DNA of 42,890 nucleotides. Source: Sphingobacteriaceae bacterium. Lineage in GTDB: Bacteria; Bacteroidota; Bacteroidia; B-17B0; Aurantibacillaceae. Under the pieces are notes generated by a model. The model was not told the DNA's origin. It searched no databases and was given only the letters and a program-made list of their open reading frames with translations. Below are positions 1-42,890 of the stretch, one piece after another. Where the stretch lies: positions 67,255 to 110,144 of the forward strand of contig CANKBS010000009.1 in the NCBI GenBank assembly GCA_947480015.1. Reading direction: 5' to 3'. Numbering within the stretch: the stretch's first letter is position 1; every line of letters starts with the position of its first letter. Position numbers and translations under genes: made by a program.

Positions 1-2
1 TA

Positions 3-896
3 AACACTATACCTGCCAAAAGTGTTTGGGAAACCGTAAAAATGCGCTGGGACGGCCTACAACTCCTAAAAAAAAGAATACCTCTAAACGAAATGGATTA
101 CAAGCCTTACGGTGGTTATGAAGTGTATGATGAACAAAACGCCTATCACAAAAGTGTCGACCAAATTCCGCATCTCAATGCACAAATAAAAGACCTTGTA
201 GGTTTAAACAATTGTTACACTGTCTCAGGTTCAAAACAGTTGAATTTCAAAAACATGAAGGGTTTAATTTTAAATAAATATGAAGGCCAACTAAATACCG
301 GCCTTATGATGCTGCGATTATTACAAATAGCACAGCAAAGCAATATCCTAGTTCTTAATTCGATACATGTCACACATATCAACGACCTACTAAGTCGCGT
401 AGAATTAAAGTCCAACGCGGGAATTTTTCAAGCTAAAAAGGTGGTTGTAGCTACCAATGGTTTCGCCTCACAATTGCTAAAATTAAACGATGTTAACCCA
501 GCCAGAGCTCAAGTACTTATAACCAAACCCATTCTTAACCTAAAGTTAAAAGGTGCTTTTCATTATTGCGAAGGTTATTACTATTTTAGAAATATAGACA
601 ATAGAATTTTATTGGGAGGAGGCCGGAATTTAGATCCGCTAACTGAAACAACCATGCTCCCCGATCTTAATCCTACTATTCAAAACAAGTTAGACCAGCT
701 ACTAAAAACCGTCATTTTGCCGGATACAAAATTTGAAATTGATTTTAGGTGGACCGGCATAATGGGCGTTGGAAAAGAAAAAAAACCAATCATAAAAGCG
801 GTGAGTAAAAATGTTTTAGCTGCTGTGCGTATGGGCGGAATGGGTTTAGCCATTGGCACCTGGGTGGGCGAACAGGTAGCAAACGAACTAAGTTAA
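3..896 (+). CDS. FAD-dependent oxidoreductase (DAO family), 5'-truncated by window edge
   Basis: C-terminal part of a D-amino-acid-oxidase/glycine-oxidase-like flavoenzyme that would oxidise an amine or amino acid. The frame is open to the first bases of the window, with codons reading TIPAKSVWETVK before the first ATG at 42. That ATG is therefore probably internal, and the N-terminal Rossmann FAD motif lies outside the window. Visible family features are a KKVVVATNGFAS segment (the usual second FAD-contacting strand), FRNIDNRILLGGGRNLD, and a C-terminal block FRWTGIMGVGKEKKPII followed by RMGGMGLAIGTWVGEQVA, the flavin-contacting C-terminus of DAO proteins. The substrate cannot be told from the sequence. 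The gene ends in TAA and is followed by a long gap. Confidence 0.8.
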   Translation, partial: NTIPAKSVWETVKMRWDGLQLLKKRIPLNEMDYKPYGGYEVYDEQNAYHKSVDQIPHLNAQIKDLVGLNNCYTVSGSKQLNFKNMKGLILNKYEGQLNTGLMMLRLLQIAQQSNILVLNSIHVTHINDLLSRVELKSNAGIFQAKKVVVATNGFASQLLKLNDVNPARAQVLITKPILNLKLKGAFHYCEGYYYFRNIDNRILLGGGRNLDPLTETTMLPDLNPTIQNKLDQLLKTVILPDTKFEIDFRWTGIMGVGKEKKPIIKAVSKNVLAAVRMGGMGLAIGTWVGEQVANELS

Positions 897-1366
897 ACAA
901 ATCCTTCCATTGCGATTGTTTTAGTTAAGGAGTGTTAATATTTCGACGCATTGTTGAAAACCTTGAGCCTAAAACAGCAAAAAATAAACGCTTCATGTGA
1001 TAAAAAAAGGACTTAAGATGTAATTATAAGCCTATTAAGGATATTAATTTAAGCCTTCGTCTAAAATCACTAAAGTCTAAAAACCTTTTCACTTTACGCT
1101 CGTAAACAGAGTCATAAAATCGCGCCATATTTTGGAAAAAAAACAAATAATAGAAACAGGTAAAGGTTAGTTTTACTAATTTCACTATCTTTAAAGACTA
1201 CTTCAGATTTGATTTATTGATTCTTAAAAATGGAAACGAATAGAATTATTTACTCATAGTCTCTCTAAATATTTAGATGAAATGAATAGATTAATTTATT
1301 CAAAATAAGTGAAGCGATTTTTTTTTTACAATTAAAACGAAACTTACATTAGAATTGGGACTCACC
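897..1366. other. Intergenic gap of about 470 bp without a gene
   Basis: Very AT-rich. I see no reading frame of meaningful length on either strand, no tRNA, no convincing terminator hairpin and no exact TAnnTTTG element. A loose match to the promoter -7 box, TATCTTTA, lies near 1187-1194, but no partner -33 box is clear. The gap presumably holds the promoter of the following giant secreted-protein gene. Confidence 0.5.
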
Positions 1367-4300
1367 ATGAGAACAAAAATTTACTTGTTATTAATATTTT
1401 CGGTTTTTTTTATTCCCAAAGGTTTTAGTCAATCGCAATTTATGCCGGCTAAAAAAGATTCCGTGCCATTTAATTATGCTTATTGGAACGCCTTAGCAGA
1501 TAAAGAACATTTAAGTGCTGCAGAAAGAGCTGAAATGATTACCGGACAAAAAAATATTTTTTTACAAGAACAAGCGCACCAACACGATAAACCACAGGAC
1601 CTCATTTGGGTAAGTGCACCTGCTAGTCCTACGAATCAAAAAGGATACGGCCAAAATACCGTTTATACCAGCCCATGTACCAATATTGACTTTGAAAGCG
1701 GCACCATGGCCGGTTGGACGCGAAGTACAGGCTGGAACCCGCTAACAAATCCATTAGGATGCTGCCCAAACCCAAATGGTGACCAAACTATTATGGCCGG
1801 TGGTATCGATCCTTTTGGCGGTTTTCCTTGCGTGTTTCCTGGAGGTGGATCCTTTTCGTTGCGCTTAGGTAGTGCGGCAACCGGTGGTTTTGCCGACCGC
1901 ATTTCACAAACATTTTCCGTTACGGCAGCCAATGCTAATTTTACTTATCGTTATGCTGCTGTGTTAAATGATGGTGGTCATGCCTTAGTCGATCAACCAA
2001 GGTTTACAAGTGAGATTATTGATGCTTTTGGTAACCCTGTTCCTTGTACCTTTTATCAGGTTTCTGCAGGCAGCGGTATCACCGGATATTTTACCTCTTC
2101 CTTAACCGCAAATGGTGGGGCCGTTATATGTAAAAACTGGACCAATGTTTTGGTTGATCTTACACCAAATATTGGGCAAAATGTGACCATTCGTTTTTCT
2201 GTTTATGATTGCAGGCAAACCGGCCATTTTGCATATGCCTACATTGACGGATTATGTTCAGACTTTGCAACTACAGTTAGAGACACCATTTGTCCAAATG
2301 TGCCTACCACCATTTGCGCTCCTATAGGATTTTCGACTACAACATGGAATGGGCCCGGTGGTATAATAAGTAACACCAATCAATGTATCTCAGTGTCAGC
2401 ACCGGGTGTTTATACGTGTGCCACCATTCTTGTACCCGGTTGTCCCGGACCTACCTTTACACATACGCTTATTCTCCGTCCGAATCCGGTTATTTCTTTT
2501 ACACCGGTTGCATTAAGCCCTTGCAGTAATCAATACACTTTTAACGGTATTATAGGGATTCCTTCTGGTACTGTTGTCTCTTATCAATGGTCATTTAATG
2601 ATGGTACTTTTAATACCACAACGCTCAATCCCGTCCATAGTTTCGCCGGGCCCGGAACATATCAAATCAAGTTAAGAGCAACCACCAATAAAGGCTGCGT
2701 CGATTCCCTCATAGTGCCCATCACAATTTTTCCGCCACCAATACTGGCATTCAGTCCACCCTCCAATTGTATCAATACTTCTGTTCAATTTACCAACACA
2801 TCAAGTGTTGCAGTGGGCACCATAACGGCATTTAGCTGGACCTTAGGCAACGGGCCAACTTCTACCCTCACCAATCCAACCAATACCTATGCTGCTAGTG
2901 GTATCTATACCATCACCTTAAGGGGCACAACCAATCAGGGCTGCAGCGCAACGCTCACACAAACATTGGGTATTTTTCCTCCCCCTATTGTGAGTTTTTC
3001 GGCAAGTCCTTTATGCGATATAAATGGAACGTCCTTTTCACCGGCAACTTCAACAGCCATTGCCTCAGGTAGTCTCACCCAGTTTTTTTGGAACTTTGGA
3101 GATGGCACCACCTCTAATTCGCCCAACCCCATTCACATATACAATGTACCGGGAACTTATTCGGTTACGTTTACAGCCATTAGTAATCACAACTGTTCTG
3201 CCACAACCAGTAATATATTCAGTATTTCACCTTCCCCAACGGTTGCCTTTGTGACGACTTCGGTGAACGCCTGTAGCCATAATTTTACGTTTACAAATAT
3301 TTCAGCGAGTGGTTTCGGCCCTATTTCCTATACCTGGAATTTTGGTGGAACGAATACAACAACAGCCACCAGCCCGTCCTATACCTTTCCGGCAGATGGT
3401 AGTTACACCATCTCTTTAATTGGTAAATTAAGTAATGGTTGTGCCGACACGTCTTACTATTATGTTTCAGTTTATCCGGAACCTGTTATTAATATCAATG
3501 TGCCGGCTTCTTGCGAAAATGCAATCATTACGGTAACAACCACGGCCTTAAGTGGAAGTGTAACCAGTTATCTTTGGAATTTTGGTGATCCCGGCTCCGG
3601 AGCCCTTAATACGTCAACGATTCAAAGTCCTACCCATTTTTACTCCTCAACCAATGTCTATACGTTAAACCTAAATATCATCAGTAATTTAAACTGTCCT
3701 TCTTCCTCGTCACAAATTGTTACAGTATTTCCTAACCCTGTCGCCAGCTTTAGTTTTTCAACATTAAATAACTGTTCCTTGTCCTTTGCTTTCTTAAACA
3801 GTTCAACCACAGCAACCATTGGGGCTAGTACGCTAGCCAGCTACAAATGGAATTTTGGCGGCATAGGTACCAGTTCGCTTGCCTCACCGGGCACCTTCAC
3901 CTTTCCTGCCAATGGTTCTTATTCGGTGAGTCTGATCGCTATTACGAATCATAATTGTAGCGATACCACGGGAACCACCATTCTTATTCATCCTAAACCC
4001 GCCTTCGATTTTAGTGTAAATCCCATTTGTTACGGCTTGCCCATTACTTTTGCAGGTACAAGTTCTATTTCGCCAATACCATTGCCTGGTAGCAGCATAA
4101 GTTCTTACACGTGGAATTTTGGTGATAATAGCTTTAATGGTCAATTTGCTCCGCCTCCCCACACTTACTCGGCAAGTGGTAATTACCCCGTTTCTTTTTC
4201 AGGCACCAGTAATATGGGTTGTGTTGGCACTCAAAGCAATGTTCAAGTTATCTATCCCGTTCCCACTGTTGATTTTACAACTACCAGTAACATGTGTTTG

Positions 4301-7300
4301 GGCAACGTTACCTCCTTTAACGGAACAAATACAATTGCCTCACCTGGAATTATTTATGGTTATAATTGGACCTTTGGAGATGGGGGTCTGGGTTATAATG
4401 CCAATGGCACGCACACCTATGTCACGAGTGGCAACTTTCCAGTAACTTTTTCAGCGACATCAAACAACGAATGTGTTGGTTCTGTGAGCAAAACAATTAC
4501 CATTAATCCATTACCCGCTGTGTCTTTCACTGTAAATGGCGGATGCTTAAATGTACTGAGCCAGTTTACCGAATCAACAACTATATTATTTGGTAGTATT
4601 AATTCTTACAGCTGGAATTTTGGCGATGGAAATAATTCCATCATACAAAATCCGGCTTATACCTATACTAATTATGGCGTTTACACTCCCACGCTTAGCA
4701 CTGTTTCCAACATGGGCTGCAGCAGTAAAGCGGTTACAACCATAACCATAAACCCAATTCCAATAATTGCATTTAGTCCCCCCGGATCTTGTCAATATTC
4801 GGCTATCCAATTTACAAATACCAGTAGCATTGGTTTAGGTTCCATAATTTCTTATACTTGGGATTTTGCTGACGGAACAACTACTTCCCTCTCTAATTCA
4901 TTTGCGCCAATACATACCTATACTACATCAGGTGCTTATAACGTAAGTTTAACTGCGATTTCAAATAAGGGGTGTATAAAAACTGGCAATTTCAATCTGA
5001 CCATTTATCCAATTCCGGGGGCAACTGTTACACCAATCTATAATTCCTGCATCAACGATTCGGCAAGTATAAACACTAATATTTTAATTACTTCTGGAAG
5101 CATTTCTTCTTATACATTAAATTATGGCGATGGGGCCTTCTCCACTTTTTTAGCACCAATCACATTTACAAACGCATTAAACTCTCATACTTATACGGCT
5201 TACGGTAATTACACACTAAATATAAAAGTGGTTTCAAATAATAATTGTTCCATTATTGATACGGCCATTATAAAAATTTACCCGAAACCTTTTGTGAACT
5301 TTACTCCTAATGCGGTGTGTTATGGTGATTCCATTCACTTTAATAATTTAAGCAACATTCCATCTCCGGGTACCTACAGTATTTCTGCGCATAGCTGGCA
5401 GTTTAACGATGGCAGTGCTTCTCCTACATCAGTTCTTGCCAGTCCGGTTCATTTATTTCCCGGAACAAATACTTACACAACCTACAATGTGGTTTTAACC
5501 GAATTTAGTTTTCCGGAGGCACAAAACCTTACTTCAACGTTAACGTGTAAAGCGTCTGCTGCAAAAACAATAACTGTATTTCCTTTGCCAGTCCCTTCAT
5601 TTACAGCTAACAATGCCTGTTTTGGAAAAGTTACGACTATAATTAATACCACCCCTACACTTAATATTTCAGGCTGGTCGTGGTATCCTAACAATAATAA
5701 TCAACTGGTAAGTGTAAGTCAGAATTTAAGTTACACCTTCGCTACCTCCGGTACACAAAAAATAAAATTAATTGCGTTAAATAGTTTTGGATGTAAAGAT
5801 AGTATCATCGATACGGTGAATGTAAACGTATATGCCAATCCGGTTTCATCTTTTACGGCCAATTCGGTTTGTTATAAAGATCCTACCTTATTCTCAAATA
5901 TCAGTACCAACGGTGATGGTTCGGTACCACAGTATACCTGGTCGGTGGGCGGTTTGAGTTTCTCAAACATTAAAGATCCTTTATATACATTTCCTCAACC
6001 AGGCACTTATAATATTCAATTAATTACGCAAACGACCAACAATGGATGTATTGGAATAGTTAGTTCTTCTATTATTGTATTTCCACTTCCTAATATACAT
6101 GTGTCGGTAAACACGGCTTGTTTAGGAAAAGCTTCTTTTTTTGGTAATTCAAGTTTGGGTGCCGGCACCTATAGCTGGACCTTTGGAGAACCGGTATCGG
6201 GTGCTAATAACAGTTCTAATTTGAGTAGCCCAAGTCATACCTACGGAAGTAGTGGTGTATTTAATCCAACCTTGGTAGCCATTAGTAGCAACAATTGTAT
6301 TTCAGATACCGTTTTAAATGTGCGCGTGCACGATACGCCAATAGCCAATTTTACAAGCAAAACAATTTGTACCGGCGATAAAGTAGACATTTTAAATCTT
6401 TCGAGTTCGTTAGATGGCACACTAACAAGCTATGCTTGGGATTTTAATTCGGATAACTTAATCGAATCAGTAGCTTTCCTTCCTATTTATACGTATTCGG
6501 CAAGTGGTAATTATCTCATTAACCTCGAAGTAACCACACAGTATGGATGTAAATCAGTAATAAGCAACAGTGTCTACGCTAATCCAAAAGCTGTGCCTTC
6601 GATTGCATCCAATAATAAAAGTGGTTGTCCTACTTTATGTGTTAATTTTAGTCTTACAACAATAAGTTCGGTGCCATATACCTCGGCATGGGATTTTGGC
6701 GATGGAAGTCCGCTAAGCAGCACGACTCTGAGTTCCAATGCGCATTGTTATGAAACAGGTAAATATGATTTTAATTTAACCTTAACAACGGATGCCGGTT
6801 GTAAAAGTAAATTATCATACCCCTCTTATGTAGCGGTATATCCGGTGCCGGTGCCGGGTTTTTTAGTCGAACCAGAATCTATAGATGAAGACGATCCTTC
6901 TATTTCAGTTAAAACAAACGCATCTTCTGATGTAACAAATACACGCTACTATATTAGCGACGGTTCAAGTTATGGTAGTTCAAATTTTTCTCATGTGATA
7001 AAAAATTTGGATAAAAAAACAAAACCCATGATTGTACAGATAGTTAAAAACGCGAACGGCTGCATTGATACCTTGTTTAAAGTCTTAGATATTAAACCAT
7101 CTTATGTTATTTATATTCCAAATGTGTTTACACCAAACGGAGATGGCACCAATGATACCTTTGAGGCAAAAGGGGTAGGCATTATTAAATTTTCGATGCA
7201 GATTTATGATCGTTGGGGACATGAAGTGTTTCAAACTAAAGACATTTACAACTCATGGGATGGCAGAGTAAAAGATGCAGACGAAATTGGTAAACAGGAT

Positions 7301-7381
7301 GTTTATACGTGGAAAGCGCAAGTAACCGACATCTTTAACAAGAACCATTTTTTAGTAGGACATGTCAGTCTAATTAAATAA
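1367..7381 (+). CDS. Giant secreted PKD-repeat protein with T9SS type B (CHU_C) C-terminal sorting domain
   Basis: About 2,004 residues. I place the start at the ATG at 1367, because a signal peptide (MRTKIYLLLIFSVFFIPKGFSQ) begins exactly there; an in-frame TTG at 1355 would only add four residues. After the signal peptide and a spacer comes a jelly-roll-like segment around residues 100-300, starting at NIDFESGTMAGWTRSTGWNP, then an Ig-like unit. About 17 PKD-type repeats follow, each marked by a SYxWNFGDG-like core and a GTYxVxLxxxxNxGC ending. The last ~90 residues carry YIPNVFTPNGDGTNDTF, IYDRWGHEVF and a WDG, the gliding-motility/CHU_C domain that targets cargo to the type IX secretion system. 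The protein is expected outside the cell or on its surface, possibly as an adhesin; the actual ligand is unknown. A strong terminator follows. Confidence 0.9.
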   Translation: MRTKIYLLLIFSVFFIPKGFSQSQFMPAKKDSVPFNYAYWNALADKEHLSAAERAEMITGQKNIFLQEQAHQHDKPQDLIWVSAPASPTNQKGYGQNTVYTSPCTNIDFESGTMAGWTRSTGWNPLTNPLGCCPNPNGDQTIMAGGIDPFGGFPCVFPGGGSFSLRLGSAATGGFADRISQTFSVTAANANFTYRYAAVLNDGGHALVDQPRFTSEIIDAFGNPVPCTFYQVSAGSGITGYFTSSLTANGGAVICKNWTNVLVDLTPNIGQNVTIRFSVYDCRQTGHFAYAYIDGLCSDFATTVRDTICPNVPTTICAPIGFSTTTWNGPGGIISNTNQCISVSAPGVYTCATILVPGCPGPTFTHTLILRPNPVISFTPVALSPCSNQYTFNGIIGIPSGTVVSYQWSFNDGTFNTTTLNPVHSFAGPGTYQIKLRATTNKGCVDSLIVPITIFPPPILAFSPPSNCINTSVQFTNTSSVAVGTITAFSWTLGNGPTSTLTNPTNTYAASGIYTITLRGTTNQGCSATLTQTLGIFPPPIVSFSASPLCDINGTSFSPATSTAIASGSLTQFFWNFGDGTTSNSPNPIHIYNVPGTYSVTFTAISNHNCSATTSNIFSISPSPTVAFVTTSVNACSHNFTFTNISASGFGPISYTWNFGGTNTTTATSPSYTFPADGSYTISLIGKLSNGCADTSYYYVSVYPEPVININVPASCENAIITVTTTALSGSVTSYLWNFGDPGSGALNTSTIQSPTHFYSSTNVYTLNLNIISNLNCPSSSSQIVTVFPNPVASFSFSTLNNCSLSFAFLNSSTTATIGASTLASYKWNFGGIGTSSLASPGTFTFPANGSYSVSLIAITNHNCSDTTGTTILIHPKPAFDFSVNPICYGLPITFAGTSSISPIPLPGSSISSYTWNFGDNSFNGQFAPPPHTYSASGNYPVSFSGTSNMGCVGTQSNVQVIYPVPTVDFTTTSNMCLGNVTSFNGTNTIASPGIIYGYNWTFGDGGLGYNANGTHTYVTSGNFPVTFSATSNNECVGSVSKTITINPLPAVSFTVNGGCLNVLSQFTESTTILFGSINSYSWNFGDGNNSIIQNPAYTYTNYGVYTPTLSTVSNMGCSSKAVTTITINPIPIIAFSPPGSCQYSAIQFTNTSSIGLGSIISYTWDFADGTTTSLSNSFAPIHTYTTSGAYNVSLTAISNKGCIKTGNFNLTIYPIPGATVTPIYNSCINDSASINTNILITSGSISSYTLNYGDGAFSTFLAPITFTNALNSHTYTAYGNYTLNIKVVSNNNCSIIDTAIIKIYPKPFVNFTPNAVCYGDSIHFNNLSNIPSPGTYSISAHSWQFNDGSASPTSVLASPVHLFPGTNTYTTYNVVLTEFSFPEAQNLTSTLTCKASAAKTITVFPLPVPSFTANNACFGKVTTIINTTPTLNISGWSWYPNNNNQLVSVSQNLSYTFATSGTQKIKLIALNSFGCKDSIIDTVNVNVYANPVSSFTANSVCYKDPTLFSNISTNGDGSVPQYTWSVGGLSFSNIKDPLYTFPQPGTYNIQLITQTTNNGCIGIVSSSIIVFPLPNIHVSVNTACLGKASFFGNSSLGAGTYSWTFGEPVSGANNSSNLSSPSHTYGSSGVFNPTLVAISSNNCISDTVLNVRVHDTPIANFTSKTICTGDKVDILNLSSSLDGTLTSYAWDFNSDNLIESVAFLPIYTYSASGNYLINLEVTTQYGCKSVISNSVYANPKAVPSIASNNKSGCPTLCVNFSLTTISSVPYTSAWDFGDGSPLSSTTLSSNAHCYETGKYDFNLTLTTDAGCKSKLSYPSYVAVYPVPVPGFLVEPESIDEDDPSISVKTNASSDVTNTRYYISDGSSYGSSNFSHVIKNLDKKTKPMIVQIVKNANGCIDTLFKVLDIKPSYVIYIPNVFTPNGDGTNDTFEAKGVGIIKFSMQIYDRWGHEVFQTKDIYNSWDGRVKDADEIGKQDVYTWKAQVTDIFNKNHFLVGHVSLIK

Positions 7382-7419
7382 TGCTATTTCGCAGTCACTT
7401 AGTCTTTTAATCAAAATTC

Positions 7420-7450
7420 ACCTCCTGATAACCATTCAGGAGGTTTTTTT
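7420..7450 (+). terminator. Rho-independent terminator after the PKD protein gene
   Basis: The perfect inverted repeat ACCTCCTGA / TCAGGAGGT (7420-7428 and 7436-7444) encloses a 7-nt loop, and a run of seven T ends at 7450. It lies 39 bp past the stop codon. Confidence 0.9.
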
Positions 7451-7649
7451 AGTAGATAGCAGAAACTTCGTTCACTCACTCAAACATGCGTTTCACCCAA
7501 AAAAACCAAAGATTCACTCATTGCTTCAAAAAAAACTGTAACTGATTATCAGGTACTTAATTATAATGTTTAAGTTATTTGAAATTTTGACGTAACCCTG
7601 TATGCCTTTTTCACTTATAAGTCCATAAGCAGTACTTAAACTTCTATTT

Positions 7650-8225
7650 ATGGCCATAAATCCCCATTTTCATCATAACAATGCTCAGTTAAATGAGGAG
7701 ATGCTCTTGATTGATGCTGCAAAAGCTGATCCCGGAAAATTTGCGCCGCTTTATGAAAAATATTACAAGCAAATTTTTAATTATGTATATCAGCGTCTTG
7801 AAGACAAAGACGCCGCTTTTGACGTAACCGGGCAAGTATTTTTAAAAGCGCTCAGCAACCTTAACCGATATCAATTTAAAGGTGTGCCTTTCGCCAGCTG
7901 GCTTTATCGCATTGCTCATAACGAGGTGATGCAGTTATTCAGAACCCAAAAAGATAAACGTGCTATTAACGCCGATATTGGCGATTTGCGTTTTATATGC
8001 GAAGAAAATGAAACACCCTTTTTTGAAGAATACATACCGGCCATTAAAACATTAATTCAGCAATTAGCCGAAGATGATTTACAGCTGGTGGAGTTACGTT
8101 ATTTTGAAAAAAGACCATTTAAAGAAATTGCCGATATATTAGATATTACCGAAGTGAATGCCAAAGTACGCATGTACCGGGTTATCGAAAAGTTAAAAAA
8201 ATCATTGAGTAAATTAAAATTATAG
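7650..8225 (+). CDS. ECF-type RNA polymerase sigma-70 factor
   Basis: A 191-residue group IV sigma factor. Region 2 covers roughly residues 28-100: FAPLYEKYYKQIFNYVYQRL, then the DxAFDVTGQVFLKAL helix, then FASWLYRIAHNEVMQLFR, the -10-recognition/core-binding signature. Region 4 covers residues ~130-188, with LVELRYFEKRPFKEIADIL and VNAKVRMYRVIEKLKK as the helix-turn-helix that reads the -35 element. The start is the ATG at 7650. The following gene begins one base after the stop, so the two are almost certainly translationally coupled. Upstream, two GTAAC motifs (7538-7542 and 7592-7596) resemble the -35 half of ECF promoters and could mean autoregulation, but I found no well-spaced -10 partner. 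Regulon unknown. Confidence 0.92.
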   Translation: MAINPHFHHNNAQLNEEMLLIDAAKADPGKFAPLYEKYYKQIFNYVYQRLEDKDAAFDVTGQVFLKALSNLNRYQFKGVPFASWLYRIAHNEVMQLFRTQKDKRAINADIGDLRFICEENETPFFEEYIPAIKTLIQQLAEDDLQLVELRYFEKRPFKEIADILDITEVNAKVRMYRVIEKLKKSLSKLKL

Positions 8226-8226
8226 T

Positions 8227-10002
8227 ATGAGTTCGAAATTTAATATTAACCGCCCCCCGATTAGTGACGAGGAAATAAACAAGCACAAAAATTTTAATCA
8301 GTTGCTGGAAAAATTTAAACAGCAAAGTTTAAAAAAAGCACAGGGAGATGAAAGTTGGTGGAAAAACAAAAGCATCCGCTACTCCACCATCATAGCAGGT
8401 ATTACGGTGGTTTGCGTAGTTTCTTATCTTAGTCTTACAAATTCTAAAAAACAAAATAACACAAAGCATGAAACATTAATTACTCAGAATACCAACAACA
8501 ACAGTTTATCCACACACAAATTCATACAGCCTCCTTCCGAAAAATTAAAAAGCAATTACACGGCATATAAGGTTAACAACGCTAAGGGCGCTGAATTAAA
8601 ACACAGTACCCAATCTAAAATAAATATACCTAAAAACAGTTTTGTCGATAAAAATGGTAAGGATATTATTGGTGAGGTAATCATCGAATATAAAGAGTTT
8701 CATGATATGGGTGATATTATTGCCAGTGGCATCCCTATGGCTTACGACAGCGCCGGAAAAAAATACAAGCTCCAAAGTGCCGGCATGTTTGATATCAGAG
8801 GATCTCAAAACGGAGAAGCCGTGTATATTAAACCCGATAAAAGTCTGGACGTGGAATTAGTGTCAACCAATAATGAACAAAAATTTAATCAGTATTACCT
8901 CGATACGGTTCAAAAAAACTGGCAGTATTTAAAACACGATCAACCCAATCTCATTAAATCAAGTGCCACAAACACTAAAAACCAACGTTTATTAACTAAC
9001 TCTAAAACCGAAAAACTAATCAACGAAATTGAAAAAGTAATTCCAAGAAAAATGGATAGTGTTGGGGTCCTTTATAAACATAAGTCCGAAAAATTGACAA
9101 AACCAAAAGAACCCTCTAAACCGGTAAAATCAAACGCCGACCGACCAAATTTTAAATTAGAAGGTTCTAATGAAGAGTTTCCTGAACTGGCAGCCTTTAA
9201 TAACGTAGTTTTTGAGGTAGGGCCCGAAAATAAAAATTGCAGTACTGATATACAAGAAATCACCTGGTCAGATATCAAAATAACCCAGGGTCCGGTAAGT
9301 GGTAAAAATTACATGTTGAATTTGACTTACCTCAATCGCAAAGAAAAACTCATTGTATACCCCGTATTAAGTGGAAATGATTTTGAAAAAGCCACTGTTA
9401 TTTATACGTCAAAGTTAGAAGAATACGATCGTTTGTTAGCAAAACGTAATGCCGATGAGAAAAAATTAATAGTCGAAATGGAGGCCAAACAAGCCGCTTA
9501 CATGGCTGAACTAAATCGAAAAAAGGATGAACTAGAAAATGAAAAGGCCAAATTAGCCGCCAAATACAATGTGGTTCAACAAAACGAATTGGCCTCTAAT
9601 TTTAACACGATGAGCACATCGGTTAAAGCCACCCGCTTATTTAACATCAGTAAGTTTGGGATTTTCAACTCCGACTGCCCGCATGCCATGGCACAAGGCA
9701 ATACCGTGAGTCCCATTTTTTTATTATCACAATCCGGCAAACCCTTCCGTCCCGAATTAGTTTATCTTATTGATCATAGCAGTCAAACGGTTTATAGTTT
9801 TGCTCAAACTGAAGGCTTTCGTTTTACCTATGATCCCCTGAAAGTTTATTCCCTTTGTGTTTTTGCGAAAAATAAAATGTTTGTATGCAACAAGGAAAAG
9901 TATCAGGAAACGATTGATAAAGCCTTAAATAAATTTGTAATCACTCCCCTGCCCGATCAAAACGACAATCTAATAGATTTTAAGACGGCCTTAGAGTTAT
10001 GA
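8227..10002 (+). CDS. Single-pass membrane protein in the anti-sigma position, with coiled coil
   Basis: 591 residues. A cytoplasmic-looking N-terminus of ~50 residues (PPISDEEINKHKNFNQLLEKF, then KSIRYSTI) precedes one transmembrane helix at about residues 52-70 (IIAGITVVCVVSYLSL). A large, presumably periplasmic, domain follows. A charged heptad-rich stretch around residues 395-445 (LLAKRNADEKKLIVEMEAKQ and onward) looks like a coiled coil. I do not recognise a zinc anti-sigma motif or a FecR domain. The gene starts one base after the sigma-factor stop and overlaps the next gene by four bases, so the arrangement suggests an envelope sensor or anti-sigma factor. That role is inferred from position and topology only. 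Confidence 0.75.
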   Translation: MSSKFNINRPPISDEEINKHKNFNQLLEKFKQQSLKKAQGDESWWKNKSIRYSTIIAGITVVCVVSYLSLTNSKKQNNTKHETLITQNTNNNSLSTHKFIQPPSEKLKSNYTAYKVNNAKGAELKHSTQSKINIPKNSFVDKNGKDIIGEVIIEYKEFHDMGDIIASGIPMAYDSAGKKYKLQSAGMFDIRGSQNGEAVYIKPDKSLDVELVSTNNEQKFNQYYLDTVQKNWQYLKHDQPNLIKSSATNTKNQRLLTNSKTEKLINEIEKVIPRKMDSVGVLYKHKSEKLTKPKEPSKPVKSNADRPNFKLEGSNEEFPELAAFNNVVFEVGPENKNCSTDIQEITWSDIKITQGPVSGKNYMLNLTYLNRKEKLIVYPVLSGNDFEKATVIYTSKLEEYDRLLAKRNADEKKLIVEMEAKQAAYMAELNRKKDELENEKAKLAAKYNVVQQNELASNFNTMSTSVKATRLFNISKFGIFNSDCPHAMAQGNTVSPIFLLSQSGKPFRPELVYLIDHSSQTVYSFAQTEGFRFTYDPLKVYSLCVFAKNKMFVCNKEKYQETIDKALNKFVITPLPDQNDNLIDFKTALEL

Positions 10003-10454
10003 GATTACTTTATACGCTGCTTCTTTTTCAATTAACAATAAACATACATGCTCAGAAGGTTGATGATCGCATTCAAAAAATTGACGAACACTGCAATCAG
10101 ATTATCCGTCAATTAAGCACTTGCAGTCACAGCGTGGTAATGTCAGACTCCCAAGGTAATAGAATTAATTATGCTTGTTTTGGAACAACCAAAGTCATCA
10201 CTATAAAAGTACAACAAGATAGTATTCTAAAAAATGTGATTTGGATCCTAGAGGAAAACCGGCTTATTTTTGCGGGACAAGAATGGTTGAATGTAAAGAC
10301 AAATCGCATTGTAGACATTCAAAAATTTTACTTAGAAAATCAATCTTTAATTGGCTGGCTAACAAATAACAGCTTTGTGGCTAGTAATTCAGTTGCTTTT
10401 ACCGAAACGGCAAAGGAACTTCAGGATTATATACCAAAATTATTAAAACAATAA
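9999..10454 (+). CDS. Small secreted protein, third gene of the sigma-factor unit
   Basis: 151 residues with a clear signal peptide (MRLLYTLLLFQLTINIHAQ). The mature part has no domain I recognise. It contains three cysteines (in EHCNQ, STCSH and YACFG) and alternating strand-like segments. The ATG overlaps the stop of the preceding membrane-protein gene (ATGA, 4 bp), so it is co-translated with the sigma factor and the one-TM protein. A periplasmic partner or effector of that signalling unit is a reasonable inference, but nothing in the sequence proves it. Confidence 0.8.
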   Translation: MRLLYTLLLFQLTINIHAQKVDDRIQKIDEHCNQIIRQLSTCSHSVVMSDSQGNRINYACFGTTKVITIKVQQDSILKNVIWILEENRLIFAGQEWLNVKTNRIVDIQKFYLENQSLIGWLTNNSFVASNSVAFTETAKELQDYIPKLLKQ

Positions 10455-10570
10455 ATACTGAATTCATCGCCAAAGTCATCTTGACTCGTGTATTCAGAGT
10501 TATTAGCGCTCATTTTATAATTTTTTATCCTTTGCAAAGCGCATTCAGGACTTCCTTCTAAAAAATTAGC

Positions 10571-10578
10571 TAAATTTG
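10571..10578 (+). promoter_or_regulatory. Candidate -7 box (TAAATTTG) upstream of phosphoglycerate mutase
   Basis: An exact match to the Bacteroidota TAnnTTTG element, 13 bp before the ATG of the mutase gene. No TTTG -33 box stands at 19-20 bp upstream, so only the -7 half is supported. Transcription would start with a very short leader. Confidence 0.45.
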
Positions 10579-10591
10579 TACCTTCATTAGT

Positions 10592-11197
10592 ATGGCACAA
10601 TTAGTAATATTTCGTCACGGTCAAAGTACCTGGAATTTAGAGAACAAATTCACCGGTTGGGTAGATGTAGAATTGAGTGCAAAAGGCATTGAAGAAGCCA
10701 AAGCGGCAGGCCTAAAGCTAAACGGCTACACTTTTGATTACGCCTACGCTTCGGCCTTAAAGCGCGCTCAAAACACCTTATCACTTGCCCTGGAAGCGGC
10801 CAAACACCCACCCCTTGATGCAGCCTACGATCAGGCTTTGAATGAACGCATGTATGGTGATTTACAAGGTTTAAATAAGGAAGAAACCGCCGTAAAATAT
10901 GGTCCCGAACAGGTAAAAATATGGCGCAGAAGTTTTGATGTACCACCTCCAAACGGAGAAAGTTTAAAAGATACTGCTGATCGTGTCATTCCGTATTTTG
11001 AAGCCGAAATTATTCCGAAATTAAAAGCCGGCAAAAATGTGGTGATAGCCGCGCATGGCAATAGTTTGCGTGCACTAATCATGTACCTCGAAAAAATGAC
11101 TCCTGCACAGATACTTGAATTTGAAATTGGAACCGGACAACCACGTTTGTACGAATTAGATGCAAACATGACTGTACTATCGGTAAAGAATTTATAA
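10592..11197 (+). CDS. gpmA: 2,3-bisphosphoglycerate-dependent phosphoglycerate mutase
   Basis: Interconverts 3- and 2-phosphoglycerate in glycolysis and gluconeogenesis (cytosol). The catalytic motif RHGQSTWN is at residues 8-15, with the phosphorylated His at position 9. It is followed by FTGWVDVELSAKG, the SALKRAQNT element, the acid/base region ALNERMYGDLQGLNKEET, KIWRRSFDVPPPNGESL, and the second catalytic histidine in AAHGNSLRAL. At 201 residues it is the compact form; E. coli GpmA has about 250. The missing length is in the C-terminal tail and the middle, while all catalytic residues are present. It starts a closely spaced run with a HAD hydrolase three bases downstream and methionine aminopeptidase. 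Confidence 0.93.
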   Translation: MAQLVIFRHGQSTWNLENKFTGWVDVELSAKGIEEAKAAGLKLNGYTFDYAYASALKRAQNTLSLALEAAKHPPLDAAYDQALNERMYGDLQGLNKEETAVKYGPEQVKIWRRSFDVPPPNGESLKDTADRVIPYFEAEIIPKLKAGKNVVIAAHGNSLRALIMYLEKMTPAQILEFEIGTGQPRLYELDANMTVLSVKNL

Positions 11198-11200
11198 AAA

Positions 11201-11662
11201 ATGATAGGTTTTTTAAACGAAAATTCTAAGGTAATTGCGGTTGACTTTGATGGCACCATTGTTGAACACCGTTACCCTGAAATTGGCAAGGAAATGCTTT
11301 TTGCATTTGCAACATTAAAGGCCTTACAAGATAAAGGGCATAAACTTATTTTATGGACCATTCGTGTTGGACCTTTGCTTGAAGAAGCGGTTAATTATTG
11401 CAAAACCAATGGCATTGAATTTTATGCTGTGAATAAAAATTATCCTGAAGAACAACTCGATGAAAAAACATCACGCAAATTAAATGCCGATGTGTTTATT
11501 GATGACAGAAGTTTAGGTGGATTTATTGGCTGGAGCGAGGTTTGGCAGACGTTGCATCCCGAAGGCATGGATTTTTCACATCAATTAAAAAACGAATTAG
11601 CCCATTACAATTACAAAAAAAACGACAGTTCCCTTTTTAAAAAACTATTCGGATCGAAATGA
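11201..11662 (+). CDS. HAD-superfamily hydrolase (small, cap-less)
   Basis: 153 residues. HAD motif I is DFDGTI at residues 15-20, with Asp15 the expected nucleophile and Asp17 the acid/base. LILWTIRVG supplies a motif II threonine, and the C-terminal FIDDRSLGG is motif IV with two metal-binding aspartates. The size and the terminal IDDRSLGG match the BT0820-type HAD hydrolases of Bacteroidota, whose physiological substrate is not settled. It starts three bases after gpmA and overlaps map by four bases (ATGA), so the three are likely co-transcribed. Confidence 0.82.
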   Translation: MIGFLNENSKVIAVDFDGTIVEHRYPEIGKEMLFAFATLKALQDKGHKLILWTIRVGPLLEEAVNYCKTNGIEFYAVNKNYPEEQLDEKTSRKLNADVFIDDRSLGGFIGWSEVWQTLHPEGMDFSHQLKNELAHYNYKKNDSSLFKKLFGSK

Positions 11663-12456
11663 TATATTTAAAAAACAGAGAAGAAATTGAATTGATGCGT
11701 GAGTCGGCCCTAATGGTTTCGCGCACCTTAGCATTAATAGCCCGTGAAATTAAACCCGGTGTCATTCCACTCGAATTGGATAAACTGGCTGAGACCTACA
11801 TCCGTGATAATGGTGGCATTCCGGCCTTTAAAGGTTTTAAAGGTGGTAGAGGTGCTCCCGATTTCCCTGCAACCCTTTGTATATCTATTAACGAGGCTGT
11901 AGTACATGGCATTCCAACCAAAACACCTTTAAAAGAAGGCGATATTATTTCGGTAGATTGTGGTGTGAAAAAAAATGGCTTTTACGGAGATCACGCTTAT
12001 ACCTTTGGTGTGGGTGAAATTAAACCCGAGCTCCAAAAATTAATTGAGGTGACCAAAGAAAGTCTGCTTTTGGGAATAGCCCAAATGGTGAGCGGCAACC
12101 GCATTGGCGATATTAGTTTTGCCATTCAACAACATGCCGAAAAACATGGCTTTGGTGTGGTAAGGGAATTGGTGGGTCACGGTTTGGGACGCACCATGCA
12201 TGAAGAGCCTGAAGTGCCTAATTACGGTAAACGCGGCGATGGTCCTAAAATTAAAGAAGGTTTGGTTTTAGCCATTGAACCCATGATAAATTTAGGTACT
12301 AAAAATGTAAAACAATTAAACGATGGCTGGACGATTATAACAGCCGATGGAAAACCAAGTGCCCACTTCGAACATGATGTGGCCGTGATAGACGGGAAAC
12401 CCGAAATTTTGAGTTCTTATGCATTTATTGAAGAGGTTTTAGCACTCGTTAAGTAA
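11659..12456 (+). CDS. map: Type I methionine aminopeptidase
   Basis: Removes the initiator methionine from nascent proteins in the cytosol. All five metal ligands of the pita-bread fold are visible: the two aspartates in VDCGVKKNGFYGDHAYTF, the histidine in GHGLGRTMHEEP, the glutamate in LAIEPM, and the last glutamate in AHFEHDVAV. The substrate-binding histidine in NEAVVHGIP is also present. 265 residues, the normal length. The start codon overlaps the stop of the HAD gene, so translation is probably coupled. The reading frame just downstream continues into an EEP-family protein with no ATG. Confidence 0.96.
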   Translation: MIYLKNREEIELMRESALMVSRTLALIAREIKPGVIPLELDKLAETYIRDNGGIPAFKGFKGGRGAPDFPATLCISINEAVVHGIPTKTPLKEGDIISVDCGVKKNGFYGDHAYTFGVGEIKPELQKLIEVTKESLLLGIAQMVSGNRIGDISFAIQQHAEKHGFGVVRELVGHGLGRTMHEEPEVPNYGKRGDGPKIKEGLVLAIEPMINLGTKNVKQLNDGWTIITADGKPSAHFEHDVAVIDGKPEILSSYAFIEEVLALVK

Positions 12457-12558
12457 ACCATAACCATTTCAGTTTTTAATAAAATATCCATCCGAGAACT
12501 ACGCCACCTGGTTGTTTCCCGCAAACAGCGTGAACTTTCTGTAGTTAACCGCATCGTT

Positions 12559-13641
12559 TTGTGGTTAAATTACTTTATCATTTTGAGTTTACTGGTTTCC
12601 ATTGCGGCTAAATATATTTCACCTATCCTGTTTTGGTTACCGGCCTTTTTCGGACTCGCTTTTCCGTTTTTATTTTTATTAAATCTGGTTTTGATTATAT
12701 ACTGGTTTGTTCAATTTAAACCGGCCATAATATTCGGTCTCATTGTGTTTGCCTTATCCCTTCCTACTGCCTACCGTTATGTGCAATTTAGTTTTTCACC
12801 TACTAAATCTCAAAACAAAGTGCTAAAAGTAACTTCTTACAACAGTATGTTGTTCGATTTATATAACTGGAACAAAAATCAGGAGAATCGCTCTAAAATA
12901 CTGGTTGGTCTAACTGAAATCAATCCGGATATTCTTTGTATTCAGGAATTTTATACCTCGGAAGAAAAGGATGATTTTAATAATATTGATACCGTTAAAC
13001 AAATTTTAAAAACAGCATATTACCACAGCGAGTATACCACCACCATGCGCAAATTCGACCATTGGGGAATTGCCACCTTTAGCAAGTACCCCATTGTTAA
13101 TCAGGGAAAAATCATCTTTAATACAACTTCAAATAACATTTGTATCTACTCGGATATTGTGGTAAATAAAGATACTATTCGGGTTTATAATGTGCATTTG
13201 CAATCGGTAAGTTTTAGTCGGCGCGATAATAAATTTCTGGAGGATGTGATTTCGGAAAAAAAAGATGCTGAGGATGAAATGGAGAATAGTAAAAGCATTT
13301 TACGTCGCCTAAAAAGAGCCTTTTTAAAACGAACCAAACAAGTAGAAATGATTGTTCTTCACATGAAAACCTGTCGTTATAAAATTATTATGTGCGGCGA
13401 TTTTAACGAAACAGCAGCTTCCTATTCTTATCAAAAATTATCGCGTAACCTTCAGGACGCTTATATAGAAAGAGGATTGGGCTTTGGTCGCACTTATGCG
13501 GGTAAATGGCCTAAATTTAGAATAGATTATATTTTACACGACAAGTTTTTACATTGTAGTGATTATAAACGCAGTGAAGAAACCTATACCGACCACTACC
13601 CGATAACAGCCTATTTTGATAATATAAATTGGACTAAGTAA
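12559..13641 (+). CDS. Membrane-anchored endonuclease/exonuclease/phosphatase-family protein with uncertain non-ATG start
   Basis: At least 360 residues. Two to three N-terminal membrane segments (LNYFIILSLLVSIA, FWLPAFFGLAFPFLFLLNLV, IIFGLIVFALSLPTAY) anchor an EEP domain. EEP motifs are TSYNSMLFD, ILCIQEF (catalytic Glu), YNVHLQS, MCGDFNET and the final TDHYPITAYF. The domain would face the periplasm. Substrate is unknown; family members cut nucleic acids or phosphoesters. The TTG at 12559 falls just at the first membrane helix. The same frame is open without a stop back to the map stop codon, giving plausible extra residues (ISVFNKISIRELRHLVV, then SRKQRELSVVNRIV) but no ATG, GTG or TTG. 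An ATT at 12466 or a CTG at 12508 are the candidate true starts. Confidence 0.85.
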   Translation: MWLNYFIILSLLVSIAAKYISPILFWLPAFFGLAFPFLFLLNLVLIIYWFVQFKPAIIFGLIVFALSLPTAYRYVQFSFSPTKSQNKVLKVTSYNSMLFDLYNWNKNQENRSKILVGLTEINPDILCIQEFYTSEEKDDFNNIDTVKQILKTAYYHSEYTTTMRKFDHWGIATFSKYPIVNQGKIIFNTTSNNICIYSDIVVNKDTIRVYNVHLQSVSFSRRDNKFLEDVISEKKDAEDEMENSKSILRRLKRAFLKRTKQVEMIVLHMKTCRYKIIMCGDFNETAASYSYQKLSRNLQDAYIERGLGFGRTYAGKWPKFRIDYILHDKFLHCSDYKRSEETYTDHYPITAYFDNINWTK

Positions 13642-13674
13642 TTTCTTTTCTTTAATTTTAACCTAACTAATCTT

Positions 13675-14271
13675 ATGAATAAAATTATTTTTTCGCTTAT
13701 TGCCGTATTCATACTCGGCTCGTGTTCAAGCAAGTTTACACTTGTAAAACGTAAGTATTCAATTGGGTATTATGTATCTGTGAGTAAAAAGGCTCCTGCT
13801 GTTAAGGAACGAGATGCTAAAATTCATTTAGTCAACCATAAAAACGGTCAAGAAGATGCCACTACTGTTCAAATAGTTAAGGCCAAAAAAGAATCGAAAA
13901 CCGTTCAAACTGTTGCTGAGTCTAAAACCCAAGCAAAGGAAATGGCTATTAAAACTTTCACACAGGCACAAAAAACGCCAAACGCGGATAAATTGATTGC
14001 CTCTAAAAACAAGCACTTTAGTGCACAAACTAAACGTGAATTTAAATCCCTTAAAACTAAAATTGGGACACTCTCCAAAAGTGGTTCCGAGCCTGATGCC
14101 AAAGCTATTGTAACGATCATTTTATGTATTTTTATACCACCTCTGGCTGTTTACCTATTCAAAAAAAACATGGATACTAATTTTTGGGTTGATCTCATTT
14201 TATCACTCTTGTTTTGGCTACCCGGTATTATTTTTGCTTTTCTAGTTTGTTTTGCCGGAGTTAGTTTATAA
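13675..14271 (+). CDS. Lipoprotein with C-terminal Pmp3/YqaE membrane domain
   Basis: 198 residues. The N-terminus is a lipoprotein signal peptide with lipobox LGSC (Cys17). A polar, Lys/Thr/Gln-rich middle (~residues 25-140) has no recognised fold. The last 55 residues (144-198) match the Pmp3/YqaE family of two-helix hydrophobic stress peptides: ILCIFIPPLAVYLFKK, then NFWVDLILSLLFWLPGIIFA. Free-standing Pmp3 proteins are about 50-60 residues and affect membrane potential and salt stress. Here the domain is carried at the end of a lipid-anchored secreted protein. The gene begins 33 bp after the EEP gene. Confidence 0.82.
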   Translation: MNKIIFSLIAVFILGSCSSKFTLVKRKYSIGYYVSVSKKAPAVKERDAKIHLVNHKNGQEDATTVQIVKAKKESKTVQTVAESKTQAKEMAIKTFTQAQKTPNADKLIASKNKHFSAQTKREFKSLKTKIGTLSKSGSEPDAKAIVTIILCIFIPPLAVYLFKKNMDTNFWVDLILSLLFWLPGIIFAFLVCFAGVSL

Positions 14272-14308
14272 TTCATACTTTTTAACATATAAGCGTCGTT
14301 ATAACCCT

Positions 14309-14316
14309 TATATTTG
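14309..14316 (+). promoter_or_regulatory. Candidate -7 box (TATATTTG) for the Lys/Cys-rich small protein
   Basis: An exact TAnnTTTG match 30 bp upstream of the ATG at 14347. No TTTG is found at the expected -33 distance, so the assignment rests on the -7 element and its position. Confidence 0.5.
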
Positions 14317-14346
14317 TACTTATAACCAGTTAAACTAAAAAACAAA

Positions 14347-14586
14347 ATGAAAAAAATACTTTTAATGGCCGCTTTCGCAGGTTTGTTAGGAAGCACCGCA
14401 GTTGCTAACACCAAAGGTGACGACAAAGACAAAAAAGCAAAAAAAGAATGTTGTTCTAAAGATACCAAATCATGTGCTGGCGAGAAAAAAGAAGGTTGCG
14501 AAAAAGGTGAAAAAGCATGCTGCAAGAAAAAAGCAGAAGCTACTTCAGAAAAAGCAAGCGATAACAAAGCCACTGAAAAAAAGTAA
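14347..14586 (+). CDS. Small secreted Lys/Cys-rich protein
   Basis: 79 residues: a signal peptide (MKKILLMAAFAGLLGSTAVA) followed by a ~59-residue mature chain very rich in Lys, Glu, Asp and Ala. Six cysteines are at residues 35, 36, 43, 51, 58 and 59. Their spacing is symmetric: CC, six residues, C, seven residues, C, six residues, CC. There is no recognised domain. Cysteine pairs in a charged, probably disordered chain suggest metal binding or redox buffering in the periplasm, but that is inference. It has its own -7 box and terminator, so it looks like a single-gene unit. A second frame across the same bases is a shadow. Confidence 0.8.
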   Translation: MKKILLMAAFAGLLGSTAVANTKGDDKDKKAKKECCSKDTKSCAGEKKEGCEKGEKACCKKKAEATSEKASDNKATEKK

Positions 14587-14604
14587 TTTAAACACACTTA
14601 TATT

Positions 14605-14638
14605 AAAAAAACCTTCCATTATCACGGAAGGTTTTTTT
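14605..14638. terminator. Bidirectional terminator between convergent genes
   Basis: AAAAAAACCTTCC (14605-14617) pairs with GGAAGGTTTTTTT (14626-14638) around an 8-nt loop. The T-run serves the plus-strand small-protein gene, and the A-run gives a U-run for the minus-strand M16 gene that ends at 14658. Confidence 0.9.
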
Positions 14639-14657
14639 GTTTAATGGCATAGTGAAC

Positions 14658-15938
14658 TTACATTTTGCCTACCACACATTCGAGCAAGTCTTTTTCCTGT
14701 AGGTATTTATTGGCCAAATCGCGTAGTTCATGAGGTGTTACTGATTTTACAGCAGCGAAATAATTATCGAAGAAAGAATAATCTAGATCAAATTCCCAAA
14801 TGGATTTAAACTTATCGGCTAAGGCAAATGGTCCGTCAACCGATCTTAAAAAATTACCAAGTATATAATTTCTAACTGTTTCAAGTTCGAGTTTATCAAC
14901 CGGCTTTTCGCGAAGCAGGGCGATTTCTTTATAAATTTCTTTTAAGGTTTCTTTCGTTACATCGGCCCCTACTTCGGTAGAAATGAAAAAATAACCGCTT
15001 TGAACTAAATTATTCAGTCCTGAACCAATGCCGTAAGTATAGCCTTTATCTTCTCTTATATTGGCCATTAAGCGCGAACCAAAATAACCACCCAGAATGG
15101 TATTTAATACTTGAAATTTAAAATAATCGGGATGCGTTTTATTAAAAAGAATACGACCAACACGAATTGCCGACTGTATGGCATCTTCACGTTCGATGAA
15201 ATGTTTTTGTTGTGGGTTCGATTGAATGGGCATCGCCGTGGCTATGACCTGAGCTGAGCTGCCCCATAAGCCATCTCCAAAAAAACGATTAAGTACATCG
15301 GGTAGACTGTTTGGTAAATTACCAGACGCAAAAATGGTGCAATTAAGGGCATTATAATGTGCTTTAAAAAAGCCAGTAATCTCGGCAATGCTAATGCGGT
15401 CAAAATCATTCTCTTTCACATCAATACCATAGGGATGTGCTTCACCAAATAATAACTCGGTAAAACGGCGACGAGCCAGCACATTCACTTTTTGAGAATT
15501 AATGGCAAACTTTTGTTTTTTATTTGCAATATGAATTTTGAATTCATTTTCGGGAAACACCGGATACTTAATAATCTCTTCAATGTAGGCCAAACTCTTA
15601 TCCAAATACTTATTTAATGAAAACAAGGTAATACTGGCGAAATCCTGCTCCACTTGTAATTCTAAGAAGGACCCGAAAAAATCGATACCATCACTTATTT
15701 GATCGGCAGTAAACGATTTGGTGCCACTTTCCAACATGACATTGGTAGTGGAAGCCACCAAGGTGGCCAACTGATGGGCCATTCCAGCCTTGAAAATAAA
15801 TTCAATTTTTACAATTTCCTGACTGCCCGCAGATAAGGAGTACAGATTAATACCATTATTCAATTTAGCATGATTGGTGCGAATAACTTCTATTGCGTCA
15901 ATGGTCTTGTAATCGGGGGCAATGGTACGGTTTAGCAT
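14658..15938 (-). CDS. M16-family peptidase homologue, catalytically inactive partner subunit
   Basis: 426 residues with the two-lobed M16 (insulinase/processing peptidase) organisation. The zinc-binding HxxEH motif is absent: where active members read HFLEHMLFKGT this protein reads STTNVMLESGT, so both histidines and the glutamate are lost. The C-terminal half keeps the substrate-binding signature GGYFGSRLMANIREDKGYTYG. This is the classic non-catalytic beta-type subunit that pairs with an HxxEH-bearing partner. The active partner is the first gene of the same minus-strand unit (ending at 18380). The start is the ATG at 15938, two bases after the stop of the GT-C gene. Confidence 0.9.
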   Translation of the reverse strand: MLNRTIAPDYKTIDAIEVIRTNHAKLNNGINLYSLSAGSQEIVKIEFIFKAGMAHQLATLVASTTNVMLESGTKSFTADQISDGIDFFGSFLELQVEQDFASITLFSLNKYLDKSLAYIEEIIKYPVFPENEFKIHIANKKQKFAINSQKVNVLARRRFTELLFGEAHPYGIDVKENDFDRISIAEITGFFKAHYNALNCTIFASGNLPNSLPDVLNRFFGDGLWGSSAQVIATAMPIQSNPQQKHFIEREDAIQSAIRVGRILFNKTHPDYFKFQVLNTILGGYFGSRLMANIREDKGYTYGIGSGLNNLVQSGYFFISTEVGADVTKETLKEIYKEIALLREKPVDKLELETVRNYILGNFLRSVDGPFALADKFKSIWEFDLDYSFFDNYFAAVKSVTPHELRDLANKYLQEKDLLECVVGKM

Positions 15939-15940
15939 AA

Positions 15941-17770
15941 TTATAGTTTTGCAGATGATTGGTAAGTAATGCCTTCACCTTGTAATTGGTAAAGTTTAAA
16001 CGATTGTAAATGAATCTTGATTTCTTTTTTATCGATATTCCATAAATAGGCTACCATCCGTTTTATTTTTAAGGGAATGTTGCCACTTACCAAACAGGTC
16101 GTAAATGATTTACTGCCATTCCAATCGTATTTAATCAAATTTAAAGGCACCCGAATAAACACATTCGAATCGGGCAAATCAGCGCTTGTAACCTCCAGCA
16201 CAAACCAGGCATTAAATGGAATCGGCACTTGATCAACACTAAAGCGAAATTCGGCCTGCAGCGGATTACTAACTGCTAAGGATGTATCAAGTCTTTCAAA
16301 GGCATTGTAATATTCCAGATTTGCATTAAAATCAAAGCCGGTATCTTTGCTTTGCCAAATCAATTTTTTTTCAATGCTTGTTTTTCGTTTTAGTAAAACA
16401 AAATTCCAGTATTTATCCTGAGCCAGTTCCGAATAGTACTTATCGTAATAAGGTTTGTCTTGTGTATAAGCCAAAGCATAGTCACAATTCATTTGCAAGG
16501 CTTCGGGTGAAGTCATGTGATTGAGCTTAACAGCACTGTTATAATTTAAAAAACCATAAAAAAACTCCCTTACACGATGGCCGGCTATGGTAATAGGATG
16601 ATCAGCGGCTTTTTGTTCTTTTACCAGAATATCAAAAAACGATTGCGGCATGGTTTCATATACCCGCCAAGCATGGGCGCTTGTATTGGCGAACTTATAA
16701 AAATGCGCAATAAAAAAAACCGGAATCAGCATAAAAAACAACTGAACTTTAGTACTGAGTTCGCCTAACATAAAACAAAAGGTTAGCATAAAGAACACAT
16801 AAAAAAACAAACCTGTTCTGTCTTCAGGATAGTTTACATGCATTAATTTTTTTAAGAGGTAAAAGGCCAGCACTAGTCCACACAAACAAACAAAACTCAA
16901 GGAGAAAAAACTGCCAAAGAGGTAATTAAATTTTTCTTTATAAAGCCTGAATACAAAATAACCTGACATTACACTAACAGCCAAAACTGACAAGTAATTA
17001 AAGATCAGGCTTTTAAAGAAGATTGTTTCAATTAACGATTCAAAGGTCACCTTCCAGTAACTTTCGCCGCTGCCATAATAAAGGGCGCCATTTTGTTGCA
17101 GAAAAAAAGCATACTTAATCCAATAAATGAGAAGTGCCAGATGTAGTAACAGTACAATCAGGTATTTAGCTTGAAAAAAAGATTTATTTCTGATCTGAAA
17201 AAAAAGCACTACCCCAGAGGTGAGCGCTAGGACGAATACAAGGGTAAGATTGGCGCTTAAAGCCAGTTGCGAGAAAAGCAAGAATTTGTAATAGTGAGTA
17301 AATGAACCGAATTTAATGTGTACAAAAAAGTAATAGAGTGCTAGCATAAGCAAAGCCATTGAAAGACCATAACCTCTGCATAGCGAATAAAAATTAATAA
17401 AGTTGAATGAAAAGATGAAAGCCGAAGTAAAAATGATTTTAACTGCAAGGCCGTGTAATAATTTATTAATCTTAAAAACCGAATACGTTAACAGCAAATA
17501 GGCGCCAATACAGGGTAAACGCAGTGCCAAAGTGGAAGAACCTGCCAGTTTGAAGGAGATCCAAGTTAACAAACTCGTTAAAAAATGTCCGTTAGCATCG
17601 GCATGTGAAAGAAAAGGAAGGAAATCGCCGGGCTGAATGTAAAAATAAAAGGTTGCCACTTCATCATGCGAAAAAGGCACCTTGATGCAGCGTAACACCA
17701 CCATCACCAAAACCGCCGAACAAAATGCCCAGTAAATTTTCTCGAAGTGTTTTTCCTTTAAAAGGATCAT
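15941..17770 (-). CDS. Polytopic membrane protein, GT-C (GT39/ArnT-like) glycosyltransferase candidate
   Basis: 609 residues. The first ~390 are a series of about ten or more hydrophobic segments, and the last ~200 form a soluble, probably periplasmic, domain. After the first helix comes VPFSHDEVATFYFY, matching the acidic D/E motif in the first periplasmic loop of GT-C enzymes, which use polyprenyl-phosphate sugars. HADANGHFLTSLLTWISFKLAGSS in the next loop also resembles GT39-type proteins. Donor and acceptor are unknown. It lies one base past the stop of the upstream adenylyltransferase gene and two bases before the inactive M16 gene, so it is part of one unit. Confidence 0.75.
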   Translation of the reverse strand: MILLKEKHFEKIYWAFCSAVLVMVVLRCIKVPFSHDEVATFYFYIQPGDFLPFLSHADANGHFLTSLLTWISFKLAGSSTLALRLPCIGAYLLLTYSVFKINKLLHGLAVKIIFTSAFIFSFNFINFYSLCRGYGLSMALLMLALYYFFVHIKFGSFTHYYKFLLFSQLALSANLTLVFVLALTSGVVLFFQIRNKSFFQAKYLIVLLLHLALLIYWIKYAFFLQQNGALYYGSGESYWKVTFESLIETIFFKSLIFNYLSVLAVSVMSGYFVFRLYKEKFNYLFGSFFSLSFVCLCGLVLAFYLLKKLMHVNYPEDRTGLFFYVFFMLTFCFMLGELSTKVQLFFMLIPVFFIAHFYKFANTSAHAWRVYETMPQSFFDILVKEQKAADHPITIAGHRVREFFYGFLNYNSAVKLNHMTSPEALQMNCDYALAYTQDKPYYDKYYSELAQDKYWNFVLLKRKTSIEKKLIWQSKDTGFDFNANLEYYNAFERLDTSLAVSNPLQAEFRFSVDQVPIPFNAWFVLEVTSADLPDSNVFIRVPLNLIKYDWNGSKSFTTCLVSGNIPLKIKRMVAYLWNIDKKEIKIHLQSFKLYQLQGEGITYQSSAKL

Positions 17771-17771
17771 A

Positions 17772-18377
17772 TTAATCTAATAAATAATTTTGATGCTTGT
17801 TAAACTTCTCAAGTGTGCGTATACCCGACGAGCTAATATGCTCGTATTCTTTATCACAAAATATATTCACAATTTTAATGTCGGGCATTAGTTCCTGAAT
17901 ATACCGGTATTGGTTTTGTTCGTATTGAAAATCGGTAGAGTTTCTTAAACCTCTAATAACCGTTACATCGTGCTTTAAGGTGGATATAAAATCGGTGAGT
18001 AAACCATCGTATTCTTCCAGTTGCCGGTTTTTTATGGTATTGGGAATTTCCCAGTCACGTTCATTTTTATCAGGATTCTTGCCAAAAGCAATAATCACCT
18101 TATCAAAAATACGTTCGGCTTTTTGCAGCACGTTATAATGGCCTTTATGAAACGGATTAAAACTACCTGCAAAAACGGCAATACGCGGATGAAACACCTT
18201 TACATAATCACTGCTTTGCTTTGCCTCGGGTAATGTTTCCAAAAAAGCTTTGCGTTGCGTCAGGTAATCATCAAAGCGCTTGTCCTGATGCATTTTAAAT
18301 TGCTCCATTTCATGCAAAATAATATCCTGCAAGGCATGAGGTGTTTTAAAAAATGCTGAATCGGTAAATGTCATCAT
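17772..18377 (-). CDS. CoaD-like adenylyltransferase with N-terminal extension
   Basis: About 201 residues from the ATG at 18377. I chose this start because it lies two bases past the stop of the upstream M16 gene; an upstream ATG at 18413 would overlap that gene. The nucleotidyltransferase core begins near residue 65 with VFAGSFNPFHKGHYNV (HxGH-type ATP-binding motif). It continues with the CoaD-like RGLRNSTDFQYEQNQYRYIQ and the terminal HISSSGIR, the ISSS..R phosphate-binding motif. Canonical pantetheine-phosphate adenylyltransferase is ~160 residues and starts right at the first strand. This protein has ~60 extra charged, helical residues in front. CoaD activity (4'-phosphopantetheine + ATP to dephospho-CoA) is likely but not certain, as other nucleotidyltransferases share the fold. 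Confidence 0.8.
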   Translation of the reverse strand: MMTFTDSAFFKTPHALQDIILHEMEQFKMHQDKRFDDYLTQRKAFLETLPEAKQSSDYVKVFHPRIAVFAGSFNPFHKGHYNVLQKAERIFDKVIIAFGKNPDKNERDWEIPNTIKNRQLEEYDGLLTDFISTLKHDVTVIRGLRNSTDFQYEQNQYRYIQELMPDIKIVNIFCDKEYEHISSSGIRTLEKFNKHQNYLLD

Positions 18378-18379
18378 GC

Positions 18380-19618
18380 TTATTTTTTCTTTAAATAATA
18401 CAAGGTACTGCAATTATTTTCGTCCAAAATCAAATTAGCCTGTTCACGAATACCTTCACGAGTTACCTGCGCATACTTTTCAATTTCCTGATTAATTAAG
18501 TCGGCATCGCCCAGTAATTCAGAGATCGCCAAATTGGTGGCTTTGGTTAACACATCGGTTTCACTAAAGGTAATGCTCGATTCTATTTTATTTTTACATT
18601 TTTGTAATTCATCTTCCGACACCAGTTCTTTTTTAATTTTTTCAATCTCATCAAAAATGCCTTTTTCAGCATCTTCCATTTTTACATGATCGGGAATTTT
18701 TCCGCTAATCACTAAAAGCCCTTTATCAAAATCACCCATCACATACACACTCACTTCCGAAAACAATTGTTTTTCGATAATGAGCGATTTGTAAAAACGT
18801 GAAGAATTACCGCGACTTAATACGTCTGACAAAATATCAACGGTATGATACGCCTCATCACGGCGCGAACACATGTGGTAAACTTTATAAATGGAATTAG
18901 CCGGTACATCTCGTTCAACGGTTAATCGGCGGGCTTCCGTTTGTTTAGGTTCTGCGGGTAAATTGCGTAGCGGTTTTTCAACGGCCGGAATCGCATCAAA
19001 CCATTTTTCGCTGAGGCGTTTCACTTCGTCCAATTCCACATTACCGGCTACTACCATAATGGCATTACCCGGATGATAATGTTTTTTGAAAAAAGCACGC
19101 ACATCGCCCATGGTGGCTTCTTCAATGTGTTTTATTTCTTTACCAATGGTTGCCCATTTGTAAGGGTGTTCGCGGTATGCAAGGGGTCGCAAAAGGAGCC
19201 ATACATCGCCATATGGCTGATTAAGGTAACGTTGTTTAAATTCTTCAATGACCACACTGCGTTGCACTTCCAAACTTTTTTCAGTAAAGGCAAGGCTTAA
19301 CATCCGATCACTTTCAAGCCAAAAAGCAGTTTCAATATTATCGGCCGGAACGGTGCAATAATAATTGGTAATGTCGTTGGTAGTAAACGCATTATTATCA
19401 CCGCCAACAATTTGAAGTGGTTCATCATAACTCGGAATGTTCACACTTCCACCGAACATGAGATGTTCGAATAAATGTGCAAAACCTGTTTTACTTTCAT
19501 CCTCATCGCGGGCGCCAACATCATAAAGGATGTTGAGGCAAACCAAAGGGGTGCTGGTATCGCGATGCACAATAACCGTTAACTTGTTTTTTAATGTGAA
19601 CTTATCGAATTGGATCAT
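18380..19618 (-). CDS. M16-family zinc metallopeptidase, catalytic subunit
   Basis: 412 residues. The inverted zinc motif HLFEH is at residues 48-52 (GFAHLFEHLMFGGS), and the third ligand glutamate is about 72 residues downstream in VVIEEFKQRY (residues 123-124). This is the standard arrangement of active insulinase-family enzymes. Its C-terminal half contains LSRGNSSRFYKSLIIEKQLF. It opens a four-gene minus-strand unit that also encodes the HxxEH-less homologue, which supports a heterodimeric peptidase. There is no evident signal peptide, so a cytosolic or membrane-associated site is possible. Confidence 0.93.
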   Translation of the reverse strand: MIQFDKFTLKNKLTVIVHRDTSTPLVCLNILYDVGARDEDESKTGFAHLFEHLMFGGSVNIPSYDEPLQIVGGDNNAFTTNDITNYYCTVPADNIETAFWLESDRMLSLAFTEKSLEVQRSVVIEEFKQRYLNQPYGDVWLLLRPLAYREHPYKWATIGKEIKHIEEATMGDVRAFFKKHYHPGNAIMVVAGNVELDEVKRLSEKWFDAIPAVEKPLRNLPAEPKQTEARRLTVERDVPANSIYKVYHMCSRRDEAYHTVDILSDVLSRGNSSRFYKSLIIEKQLFSEVSVYVMGDFDKGLLVISGKIPDHVKMEDAEKGIFDEIEKIKKELVSEDELQKCKNKIESSITFSETDVLTKATNLAISELLGDADLINQEIEKYAQVTREGIREQANLILDENNCSTLYYLKKK

Positions 19619-19702
19619 AAACAGATTTAGAAAATTTAAAATTAAAGATTAAAAACCTCAAATTCTAACGGATTATGAATTGCCATACAAAAGCAAGGCA
19701 AA

Positions 19703-20653
19703 TTAATTGGTAATAGACGTTAAGCTAAGCAGGGTGACTTTAAATTCAGTAAAAATTTCTTCTACAATTTCAGCGGCCGGTTTTATTTCTTTAATTGCGG
19801 CACTCACCTGCCCTATTTCCAACTCCCCTTCATTAAGGTCGCCTTCAAACATACCTTTTTTTGCTCTGGCTCTACCCAGCAATTGCGCTAACTCCTCAAC
19901 AGAGGCACCTCTTTTTTCAGCTTCATTAACCTCGTTAAAGAACTTATTTTTAATTAGGCGAACGGGGGTTAATTGTTTTAAAGTTAACTGCGTATCGCCT
20001 TCCTTGGCTATGAGAATGGCTTCTTTAAAATTTTGATGGGCACTACTTTCAGGTGTTGCCACAAATCGACTACCTATTTGCACCGCATCTGCACCCAAGG
20101 CAAAGGCCGCGGCCATTTGTATGCCCGATGCTATACCGCCGGCTGCAATAACTGGAATTTTAATTGCTTTGCGAACTTGTGGAATTAATACCATGGTGGT
20201 GATTTCCTCACGCCCATTATGTCCGCCTGCTTCAAAACCTTCGGCTACAACTGCATCTACACCCGCTTCCTCGCATTTAATGGCAAATTTAACGGCACTA
20301 ACCACATGCACCACGGTTATTCCTTTTCCTTTTAAGGTATTGGTCCATGTTTTGGGGTTACCGGCACTTGTAAAAACAATTTTTACACCTTCTTCAAAAA
20401 TTACTTTCATGAGTTCTTCAATATTGGGATAAAGTAAGGGCACATTCACACCAAAAGGTTTAGAAGTAGCCGCTTTGCATTTTTGAATATGCGTTCGTAA
20501 CACTTCGGGGTACATACTCCCCGAACCTATTAATCCCAGTCCGCCTGCATTGCTTACAGCGGAGGTTAATTCCCATCCACTGCACCAAATCATGCCTGCC
20601 TGGATGATTGGTTTTTCGATGTTAAATAAGCGGCAAATTGTATTCTTCGTCAT
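19703..20653 (-). CDS. Nitronate monooxygenase / FabK-like FMN-dependent enzyme
   Basis: 316 residues, TIM-barrel flavoprotein of the 2-nitropropane dioxygenase family. Visible features are the N-terminal KPIIQAGMIWCSGWELTSAV, NAGGLGLIG, the active-site region VDAVVAEGFEAGGHNG with the conserved histidine, the FMN-phosphate-binding PVIAAGGIASG, and ALGADAVQIGSRFVATPES. Family members oxidise alkyl nitronates or act as enoyl-ACP reductase (FabK). The sequence alone does not decide, though the EAGGHNG motif is common to both. It is transcribed divergently from the barrel gene at 20772 and stands alone. Confidence 0.85.
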   Translation of the reverse strand: MTKNTICRLFNIEKPIIQAGMIWCSGWELTSAVSNAGGLGLIGSGSMYPEVLRTHIQKCKAATSKPFGVNVPLLYPNIEELMKVIFEEGVKIVFTSAGNPKTWTNTLKGKGITVVHVVSAVKFAIKCEEAGVDAVVAEGFEAGGHNGREEITTMVLIPQVRKAIKIPVIAAGGIASGIQMAAAFALGADAVQIGSRFVATPESSAHQNFKEAILIAKEGDTQLTLKQLTPVRLIKNKFFNEVNEAEKRGASVEELAQLLGRARAKKGMFEGDLNEGELEIGQVSAAIKEIKPAAEIVEEIFTEFKVTLLSLTSITN

Positions 20654-20749
20654 AATTTTACCAATGAAAAATAATTCGAGAAAATTAGTGCTTTTTAATG
20701 GAAATTGCTCTAAAAGTTGAATAAAGCAAAAAATTAATTGAATATTTAT

Positions 20750-20757
20750 TATATTTG
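20750..20757 (+). promoter_or_regulatory. Candidate -7 box (TATATTTG) for the DUF6089/PorG-like gene
   Basis: An exact TAnnTTTG match ending 14 bp before the ATG, so the leader would be only a few bases long. No TTTG is at the standard -33 spacing. Confidence 0.5.
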
Positions 20758-20771
20758 TTCTTTAAGCAAAA

Positions 20772-21677
20772 ATGAAAAAACTTTCCCTGATTCTAGTTTT
20801 CAGCTTTTTCATCCACACTGTTAAATCGCAGTGGTTATGGGACTTTGGCGTTAATGCCTCTGCAGCCAATTACTTAGGTGATATTGGAGGAGGAGCCGGT
20901 ACCCGAAAAAATTTTGTAAGCGATATGAAACTTGCTGAAACCCGCTGGAATTTTGGTGGATTTGTGCGTTATAAATGGCGTCCAAAACTATCCTTAAAAT
21001 TGGCTGTTGATTACCTGCGTTTGCAAGGAGATGATAAACTATCAGCTAATCCTGGCAGACAAGCGCGTAACTTTAATTTCAGAAATGATGTCTACGATGT
21101 AGGTTTTACCGGAGAATATTTCTTTTACGAGAATAATGACCTAGGCAATACCTACCGATACCGTAATGGCTTCAGAGCTTATATTTTTGCGGGAGTTGGT
21201 GGCTTTATGTCCAATCCTAAAACATTGTATAAAGGACAGTATGTAGCCTTGCAGCCATTAGCCACCGAAGGTTATCAGTACCGTAAATTTGTGGCAAATA
21301 TCCCTATGGGTATGGGTTTTTACTTCACCTTTAACAAAAAACACCGCATTGGTTTTGAACTAAATTACCGCAAAACATTTACCGATTATTTAGATGATAT
21401 TAGTGGCAATTATCCAAATGTGGACCCTAGCACCGAACCGATCATATTCAGAGCTCAGGAATTAAAAAATTCTAATTTGGACATTGACAATCCTGGTCTA
21501 TTGGATTCGCATTCACCCGGAAGTAAACGTGGGGAAAGTCAGCATAAAGATTCATACATTACCATGGGTTTCTCCTATGCCTATGTACTAAGAGGAAAAA
21601 GCAGTTTTTACAGAACCCGGAATACTGGATTCTTCAGTAAAAAACGTAAAATGCGTAAAATCAGAGCTAAATTCTAA
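20772..21677 (+). CDS. Outer-membrane beta-barrel protein, DUF6089/PorG-like
   Basis: 301 residues. A signal peptide (MKKLSLILVFSFFIHTVKSQ) precedes alternating amphipathic strands rich in aromatic residues. Typical segments are DFGVNASAANYLGDIGGG near the N-terminus, FGGFVRYKWRPKLSLKLAVD, FRAYIFAGVGGF, IPMGMGFYFTFNKKHRIGFE and LNYRKTFTDYLDDIS. The LGDIGG start and the TDYLDDIS signature match the DUF6089 family, to which the T9SS component PorG is related. A T9SS role is plausible because two T9SS cargo genes are in the window. The C-terminal tail (~45 residues, SFYRTRNTGFFSKKRKMRKI) is strongly basic, which is unusual for a barrel end. Confidence 0.75.
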   Translation: MKKLSLILVFSFFIHTVKSQWLWDFGVNASAANYLGDIGGGAGTRKNFVSDMKLAETRWNFGGFVRYKWRPKLSLKLAVDYLRLQGDDKLSANPGRQARNFNFRNDVYDVGFTGEYFFYENNDLGNTYRYRNGFRAYIFAGVGGFMSNPKTLYKGQYVALQPLATEGYQYRKFVANIPMGMGFYFTFNKKHRIGFELNYRKTFTDYLDDISGNYPNVDPSTEPIIFRAQELKNSNLDIDNPGLLDSHSPGSKRGESQHKDSYITMGFSYAYVLRGKSSFYRTRNTGFFSKKRKMRKIRAKF

Positions 21678-21700
21678 TTTAGTTTATGTGTAACCATTTA

Positions 21701-21730
21701 AAAAAACTCGAAGCGATTTTTGGGTTTTTT
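21701..21730 (+). terminator. Probable terminator after the DUF6089 gene
   Basis: AAAAAACTC (21701-21709) can pair with GGGTTTTTT (21722-21730), with one G-T wobble and a 12-nt loop. It lies 24 bp past the stop codon. The stem is A/T heavy, so confidence is moderate. Confidence 0.55.
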
Positions 21731-21822
21731 ATTTCTTATTCCACCTTAAACTAACTACCTTTAGCGCCATTAACTAATTTTATTAGTACGATTACCTTTA
21801 AATAAACATACGAATAGAACCT

Positions 21823-22278
21823 ATGAAAAAGTTACTCATCCCAGTTTTATTTTTCAGCCTTTTTTCTTGTTCACAAGGAAGTAGTGACGACAAACTTGGT
21901 ACCGATGCTATTTCAAACAGCGCAAGTGCCGACGGAAAACAATCGACCGATTTACCGGTTATGACCTTTGAAGAAGAAGTTTTTGATTTTGGTAGAATTA
22001 CCCAAGGAGAAAAAGTAAGTCATGCTTTTGCGTTTAAGAATACCGGTAATAAAAACCTAATCATTAGTGGCGCCAATGGCAGTTGCGGTTGTACGGTGCC
22101 TGAATGGCCAAGCGAACCGGTTAAACCGGGCGCTGAGAGTAAAATAAATGTGGTATTTAGCAGTGAAGGCAAAAGTGGATTACAAGAAAAAACGGTAACC
22201 ATTGTTACAAATTGTGAACCCGCCACCAAAGTGATTAGAATTAAAACAGAAATTATTGTAGCCGAAACGGCCAAGTAA
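21823..22278 (+). CDS. DUF1573 lipoprotein
   Basis: 151 residues. The lipoprotein signal peptide has lipobox LFSC, with the modified Cys at residue 16, followed by a short acidic linker. A single DUF1573 domain (residues ~47-148) reads EEVFDFGRITQGEKVSHAF, KNTGNKNLIISGANGSCGCT, and VKPGAESKINVVFSSEGKSG; the Cys-Gly-Cys is the family hallmark. The fold is an immunoglobulin-like/ASPM-type domain of unknown function on the outer face of a membrane. It is 36 bp upstream of yajC. The order DUF1573 - yajC - YbbR - coaE is a familiar Bacteroidota arrangement. Confidence 0.9.
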   Translation: MKKLLIPVLFFSLFSCSQGSSDDKLGTDAISNSASADGKQSTDLPVMTFEEEVFDFGRITQGEKVSHAFAFKNTGNKNLIISGANGSCGCTVPEWPSEPVKPGAESKINVVFSSEGKSGLQEKTVTIVTNCEPATKVIRIKTEIIVAETAK

Positions 22279-22314
22279 TCAACATCAATATAAACTAACA
22301 AAAACCAAATAAGA

Positions 22315-22635
22315 ATGAATCAATTATTAATTTTAATGGGCGGACCGCAAGCAGGACAAGGCGGAATTATGTCGTTTTTACCACTTGTTGCCATTGTGGT
22401 GGTGTTCTACTTTTTTATGATCCGTCCTCAAATGAAAAAAGCCAAAGAACAAAAAAAGTACATTGAGGCTTTAAAAAAAGGTGATAAAATTTTAACCATT
22501 GGCGGTATTTATGGTAAAATTGTTGAAGTAAGAGAAGATGCTACTATGATCATGGAAGTAGAGGATGGCACCAAAATGAAAATCTCTAAAAATGCTGTCT
22601 CCAATGATGCAACAGCCACTTTAAATCAAAATTAA
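22315..22635 (+). CDS. yajC: Preprotein translocase subunit YajC
   Basis: 106 residues. One N-terminal transmembrane helix (FLPLVAIVVVFYFFMIRPQMKK) is followed by the small cytosolic domain with LKKGDKILTIGGIYGKIVEV, the YajC signature. YajC associates with SecDF in the inner membrane. It is short but of normal length for the family. A terminator-like hairpin lies 42 bp past its stop, inside the next gene. Confidence 0.95.
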   Translation: MNQLLILMGGPQAGQGGIMSFLPLVAIVVVFYFFMIRPQMKKAKEQKKYIEALKKGDKILTIGGIYGKIVEVREDATMIMEVEDGTKMKISKNAVSNDATATLNQN

Positions 22636-22645
22636 TTTTAAGGCC

Positions 22646-23608
22646 TTGAATTCAAGCAACCTCAAATATTCTTCATCTAAAAAAAAGCCTGGTAAAACCA
22701 AGGCTTTTTTTATTTGTTTGTGTATAGCATCCTTCTTATGGTTGGTGCATTCACTTAATACGGTGTATAATTATACACTCATTATTCCGGTTAATTTTAA
22801 AAACATTCCACAAAACAAAAAACCACTGGTACAAATGCCCGAGCGGCTTTCGGTGGATATTAAATCGAGTGGACTTAGATTGGCACTTATATTATTGAAT
22901 CGCCCATTCAAACAATTAGAAATTGATTTTAATACGCTTAAAGCAGTCAACCGCGATCAAAATTACGTGCTCTCCCCGTCTCACCTTAATTTTAAACAAA
23001 TCTTAAAATTTGAAACCCAAATCAAACACATTAGTCCCGATACACTTTACTTTTCTGAAAAAACAGGTTATCAAAAAAATGTGCCTTTAAAAGTGCCGCT
23101 TTATTTAAAATGCAAAGAAGGTTATAGTTATAGTGTACCTGTTATTACGCCTGTGTTTGTAACCATTTGGGGCGATACCACCATCATTGATAAAGTAGAT
23201 ACGTTATACACACAACCTTTTACGCTAAATAAATTAAGTAAAAATGTGAATGTTAATTTGCCGGTACTACGGCCAAATGCGGGCGTTTACACAATCACCA
23301 AAGAAGCCAATGTTTTTATTGAAGTATCAAAGTTGGTGGAACAAACCATTAACCTGCCACTTAACGATATACAGTTAAATCGGAATCAACTAATAACCAT
23401 TTTTCCTTCGGTTGTTAAAGTGAAATTTACCTCTGTACAAAACGCCTTTAGTACGGAAGATACGTCCTTATTTAAAGCCAGTATCGACAGCAGAAAAATT
23501 AATAAATTCACTAAAAAATGTCCCGTATTTTTAAACATGGTACCCGGCGAGGTCACCATCATGGACATTGAACCTAAGGAAGTTGAAATTTTAATATTAA
23601 AGAAATAA
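22646..23608 (+). CDS. YbbR-like domain protein, TTG start
   Basis: 320 residues. A basic N-terminus (SSSKKKPGKTK) leads into a single membrane anchor (AFFICLCIASFLWLVHSLN). Extracytoplasmic beta-rich YbbR-type repeats follow: IPVNFKNIPQNKKPLVQMP with LSVDIKSSGLRL, then VPLKVPLYLKCKEGYS with PVFVTIWGDTT, and the last unit INLPLNDIQLNRNQ. The frame contains no ATG before the anchor. An in-frame stop at 22622-22624 limits the start to the TTG at 22646 or the ATC/ATT codons just before it. The stop overlaps the coaE start by one base (TAATG), so the two are coupled. Confidence 0.85.
   Translation: MNSSNLKYSSSKKKPGKTKAFFICLCIASFLWLVHSLNTVYNYTLIIPVNFKNIPQNKKPLVQMPERLSVDIKSSGLRLALILLNRPFKQLEIDFNTLKAVNRDQNYVLSPSHLNFKQILKFETQIKHISPDTLYFSEKTGYQKNVPLKVPLYLKCKEGYSYSVPVITPVFVTIWGDTTIIDKVDTLYTQPFTLNKLSKNVNVNLPVLRPNAGVYTITKEANVFIEVSKLVEQTINLPLNDIQLNRNQLITIFPSVVKVKFTSVQNAFSTEDTSLFKASIDSRKINKFTKKCPVFLNMVPGEVTIMDIEPKEVEILILKK
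22680..22711 (+). terminator. Terminator/attenuator-like hairpin inside the start of the YbbR gene
   Basis: AAAAAAAGCC (22680-22689) pairs with GGCTTTTTTT (22702-22711), and TGGT pairs with ACCA inside, giving a ~14-bp stem with one bulged A and a 3-nt loop. The right arm ends in seven T. It sits about 12-22 codons into the YbbR gene and could end part of the yajC transcripts. Confidence 0.6.
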
Positions 23609-24189
23609 TGATTGTAGGTTTAACGGGGGGTATTGGAAGCGGAAAAAGCATGGTAGCCAAGTTGTTTGAGTTATTAGGCTGTGCTGTGTTTAATAGCGAC
23701 GAAGTGGCTAAAGAGCTGTATTACGAAACTGCGATTAAAGAAAAAGTAGTACACTTACTAGGCCAAGAAAGTTATGTGAATTCTAATGAAATAAATAAAA
23801 CTTATATCTCTTTTAAAATATTCAATGATACGGGTTTATTACATCAGTTAAATCAAATTATCCATCCAGCTGTTATAGAAAAATTCAAGCTCTATTGCGA
23901 AAAGAACCAAGATAACATTGTTATTAAAGAAACGGCATTGCTTTTTGAAGCTAATTTAACCCAGGATGTTGATTACATTGTTGTCGTTGCTGCTAACGAT
24001 GAACTACGTATTCAAAGGATTATGCAGCGCGATGCGTTAACTAAGGAGGTTGTATTAAAAAAAATAAGCGCACAGTTATTACAGGAACTAAAAATTAAAA
24101 AGGCTGATTTTGTTATCTACAATAACGAAGAGGAATTTTTAATTTCTCAGGTACTAAACGTATTTAAGATCTTAAAATCGTCAAATTAA
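23608..24189 (+). CDS. coaE: Dephospho-CoA kinase
   Basis: Phosphorylates the 3'-hydroxyl of dephospho-CoA, the last step of coenzyme A synthesis (cytosol). 193 residues. The P-loop GLTGGIGSGKS is at residues 4-14. NSDEVAKELY carries the substrate-contacting aspartate, followed by IHPAVIEKF, the ETALLFEANL segment and RIMQRDALT of the lid. The ATG shares its A with the YbbR stop codon. Confidence 0.95.
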   Translation: MIVGLTGGIGSGKSMVAKLFELLGCAVFNSDEVAKELYYETAIKEKVVHLLGQESYVNSNEINKTYISFKIFNDTGLLHQLNQIIHPAVIEKFKLYCEKNQDNIVIKETALLFEANLTQDVDYIVVVAANDELRIQRIMQRDALTKEVVLKKISAQLLQELKIKKADFVIYNNEEEFLISQVLNVFKILKSSN

Positions 24190-24205
24190 TCTTATCCTAA
24201 ACAGC

Positions 24206-24610
24206 ATGTATAGAAAAGATTATTTACAAAGGCAGTTTGAAGAGTTCGGCAAAGTACTGGCCGGAATTTTAGGATTTAAAAAGACTAAGGATTGGGATAA
24301 ATTTCAGGAAGCTTTAGAGGCCGCCACTAAAAAGTTTAGCATCCAGGATTTAAAAAAGCTCGAACGCCTGGCTTATAGCGAATTTGAGCGGGAAATGGTG
24401 ATTGCTGTTGATTTAAGTCTTGATCAGAAAAAAATGATGTCAGAACTCTTATTTGAAAAAATGATCTATTATTTAGAAACCGATCAGGAAAAAAATTATC
24501 TGAATTTAAAACAAAAATGCATTGCTTTGTACGCGTTTATAAACGCCAACAAAACAGAATATGAGTTCGATCTTGGCATCCATTACCGATTAGAATTTCT
24601 AAAAAAATAG
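24206..24610 (+). CDS. Hypothetical helical protein downstream of coaE
   Basis: 134 residues, almost entirely charged helix-forming sequence (KDYLQRQFEEFGKVLAGILG, FQEALEAATKKFSIQDLKK, LSLDQKKMMSELLFEKMIYY). No signal peptide, no membrane segment and no recognised catalytic motif. It starts 16 bp after coaE, so it is probably co-transcribed, and it ends 17 bp from the convergent dihydroorotase-like gene. I do not recognise the family. Confidence 0.75.
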   Translation: MYRKDYLQRQFEEFGKVLAGILGFKKTKDWDKFQEALEAATKKFSIQDLKKLERLAYSEFEREMVIAVDLSLDQKKMMSELLFEKMIYYLETDQEKNYLNLKQKCIALYAFINANKTEYEFDLGIHYRLEFLKK

Positions 24611-24627
24611 CGTTTAAATGTCCGATT

Positions 24628-25893
24628 TTAATTAAAAAAACTTTTACTTCCCTTAATCACACCAATTACTTTACCGTTTAATTCCTTTTCGAAAAACGGG
24701 GAGTTTTTAGATTTCGAATGATTTGATTTTTCACTAAAAATCGTTTTGGCGCTGGTGCTAAACAAAGTAAGGTTAGCCTCTGCGCCTTCTGTAATAGTTT
24801 GCAGTTGTAAGCCAAGAACCCGACGTGGATTTTCGGCTAAGGCAGCTATAATACGTTCGATGTTTTTTTCTTTCATCCCTTCGAGCGCACAACAAAAAGC
24901 CGTTTGCAAATTAATGATACCAAATTCAGCCAAATCAAATTCCAACTCTTTACTTTCCACATCCTGAGCCGAATGGTCACTCACAATCACATCAATAACG
25001 CCACTCTCAACGGCAGCACGTAATGACTGAATATCCTTTTTTGTTCGAAGAGGTGGGTCAACTTTATAATTGGTATCAAAATCACTTAACAGCGAATCGT
25101 CGAGATATAAATTGATGGCGGCTACACCACAAGTTACTTTTAAACCGTTGGCTTTAGCCTTTTTAATCATGTCAACACTACCACGGGTACTGATGGTTGG
25201 AATGTGTAATTTACCTCCCGTATATTCCAAAATGGAAAGGTTTCGCTGTAGCATTAATTCTTCGGCCAATGACGGCATGCCTTTTAATCCTAATACCGTA
25301 GAAGTTTCACCTTCATTCATTTGACCTCCAGTGGAGATGCTTTCATCGTTGCAATGCGCGATGATGAGCGAGTCGATGTTGCTTCCATATTGAAGTGCGC
25401 GGGTAAGCATACCTGCATTTTTTATGCTATGTTTATAATCACCAAAAGCCACAGCGCCCGATAATTTCATATCATACATTTCGGCCATTTCCTCCCCTTT
25501 TCCGTTAACGGTAATAGTTCCAACCGGTAACACATCAATAATTTTGTTACGTGTATTATTAATAAGATATTCAATTTGTGATTTGCTATGTAAGGCAGGT
25601 TGATTGTAATTATGCACACATACTGTGGTAAATCCACCCGAAGCAGCGCATTTAACAAGGGTATCTAAACTTTCTTTATGTTCAAAACCCGGATCACAAC
25701 TCACTGCCTGCAAATCCAACCAACCCGTTGAAATACAAAGATCTTTTTCTTCAATGGTTTTAAAATTGCCTTTTGGCGTAATGTTTTTTTTGATTTCGGA
25801 TATAACCCCGTTTTCAATAAACATATCCATTACCTTATTATTAAAAGCGCTATTGGTTGATATGATTTTTGCCTGCTTAATAAATATATTCAT
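24628..25893 (-). CDS. Dihydroorotase-like amidohydrolase lacking the HxH metal motif
   Basis: 421 residues, full amidohydrolase fold. The N-terminal beta-sandwich strand pattern ends in CISTGWLDLQAVSCDPGFEH. Active type I dihydroorotases read DxHxHxREPG there; this protein has D60, Q62, V64 and C66, so both zinc-binding histidines and the substrate-binding arginine are gone. Downstream it retains family landmarks: GAVAFGDYKHSI, a histidine in IIAHCND, VDPPLRTKKDI and VSDHSAQDVESKE. Related Bacteroidota and Pseudomonas-type PyrC' proteins also lack this motif and can serve as structural partners of aspartate transcarbamoylase, so a pyrimidine link is possible but activity is doubtful. It follows the BatA-domain gene by six bases. 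Confidence 0.82.
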   Translation of the reverse strand: MNIFIKQAKIISTNSAFNNKVMDMFIENGVISEIKKNITPKGNFKTIEEKDLCISTGWLDLQAVSCDPGFEHKESLDTLVKCAASGGFTTVCVHNYNQPALHSKSQIEYLINNTRNKIIDVLPVGTITVNGKGEEMAEMYDMKLSGAVAFGDYKHSIKNAGMLTRALQYGSNIDSLIIAHCNDESISTGGQMNEGETSTVLGLKGMPSLAEELMLQRNLSILEYTGGKLHIPTISTRGSVDMIKKAKANGLKVTCGVAAINLYLDDSLLSDFDTNYKVDPPLRTKKDIQSLRAAVESGVIDVIVSDHSAQDVESKELEFDLAEFGIINLQTAFCCALEGMKEKNIERIIAALAENPRRVLGLQLQTITEGAEANLTLFSTSAKTIFSEKSNHSKSKNSPFFEKELNGKVIGVIKGSKSFFN

Positions 25894-25899
25894 GTTCTG

Positions 25900-27951
25900 T
25901 TATTTTAATTTTTTTAATAATACAACCTCAAGGCCAATAAATAGTAGGCTTAAAATTATAAATAATTTCCATAATTTCAGTCCCTCTTCTGCTTGTATAA
26001 CCAGTCCGGTAATATCATTGCGCAAGTCCTCTAGTAATTGCACCTTCGGCCAGTTATGGTCTGAAATTATTTTTGTCAAATCTTCTGTATTAAAACAATT
26101 GAGATCAGATTCATTTCGTGAATAATTAAAAGCCAAAGGTAAAATGGCTGAGTCCTTTTGCATCACTTCATAAAAGCCCGGATTTTCGATTTCGGCTTGT
26201 GTGTACAAAAATTCGGTGTTGTTAATGATTCGTCGTTCCGGTATCATATCAACGAGGGTTCCCAGCTGCTTGATATGAGGAGGTTGTTCACCATCGGTTG
26301 GACTGCTTTTAATTTTAAGTAAAACATTCGTTCGCACCGGATAAGATAAAGGAACGGATTGAACACTGCTAAGCGCTATTTGGTAAAATGTGGGCACAAA
26401 TAAAGCATGCTTCGCAAAGCTGGTATAGGCTTCGTTGAGTGGTGTTGCAAAAAGGTAAAGTGTTGAAGCATTTAATTTAGTTTGACCAAAAAAATCATCC
26501 GCATTCTGCAATTTCAAAATACTTTCATAATTAGTCTTGTTCGTTTTCACGAGAAGGTAATGCTTGTTAATGACCGGTAAATGTAAACGCTCCTCAACTT
26601 TTTCAAACACACCGGTATAAAATCCTTTGCGTTGGTCGGGTTGTTCTAGTTTAACGGTATTGCTATCCAGCGTATAAAATGTCGGCAAATTAAGGCTAGT
26701 CAGTCCTGAGTTATAAAGCTTAACGTCGCATTTTTCGGAGGGAATGATAACGATGGCCCCTCCCGAATTAGTAAATTTAAGGAGTTCGGAAACGAGTCCT
26801 GAACTTAATTCCGATAATTGATTTAGGATGATGAGATTGGCTGTTTTAAACTTGCCGTAATCAATCACTTGTTCGTTAACCGAAGAAAGATGAAACAAAC
26901 TATCGTTCGTAAATAGTGAATTAAAAGCCTGGAGCCCTTTATTCTCTTTACCATTAATGAGACATACACTTAATTGAATGGTTGAATTAAAACTAAAAAA
27001 CAAGTCATCATCAAAGGTTACCGGATAATCTTCAATTTTAATTGAACCAAAATTAAATCCGTTTTGCTTGCATTCAAAACTAAAAATCACTTCCTTCTCT
27101 GCATTGGCTTCCAGCGAAAATGAGCTGAGTGCGATTTGTTGCTTATTGAGAAAAAGTTTAACAGAAGCCAATTCAATGAGTTTAGTGCCTTTGTTTTGAA
27201 TGCGGGCGTGCAGTTTTTGTATGAATCCTTTTTGTTGCAATGGTTTTTCAAACCAACAGGTATCCACATAACAATTGTTTACCAGAATAGCATTCAAAGG
27301 CACCAAAGTTATTTGAACGCTTGTATCGACTTGTATTTTATTTAAATCAAAGCTACTGCGCTGGGCATCTGAAAAAACATATATTTTTTTATTATCGAGA
27401 TTGCTGGTTTTTAAAAAATCGTTTTGTCGGTTTATTACTTCACTTAAAAAACGTGGCGAGGCCGTGATCTTTAGCGCTTCAATCACATTGAGAGCATCTT
27501 CTTTGGAATAAAAACGCTGGTGTTTGCCTTCAAAATCATTGCTAATAATTTGAAAACGATCGGCATTTGAATAGGCCTTAACTACTTCCTTAGCGCGGGT
27601 TTTGGCGATTTCAAAAAGCGGGCCTTGTTTCTCTACCATTTGCATGCTGAATGAGTTATCGACATACAAACTTAAGGCGGTGGCTCCAGCTTGCTTGATG
27701 GCATTATTTTTATTGGGAATAAAAGGCTGACAAAAGGCCAGAACCAAGGCGGCCAGACTTAAGCAGCGGGCAGCCAGGATAAGAAGTTCTTTTAATCGGG
27801 ATTTGGATTTACTTTCCTGCTGTAATTCCCTCAGAAATTTAACATTCGTAAAATAAACCTTTTTGTACTTTCTAAAATTGAACAGGTGAATAATGATTGG
27901 AACCGCTACCACCGCTAGAGCCCATAAAAACAAGGGGTGTACAAATGTCAT
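25900..27951 (-). CDS. BatA-domain / von Willebrand A membrane protein
   Basis: 683 residues. The N-terminal ~85 residues are the Bacteroides aerotolerance N-terminal domain: FVHPLFLWALAVVAVPIIIHLFNFRKYKKV, shown here in part as PLFLWALAVVAVPIIIHLFN, then FLRELQQESKSKSRLKELLI and a second helix. A vWA-like domain begins near residue 93 with LYVDNSFSM, a DxSxS MIDAS motif. A long beta-rich middle follows, and a C-terminal helix (LFIILSLLFIGLEVVLLKK) anchors the other end. Proteins of this layout are common in Bacteroidota and are thought to act at the inner membrane; their substrate is not established. First gene of a two-gene minus-strand unit with the dihydroorotase-like gene. Confidence 0.88.
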   Translation of the reverse strand: MTFVHPLFLWALAVVAVPIIIHLFNFRKYKKVYFTNVKFLRELQQESKSKSRLKELLILAARCLSLAALVLAFCQPFIPNKNNAIKQAGATALSLYVDNSFSMQMVEKQGPLFEIAKTRAKEVVKAYSNADRFQIISNDFEGKHQRFYSKEDALNVIEALKITASPRFLSEVINRQNDFLKTSNLDNKKIYVFSDAQRSSFDLNKIQVDTSVQITLVPLNAILVNNCYVDTCWFEKPLQQKGFIQKLHARIQNKGTKLIELASVKLFLNKQQIALSSFSLEANAEKEVIFSFECKQNGFNFGSIKIEDYPVTFDDDLFFSFNSTIQLSVCLINGKENKGLQAFNSLFTNDSLFHLSSVNEQVIDYGKFKTANLIILNQLSELSSGLVSELLKFTNSGGAIVIIPSEKCDVKLYNSGLTSLNLPTFYTLDSNTVKLEQPDQRKGFYTGVFEKVEERLHLPVINKHYLLVKTNKTNYESILKLQNADDFFGQTKLNASTLYLFATPLNEAYTSFAKHALFVPTFYQIALSSVQSVPLSYPVRTNVLLKIKSSPTDGEQPPHIKQLGTLVDMIPERRIINNTEFLYTQAEIENPGFYEVMQKDSAILPLAFNYSRNESDLNCFNTEDLTKIISDHNWPKVQLLEDLRNDITGLVIQAEEGLKLWKLFIILSLLFIGLEVVLLKKLK

Positions 27952-28034
27952 AATTCATAAAAATACAACTTTGGGCAGAAGCATACAAGCGCTTTTTTAA
28001 ATTTTAAGAAAGATTTATACAGCTAAAAATGCTT

Positions 28035-28065
28035 GTTGAGCGTAAAATCTTTTTTTGTATATTTA
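28035..28065 (+). promoter_or_regulatory. Candidate promoter GTTG - 19 bp - TATATTTA
   Basis: GTTG (28035-28038) and TATATTTA (28058-28065) are 19 bp apart, each one base from the TTTG/TAnnTTTG consensus. The -7 box ends 21 bp before the ATG at 28087. It lies in the divergent gap between the BatA gene and the membrane hypothetical. Confidence 0.5.
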
Positions 28066-28086
28066 CCTTAACAATTAAATCTCATT

Positions 28087-28725
28087 ATGAACTCCGCTTT
28101 TGCTTCCATTGGAAAAAACCTGATTTTATTAGGGGTCGTTTTGTTATCAAGTTTGAATTTTTTTTATGCCTGGTTTAATTGGAAAGAAATGATGGGCATT
28201 GAAATCTTTGCAGGCTTTGCCTATATTTTCTTGAGTTGTTATGAGTATTTAAATGCCAGTTACAAAGCTTCCTTGCCTATTCAACGTTATCCATATTTTT
28301 CAAGTCACTTCATCATGTTCAGATCACTTAAAATAGGTGTTTTTCTGGCCTTTGCGGTTCTCCTCTTTAGCTCAGGCAGCGGCTTAAAATACATGTATCC
28401 CATATGTTTAATAATCGCATTAACCGAAGGCTGTATGCTGGTTTTAAAATACCGAAACTCACTTTGCTTTGTAAATATTTATGCGAATTATTTGTTAATT
28501 GCCGAAAATAAATTCACGAAACTTTTTGCTTCAGAAATCATGGTGATTGAATTCAGACATGACATTTTCTATTTTGTAAAAAAGAATACCAAAACAGTTA
28601 CCGTTAAACTTGATCATATACGCGATAAGGAAAATTTTTTAATGGCAATCAATAATTGGATTAACCGAAACAATGTTTTGGTTAGCGCCGAATCAAAAGT
28701 GAAAATCAAAGAACTAATCGATTAA
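28087..28725 (+). CDS. Hypothetical four-helix membrane protein
   Basis: 212 residues. Four hydrophobic segments (LILLGVVLLSSLNFFYAWF, IEIFAGFAYIFLSCYEYL, IGVFLAFAVLLFSSG, MYPICLIIALTEGCMLVL) are followed by a soluble ~80-residue C-terminal domain with alternating strands (VIEFRHDIFYFVKKNTKTV) and a terminal helix. That tail looks like a small PH-type fold, but the resemblance is weak. No catalytic motif. It stands alone, divergent from the BatA-domain gene. Confidence 0.75.
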   Translation: MNSAFASIGKNLILLGVVLLSSLNFFYAWFNWKEMMGIEIFAGFAYIFLSCYEYLNASYKASLPIQRYPYFSSHFIMFRSLKIGVFLAFAVLLFSSGSGLKYMYPICLIIALTEGCMLVLKYRNSLCFVNIYANYLLIAENKFTKLFASEIMVIEFRHDIFYFVKKNTKTVTVKLDHIRDKENFLMAINNWINRNNVLVSAESKVKIKELID

Positions 28726-28897
28726 ACAAAAAAAACATCACTCTCTTTATTTATCCCTACTTCCTTTTATCCTTATTCTTATAGGCACTTTTTCCTTTAC
28801 CCTGGTTAAAATCCCTTTTTTCTGAATTAGTGACCAAAAAACGAAAAATTTTAGTTTTTTGAAGCAAGATACGAAGTATTGAGGCTGAGCTAAAAAG

Positions 28898-28927
28898 AAA
28901 AAACCCTGAAAATATTGATTTTCAAGG
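28898..28927 (-). terminator. Terminator downstream of the minus-strand tRNA
   Basis: Read on the minus strand, CCTTGAAAAT pairs with ATTTTCAGGG (28918-28927 and 28904-28913) across a 4-nt loop, followed by six T (28903-28898). It lies just after the tRNA 3' end at 28936. Confidence 0.85.
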
Positions 28928-28935
28928 CTTTACTG

Positions 28936-29009
28936 TAGCGGAAACGAGAGTTGAACTCGTGACCTCAGGGTTATGAATCCTGCGCTCTAACCATCTGAGC
29001 TATCCCGCC
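28936..29009 (-). tRNA. tRNA-Met (anticodon CAT), elongator type
   Basis: 74 nt cloverleaf. The acceptor stem GGCGGGA / TTCCGCT has G-T wobbles at pairs 1 and 6, and the discriminator is A. The D arm is GCTC AGATGGTTA GAGC, the anticodon loop TTCATAA with CAT, the variable loop AGGTC, and the T arm ACGAG TTCAACT CTCGT. CCA is not encoded. The anticodon stem lacks the three G-C pairs of initiator tRNA, so this is elongator Met; an Ile tRNA with a modified CAT anticodon cannot be fully excluded. Confidence 0.93.
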
Positions 29010-29021
29010 ATTTTCGGGCTG

Positions 29022-29053
29022 CAAATATATAACATTCAGACTCAATTCCCAAA
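29022..29053 (-). promoter_or_regulatory. Promoter of the tRNA gene: TTTG - 20 bp - TATATTTG
   Basis: On the minus strand TTTG (29053-29050) and TATATTTG (29029-29022) are both exact consensus elements, 20 bp apart. They lie 12 bp upstream of the mature tRNA 5' end. This is one of the two best promoter matches in the window. Confidence 0.75.
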
Positions 29054-29121
29054 ACAAAATTATTTGAGATTTTAATTTGCTTTCTTGTAAAAATTTTATA
29101 CATTTCACAAAATTTTTAAGT

Positions 29122-30171
29122 ATGTCGAAAAAGAGCAAGGATTCGTCTGGTAAAACCGGAAAGAAAAGTCCGGTTAAAAAAACCACGAAAAATGATAAAA
29201 AGCCTTCGGCGAAGAGTAAGCCTGCCAAAAAAGCTGTGACTAAGAAGGTAATTGTTAAAAAAGTTACCAAAGTCCCTTCAAAAAAAGCTCCCTCTAAACC
29301 TGTTTCAGTAAAAAAACAGCTGGCTAAAAAAATACTTGTTAAAAAGGCTGTAAAATCTGAAAAATCTAAAGTTGTTCCGGCTGCAAAAACTAAAAATGTT
29401 GTTGTAAAATCTTCTCCGGCTAAAAAAGCAAACACTGTTAAAGTGGCGATAAAACCTTCAAAATCAGCAGCAGTGAGTGCAAAAGCTATCATAACTGCTA
29501 AAAACACTGCGATTAAGCGCGAAAAGGTTGTTACGAAAGCAATTCCTGCTGGGTCTGCTCCTAAAAAAGAATCGGCTAGCGCTATTGAAAAAGCTAAAAA
29601 ATCGGAAGAATTAATTACTAAAAAACAATTAGCCGAAAAACGCTCATTAGAGGTTTTAGCTATTACAAATACCATACCCGTAAAAGCAAAAAATGAGATT
29701 TCCCAATCAAAAATCGCCTCCATTTCGCATTCCATTACCAATCCTATTAAGAAAACCGATTCTTATGCGGTAAAACCCGAAAAAGAACCCAATGGTAAAT
29801 TTGAACTTGAATTTGTGGTGCATTCTTCTGCCGAGATGTTATATGAGTTTTTATCTACACCAAGTGGACTTTCTGAATGGTTTTGTGACGATTTAAATAT
29901 TCGCAATGGTATTTATACCTTTATTTGGGACGATCAGTTACAACAAGCCCGTTTACTCAAAACAGTTGAACTTCATTTGGTTCGTTTTCAGTGGGTAGAT
30001 AAAACAGATGGTTCTTATTTTGAATTTAGAATTCAACGTGACGATTTAACCAACGATATTTCACTCATCATCACCGACTTTGCTGAAAATGTATCAGACC
30101 GTGAATCATCTAAATTATTATGGCATAGTCAAATTGAGAAGCTCATGCATGTGATCGGCTCAATCTTCTAA
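29122..30171 (+). CDS. Histone-H1-like Lys/Ala-rich tail fused to a START-like domain
   Basis: 349 residues from the ATG at 29122; the frame runs a little further upstream but MSKKSKDSSG is the natural start. Residues 1-225 are a low-complexity basic tail of Lys, Ala, Val, Ser and Pro with repeated KKA, SPAKKA and KPS words, like eukaryotic histone H1 tails and bacterial H1-like proteins. Residues 226-349 are a complete START-like/AHSA1-type domain: KFELEFVVHSSAEMLYEFLS, TPSGLSEWF, YTFIWDD, YFEFRIQRDD and LWHSQIEKLM. That ~125-residue domain is commonly a free-standing protein in Bacteroidota. No methionine sits at the junction, so it cannot be two genes in this frame. DNA or nucleoid binding is inferred from the tail only. 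Confidence 0.88.
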   Translation: MSKKSKDSSGKTGKKSPVKKTTKNDKKPSAKSKPAKKAVTKKVIVKKVTKVPSKKAPSKPVSVKKQLAKKILVKKAVKSEKSKVVPAAKTKNVVVKSSPAKKANTVKVAIKPSKSAAVSAKAIITAKNTAIKREKVVTKAIPAGSAPKKESASAIEKAKKSEELITKKQLAEKRSLEVLAITNTIPVKAKNEISQSKIASISHSITNPIKKTDSYAVKPEKEPNGKFELEFVVHSSAEMLYEFLSTPSGLSEWFCDDLNIRNGIYTFIWDDQLQQARLLKTVELHLVRFQWVDKTDGSYFEFRIQRDDLTNDISLIITDFAENVSDRESSKLLWHSQIEKLMHVIGSIF

Positions 30172-30188
30172 GCTCCTTTCATAAAACA

Positions 30189-30222
30189 GAAAAGTCCGGA
30201 ACCAAGGTTTCGGACTTTTTTT
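30189..30222 (+). terminator. Terminator after the START-fusion gene
   Basis: AAAGTCCG (30191-30198) pairs with CGGACTTT (30211-30218), with AACC/GGTT continuing the stem, and T-run to 30222. The convergent TonB receptor gene ends 16 bp further on, and the hairpin may serve it too, although its U-run on that strand is interrupted. Confidence 0.85.
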
Positions 30223-30237
30223 GTGTGTCAGATTTCT

Positions 30238-32697
30238 TTAAAATTTCATACTCACACCTACCATAAAGTTACGTGGTGCCGACGGAGCCAGGTTATTGGA
30301 GGTATTTAAACTAGTAGCGTTGTAATAACTGTAGGTATAGCCATTCGTTTCGTACAGCTTATTAAGAATGTTATTTACGTTACACATAAAGGTGATTTCA
30401 GGAATCAAAGCCGTTTTGATTGTATAATTCATTCGGGCATTCAACACGTTGTAAGCCATGATACTGCGATCGTTGCGGCCGGTGTTATCAATGTATTGTC
30501 GACTCACGTATTTATTAATCAAATCAATTTCCATATTCTTTATTGGCTTAAAAGTAAGAATTACAGAGGACACAACTTTAGGGGAAAATGAAATTGGAGT
30601 GTTTTTGTATTCATTTTTGTGCTGATCGTAATAAACCGTATAATCGGCATTGGCACTATCCAGATACTCCACGAATTTTTTAATCTTGTTATCCGATAAA
30701 GCCATATTGCCTCCCAAAGAAAAATAACGATTCAGAATATAATTCAATTCCAACTCCATACCACGACGGTAGCTCTGAGCTACGTTCACATGTTTTGGAT
30801 TGCCTACATTGTCGATTTGACCATTTAAAACCAGTTGATTGCTATATTGCATGTTGTAAAAATTGGCAGCCAGGTATACTTTTTTGTGCAGGTATTTGAT
30901 TCCGGCTTCCAGATCAACCATCTGCTCTGAAGAAGGACGTGCACGGGGTTTATTTTTAGTAAGATCATCACCGCTGGGTTCTTTATGACCAATAGCCAGT
31001 GAGGAATAAATATTGAGAGCCGCATTCAAATCATAACTCAATCCCATTTTTGGATTAAAAAAGGTATACGACTGATTCATGTATTTTTGGTTTATCGAAT
31101 CTGAATAACCAAAATAACGGTACTCGGTTTTACGCACTTGTAAATCAACAAACACATTTAAATTGGCCACAGGTTTGTAATTTGTTTTAACATAAAAATT
31201 AGCATCGTTTTTATTGGTGGTGGTAAAATAGTACTGATGGTCGATCTCCATGTTAGAGGCATACTGCGCCCATAAGATGCGGTTATAATGTTTGCCATAA
31301 TAGGTGTTATAACCACCACCGGACGTGATAGCGAGTTTAGAATTGACTGTGTAATTAAAATTAAAAATACCGCCGGCAAAATTATTATCCAGCCATAAAC
31401 GTCGAATAAAATCTGATTTTGTAATGGTATCTATACCAACAATAACATTCGGCAAACCATAGGTCTCAAAGCTGGCGCCTGATGTACCAAACATATCTTC
31501 TTTAATAACATTTTTATATTGCTCGTAAAAGCCGGCACCTTTGGTAAAGTGTCCGGTTAAATTAAAATTGAGTTTCGAATTAATTTGATGCACCACATGC
31601 AACTGAAAATTATTTTGTTTGTAATTGTCGGTTTCGTTTTTGTAATGCTGCAGTTTACCATTGGCATCGTAGTACTCGCCGCTTGGGTTGTAGGTGCGAT
31701 TACCCTTTTTAATGGAATCCTGCGGTACATAATACCAGGCCTGGTAAGTTTTTTCTTGTCCTAAAAAATTAATGAATTTGATTACTGTTTTTTCACCGTA
31801 ATACCCGGCGGCAATGTAATACGATTGTAAGTTAGACGAAGCCCTATCGATGTAGCCATTACTGCTGATGTTCGAGGCCCGGGCATCGAGGGTAAATTTA
31901 TTATTCAATAAGCCTGTACCAGCCGATAAGGTATTTCTAAAAGTGCCATATGACCCTGCAGTAGAAATAGCATGCGCATAAGCTTTCTCTTTTAGTTCGT
32001 TTGTTTGAAAATTAATGGTGGCACCAAAAGCCCCTGCGCCGTTGCTGGAAGCCCCTACCCCACGCTGTACCTGAATATTATTAGTACTTGAAACCAAATC
32101 AGGCATGTTCACAAAAAAAGTCCCTTGTGATTCGGCATCGTTAACCGGCACACCGTTAATGGTTACATTCATGCGAGTACCATCTGAACCACGAATGCGG
32201 ATACCTGTATAACCCACGCCATTACCGGCATCTGAATTCACCACCACTCCCGGCAATTGATTCAGAATGAATGGTGCGTCTTGCCCCATGTTTTGTTTTT
32301 TAATGGTTTCTGCATCCACATTATTAAAAGCCATACCATTGTTTTTATCAACACGGGTGGCGTTCACAACAATTTCTTCCAATTGTTTGTTGGAGGCAGT
32401 TAAAATGACATCGTAATTAAAATCTTTGTCAAGCTGAATGGTATCTGTACGGTCTGAAAAGCCCAAACAGCGCGTGCTTAAAATATAGGTGGCACTTTTT
32501 AAATTTCTAAATTTAAACGTTCCATTGGCTGTTGATGTAGCTGCGAGTTGGGAATTTTTAATCCCGATAATGGCAAAAGGAACGGGCTCACCCGCAGTGG
32601 TTTTCACCTGTCCTGTTAACAGATGTTGTGCCTGCAATCCCATACTGGGGGCAATGGCTGCTGCAAAAAATACTTTTGCAAGTTTTTTAAATTTCAT
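30238..32697 (-). CDS. TonB-dependent outer-membrane receptor under a TPP riboswitch, probable thiamine-related uptake
   Basis: 819 residues. Signal peptide (MKFKKLAKVFFAAAIAPSMG, ending LQAQ), then a carboxypeptidase-regulatory-like domain at ~24-105 (LTGQVKTTAGEPVPFAIIGI). The plug follows (EEIVVNATRVDKNNGMAFNN, INQLPGVVV-like segment, GIRIRGSDGTRMNVTINGVP, IQVQRGVGASSNGAGAFGAT). The rest is a 22-strand-type barrel that ends in the C-terminal aromatic signature VGVSMKF. A TPP riboswitch lies between the promoter and the ATG. TPP-regulated TonB receptors are known in Bacteroidota as outer-membrane thiamine transporters, so thiamine, a phosphate ester or a precursor is the likely ligand. No inner-membrane transporter or thi gene is beside it. 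Confidence 0.93.
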   Translation of the reverse strand: MKFKKLAKVFFAAAIAPSMGLQAQHLLTGQVKTTAGEPVPFAIIGIKNSQLAATSTANGTFKFRNLKSATYILSTRCLGFSDRTDTIQLDKDFNYDVILTASNKQLEEIVVNATRVDKNNGMAFNNVDAETIKKQNMGQDAPFILNQLPGVVVNSDAGNGVGYTGIRIRGSDGTRMNVTINGVPVNDAESQGTFFVNMPDLVSSTNNIQVQRGVGASSNGAGAFGATINFQTNELKEKAYAHAISTAGSYGTFRNTLSAGTGLLNNKFTLDARASNISSNGYIDRASSNLQSYYIAAGYYGEKTVIKFINFLGQEKTYQAWYYVPQDSIKKGNRTYNPSGEYYDANGKLQHYKNETDNYKQNNFQLHVVHQINSKLNFNLTGHFTKGAGFYEQYKNVIKEDMFGTSGASFETYGLPNVIVGIDTITKSDFIRRLWLDNNFAGGIFNFNYTVNSKLAITSGGGYNTYYGKHYNRILWAQYASNMEIDHQYYFTTTNKNDANFYVKTNYKPVANLNVFVDLQVRKTEYRYFGYSDSINQKYMNQSYTFFNPKMGLSYDLNAALNIYSSLAIGHKEPSGDDLTKNKPRARPSSEQMVDLEAGIKYLHKKVYLAANFYNMQYSNQLVLNGQIDNVGNPKHVNVAQSYRRGMELELNYILNRYFSLGGNMALSDNKIKKFVEYLDSANADYTVYYDQHKNEYKNTPISFSPKVVSSVILTFKPIKNMEIDLINKYVSRQYIDNTGRNDRSIMAYNVLNARMNYTIKTALIPEITFMCNVNNILNKLYETNGYTYSYYNATSLNTSNNLAPSAPRNFMVGVSMKF

Positions 32698-32710
32698 TTT
32701 TTTTGTTTTT

Positions 32711-32761
32711 ACTTTTTAATTAAACATAGTCAAGCAAGGGGATTGCTTCACTTTTTAATTA
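32711..32761 (-). repeat. Leader hairpin flanked by a 12-bp direct repeat, possible expression platform
   Basis: Between riboswitch and start codon, a 12-bp direct repeat reads TAATTAAAAAGT on the minus strand (32761-32750 and 32722-32711). Between the copies, AAGCAA-TCCCC-TTGCTT forms a 6-bp hairpin (32748-32732) with no U-run after it, so it is not an ordinary terminator. The first repeat copy overlaps the 3' strand of the aptamer's P1 stem, and the second lies just before the ATG. A switch between the two copies is conceivable but not shown. Confidence 0.5.
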
Positions 32762-32919
32762 GTTCCCTCCGCAGGCATTACCCTGTTCAGGTGTTTAACA
32801 GCTGTGTTGATCACATGCTGCTAACGGGTTTGATCTCAGCCGGTGAAATTATTCCCATAAAAATACATTGCTTTTATTGCAGGCTTGTACCTTTATGCTT
32901 TTTCACCAAGCACCCCTAA
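32759..32919 (-). promoter_or_regulatory. TPP riboswitch (THI element) in the TonB receptor leader
   Basis: Minus-strand order of conserved elements: TTAGGGGTGC (5' P1/P2), GGTGAAA...TTTCACC (P3, with an inserted arm of ~50 nt), GGCTGAGATCAAACCC (the CUGAGA box and 3' P2), then ACCTGAACAGGGTAATGCC, and finally TGCGGAGGGAACTAA, which closes P1 with TTAG/CTAA. These are the diagnostic thi-box sequences. A separate 30-nt hairpin (32824-32795) is inserted between P2 and the ACCTGA segment. The aptamer starts within a few bases of the predicted transcription start and controls the receptor at 32697. Confidence 0.93.
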
Positions 32920-32926
32920 GACGCCC

Positions 32927-32958
32927 CAAAAGTACAGTGTGTAAATTGATTGTGCAAA
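32927..32958 (-). promoter_or_regulatory. Promoter TTTG - 20 bp - TACTTTTG for the riboswitch-receptor transcript
   Basis: On the minus strand TTTG (32958-32955) and TACTTTTG (32934-32927) are both exact consensus, 20 bp apart, matching the spacing of the tRNA promoter. Transcription would begin a few bases later, directly at the aptamer 5' end. Confidence 0.72.
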
Positions 32959-33002
32959 AAAAATATTTTGCAAGCCGAAAATAATGTGGAGTTTTGCAAG
33001 TG

Positions 33003-34160
33003 ATGACAGAAACGAAAAAGCGCATTGCAGTTGTTGGAAGTACGGGTAGTATTGGTACACAGGCCTTAGAAGTAATTAAAGAAAATCCCGACCTGTTTGA
33101 GGCCGAAGTATTGGTAGCCCATTCAAATGCCAAGCTATTGATAGAGCAGGCTCTGGCCTTTAATCCCAATGCGGTGGTTATTGCCGACGAAAAAAAATAC
33201 CTGCAGGTAAAAGAAGCTTTAATTCCGCACGATATAAAAGTATTTGCCGGTGAAAAAGCCGTTGAACAAATTGTGGAAATGGAAACCATCGATTTGGTTT
33301 TAGCCAGTATTGTGGGTTATGCCGGTTTAGCCAGCACCATACATGCCATAAAAAATAAAAAACAAATTGCCTTAGCCAATAAAGAAACCATGGTAGTGGC
33401 CGGTGAGCTGGTTACCAAATTGGCCTTAGAAAATGCGGTCAATATTTATCCGGTAGATAGCGAACACTCGGCCATTTTTCAATGTTTGGCCGGTGAATGG
33501 GAAAACCCAATAGAGAAAATTTATTTAACCGCCAGTGGTGGACCTTTTAGAGGTAAAGACCGTGCATTTTTATCAACAGTAAAAAAAGAACAAGCTTTAA
33601 AACATCCCAACTGGAGTATGGGGGCTAAAATCACCATAGATTCGGCAACCCTTATGAATAAAGGATTAGAGGTAATCGAAGCCAAATGGTTGTTTAATTT
33701 GCCAACCGAAAAAATTGATGTGATCGTTCATCCCCAAAGTATTGTGCATAGTTTGGTGCAGTTTGAAGACGGTAGTTTAAAAGCCCAAATGGGTCTGCCG
33801 GATATGAAACTTCCCATTCAATATGCCATGGCTTATCCGCATCGGGTGAAAAATAATTTTCCACGCTTTGATTTTTTAAACTATCCGAATTTAAGTTTTG
33901 AGAAAGCCGATTTAAACACCTTTAGCTGTTTAAATCTGGCCTTTGAAGCCCTGCGTTTGGGTGGTAATATGCCTTGTGTATTAAATGCAGCCAACGAAAT
34001 TGCGGTGCAGGCATTTTTAGAAGACAAAATAGGCTTTTTGCAAATTAGTGAGCTAGTTGAAAAAACCATGCAAAAACTGGCCTTTGTGCCCGCCCCTACT
34101 TACGAGCAGTATGTTGATTGCGACCAAGAAGCAAGGCGAATTGCCCGGGAATTTCTATAA
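33003..34160 (+). CDS. dxr: 1-deoxy-D-xylulose 5-phosphate reductoisomerase
   Basis: Converts DXP to MEP with NADPH, the committed step of the MEP isoprenoid pathway (cytosol). 385 residues from the ATG at 33003; an in-frame TTG at 32994 would add only three residues. Motifs: the NADPH-binding GSTGSIGTQAL, ALANKETMVVAGELV, the metal site VDSEHSAIFQCL, the flexible-loop TASGGPFR, and MNKGLEVIEAKWLF with the third metal-binding glutamate. It is divergent from the riboswitch-controlled receptor. Isoprenoid and thiamine synthesis share the precursor DXP, but here that is only adjacency. Confidence 0.96.
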   Translation: MTETKKRIAVVGSTGSIGTQALEVIKENPDLFEAEVLVAHSNAKLLIEQALAFNPNAVVIADEKKYLQVKEALIPHDIKVFAGEKAVEQIVEMETIDLVLASIVGYAGLASTIHAIKNKKQIALANKETMVVAGELVTKLALENAVNIYPVDSEHSAIFQCLAGEWENPIEKIYLTASGGPFRGKDRAFLSTVKKEQALKHPNWSMGAKITIDSATLMNKGLEVIEAKWLFNLPTEKIDVIVHPQSIVHSLVQFEDGSLKAQMGLPDMKLPIQYAMAYPHRVKNNFPRFDFLNYPNLSFEKADLNTFSCLNLAFEALRLGGNMPCVLNAANEIAVQAFLEDKIGFLQISELVEKTMQKLAFVPAPTYEQYVDCDQEARRIAREFL

Positions 34161-34288
34161 TTCATAATATTGTTTAAAAGCTAATTTATTATGCCGTAAT
34201 CGGCTAAAAAATGGTAAATTTACGCTGCTTCGAAATTCGGTCAGATTATTCTTACTTCGTTTCAAACCACAAACCATTATAAAATACT

Positions 34289-35620
34289 ATGTTCATAAAA
34301 ATCGCACAGCTCTTTCTTAGTTTAACCATTTTAGTAACGCTTCACGAATTCGGGCATTTTTGGTTCGCCAAACGTTTTAAATGCCGCGTTGATAAATTCT
34401 ATTTGTTTTTCGACTTTTTATTTCCCTTTGCATCGGTCATGAATTTTCCTTTGTACAAAAAGAAAATTGGTGATACCGAATATGGTATTGGCTGGTTTCC
34501 TTTTGGCGGTTACGTTCAAATAGCCGGAATGGTTGATGAACAAATGGATAAAACACTTATTGATTCTCCGCCACAACCATGGGAATTACGCAGTAAGCCG
34601 GCATGGCAACGTTTATTAGTCATGATGGGTGGCATTTTAGTGAACCTCATTGTGGGAATTATTATTTTTTGGATGGCCTTATTAACCTACGGAAAAACCA
34701 CCCTGCCTATCACCAATATTCCTTATGGTTTAATGGTTGACAGTTCGGCTTATAATATTGGATTACGTAATGGCGATTTTATTACCTCACTCGATCATAA
34801 GCCGGTGCGTTCAATAAACCGCATTCCGATTGAATTAATCATGAATGGTGTAAGTACCATTGAAGGTGTACACCAAAATGGCAAACGTTTTTCTTTACCT
34901 ATCACCAATGTTGATCGTGGACTGATTTTAAAACGTTTAAAAAAATCAAACTTTGTTAGTCCGCGTTATGTGCCTCAGGTTGATTCGGTTGATCATGCCA
35001 GTTTTGCCGGCAATGCCGATATTAAGAAAAACGATCGCGTGATTGCGATTAATGACGCACCTATTCGTTTTTTAGATGAATACAAAGCTGCTGCCATTAA
35101 AAACAGAAATAAAAAAGTGGAACTGGTTTTATTAAGAGGTAAAGATACCGTACACACCCAATGTCAAGTAAGCGAAGATGGTATTTTAGGTATTTACCAA
35201 AGTGCGGTTGATGATATTAAATGGGAAGAACAATCCTTTAATTTATTTGAATCCTTTACACAAGGTGTAAAAGATGGCATGGAATTGATTATGATGCAAG
35301 CCAAACAATTTGTGGTATTGTTTACTGTAAAGGATGCTCATAAACAAGTGGGAGGCTTTTATACCATGGTACAACAAATGAACTCAACCTGGGACTGGCA
35401 ACAGTTTTGGATGTTCACCGGCTTTTTATCTTTGGCTTTGGCCTTTATGAACTTCTTGCCTATTCCCATGTTAGATGGTGGATACATCATGTTTATTTTA
35501 TGGGAAATGGTTACCGGTAAAAAGGTATCGGACACTATTATTTATTATGCCAATAACGTAGGTTTATTTATTGTGCTCGGTTTAATGGTTTACGCCAATA
35601 CCGACTGGCTCAGAAATTAA
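34289..35620 (+). CDS. rseP: Site-2 (RIP) zinc metalloprotease RseP
   Basis: 443 residues. The zinc motif HEFGH is at residues 19-23 in the first membrane helix. A PDZ-like region spans the middle (PYGLMVDSSAYNIGLRNGDF, and a second unit VDHASFAGNADIKKNDRVIA). The third ligand motif, NFLPIPMLDGG, lies near residues 388-398 in a C-terminal helix. RseP cuts transmembrane segments such as truncated anti-sigma factors within the inner membrane. It lies 128 bp after dxr, an order seen in many bacteria. Whether it acts on the one-TM protein of the 7650-10454 unit is unknown. Confidence 0.95.
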   Translation: MFIKIAQLFLSLTILVTLHEFGHFWFAKRFKCRVDKFYLFFDFLFPFASVMNFPLYKKKIGDTEYGIGWFPFGGYVQIAGMVDEQMDKTLIDSPPQPWELRSKPAWQRLLVMMGGILVNLIVGIIIFWMALLTYGKTTLPITNIPYGLMVDSSAYNIGLRNGDFITSLDHKPVRSINRIPIELIMNGVSTIEGVHQNGKRFSLPITNVDRGLILKRLKKSNFVSPRYVPQVDSVDHASFAGNADIKKNDRVIAINDAPIRFLDEYKAAAIKNRNKKVELVLLRGKDTVHTQCQVSEDGILGIYQSAVDDIKWEEQSFNLFESFTQGVKDGMELIMMQAKQFVVLFTVKDAHKQVGGFYTMVQQMNSTWDWQQFWMFTGFLSLALAFMNFLPIPMLDGGYIMFILWEMVTGKKVSDTIIYYANNVGLFIVLGLMVYANTDWLRN

Positions 35621-35654
35621 GACTACAAAATAATAAGAATTTAATGATCGTTAA

Positions 35655-36446
35655 ATGAAAAACCGTTTTTTTACTTTCGTTTTATTCTCATTGGCTTTGG
35701 GCTCCATTGCTCAAAACACTACCATTCAGAAAAAAAACGACAGCAGTCGTGAAGCCCTAACTGCTCATAAGGTGTTGCTAATACCTTTTGAACCCCGCTT
35801 GTATATGAGTGAAGTGGACATGGCCATTCACAACGAAAGTAAATTATCGGCCCGAGAAATAAAATACAAGTTTCGCGATGGCATTAACGATCAGCTTTAC
35901 AAGGCCTTTAAAACGTCGCAATACAATGTGGTTGACTTAATGGAAGACACCCTTAAGTATAAAAAAGATACAGAGGGATTGTATCAATATTTAAGTTACG
36001 AGTATTTAAAAGTACCCGATCAAAATCATTATCAGGCTCCGAAAAAAGAAAAGGAAGAAAAGAAAATAGACAAAGGTCAGTTGAATGTGGAGACCAATGG
36101 AGAAATGCGTTTTATGGATGCCCGAATTTCTAATCCAAAAGCTGTTTCCATGATCTATGCCAAATACAAAACCGATCTGTTTGTCTTCATCAATCAATTG
36201 GATATAAAAGCCTCAGGCTCTAAAGACCCTACAGATCTGGGTCCTGAGAGTGCCTTTCGTAAAATTGTAGTGCATTATACCGTTTACACCTACGAGGGCA
36301 AGGAAATTAATTCGGGCATCGCTGAAGAATTTTTCGATCCAACGATTAATAATCCAAAAAAAATTATCGACAAACATTTCTCTAAACTGGCTTTAGTTAT
36401 TGTGCAGCGTGTAAACAAAGCTATTTATCCCACTGCAACCAAATAA
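35655..36446 (+). CDS. Hypothetical secreted protein
   Basis: 263 residues with a signal peptide (MKNRFFTFVLFSLALGSIAQ). The mature chain contains KVLLIPFEPRLYMSEVDMAI at the start, a Lys/Glu-rich insert (PKKEKEEKKIDKGQ, residues ~128-143), and a C-terminal IVVHYTVYTYEGKEINSG segment followed by a helix. I recognise no catalytic motif or named domain. It follows rseP by 34 bp and its stop codon overlaps the region where the downstream GNAT frame opens, so it is probably co-transcribed with both. Confidence 0.8.
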   Translation: MKNRFFTFVLFSLALGSIAQNTTIQKKNDSSREALTAHKVLLIPFEPRLYMSEVDMAIHNESKLSAREIKYKFRDGINDQLYKAFKTSQYNVVDLMEDTLKYKKDTEGLYQYLSYEYLKVPDQNHYQAPKKEKEEKKIDKGQLNVETNGEMRFMDARISNPKAVSMIYAKYKTDLFVFINQLDIKASGSKDPTDLGPESAFRKIVVHYTVYTYEGKEINSGIAEEFFDPTINNPKKIIDKHFSKLALVIVQRVNKAIYPTATK

Positions 36447-36469
36447 GTTCAGTCGCCATCGAAGCAACC

Positions 36470-36895
36470 ATTCATATTGCTAAAGCCTCTGCCGCCGATT
36501 TTATTTTAATCAAAAATTACATCAAGACATTTGAATTAGACGACCGTGATTTAAACTACGAGCAGTTTTTAGTTGCTAAAAAAAACTCGGAGCTTTTAGG
36601 TTTTGGTAGATTAAGAAATCATGCCCGGATGCAGGAACTGTGTTCGCTTGGTGTGTTACCGGAATACAGGCATAAAGGCATTGGTGACTTATTAGTACAT
36701 GCACTTATTAAAATAGCCGTTCAGGATGTTTATTTGGTTTGTATTATCCCCGATTATTTTAAGTACTTTGGATTTAAACTCGTTGATGAATTTCCGGAAG
36801 AGATGAGCGAGAAATTACATTACTGTACTTCTGAGCTGGTGGTTGAGGATAAGTATGTGGTGATGAGATTTTCCAATACTGAACCACATAAGTGA
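36470..36895 (+). CDS. GNAT-family N-acetyltransferase with a non-ATG start
   Basis: About 141 residues if translation starts at the ATT at 36470. The first ATG (36629) would give only 88 residues and remove the first half of the fold. The upstream frame, open back to 36386, reads IHIAKASAADFILIKNYI, then FELDDRDLNYEQFLVAKK and LLGFGRLRNH, a normal GNAT N-terminus. The acetyl-CoA-binding motif A is ELCSLGVLPEYRHKGIGDLL, followed by YFKYFGFKLVDEFP. No ATG, GTG or TTG occurs in frame before 36629. ATA at 36443 (overlapping the previous stop), ATC at 36458 or ATT at 36470 are the candidates. Substrate unknown. Confidence 0.75.
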   Translation: MHIAKASAADFILIKNYIKTFELDDRDLNYEQFLVAKKNSELLGFGRLRNHARMQELCSLGVLPEYRHKGIGDLLVHALIKIAVQDVYLVCIIPDYFKYFGFKLVDEFPEEMSEKLHYCTSELVVEDKYVVMRFSNTEPHK

Positions 36896-36988
36896 TATAA
36901 GGACATATAAGAAGGAATGTCGTTGAACAGGTTTTTAATCATTTTTTGAATACTTTATACAGAAACTAACATTATGTTTTCATACTCT

Positions 36989-37025
36989 CTCTGTGTCCTT
37001 TGTGCAAACCTCCGTGTACTTTGTG
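36989..37025. repeat. Two direct copies of a 16-bp CTCyGTGTmCTTTGTG word
   Basis: CTCTGTGTCCTTTGTG (36989-37004) and CTCCGTGTACTTTGTG (37010-37025) differ at two positions, with a 21-bp period; GGTTAA follows the second. Words of this type recur between genes in many bacterial genomes, so this is probably a dispersed intergenic repeat. Confidence 0.6.
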
Positions 37026-37067
37026 GTTAAAGATGTGAATGTTAAACGAAGCCAGTAAAAGGAAACG

Positions 37068-40000
37068 CTAACGTGTCAGAGTCACCTGCCCTGACATCGT
37101 TTTCTGTTCACCTGAATTACTCGACACATTTATCTTCCACACATACACATCCTGCTTGGCTTCTTCTCCTTTGTAAGTGCCATCCCATCCAGTTTCTGTA
37201 CTGTTCGTTTCAAAAAGTTTTGCACCCCAACGATCAAAGATGGAGAGCGTATAAAATTTAGTCCCTCTTAAAATTGGTAAGAAATTATCGTTGAGTTCAT
37301 CGCCGTTTGGTGTGAAAGCATTTGGCACATAAATATTAAAATCAGATTCTACTTTAATTGTTTTTACAATGGTATCTGAACATCCGTATTTGTTTTGCAC
37401 AATAAATGCCACAGGGTACAGACCGGCATCCTGAAAGAAATAGGGTGTATTTTCATGGCTTGATTTAAATCCATTATTCGCTATAAAGAACCAATTCCAT
37501 TTATTTTGAAAATCGCCTGTTGAGTTGTTTGTGAAAATTACCGTTTCTAAATTCTCCACAGGTTTTTCCGGTAAGAATTTAAAGTCTGCTTTTGGAACGG
37601 GATAGGCGTTTACTAAAATTGTAAGAGTGTTTACGCAATTAGTGTTGGTGTCCTGTAAATGGCCTTTGATCAGGTACTCACCGGGCACTGTAAATAAATG
37701 AGAGAATTTAGTTCCGCTATACGAACTTGTTTGGATTGTCCAATTTACCATTGGTTTTGTATGTGAATCAAAAGTAAATTCAGAAGTAAATGGCACACAA
37801 TTATATTTGCTACTTGGTATTAAACTGCCGTAAGGCAGATCATCTACAATTAAATCAGCTGTGGTTTTGTTTTTACAATTGTTGCTATCAATCACATTTA
37901 AAATATAAGTGCCTCCATAATTAAGGCTGTGGGCTACAAAACTCACCGTTTGTCCGACATACAATAAATTATTCGGGCCTGTCCAGTGATAAGTATCACC
38001 GCCTTTACCAATTAAAGTAATCACCTCATTTAAACACAATCTTGGTCTTGGTAAAATAATTTCCGGCTCAGGAAGCGGTATGATGGAAACCGTTACCATA
38101 GCAATTTGAGTGCAGGAATTTAAACTGGCCATTACCTGATACATTTGTTGTGTAATAGGGCCTGCGTTGACAACCGCACCGGTTGTGGTGTTTAGGGCAA
38201 GATTAGGTGACCAGTTAAATGAAGTACCATTACCTAAGGCCGTTAAGTTTATTTTATCAACTAGACAAATACTTGGGTTGGTTGGAGTAATGCTAACCAT
38301 TGGTAAAGGATTAACTGTTATGGTACTCGTTTGCGTTCCTGAATTACATCCAAGACTTCCTCCAATGACCGAATAAACAGAAGTTACTGTTGGACTGGCA
38401 ATAGTAATTGGTCCGGTATATGTTGATAAACCCGGTGTACCCGGCCCCCAAGTGTAAGAGTTCGCTCCGGCACTTGTATAAGTAAATGATTTACCAGCAC
38501 AGATAACTGGCGTTGGAGAAGTCACAGTTAAACTTGGATTTGGAATCACACTAAAGGTTACCGTTTTAACAGCAGTACAAGCCCCGTTAGAACCGATGAG
38601 GGTGGCTGTTGCCAGTCCGGCAGTATAAGGTGGCAGTGTGCTTAATGGACTAGATGGACCGTTTGGATTATTCGTAAAAATATGTTGAGGCGTTGCTAAG
38701 GTAAAGGTCGCTGCACCTCCGGCCGTTAATGTAATACTGTTAGGTGATCCATTAAAAGCCTGCGCACACAAAGTGCCATTGCCGTTCAAATTAGAAGTAA
38801 GACTTGGCGGCGGAATGACTGAAATATTTACTACAGCTGTATTAGAACAATTTTGCGGACTTAAAACTTTTATAGAATAATTACCACTCGCCAAAACTGA
38901 AGGATTATTTATAAAAGGATTTTGAAGTGTTGAAGAAAAGTTTTGTGCACCATTCCATAAATAGGTGGCTCCAGCGACAGAAGAAGAATTTAGGTTTAAA
39001 GTCTGTGAAGTACATACAGTTGCACCCGCTACACTTAAACTTGGTGTTGGATTTACTACAAGCGTTTGACTGGTACTAGCCGTGCAGCCATTTACAGAAG
39101 TGACCGTCAAATTATAAACTCCCGAATACAATGGAGATGCACTTGTAATAACCGGACTCTGCGCATTAGAAACAAAACTTTGCGGACCATCGAAATTGTA
39201 AGTTACTCCCCCACTTGCATTTAATTGCAAATTTTGACCGTTGCAACGTGGGGAATTACTCGTAAAAATGGGTGTTGGAAGCGGATACAACATTATTGTT
39301 GGATAAGCTACCGAGGTACAACCCAAGGCAGAACCAATGACTGTATATTGTGTATTTACAAGTGGTGAAGCCGTAAAACTCGCACCCGTGAGGCTAAGCG
39401 TGGCCGAAGCCCAGGTGTAAGTACTTGCTCCCAAAGCGGTCATTGTGCCAACCGTTAGTGGACAAATGGAAGCATTTAAAACCGTTAACACAGGATTAGG
39501 AATAAAATCGACTGCTATGGTATTACTTGTTAAACAGTTTAATGAATCACGACTGCTTAAAGTATATACATAAGTTCCTGCGAGAAATTCAGATACCGTG
39601 TTTGATGGAGCTGATGGTCCGCCGGTCCAGGTATAAGTATAATTAGCTCCAATGTTGGTTGGTGTTCCTCCCGAATTTGTGCCGGTTAATACAATGTTTG
39701 TACCTGCACAATTTGTTGGCGTATCATAACTCAGAAGCAAATTCATAGCACTTGGCTGATTTATATAATACGATTGACCAAACTGACAACCAGTCAGAGC
39801 ATCGGTAACCGAAACGGTCCAGAAGCCTGCACTTAAATTAGTTGGACTTGGACTTGTAAGGGTTGCCGTGTTACTATACCATAAATAGTTTTGTATAGGC
39901 GAACCTCCGGCTAGATTAGTAACATTACCCGTGCCTGTGCTGGCGCCATAACAGGTGATACTGTTTGAAATATTAACACTGCCTGTTAAGGGAACTAAAG

Positions 40001-42362
40001 CAGTGAAGGCCGTAGTAGTGCTAAAGTAAACATTGCAACCAAGGCTGTAAATATTTAGCGAGTATGTGCCCGGAATTAAGCCCGTTGCAACTGAACTGGT
40101 TTGCGAAGTAGGTAACCATGTGTAGGAAAATGGTCCAGGCATACCCGTGATGCCAACGGTAGCAGAACCAAGATTAGCGCATGTAATAGAGGTACTGTTT
40201 ACATTTACCATATAAGGTGGCAAAGCAGAAGTAAACACGGTAACTGCACTGGCTGTGGTATTGCAGGAGGAACTAAAAACCGAAACGGTATAGGTCCCCG
40301 CATTTAAGCCGGTAACCACCGAACCTGTTTGCCCACCGGGCATCCATGTATAAGTGTATGGCCCCGGGATACCAATGATGTTTGCAGTTGAAGTGCCAAT
40401 ATTAGCGCAATTTATTGAAGTGGTATTAACCGTAACAGTAGGTTGAATACAGGCGCAGTAATTTACAATGGTGGAACAACTTAAGCTATTAATAGCCGAA
40501 TAGGCCCCAAGAAAGCCAGTTCCTGTAGCGTACAAAGTTTTGGTTACTTTGTCCAGTTGCAGATCGAAAACATACTGATTAGTCAGGCTGGCATTCACTG
40601 CAATGGGGGGTAAAGTGCTGAAACTTGCGCCATTAAAATGATAACACAAAATAGATCCCTGGCCTCCTATATACACATTATCACAATCATCTACCGCAAT
40701 ACCCGCTTGAGTTCTAACGGTTAGTGTGTTTGATGTTGTTGCAACCATAGTGCCTGTTGTTTTATCATAGGCGGCAATATTGTGGCCGTTATAATAATAT
40801 ACATAATTCAAATTCACAGCCAAACAGTTAAATTTTGTGCCGCCAAGAGAAGGAATAATAGAACCACCCAGCGTGTTAGAATTCCCGCTCTCAAAAAAGG
40901 TTGTGAATGTACTTGGTGCTGTCCAAAGGGAGTTCGTAAAAGAACTGGCTACTTTGGAGATTTTATTGCCTACGGGAACAGGTGGATATCCGAAACCGTA
41001 TAAGACAAAGAGATTCCCAAGCATATCCACAGTTGCATCCACAATATCAGCGCAAGAGGTAGAATTTGGAGGTTGGAAATTTGTAATATTAGAAACACTT
41101 CCTGTTACCACATCAAGTATTTCTGCAGAAGAACTTAAGCCAAGGGGTGAAGACCAGCCACCTCCAAAAACCATCAAACTACCATTGCAAGCAAATTCCA
41201 TATCTCCTACCTCAGAGATCATTTGATCACCTTGTGAATAAAAATTATCGTAATTGCCCGCAGTAGTTAAACGAATCACTGACGTATTTGTGTTCAATCT
41301 TGCGCTAACATAAGTTTTACCACTTGCTTTATCAACTGCTATCCCGCCTAGCCAGTTATAACCTGACTGCCAGGCTGGAACTGTCAGAACTCCTGAAAAG
41401 GTCCATTGAAGTATACCGGTTGCATTGTATTTGGAAACTTTAAAAATAGTGGCCGTATTAGTTCCTGCTCCGTAAATAAAGGTATTGCCGCTTAAATCGT
41501 GATCAATATCATAGGCATACTGACTTGAGGGCATGCTAACAATAGAAGTCACCCAAGGATCTACAAAAAGTGTTTTGTTATGATCGAAATTGTTGGCGAA
41601 GTGAAAATGAATAAGATCATGCTCAAGCTTAAATGAAGTAGTAACGGCTTGCTTATTCTCACCAAAACTTATTGGCGCATGTTCGATGATGTCTTCTATA
41701 GGCGTTTTAATCTGAATATCTCCATTGTCCAGGAGTTTTAATTTGGAGACATCGCCACTATACTGAATTGTCATATCCTTGGCATTGGCTCCGGGATGCA
41801 GAACCAGTGTGTACTTGATGCCGTAGGCTTTATCTTCAGGAATGGTGTATTCGATGTCGATATTTGGATAAACATTTTTGTAAATTAGTTTTTTGTATGT
41901 AGGTGCGTTCAGGTCTTCAGGACCATAAGTAAAATAATGACTTTGTTTTTGGTCAGCACTTAATTCTATTCCACTAGAGGCATTGAGCCAATTCATGTTC
42001 ACATAATACAGTTTTGGCGCTTTTTTCGGGATTGGTTCTCTTCTTTTTTCTGCGGCTTCCCGTTCTTCTTCAGTTCCAGGACTCTCCTTATTCAGTTCGT
42101 AAACTAGGCCTTTTGTTGTAAAATAAATTTTCTCACCGCCATGTTGATATACATAGTCAATTTTTTCACCCGTGGCTAAGATTTTGAACTGTCCTCTATT
42201 CTCAATAAAGACGCGGGTTCCGAATACATCACCCGAAGCAACAAAGTTAGAATTAATTGGCAATGTTGTATTTGAAAAACTTACTTGTCCAACTTGGGCA
42301 AAAGTAAAGCAAGTCCAAATTATACTTGAACATAGAAGAAAATATTTGGGTAAATTTTTCAG
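37068..42362 (-). CDS. Giant secreted multi-Ig/PKD protein with DUF7948-like N-terminus and T9SS CHU_C C-terminus
   Basis: 1,764 residues if read from the CTG at 42362. The first TTG (42263) would give 1,731 residues but no signal peptide. The 33 upstream codons add KNLPKYFLLCSSIIWTCFTF followed by AQVGQVSFSN, a standard signal peptide. The N-terminal domain (FIENRGQFKILATGEKIDYV, to about residue 280) resembles the DUF7948 domain that precedes SBBP-type beta-propellers. Propeller-like repeats (WLGGIAVDKASGKTYVSA and others) follow. Then come about ten Ig-like modules with TYTWMPGGQTGSV-type cores, and a PKD unit near the end. The C-terminal ~90 residues carry YVPNAFTPNGDELNDNF and IFDRWGAKLFE, the T9SS type B sorting domain. 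Expected outside the cell; function unknown. Confidence 0.88.
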   Translation of the reverse strand: MKNLPKYFLLCSSIIWTCFTFAQVGQVSFSNTTLPINSNFVASGDVFGTRVFIENRGQFKILATGEKIDYVYQHGGEKIYFTTKGLVYELNKESPGTEEEREAAEKRREPIPKKAPKLYYVNMNWLNASSGIELSADQKQSHYFTYGPEDLNAPTYKKLIYKNVYPNIDIEYTIPEDKAYGIKYTLVLHPGANAKDMTIQYSGDVSKLKLLDNGDIQIKTPIEDIIEHAPISFGENKQAVTTSFKLEHDLIHFHFANNFDHNKTLFVDPWVTSIVSMPSSQYAYDIDHDLSGNTFIYGAGTNTATIFKVSKYNATGILQWTFSGVLTVPAWQSGYNWLGGIAVDKASGKTYVSARLNTNTSVIRLTTAGNYDNFYSQGDQMISEVGDMEFACNGSLMVFGGGWSSPLGLSSSAEILDVVTGSVSNITNFQPPNSTSCADIVDATVDMLGNLFVLYGFGYPPVPVGNKISKVASSFTNSLWTAPSTFTTFFESGNSNTLGGSIIPSLGGTKFNCLAVNLNYVYYYNGHNIAAYDKTTGTMVATTSNTLTVRTQAGIAVDDCDNVYIGGQGSILCYHFNGASFSTLPPIAVNASLTNQYVFDLQLDKVTKTLYATGTGFLGAYSAINSLSCSTIVNYCACIQPTVTVNTTSINCANIGTSTANIIGIPGPYTYTWMPGGQTGSVVTGLNAGTYTVSVFSSSCNTTASAVTVFTSALPPYMVNVNSTSITCANLGSATVGITGMPGPFSYTWLPTSQTSSVATGLIPGTYSLNIYSLGCNVYFSTTTAFTALVPLTGSVNISNSITCYGASTGTGNVTNLAGGSPIQNYLWYSNTATLTSPSPTNLSAGFWTVSVTDALTGCQFGQSYYINQPSAMNLLLSYDTPTNCAGTNIVLTGTNSGGTPTNIGANYTYTWTGGPSAPSNTVSEFLAGTYVYTLSSRDSLNCLTSNTIAVDFIPNPVLTVLNASICPLTVGTMTALGASTYTWASATLSLTGASFTASPLVNTQYTVIGSALGCTSVAYPTIMLYPLPTPIFTSNSPRCNGQNLQLNASGGVTYNFDGPQSFVSNAQSPVITSASPLYSGVYNLTVTSVNGCTASTSQTLVVNPTPSLSVAGATVCTSQTLNLNSSSVAGATYLWNGAQNFSSTLQNPFINNPSVLASGNYSIKVLSPQNCSNTAVVNISVIPPPSLTSNLNGNGTLCAQAFNGSPNSITLTAGGAATFTLATPQHIFTNNPNGPSSPLSTLPPYTAGLATATLIGSNGACTAVKTVTFSVIPNPSLTVTSPTPVICAGKSFTYTSAGANSYTWGPGTPGLSTYTGPITIASPTVTSVYSVIGGSLGCNSGTQTSTITVNPLPMVSITPTNPSICLVDKINLTALGNGTSFNWSPNLALNTTTGAVVNAGPITQQMYQVMASLNSCTQIAMVTVSIIPLPEPEIILPRPRLCLNEVITLIGKGGDTYHWTGPNNLLYVGQTVSFVAHSLNYGGTYILNVIDSNNCKNKTTADLIVDDLPYGSLIPSSKYNCVPFTSEFTFDSHTKPMVNWTIQTSSYSGTKFSHLFTVPGEYLIKGHLQDTNTNCVNTLTILVNAYPVPKADFKFLPEKPVENLETVIFTNNSTGDFQNKWNWFFIANNGFKSSHENTPYFFQDAGLYPVAFIVQNKYGCSDTIVKTIKVESDFNIYVPNAFTPNGDELNDNFLPILRGTKFYTLSIFDRWGAKLFETNSTETGWDGTYKGEEAKQDVYVWKINVSSNSGEQKTMSGQVTLTR

Positions 42363-42490
42363 TTTAATAATTTAGGTACAAAAGAAATAAAGGGCCTTAA
42401 CCATCTAAGGTAGAAATAATTAAGGGCATTTCCTATTTTAACGTTTGGGGCTTAAAGCCGAGCAAATTCGCTGCACAATGGCTGTTGTAT
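42363..42490. other. Upstream gap of the giant T9SS gene, no gene seen
   Basis: No reading frame or RNA gene visible. It should contain the promoter of the minus-strand giant gene, but only a poor TAnnTTTG-like match (minus-strand TTCTTTTG) is present close to the proposed CTG start. Confidence 0.4.
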
Positions 42491-42890
42491 TTTAGCATTC
42501 GGCAAGGGCAGACTCTTCAGGCCAGGTTAATTTTCCTATTCCCTCAGTTGACGGGTAGCCTTTAGATTCCACCATGTATCCATGATGTCTGTTGAACTTT
42601 AGCATCCGGCTAGTGCGGACTCTTCAGGCCACGTTAATTTTCCTATGCCCTCTGAGTGACGGTGGATCTATAGAACGCGCGTCATTCAGACACCGCATAG
42701 GAGCGATTTCGAAGGCGGCGGAAGAATCTGCACTATGGGGCTGCTAGCCATACGGCTGGGGCGGACTCTTCAGGCCAGCGGTTATCGATGTGTGCCCTCT
42801 GCGTGACGGTAGCCTTTAGATTCCACCATGTATCCATGATGTCTGTTGAACTTTAGCATCCGGCTAGTGCGGACTCTTCAGGCCAGGTTA
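42491..42890. repeat. Block of ~107-bp imperfect intergenic repeats, running off the window
   Basis: The core GACTCTTCAGGCCA occurs four times (42511, 42618, 42764, 42872), spaced 107, 146 and 108 bp. A 77-bp stretch is identical at 42555-42631 and 42809-42885. Further shared words include CCCTC...TGACGG (42541, 42648, 42795) and GTTAATTTTCCTAT (42526, 42633). Bases ~42663-42740 interrupt the second unit with unrelated, more G/C-rich sequence. No significant reading frame crosses it. The block looks richer in G+C than its surroundings. Confidence 0.85.

Follow-up and report, generated by a model that had tools for sequence, protein, structure and literature searches.

A histone H1-like lysine-rich tail joined to a START_2 domain is a recurring architecture in Bacteroidia

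The open reading frame at 29122–30171 (+ strand) of the window, by which we mean the whole 42,890-nt stretch of DNA analysed here, raises the question of whether a single protein joins a tail resembling those of H1-type nucleoid proteins to a START-like domain and, if so, what such a tail would do for the domain. The frame begins with ATG and runs uninterrupted through 349 codons to a stop. The initial annotation had read it as one polypeptide with a Lys/Ala/Pro-rich tail over residues 1–225, a complete START-like domain over residues 226–349 and no internal start codon between them.

A single polypeptide with three parts

Using hmmscan, we found that residues 226–346 match the START_2 family (PF19569) from position 6 to position 125 of the 126-position profile, with an E-value of 1.5e-39 and a score of 135.2 bits against a curated cut-off of 23.6. 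This places the protein in PF19569 and agrees with the annotation of a complete domain, for which such a profile search had been proposed. At E up to 1, no Pfam family other than START_2 was matched, so that the tail matched none, and NCBIfam profiles gave no match for the whole 349-aa protein. A search of PDB sequences gave a single match at E < 1, to 2lio (4.1e-18), whose chain is an example of a START_2 protein. In the AlphaFold2 model, the domain (residues 226–349; 29797–30168, +) is predicted to adopt an AHSA1-type helix-grip START fold, with block pLDDT values of 93–97 and a last block at 85, whereas the tail is predicted to be disordered, with block pLDDT values of 42–54 over residues 1–170.

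The 225 residues ahead of the domain contain 27% Lys, 12% Ala, 7% Pro and 1% Arg and carry a net charge of +48. They are not uniform, and the initial description of one Lys/Ala/Pro tail across all of them holds for the overall H1-like composition but not for its extent, because residues from about 177 to 225 form a separate, conserved linker. The tail proper is a low-complexity segment rich in Lys, Ala, Val and Pro (residues 1–176; 29122–29649, +). Across 28 sequences (our own included), and excluding the final 45 residues ahead of the domain, tails average 33% Lys, 13.5% Ala, 11.7% Val, 9.4% Pro and 0.3% Arg, a Lys/Ala/Pro-rich and Arg-poor composition of the H1-like type found in AlgP. A search of the genome with residues 1–183 (E up to 10) found no second gene with a similar tail and a composition scan found no other such open reading frame in the window, searches that leave room for further lysine-rich proteins encoded in other parts of the genome.

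The linker (residues 177–225; 29650–29796, +) stands out in alignments and in substitution rates, with the pattern EVLAI.NTIP...EIS.SKIASIS.SITNP...DSY..KPEKEP.GKFE. Within the genus, its roughly 45 residues match the START_2 domain in conservation. Close relatives carry the full linker, and more distant family rows of a 36-row alignment share mainly the final EP.GK; no second copy was found in the genome itself at E up to 10. Both AlphaFold2-type models predict a short helix at residues 195–205 (29704–29736, +), with block pLDDT values of 76 and 61 in the first model and about 56 in the second, which was built from linker and domain with 28 sequences and is the poorer of the two (mean pLDDT 69). 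The architecture therefore has three parts: tail, linker and START_2 domain.

The same three parts occur in all 20 whole genes recovered from a sample of 25 same-genus genomes (own genome included), with 175–252 aa preceding the domain. Of the other five genomes, three have no match (G005, G020 and G022), one has a contig-end fragment (G013) and one a contig-cut gene (G011). For 11 pairs of relatives, we obtained dN/dS values of 0.13–0.44 for the tail (10 pairs computable), 0–0.08 for the 45 residues immediately ahead of the domain (10 of 11 computable) and 0.01–0.05 for the domain (7 of 11 computable); these figures are rough because several dS values are saturated and the tail alignments are gapped, and all lie well under 1. 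The remaining pair (L015/L099) has a more diverged linker, with 21% nonsynonymous differences and a ratio that could not be computed. Given that 20 of 20 genes are fused and that dN/dS is under 1 on both sides of the join, translation runs through the join, which excludes a sequencing error hiding a stop and a separate start near 29797. On sequence grounds, the fusion is a genuine single polypeptide. The absence of an internal start codon holds for ATG but not for GTG, which occurs in frame at residues 39, 108 and 118 and nowhere from residue 119 to the start of the domain. The 3.77-Mb assembly contains a single START_2 match.

Tailed and short forms across Bacteroidia

The domain had been described as usually standing alone in Bacteroidota, and our phylum sample bears this out: START_2 was matched in 74 of 296 genomes and its frame is at most 190 aa in 73 of them, the exception being the genome studied here, in which 225 residues precede the domain. 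The fusion is not, however, a peculiarity of this genome. Within its own order, here a single family of ten genera, START_2 was matched in 74 of 87 genomes and, among the matches listed, frames measure 270–411 aa except in two cases where the frame reaches the end of its contig (G011 and G370). In the class sample (Bacteroidia), 341 of 396 genomes have a match, nearly always one per genome. We compared 125 of 126 different sequences, leaving out one cut by a contig end (L004); a 10-base placeholder record (L172) entered none of the counts. Of these, 74 have 134–379 aa ahead of the domain and 51 have 2–52 aa, with no lengths in between; the 74-to-51 split is not a population ratio because the set is enriched for close relatives. 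One counted sequence (L147) has an over-extended start whose frame crosses the tRNA described below, making its 250-aa tail too long and its tRNA scored as overlapping. Tailed forms were found in 12 family-level groups (f1, f6, f7, f9, f16, f68, f74, f75, f81, f86, f108 and f113). A tree of 55 domains, only weakly resolved, shows seven or more changes of tail state, so that repeated gain or loss of the tail is likely, with a soft count of changes. The tailed START_2 protein is thus a recurring Bacteroidia architecture within an already known family.

Charge is retained across this set. Net charge ahead of the domain ranges from +36 to +92 in the 74 tailed sequences, from loci of 35–68% G+C. 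At the G+C-rich end, a locus of 68% G+C with a tail of 73% G+C (L029) has 14% Lys and 14% Arg and a charge of +74. Low G+C therefore does not account for the lysine richness; because Arg maintains the charge there, the conserved property is charge and not AT-rich codons. In four tails from three families (L141, L142, L149 and L151; f68, f74 and f75), we also saw a basic motif of the GRKPKK, GRKKKN or GRRKSKK type followed by an Asp/Glu stretch; this may be a shared sub-element, and none was seen in the genus studied here.

That the fusion might prove both common and already characterised had been raised at the outset. It does recur, but among the papers listed by searches of open-access literature none dealt with the function of PF19569, with START_2 proteins bearing a tail or with the tRNA-Met/START_2 pair discussed below, and print literature may differ; the available text of PMC10942540 does not treat START_2. 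A domain present in most sampled Bacteroidia is thus one for which we found no function paper in that literature.

A tail that would hold the domain on a polyanion

We favour, tentatively, the reading that a soluble START_2 protein is held by its H1-like tail on an intracellular polyanion, most likely chromosomal DNA. The disordered, cationic N-terminal tail would grip the polyanion through charge and flexibility and not through sequence, which would explain why tail length and letters drift while basic character stays. The linker would present its short helix, on which the domain or a partner might dock, and the START_2 domain would supply a specific activity, such as the binding of a client protein or hydrophobic molecule, wherever the tail holds it. 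Against this reading, many tailless orthologues sit in the same locus, so that the core function does not require the tail.

The two parts of this reading differ in strength. Its composition suggests that the tail probably binds a polyanion; DNA as the main target, suggested by the same composition, is a more guarded proposal, since composition cannot separate DNA from RNA, polyphosphate or an anionic membrane. The tether is supported by the consistently high charge of the tailed forms, the empty interval between short and long pre-domain lengths, and purifying selection that acts on the tail and is very strong in the linker, with the more diverged linker of one pair in 11 counting against it. 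The contrast between a tail predicted to be disordered and a confidently modelled domain is also consistent with it. There is, moreover, a bacterial precedent: according to the available text of PMC9239181, AlgP of Pseudomonas aeruginosa has an H1-like tail with KPAA repeats, binds DNA and associates with polyphosphate granules. The two bacterial proteins share an H1-like tail rich in Lys, Ala and Pro; the AlgP tail is C-terminal, whereas the tail here is N-terminal and its partner domain is START-like. The proposed joining of a nucleic-acid-binding part to a START domain also has a counterpart in plants, where, as described in the available text of PMC3645734, HD-Zip III/IV transcription factors combine a homeodomain, a zipper and a START domain of about 200 aa. 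Here, by comparison, a disordered basic tail precedes a 124-aa START_2 domain, and Pfam at E up to 1 gave no homeodomain match.

The basic histone-like type Hc1 (PF07432) occurs in 123 of the 396 sampled genomes of the class. The START_2 fusion protein itself has no Hc1 match at E up to 1, and Hc1 is absent both from its genome, which fits the tether, and from every one of the 19 f1 genomes in the class sample. If the tail substituted for Hc1, tailed proteins and Hc1 should not occur together; yet among 48 rows with both states known, Hc1 is present in 5 of the 26 with a tail and 8 of the 22 without one, which gives the idea no support. An independent-pairs test showed no association (median p of 1), with only two pairs on well-supported branches and hence little power.

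If the tether is real, the built-in basic tail is a handle, in that its destination should tell where the START_2 domain works, and the tailed and tailless relatives form a natural series for testing the roles of H1-like tails in bacteria.

Genomic context, fold and competing readings

The START_2 gene lies head to head with a tRNA gene with a CAT anticodon (28935–29009, −), separated from its ATG by a 112-nt intergenic region (29010–29121). Scanning 30 tRNA loci of the genome (31 matches) gave three with a CAT anticodon. One (L223) we take to be the initiator tRNA-Met from its GGG/CCC stem, and a second (L213) shares 76% identity with an E. coli tRNA that has a CAT anticodon and the annotation tRNA-Ile, which by elimination leaves the gene beside START_2 (L220) as elongator tRNA-Met. 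Similarity to phage tRNAs did not serve to identify it, as the labels 'tRNA-Ile' and 'tRNA-Met' contradict each other, and its five best listed matches in E. coli include weak ones to tRNA-Gly. Among 119 of the 126 loci (seven with less than 420 nt upstream, L004 among them, were left out), 91 have a divergent CAT tRNA no more than 420 nt away, an arrangement that occurs in at least 20 family codes, 4 have it on the same strand as the START_2 gene and 24 lack it.

Boxes resembling promoter elements face both ways from the intergenic region and recur in relatives: TGCAAATATA at 29020–29029 for the tRNA and TATACATTTC at 29097–29106 for the START_2 gene. Among 92 divergent intergenic regions, which are related sequences and not independent, CAAAnnTA (TAnnTTTG towards the tRNA) was present in 91, against a base-shuffle mean of 10.6, and TAnnTT[TG][CG] lay within 60 nt before the START_2 ATG in 75, against a mean of 12.1. 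Taking TAnnTTTG as the Bacteroidota −7 promoter consensus, we read the 112-nt region as containing two putative divergent promoters. As a gene-order feature, this retained pair with a promoter-like box for either gene extends across the class.

This arrangement bears on the first competing reading, in which the tail would bind RNA, ribosomes or polyphosphate and the protein would be a translation- or storage-granule-associated START_2 factor. We regard it as possible, though not the likelier course, given the widespread pairing with an elongator-type tRNA-Met and the granule association of AlgP (PMC9239181, available text). However, the divergent tRNA is equally frequent with a tail (52 of 69 loci) and without one (39 of 50), and the link is therefore uninformative about the tail. 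Nor is the conserved neighbourhood unique. When we compared the two nearest genes per side of 39 tRNAs in one f21 genome with those of the 31 here (26 anticodons in common), five neighbourhoods were conserved: tRNA-Met/START_2, a cluster of tRNAs next to a 395-aa protein that is presumably EF-Tu, and those of Leu-CAA, Gln-TTG and Phe-GAA. The pairing is thus notable but not exceptional, being one of five. The last three (L282/L320, L284/L314 and L288/L299, respectively) keep their protein-gene neighbours between two distant families.

Protein-coding neighbours bear on a second alternative, that START_2 handles a lipid or lipid A precursor while the cationic tail holds it at the anionic inner membrane. 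We counted neighbours at 37 of 39 loci, all from other genomes, leaving out two missed by the gene caller (L153 and L169), and named clusters by Pfam on one or two representatives each (two for LptF/LptG, one each for PAP2 and PMT_2). In 13 loci from 10 families, genes of an LptF/LptG cluster share the START_2 strand at positions +1 to +4; a PAP2 phosphatase cluster is nearby in 9 (in 6 of them immediately downstream and in the same orientation) and a PMT_2 glycosyltransferase cluster occurs in 5; aminotransferase class IV and AlgH-like proteins occur in 4 each, and further clusters recur too. Loci with LptF/LptG, PAP2 or PMT_2 neighbours include L141, L149 and L157. These neighbours in other families hint at envelope-lipid biology, but LptF/LptG adjoins tailed and tailless forms alike, and the neighbours in our genus are different: a BatA/VWA protein, dihydroorotase, a TonB receptor and DXP reductoisomerase. 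Aromatic, His or Cys residues make up just 32 of 4,783 tail residues, which gives no hint of a hydrophobic anchor in the tail, and we consider this alternative rather unlikely. A 212-aa protein encoded at 28087–28725 (+), which falls below family cut-offs (best PF16288, E 0.15), neighbours START_2 here and in L136.

The predicted fold raises a third alternative. Foldseek ranked 2m89, a bacterial Aha1, first (E 1.5e-7), and structural alignment with VIA-align gave Z-scores of 16.7 for 3q63 (rmsd 2.4) and 16.0 for 2m89 (rmsd 2.2), each over 123 residues and effectively tied. These Aha1-type matches make a client- or chaperone-type surface as plausible as a lipid pocket, and START_2 might accordingly act as a co-chaperone on HtpG or another chaperone, with the tail as a general electrostatic hold. 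We consider this doubtful. The likeness lies in the predicted fold, at about 15% identity to tailless chains of 134–137 aa, and other helix-grip folds (plant PYL, Bet v 1 and aromatase/cyclase) score close behind. With the whole superfamily scoring so near, the matches place the fold and not the function.

A more elaborate version of the favoured tether would make it ligand- or client-gated: START_2 would sense an envelope lipid or precursor, the tail would hold it on the nucleoid (or RNA), the linker would switch between the two, and the shared control region would tie expression to elongator tRNA-Met. We regard this as very improbable; were it true, envelope state, nucleoid and translation capacity would be coupled in a manner specific to Bacteroidia. 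Least probable of all is that the tail is a neutral, functionless low-complexity accretion, as its variable length, poor alignability and at least seven changes on a weak tree might suggest, given its dN/dS, the lack of intermediate lengths, the charge kept across a wide G+C range and a linker conserved like the domain.

Two smaller observations concern the tail-coding DNA. In one close pair (L010/L011), the synonymous difference is 0.20 in the tail and 0.50 in the domain, contrary to what a faster-changing region would lead one to expect; recombination or codon constraint is a possible cause. On the opposite strand, a 256-aa frame at 28971–29741 (−) overlaps both the tRNA and the tail and is probably a mirror of the lysine-rich tail rather than a gene.
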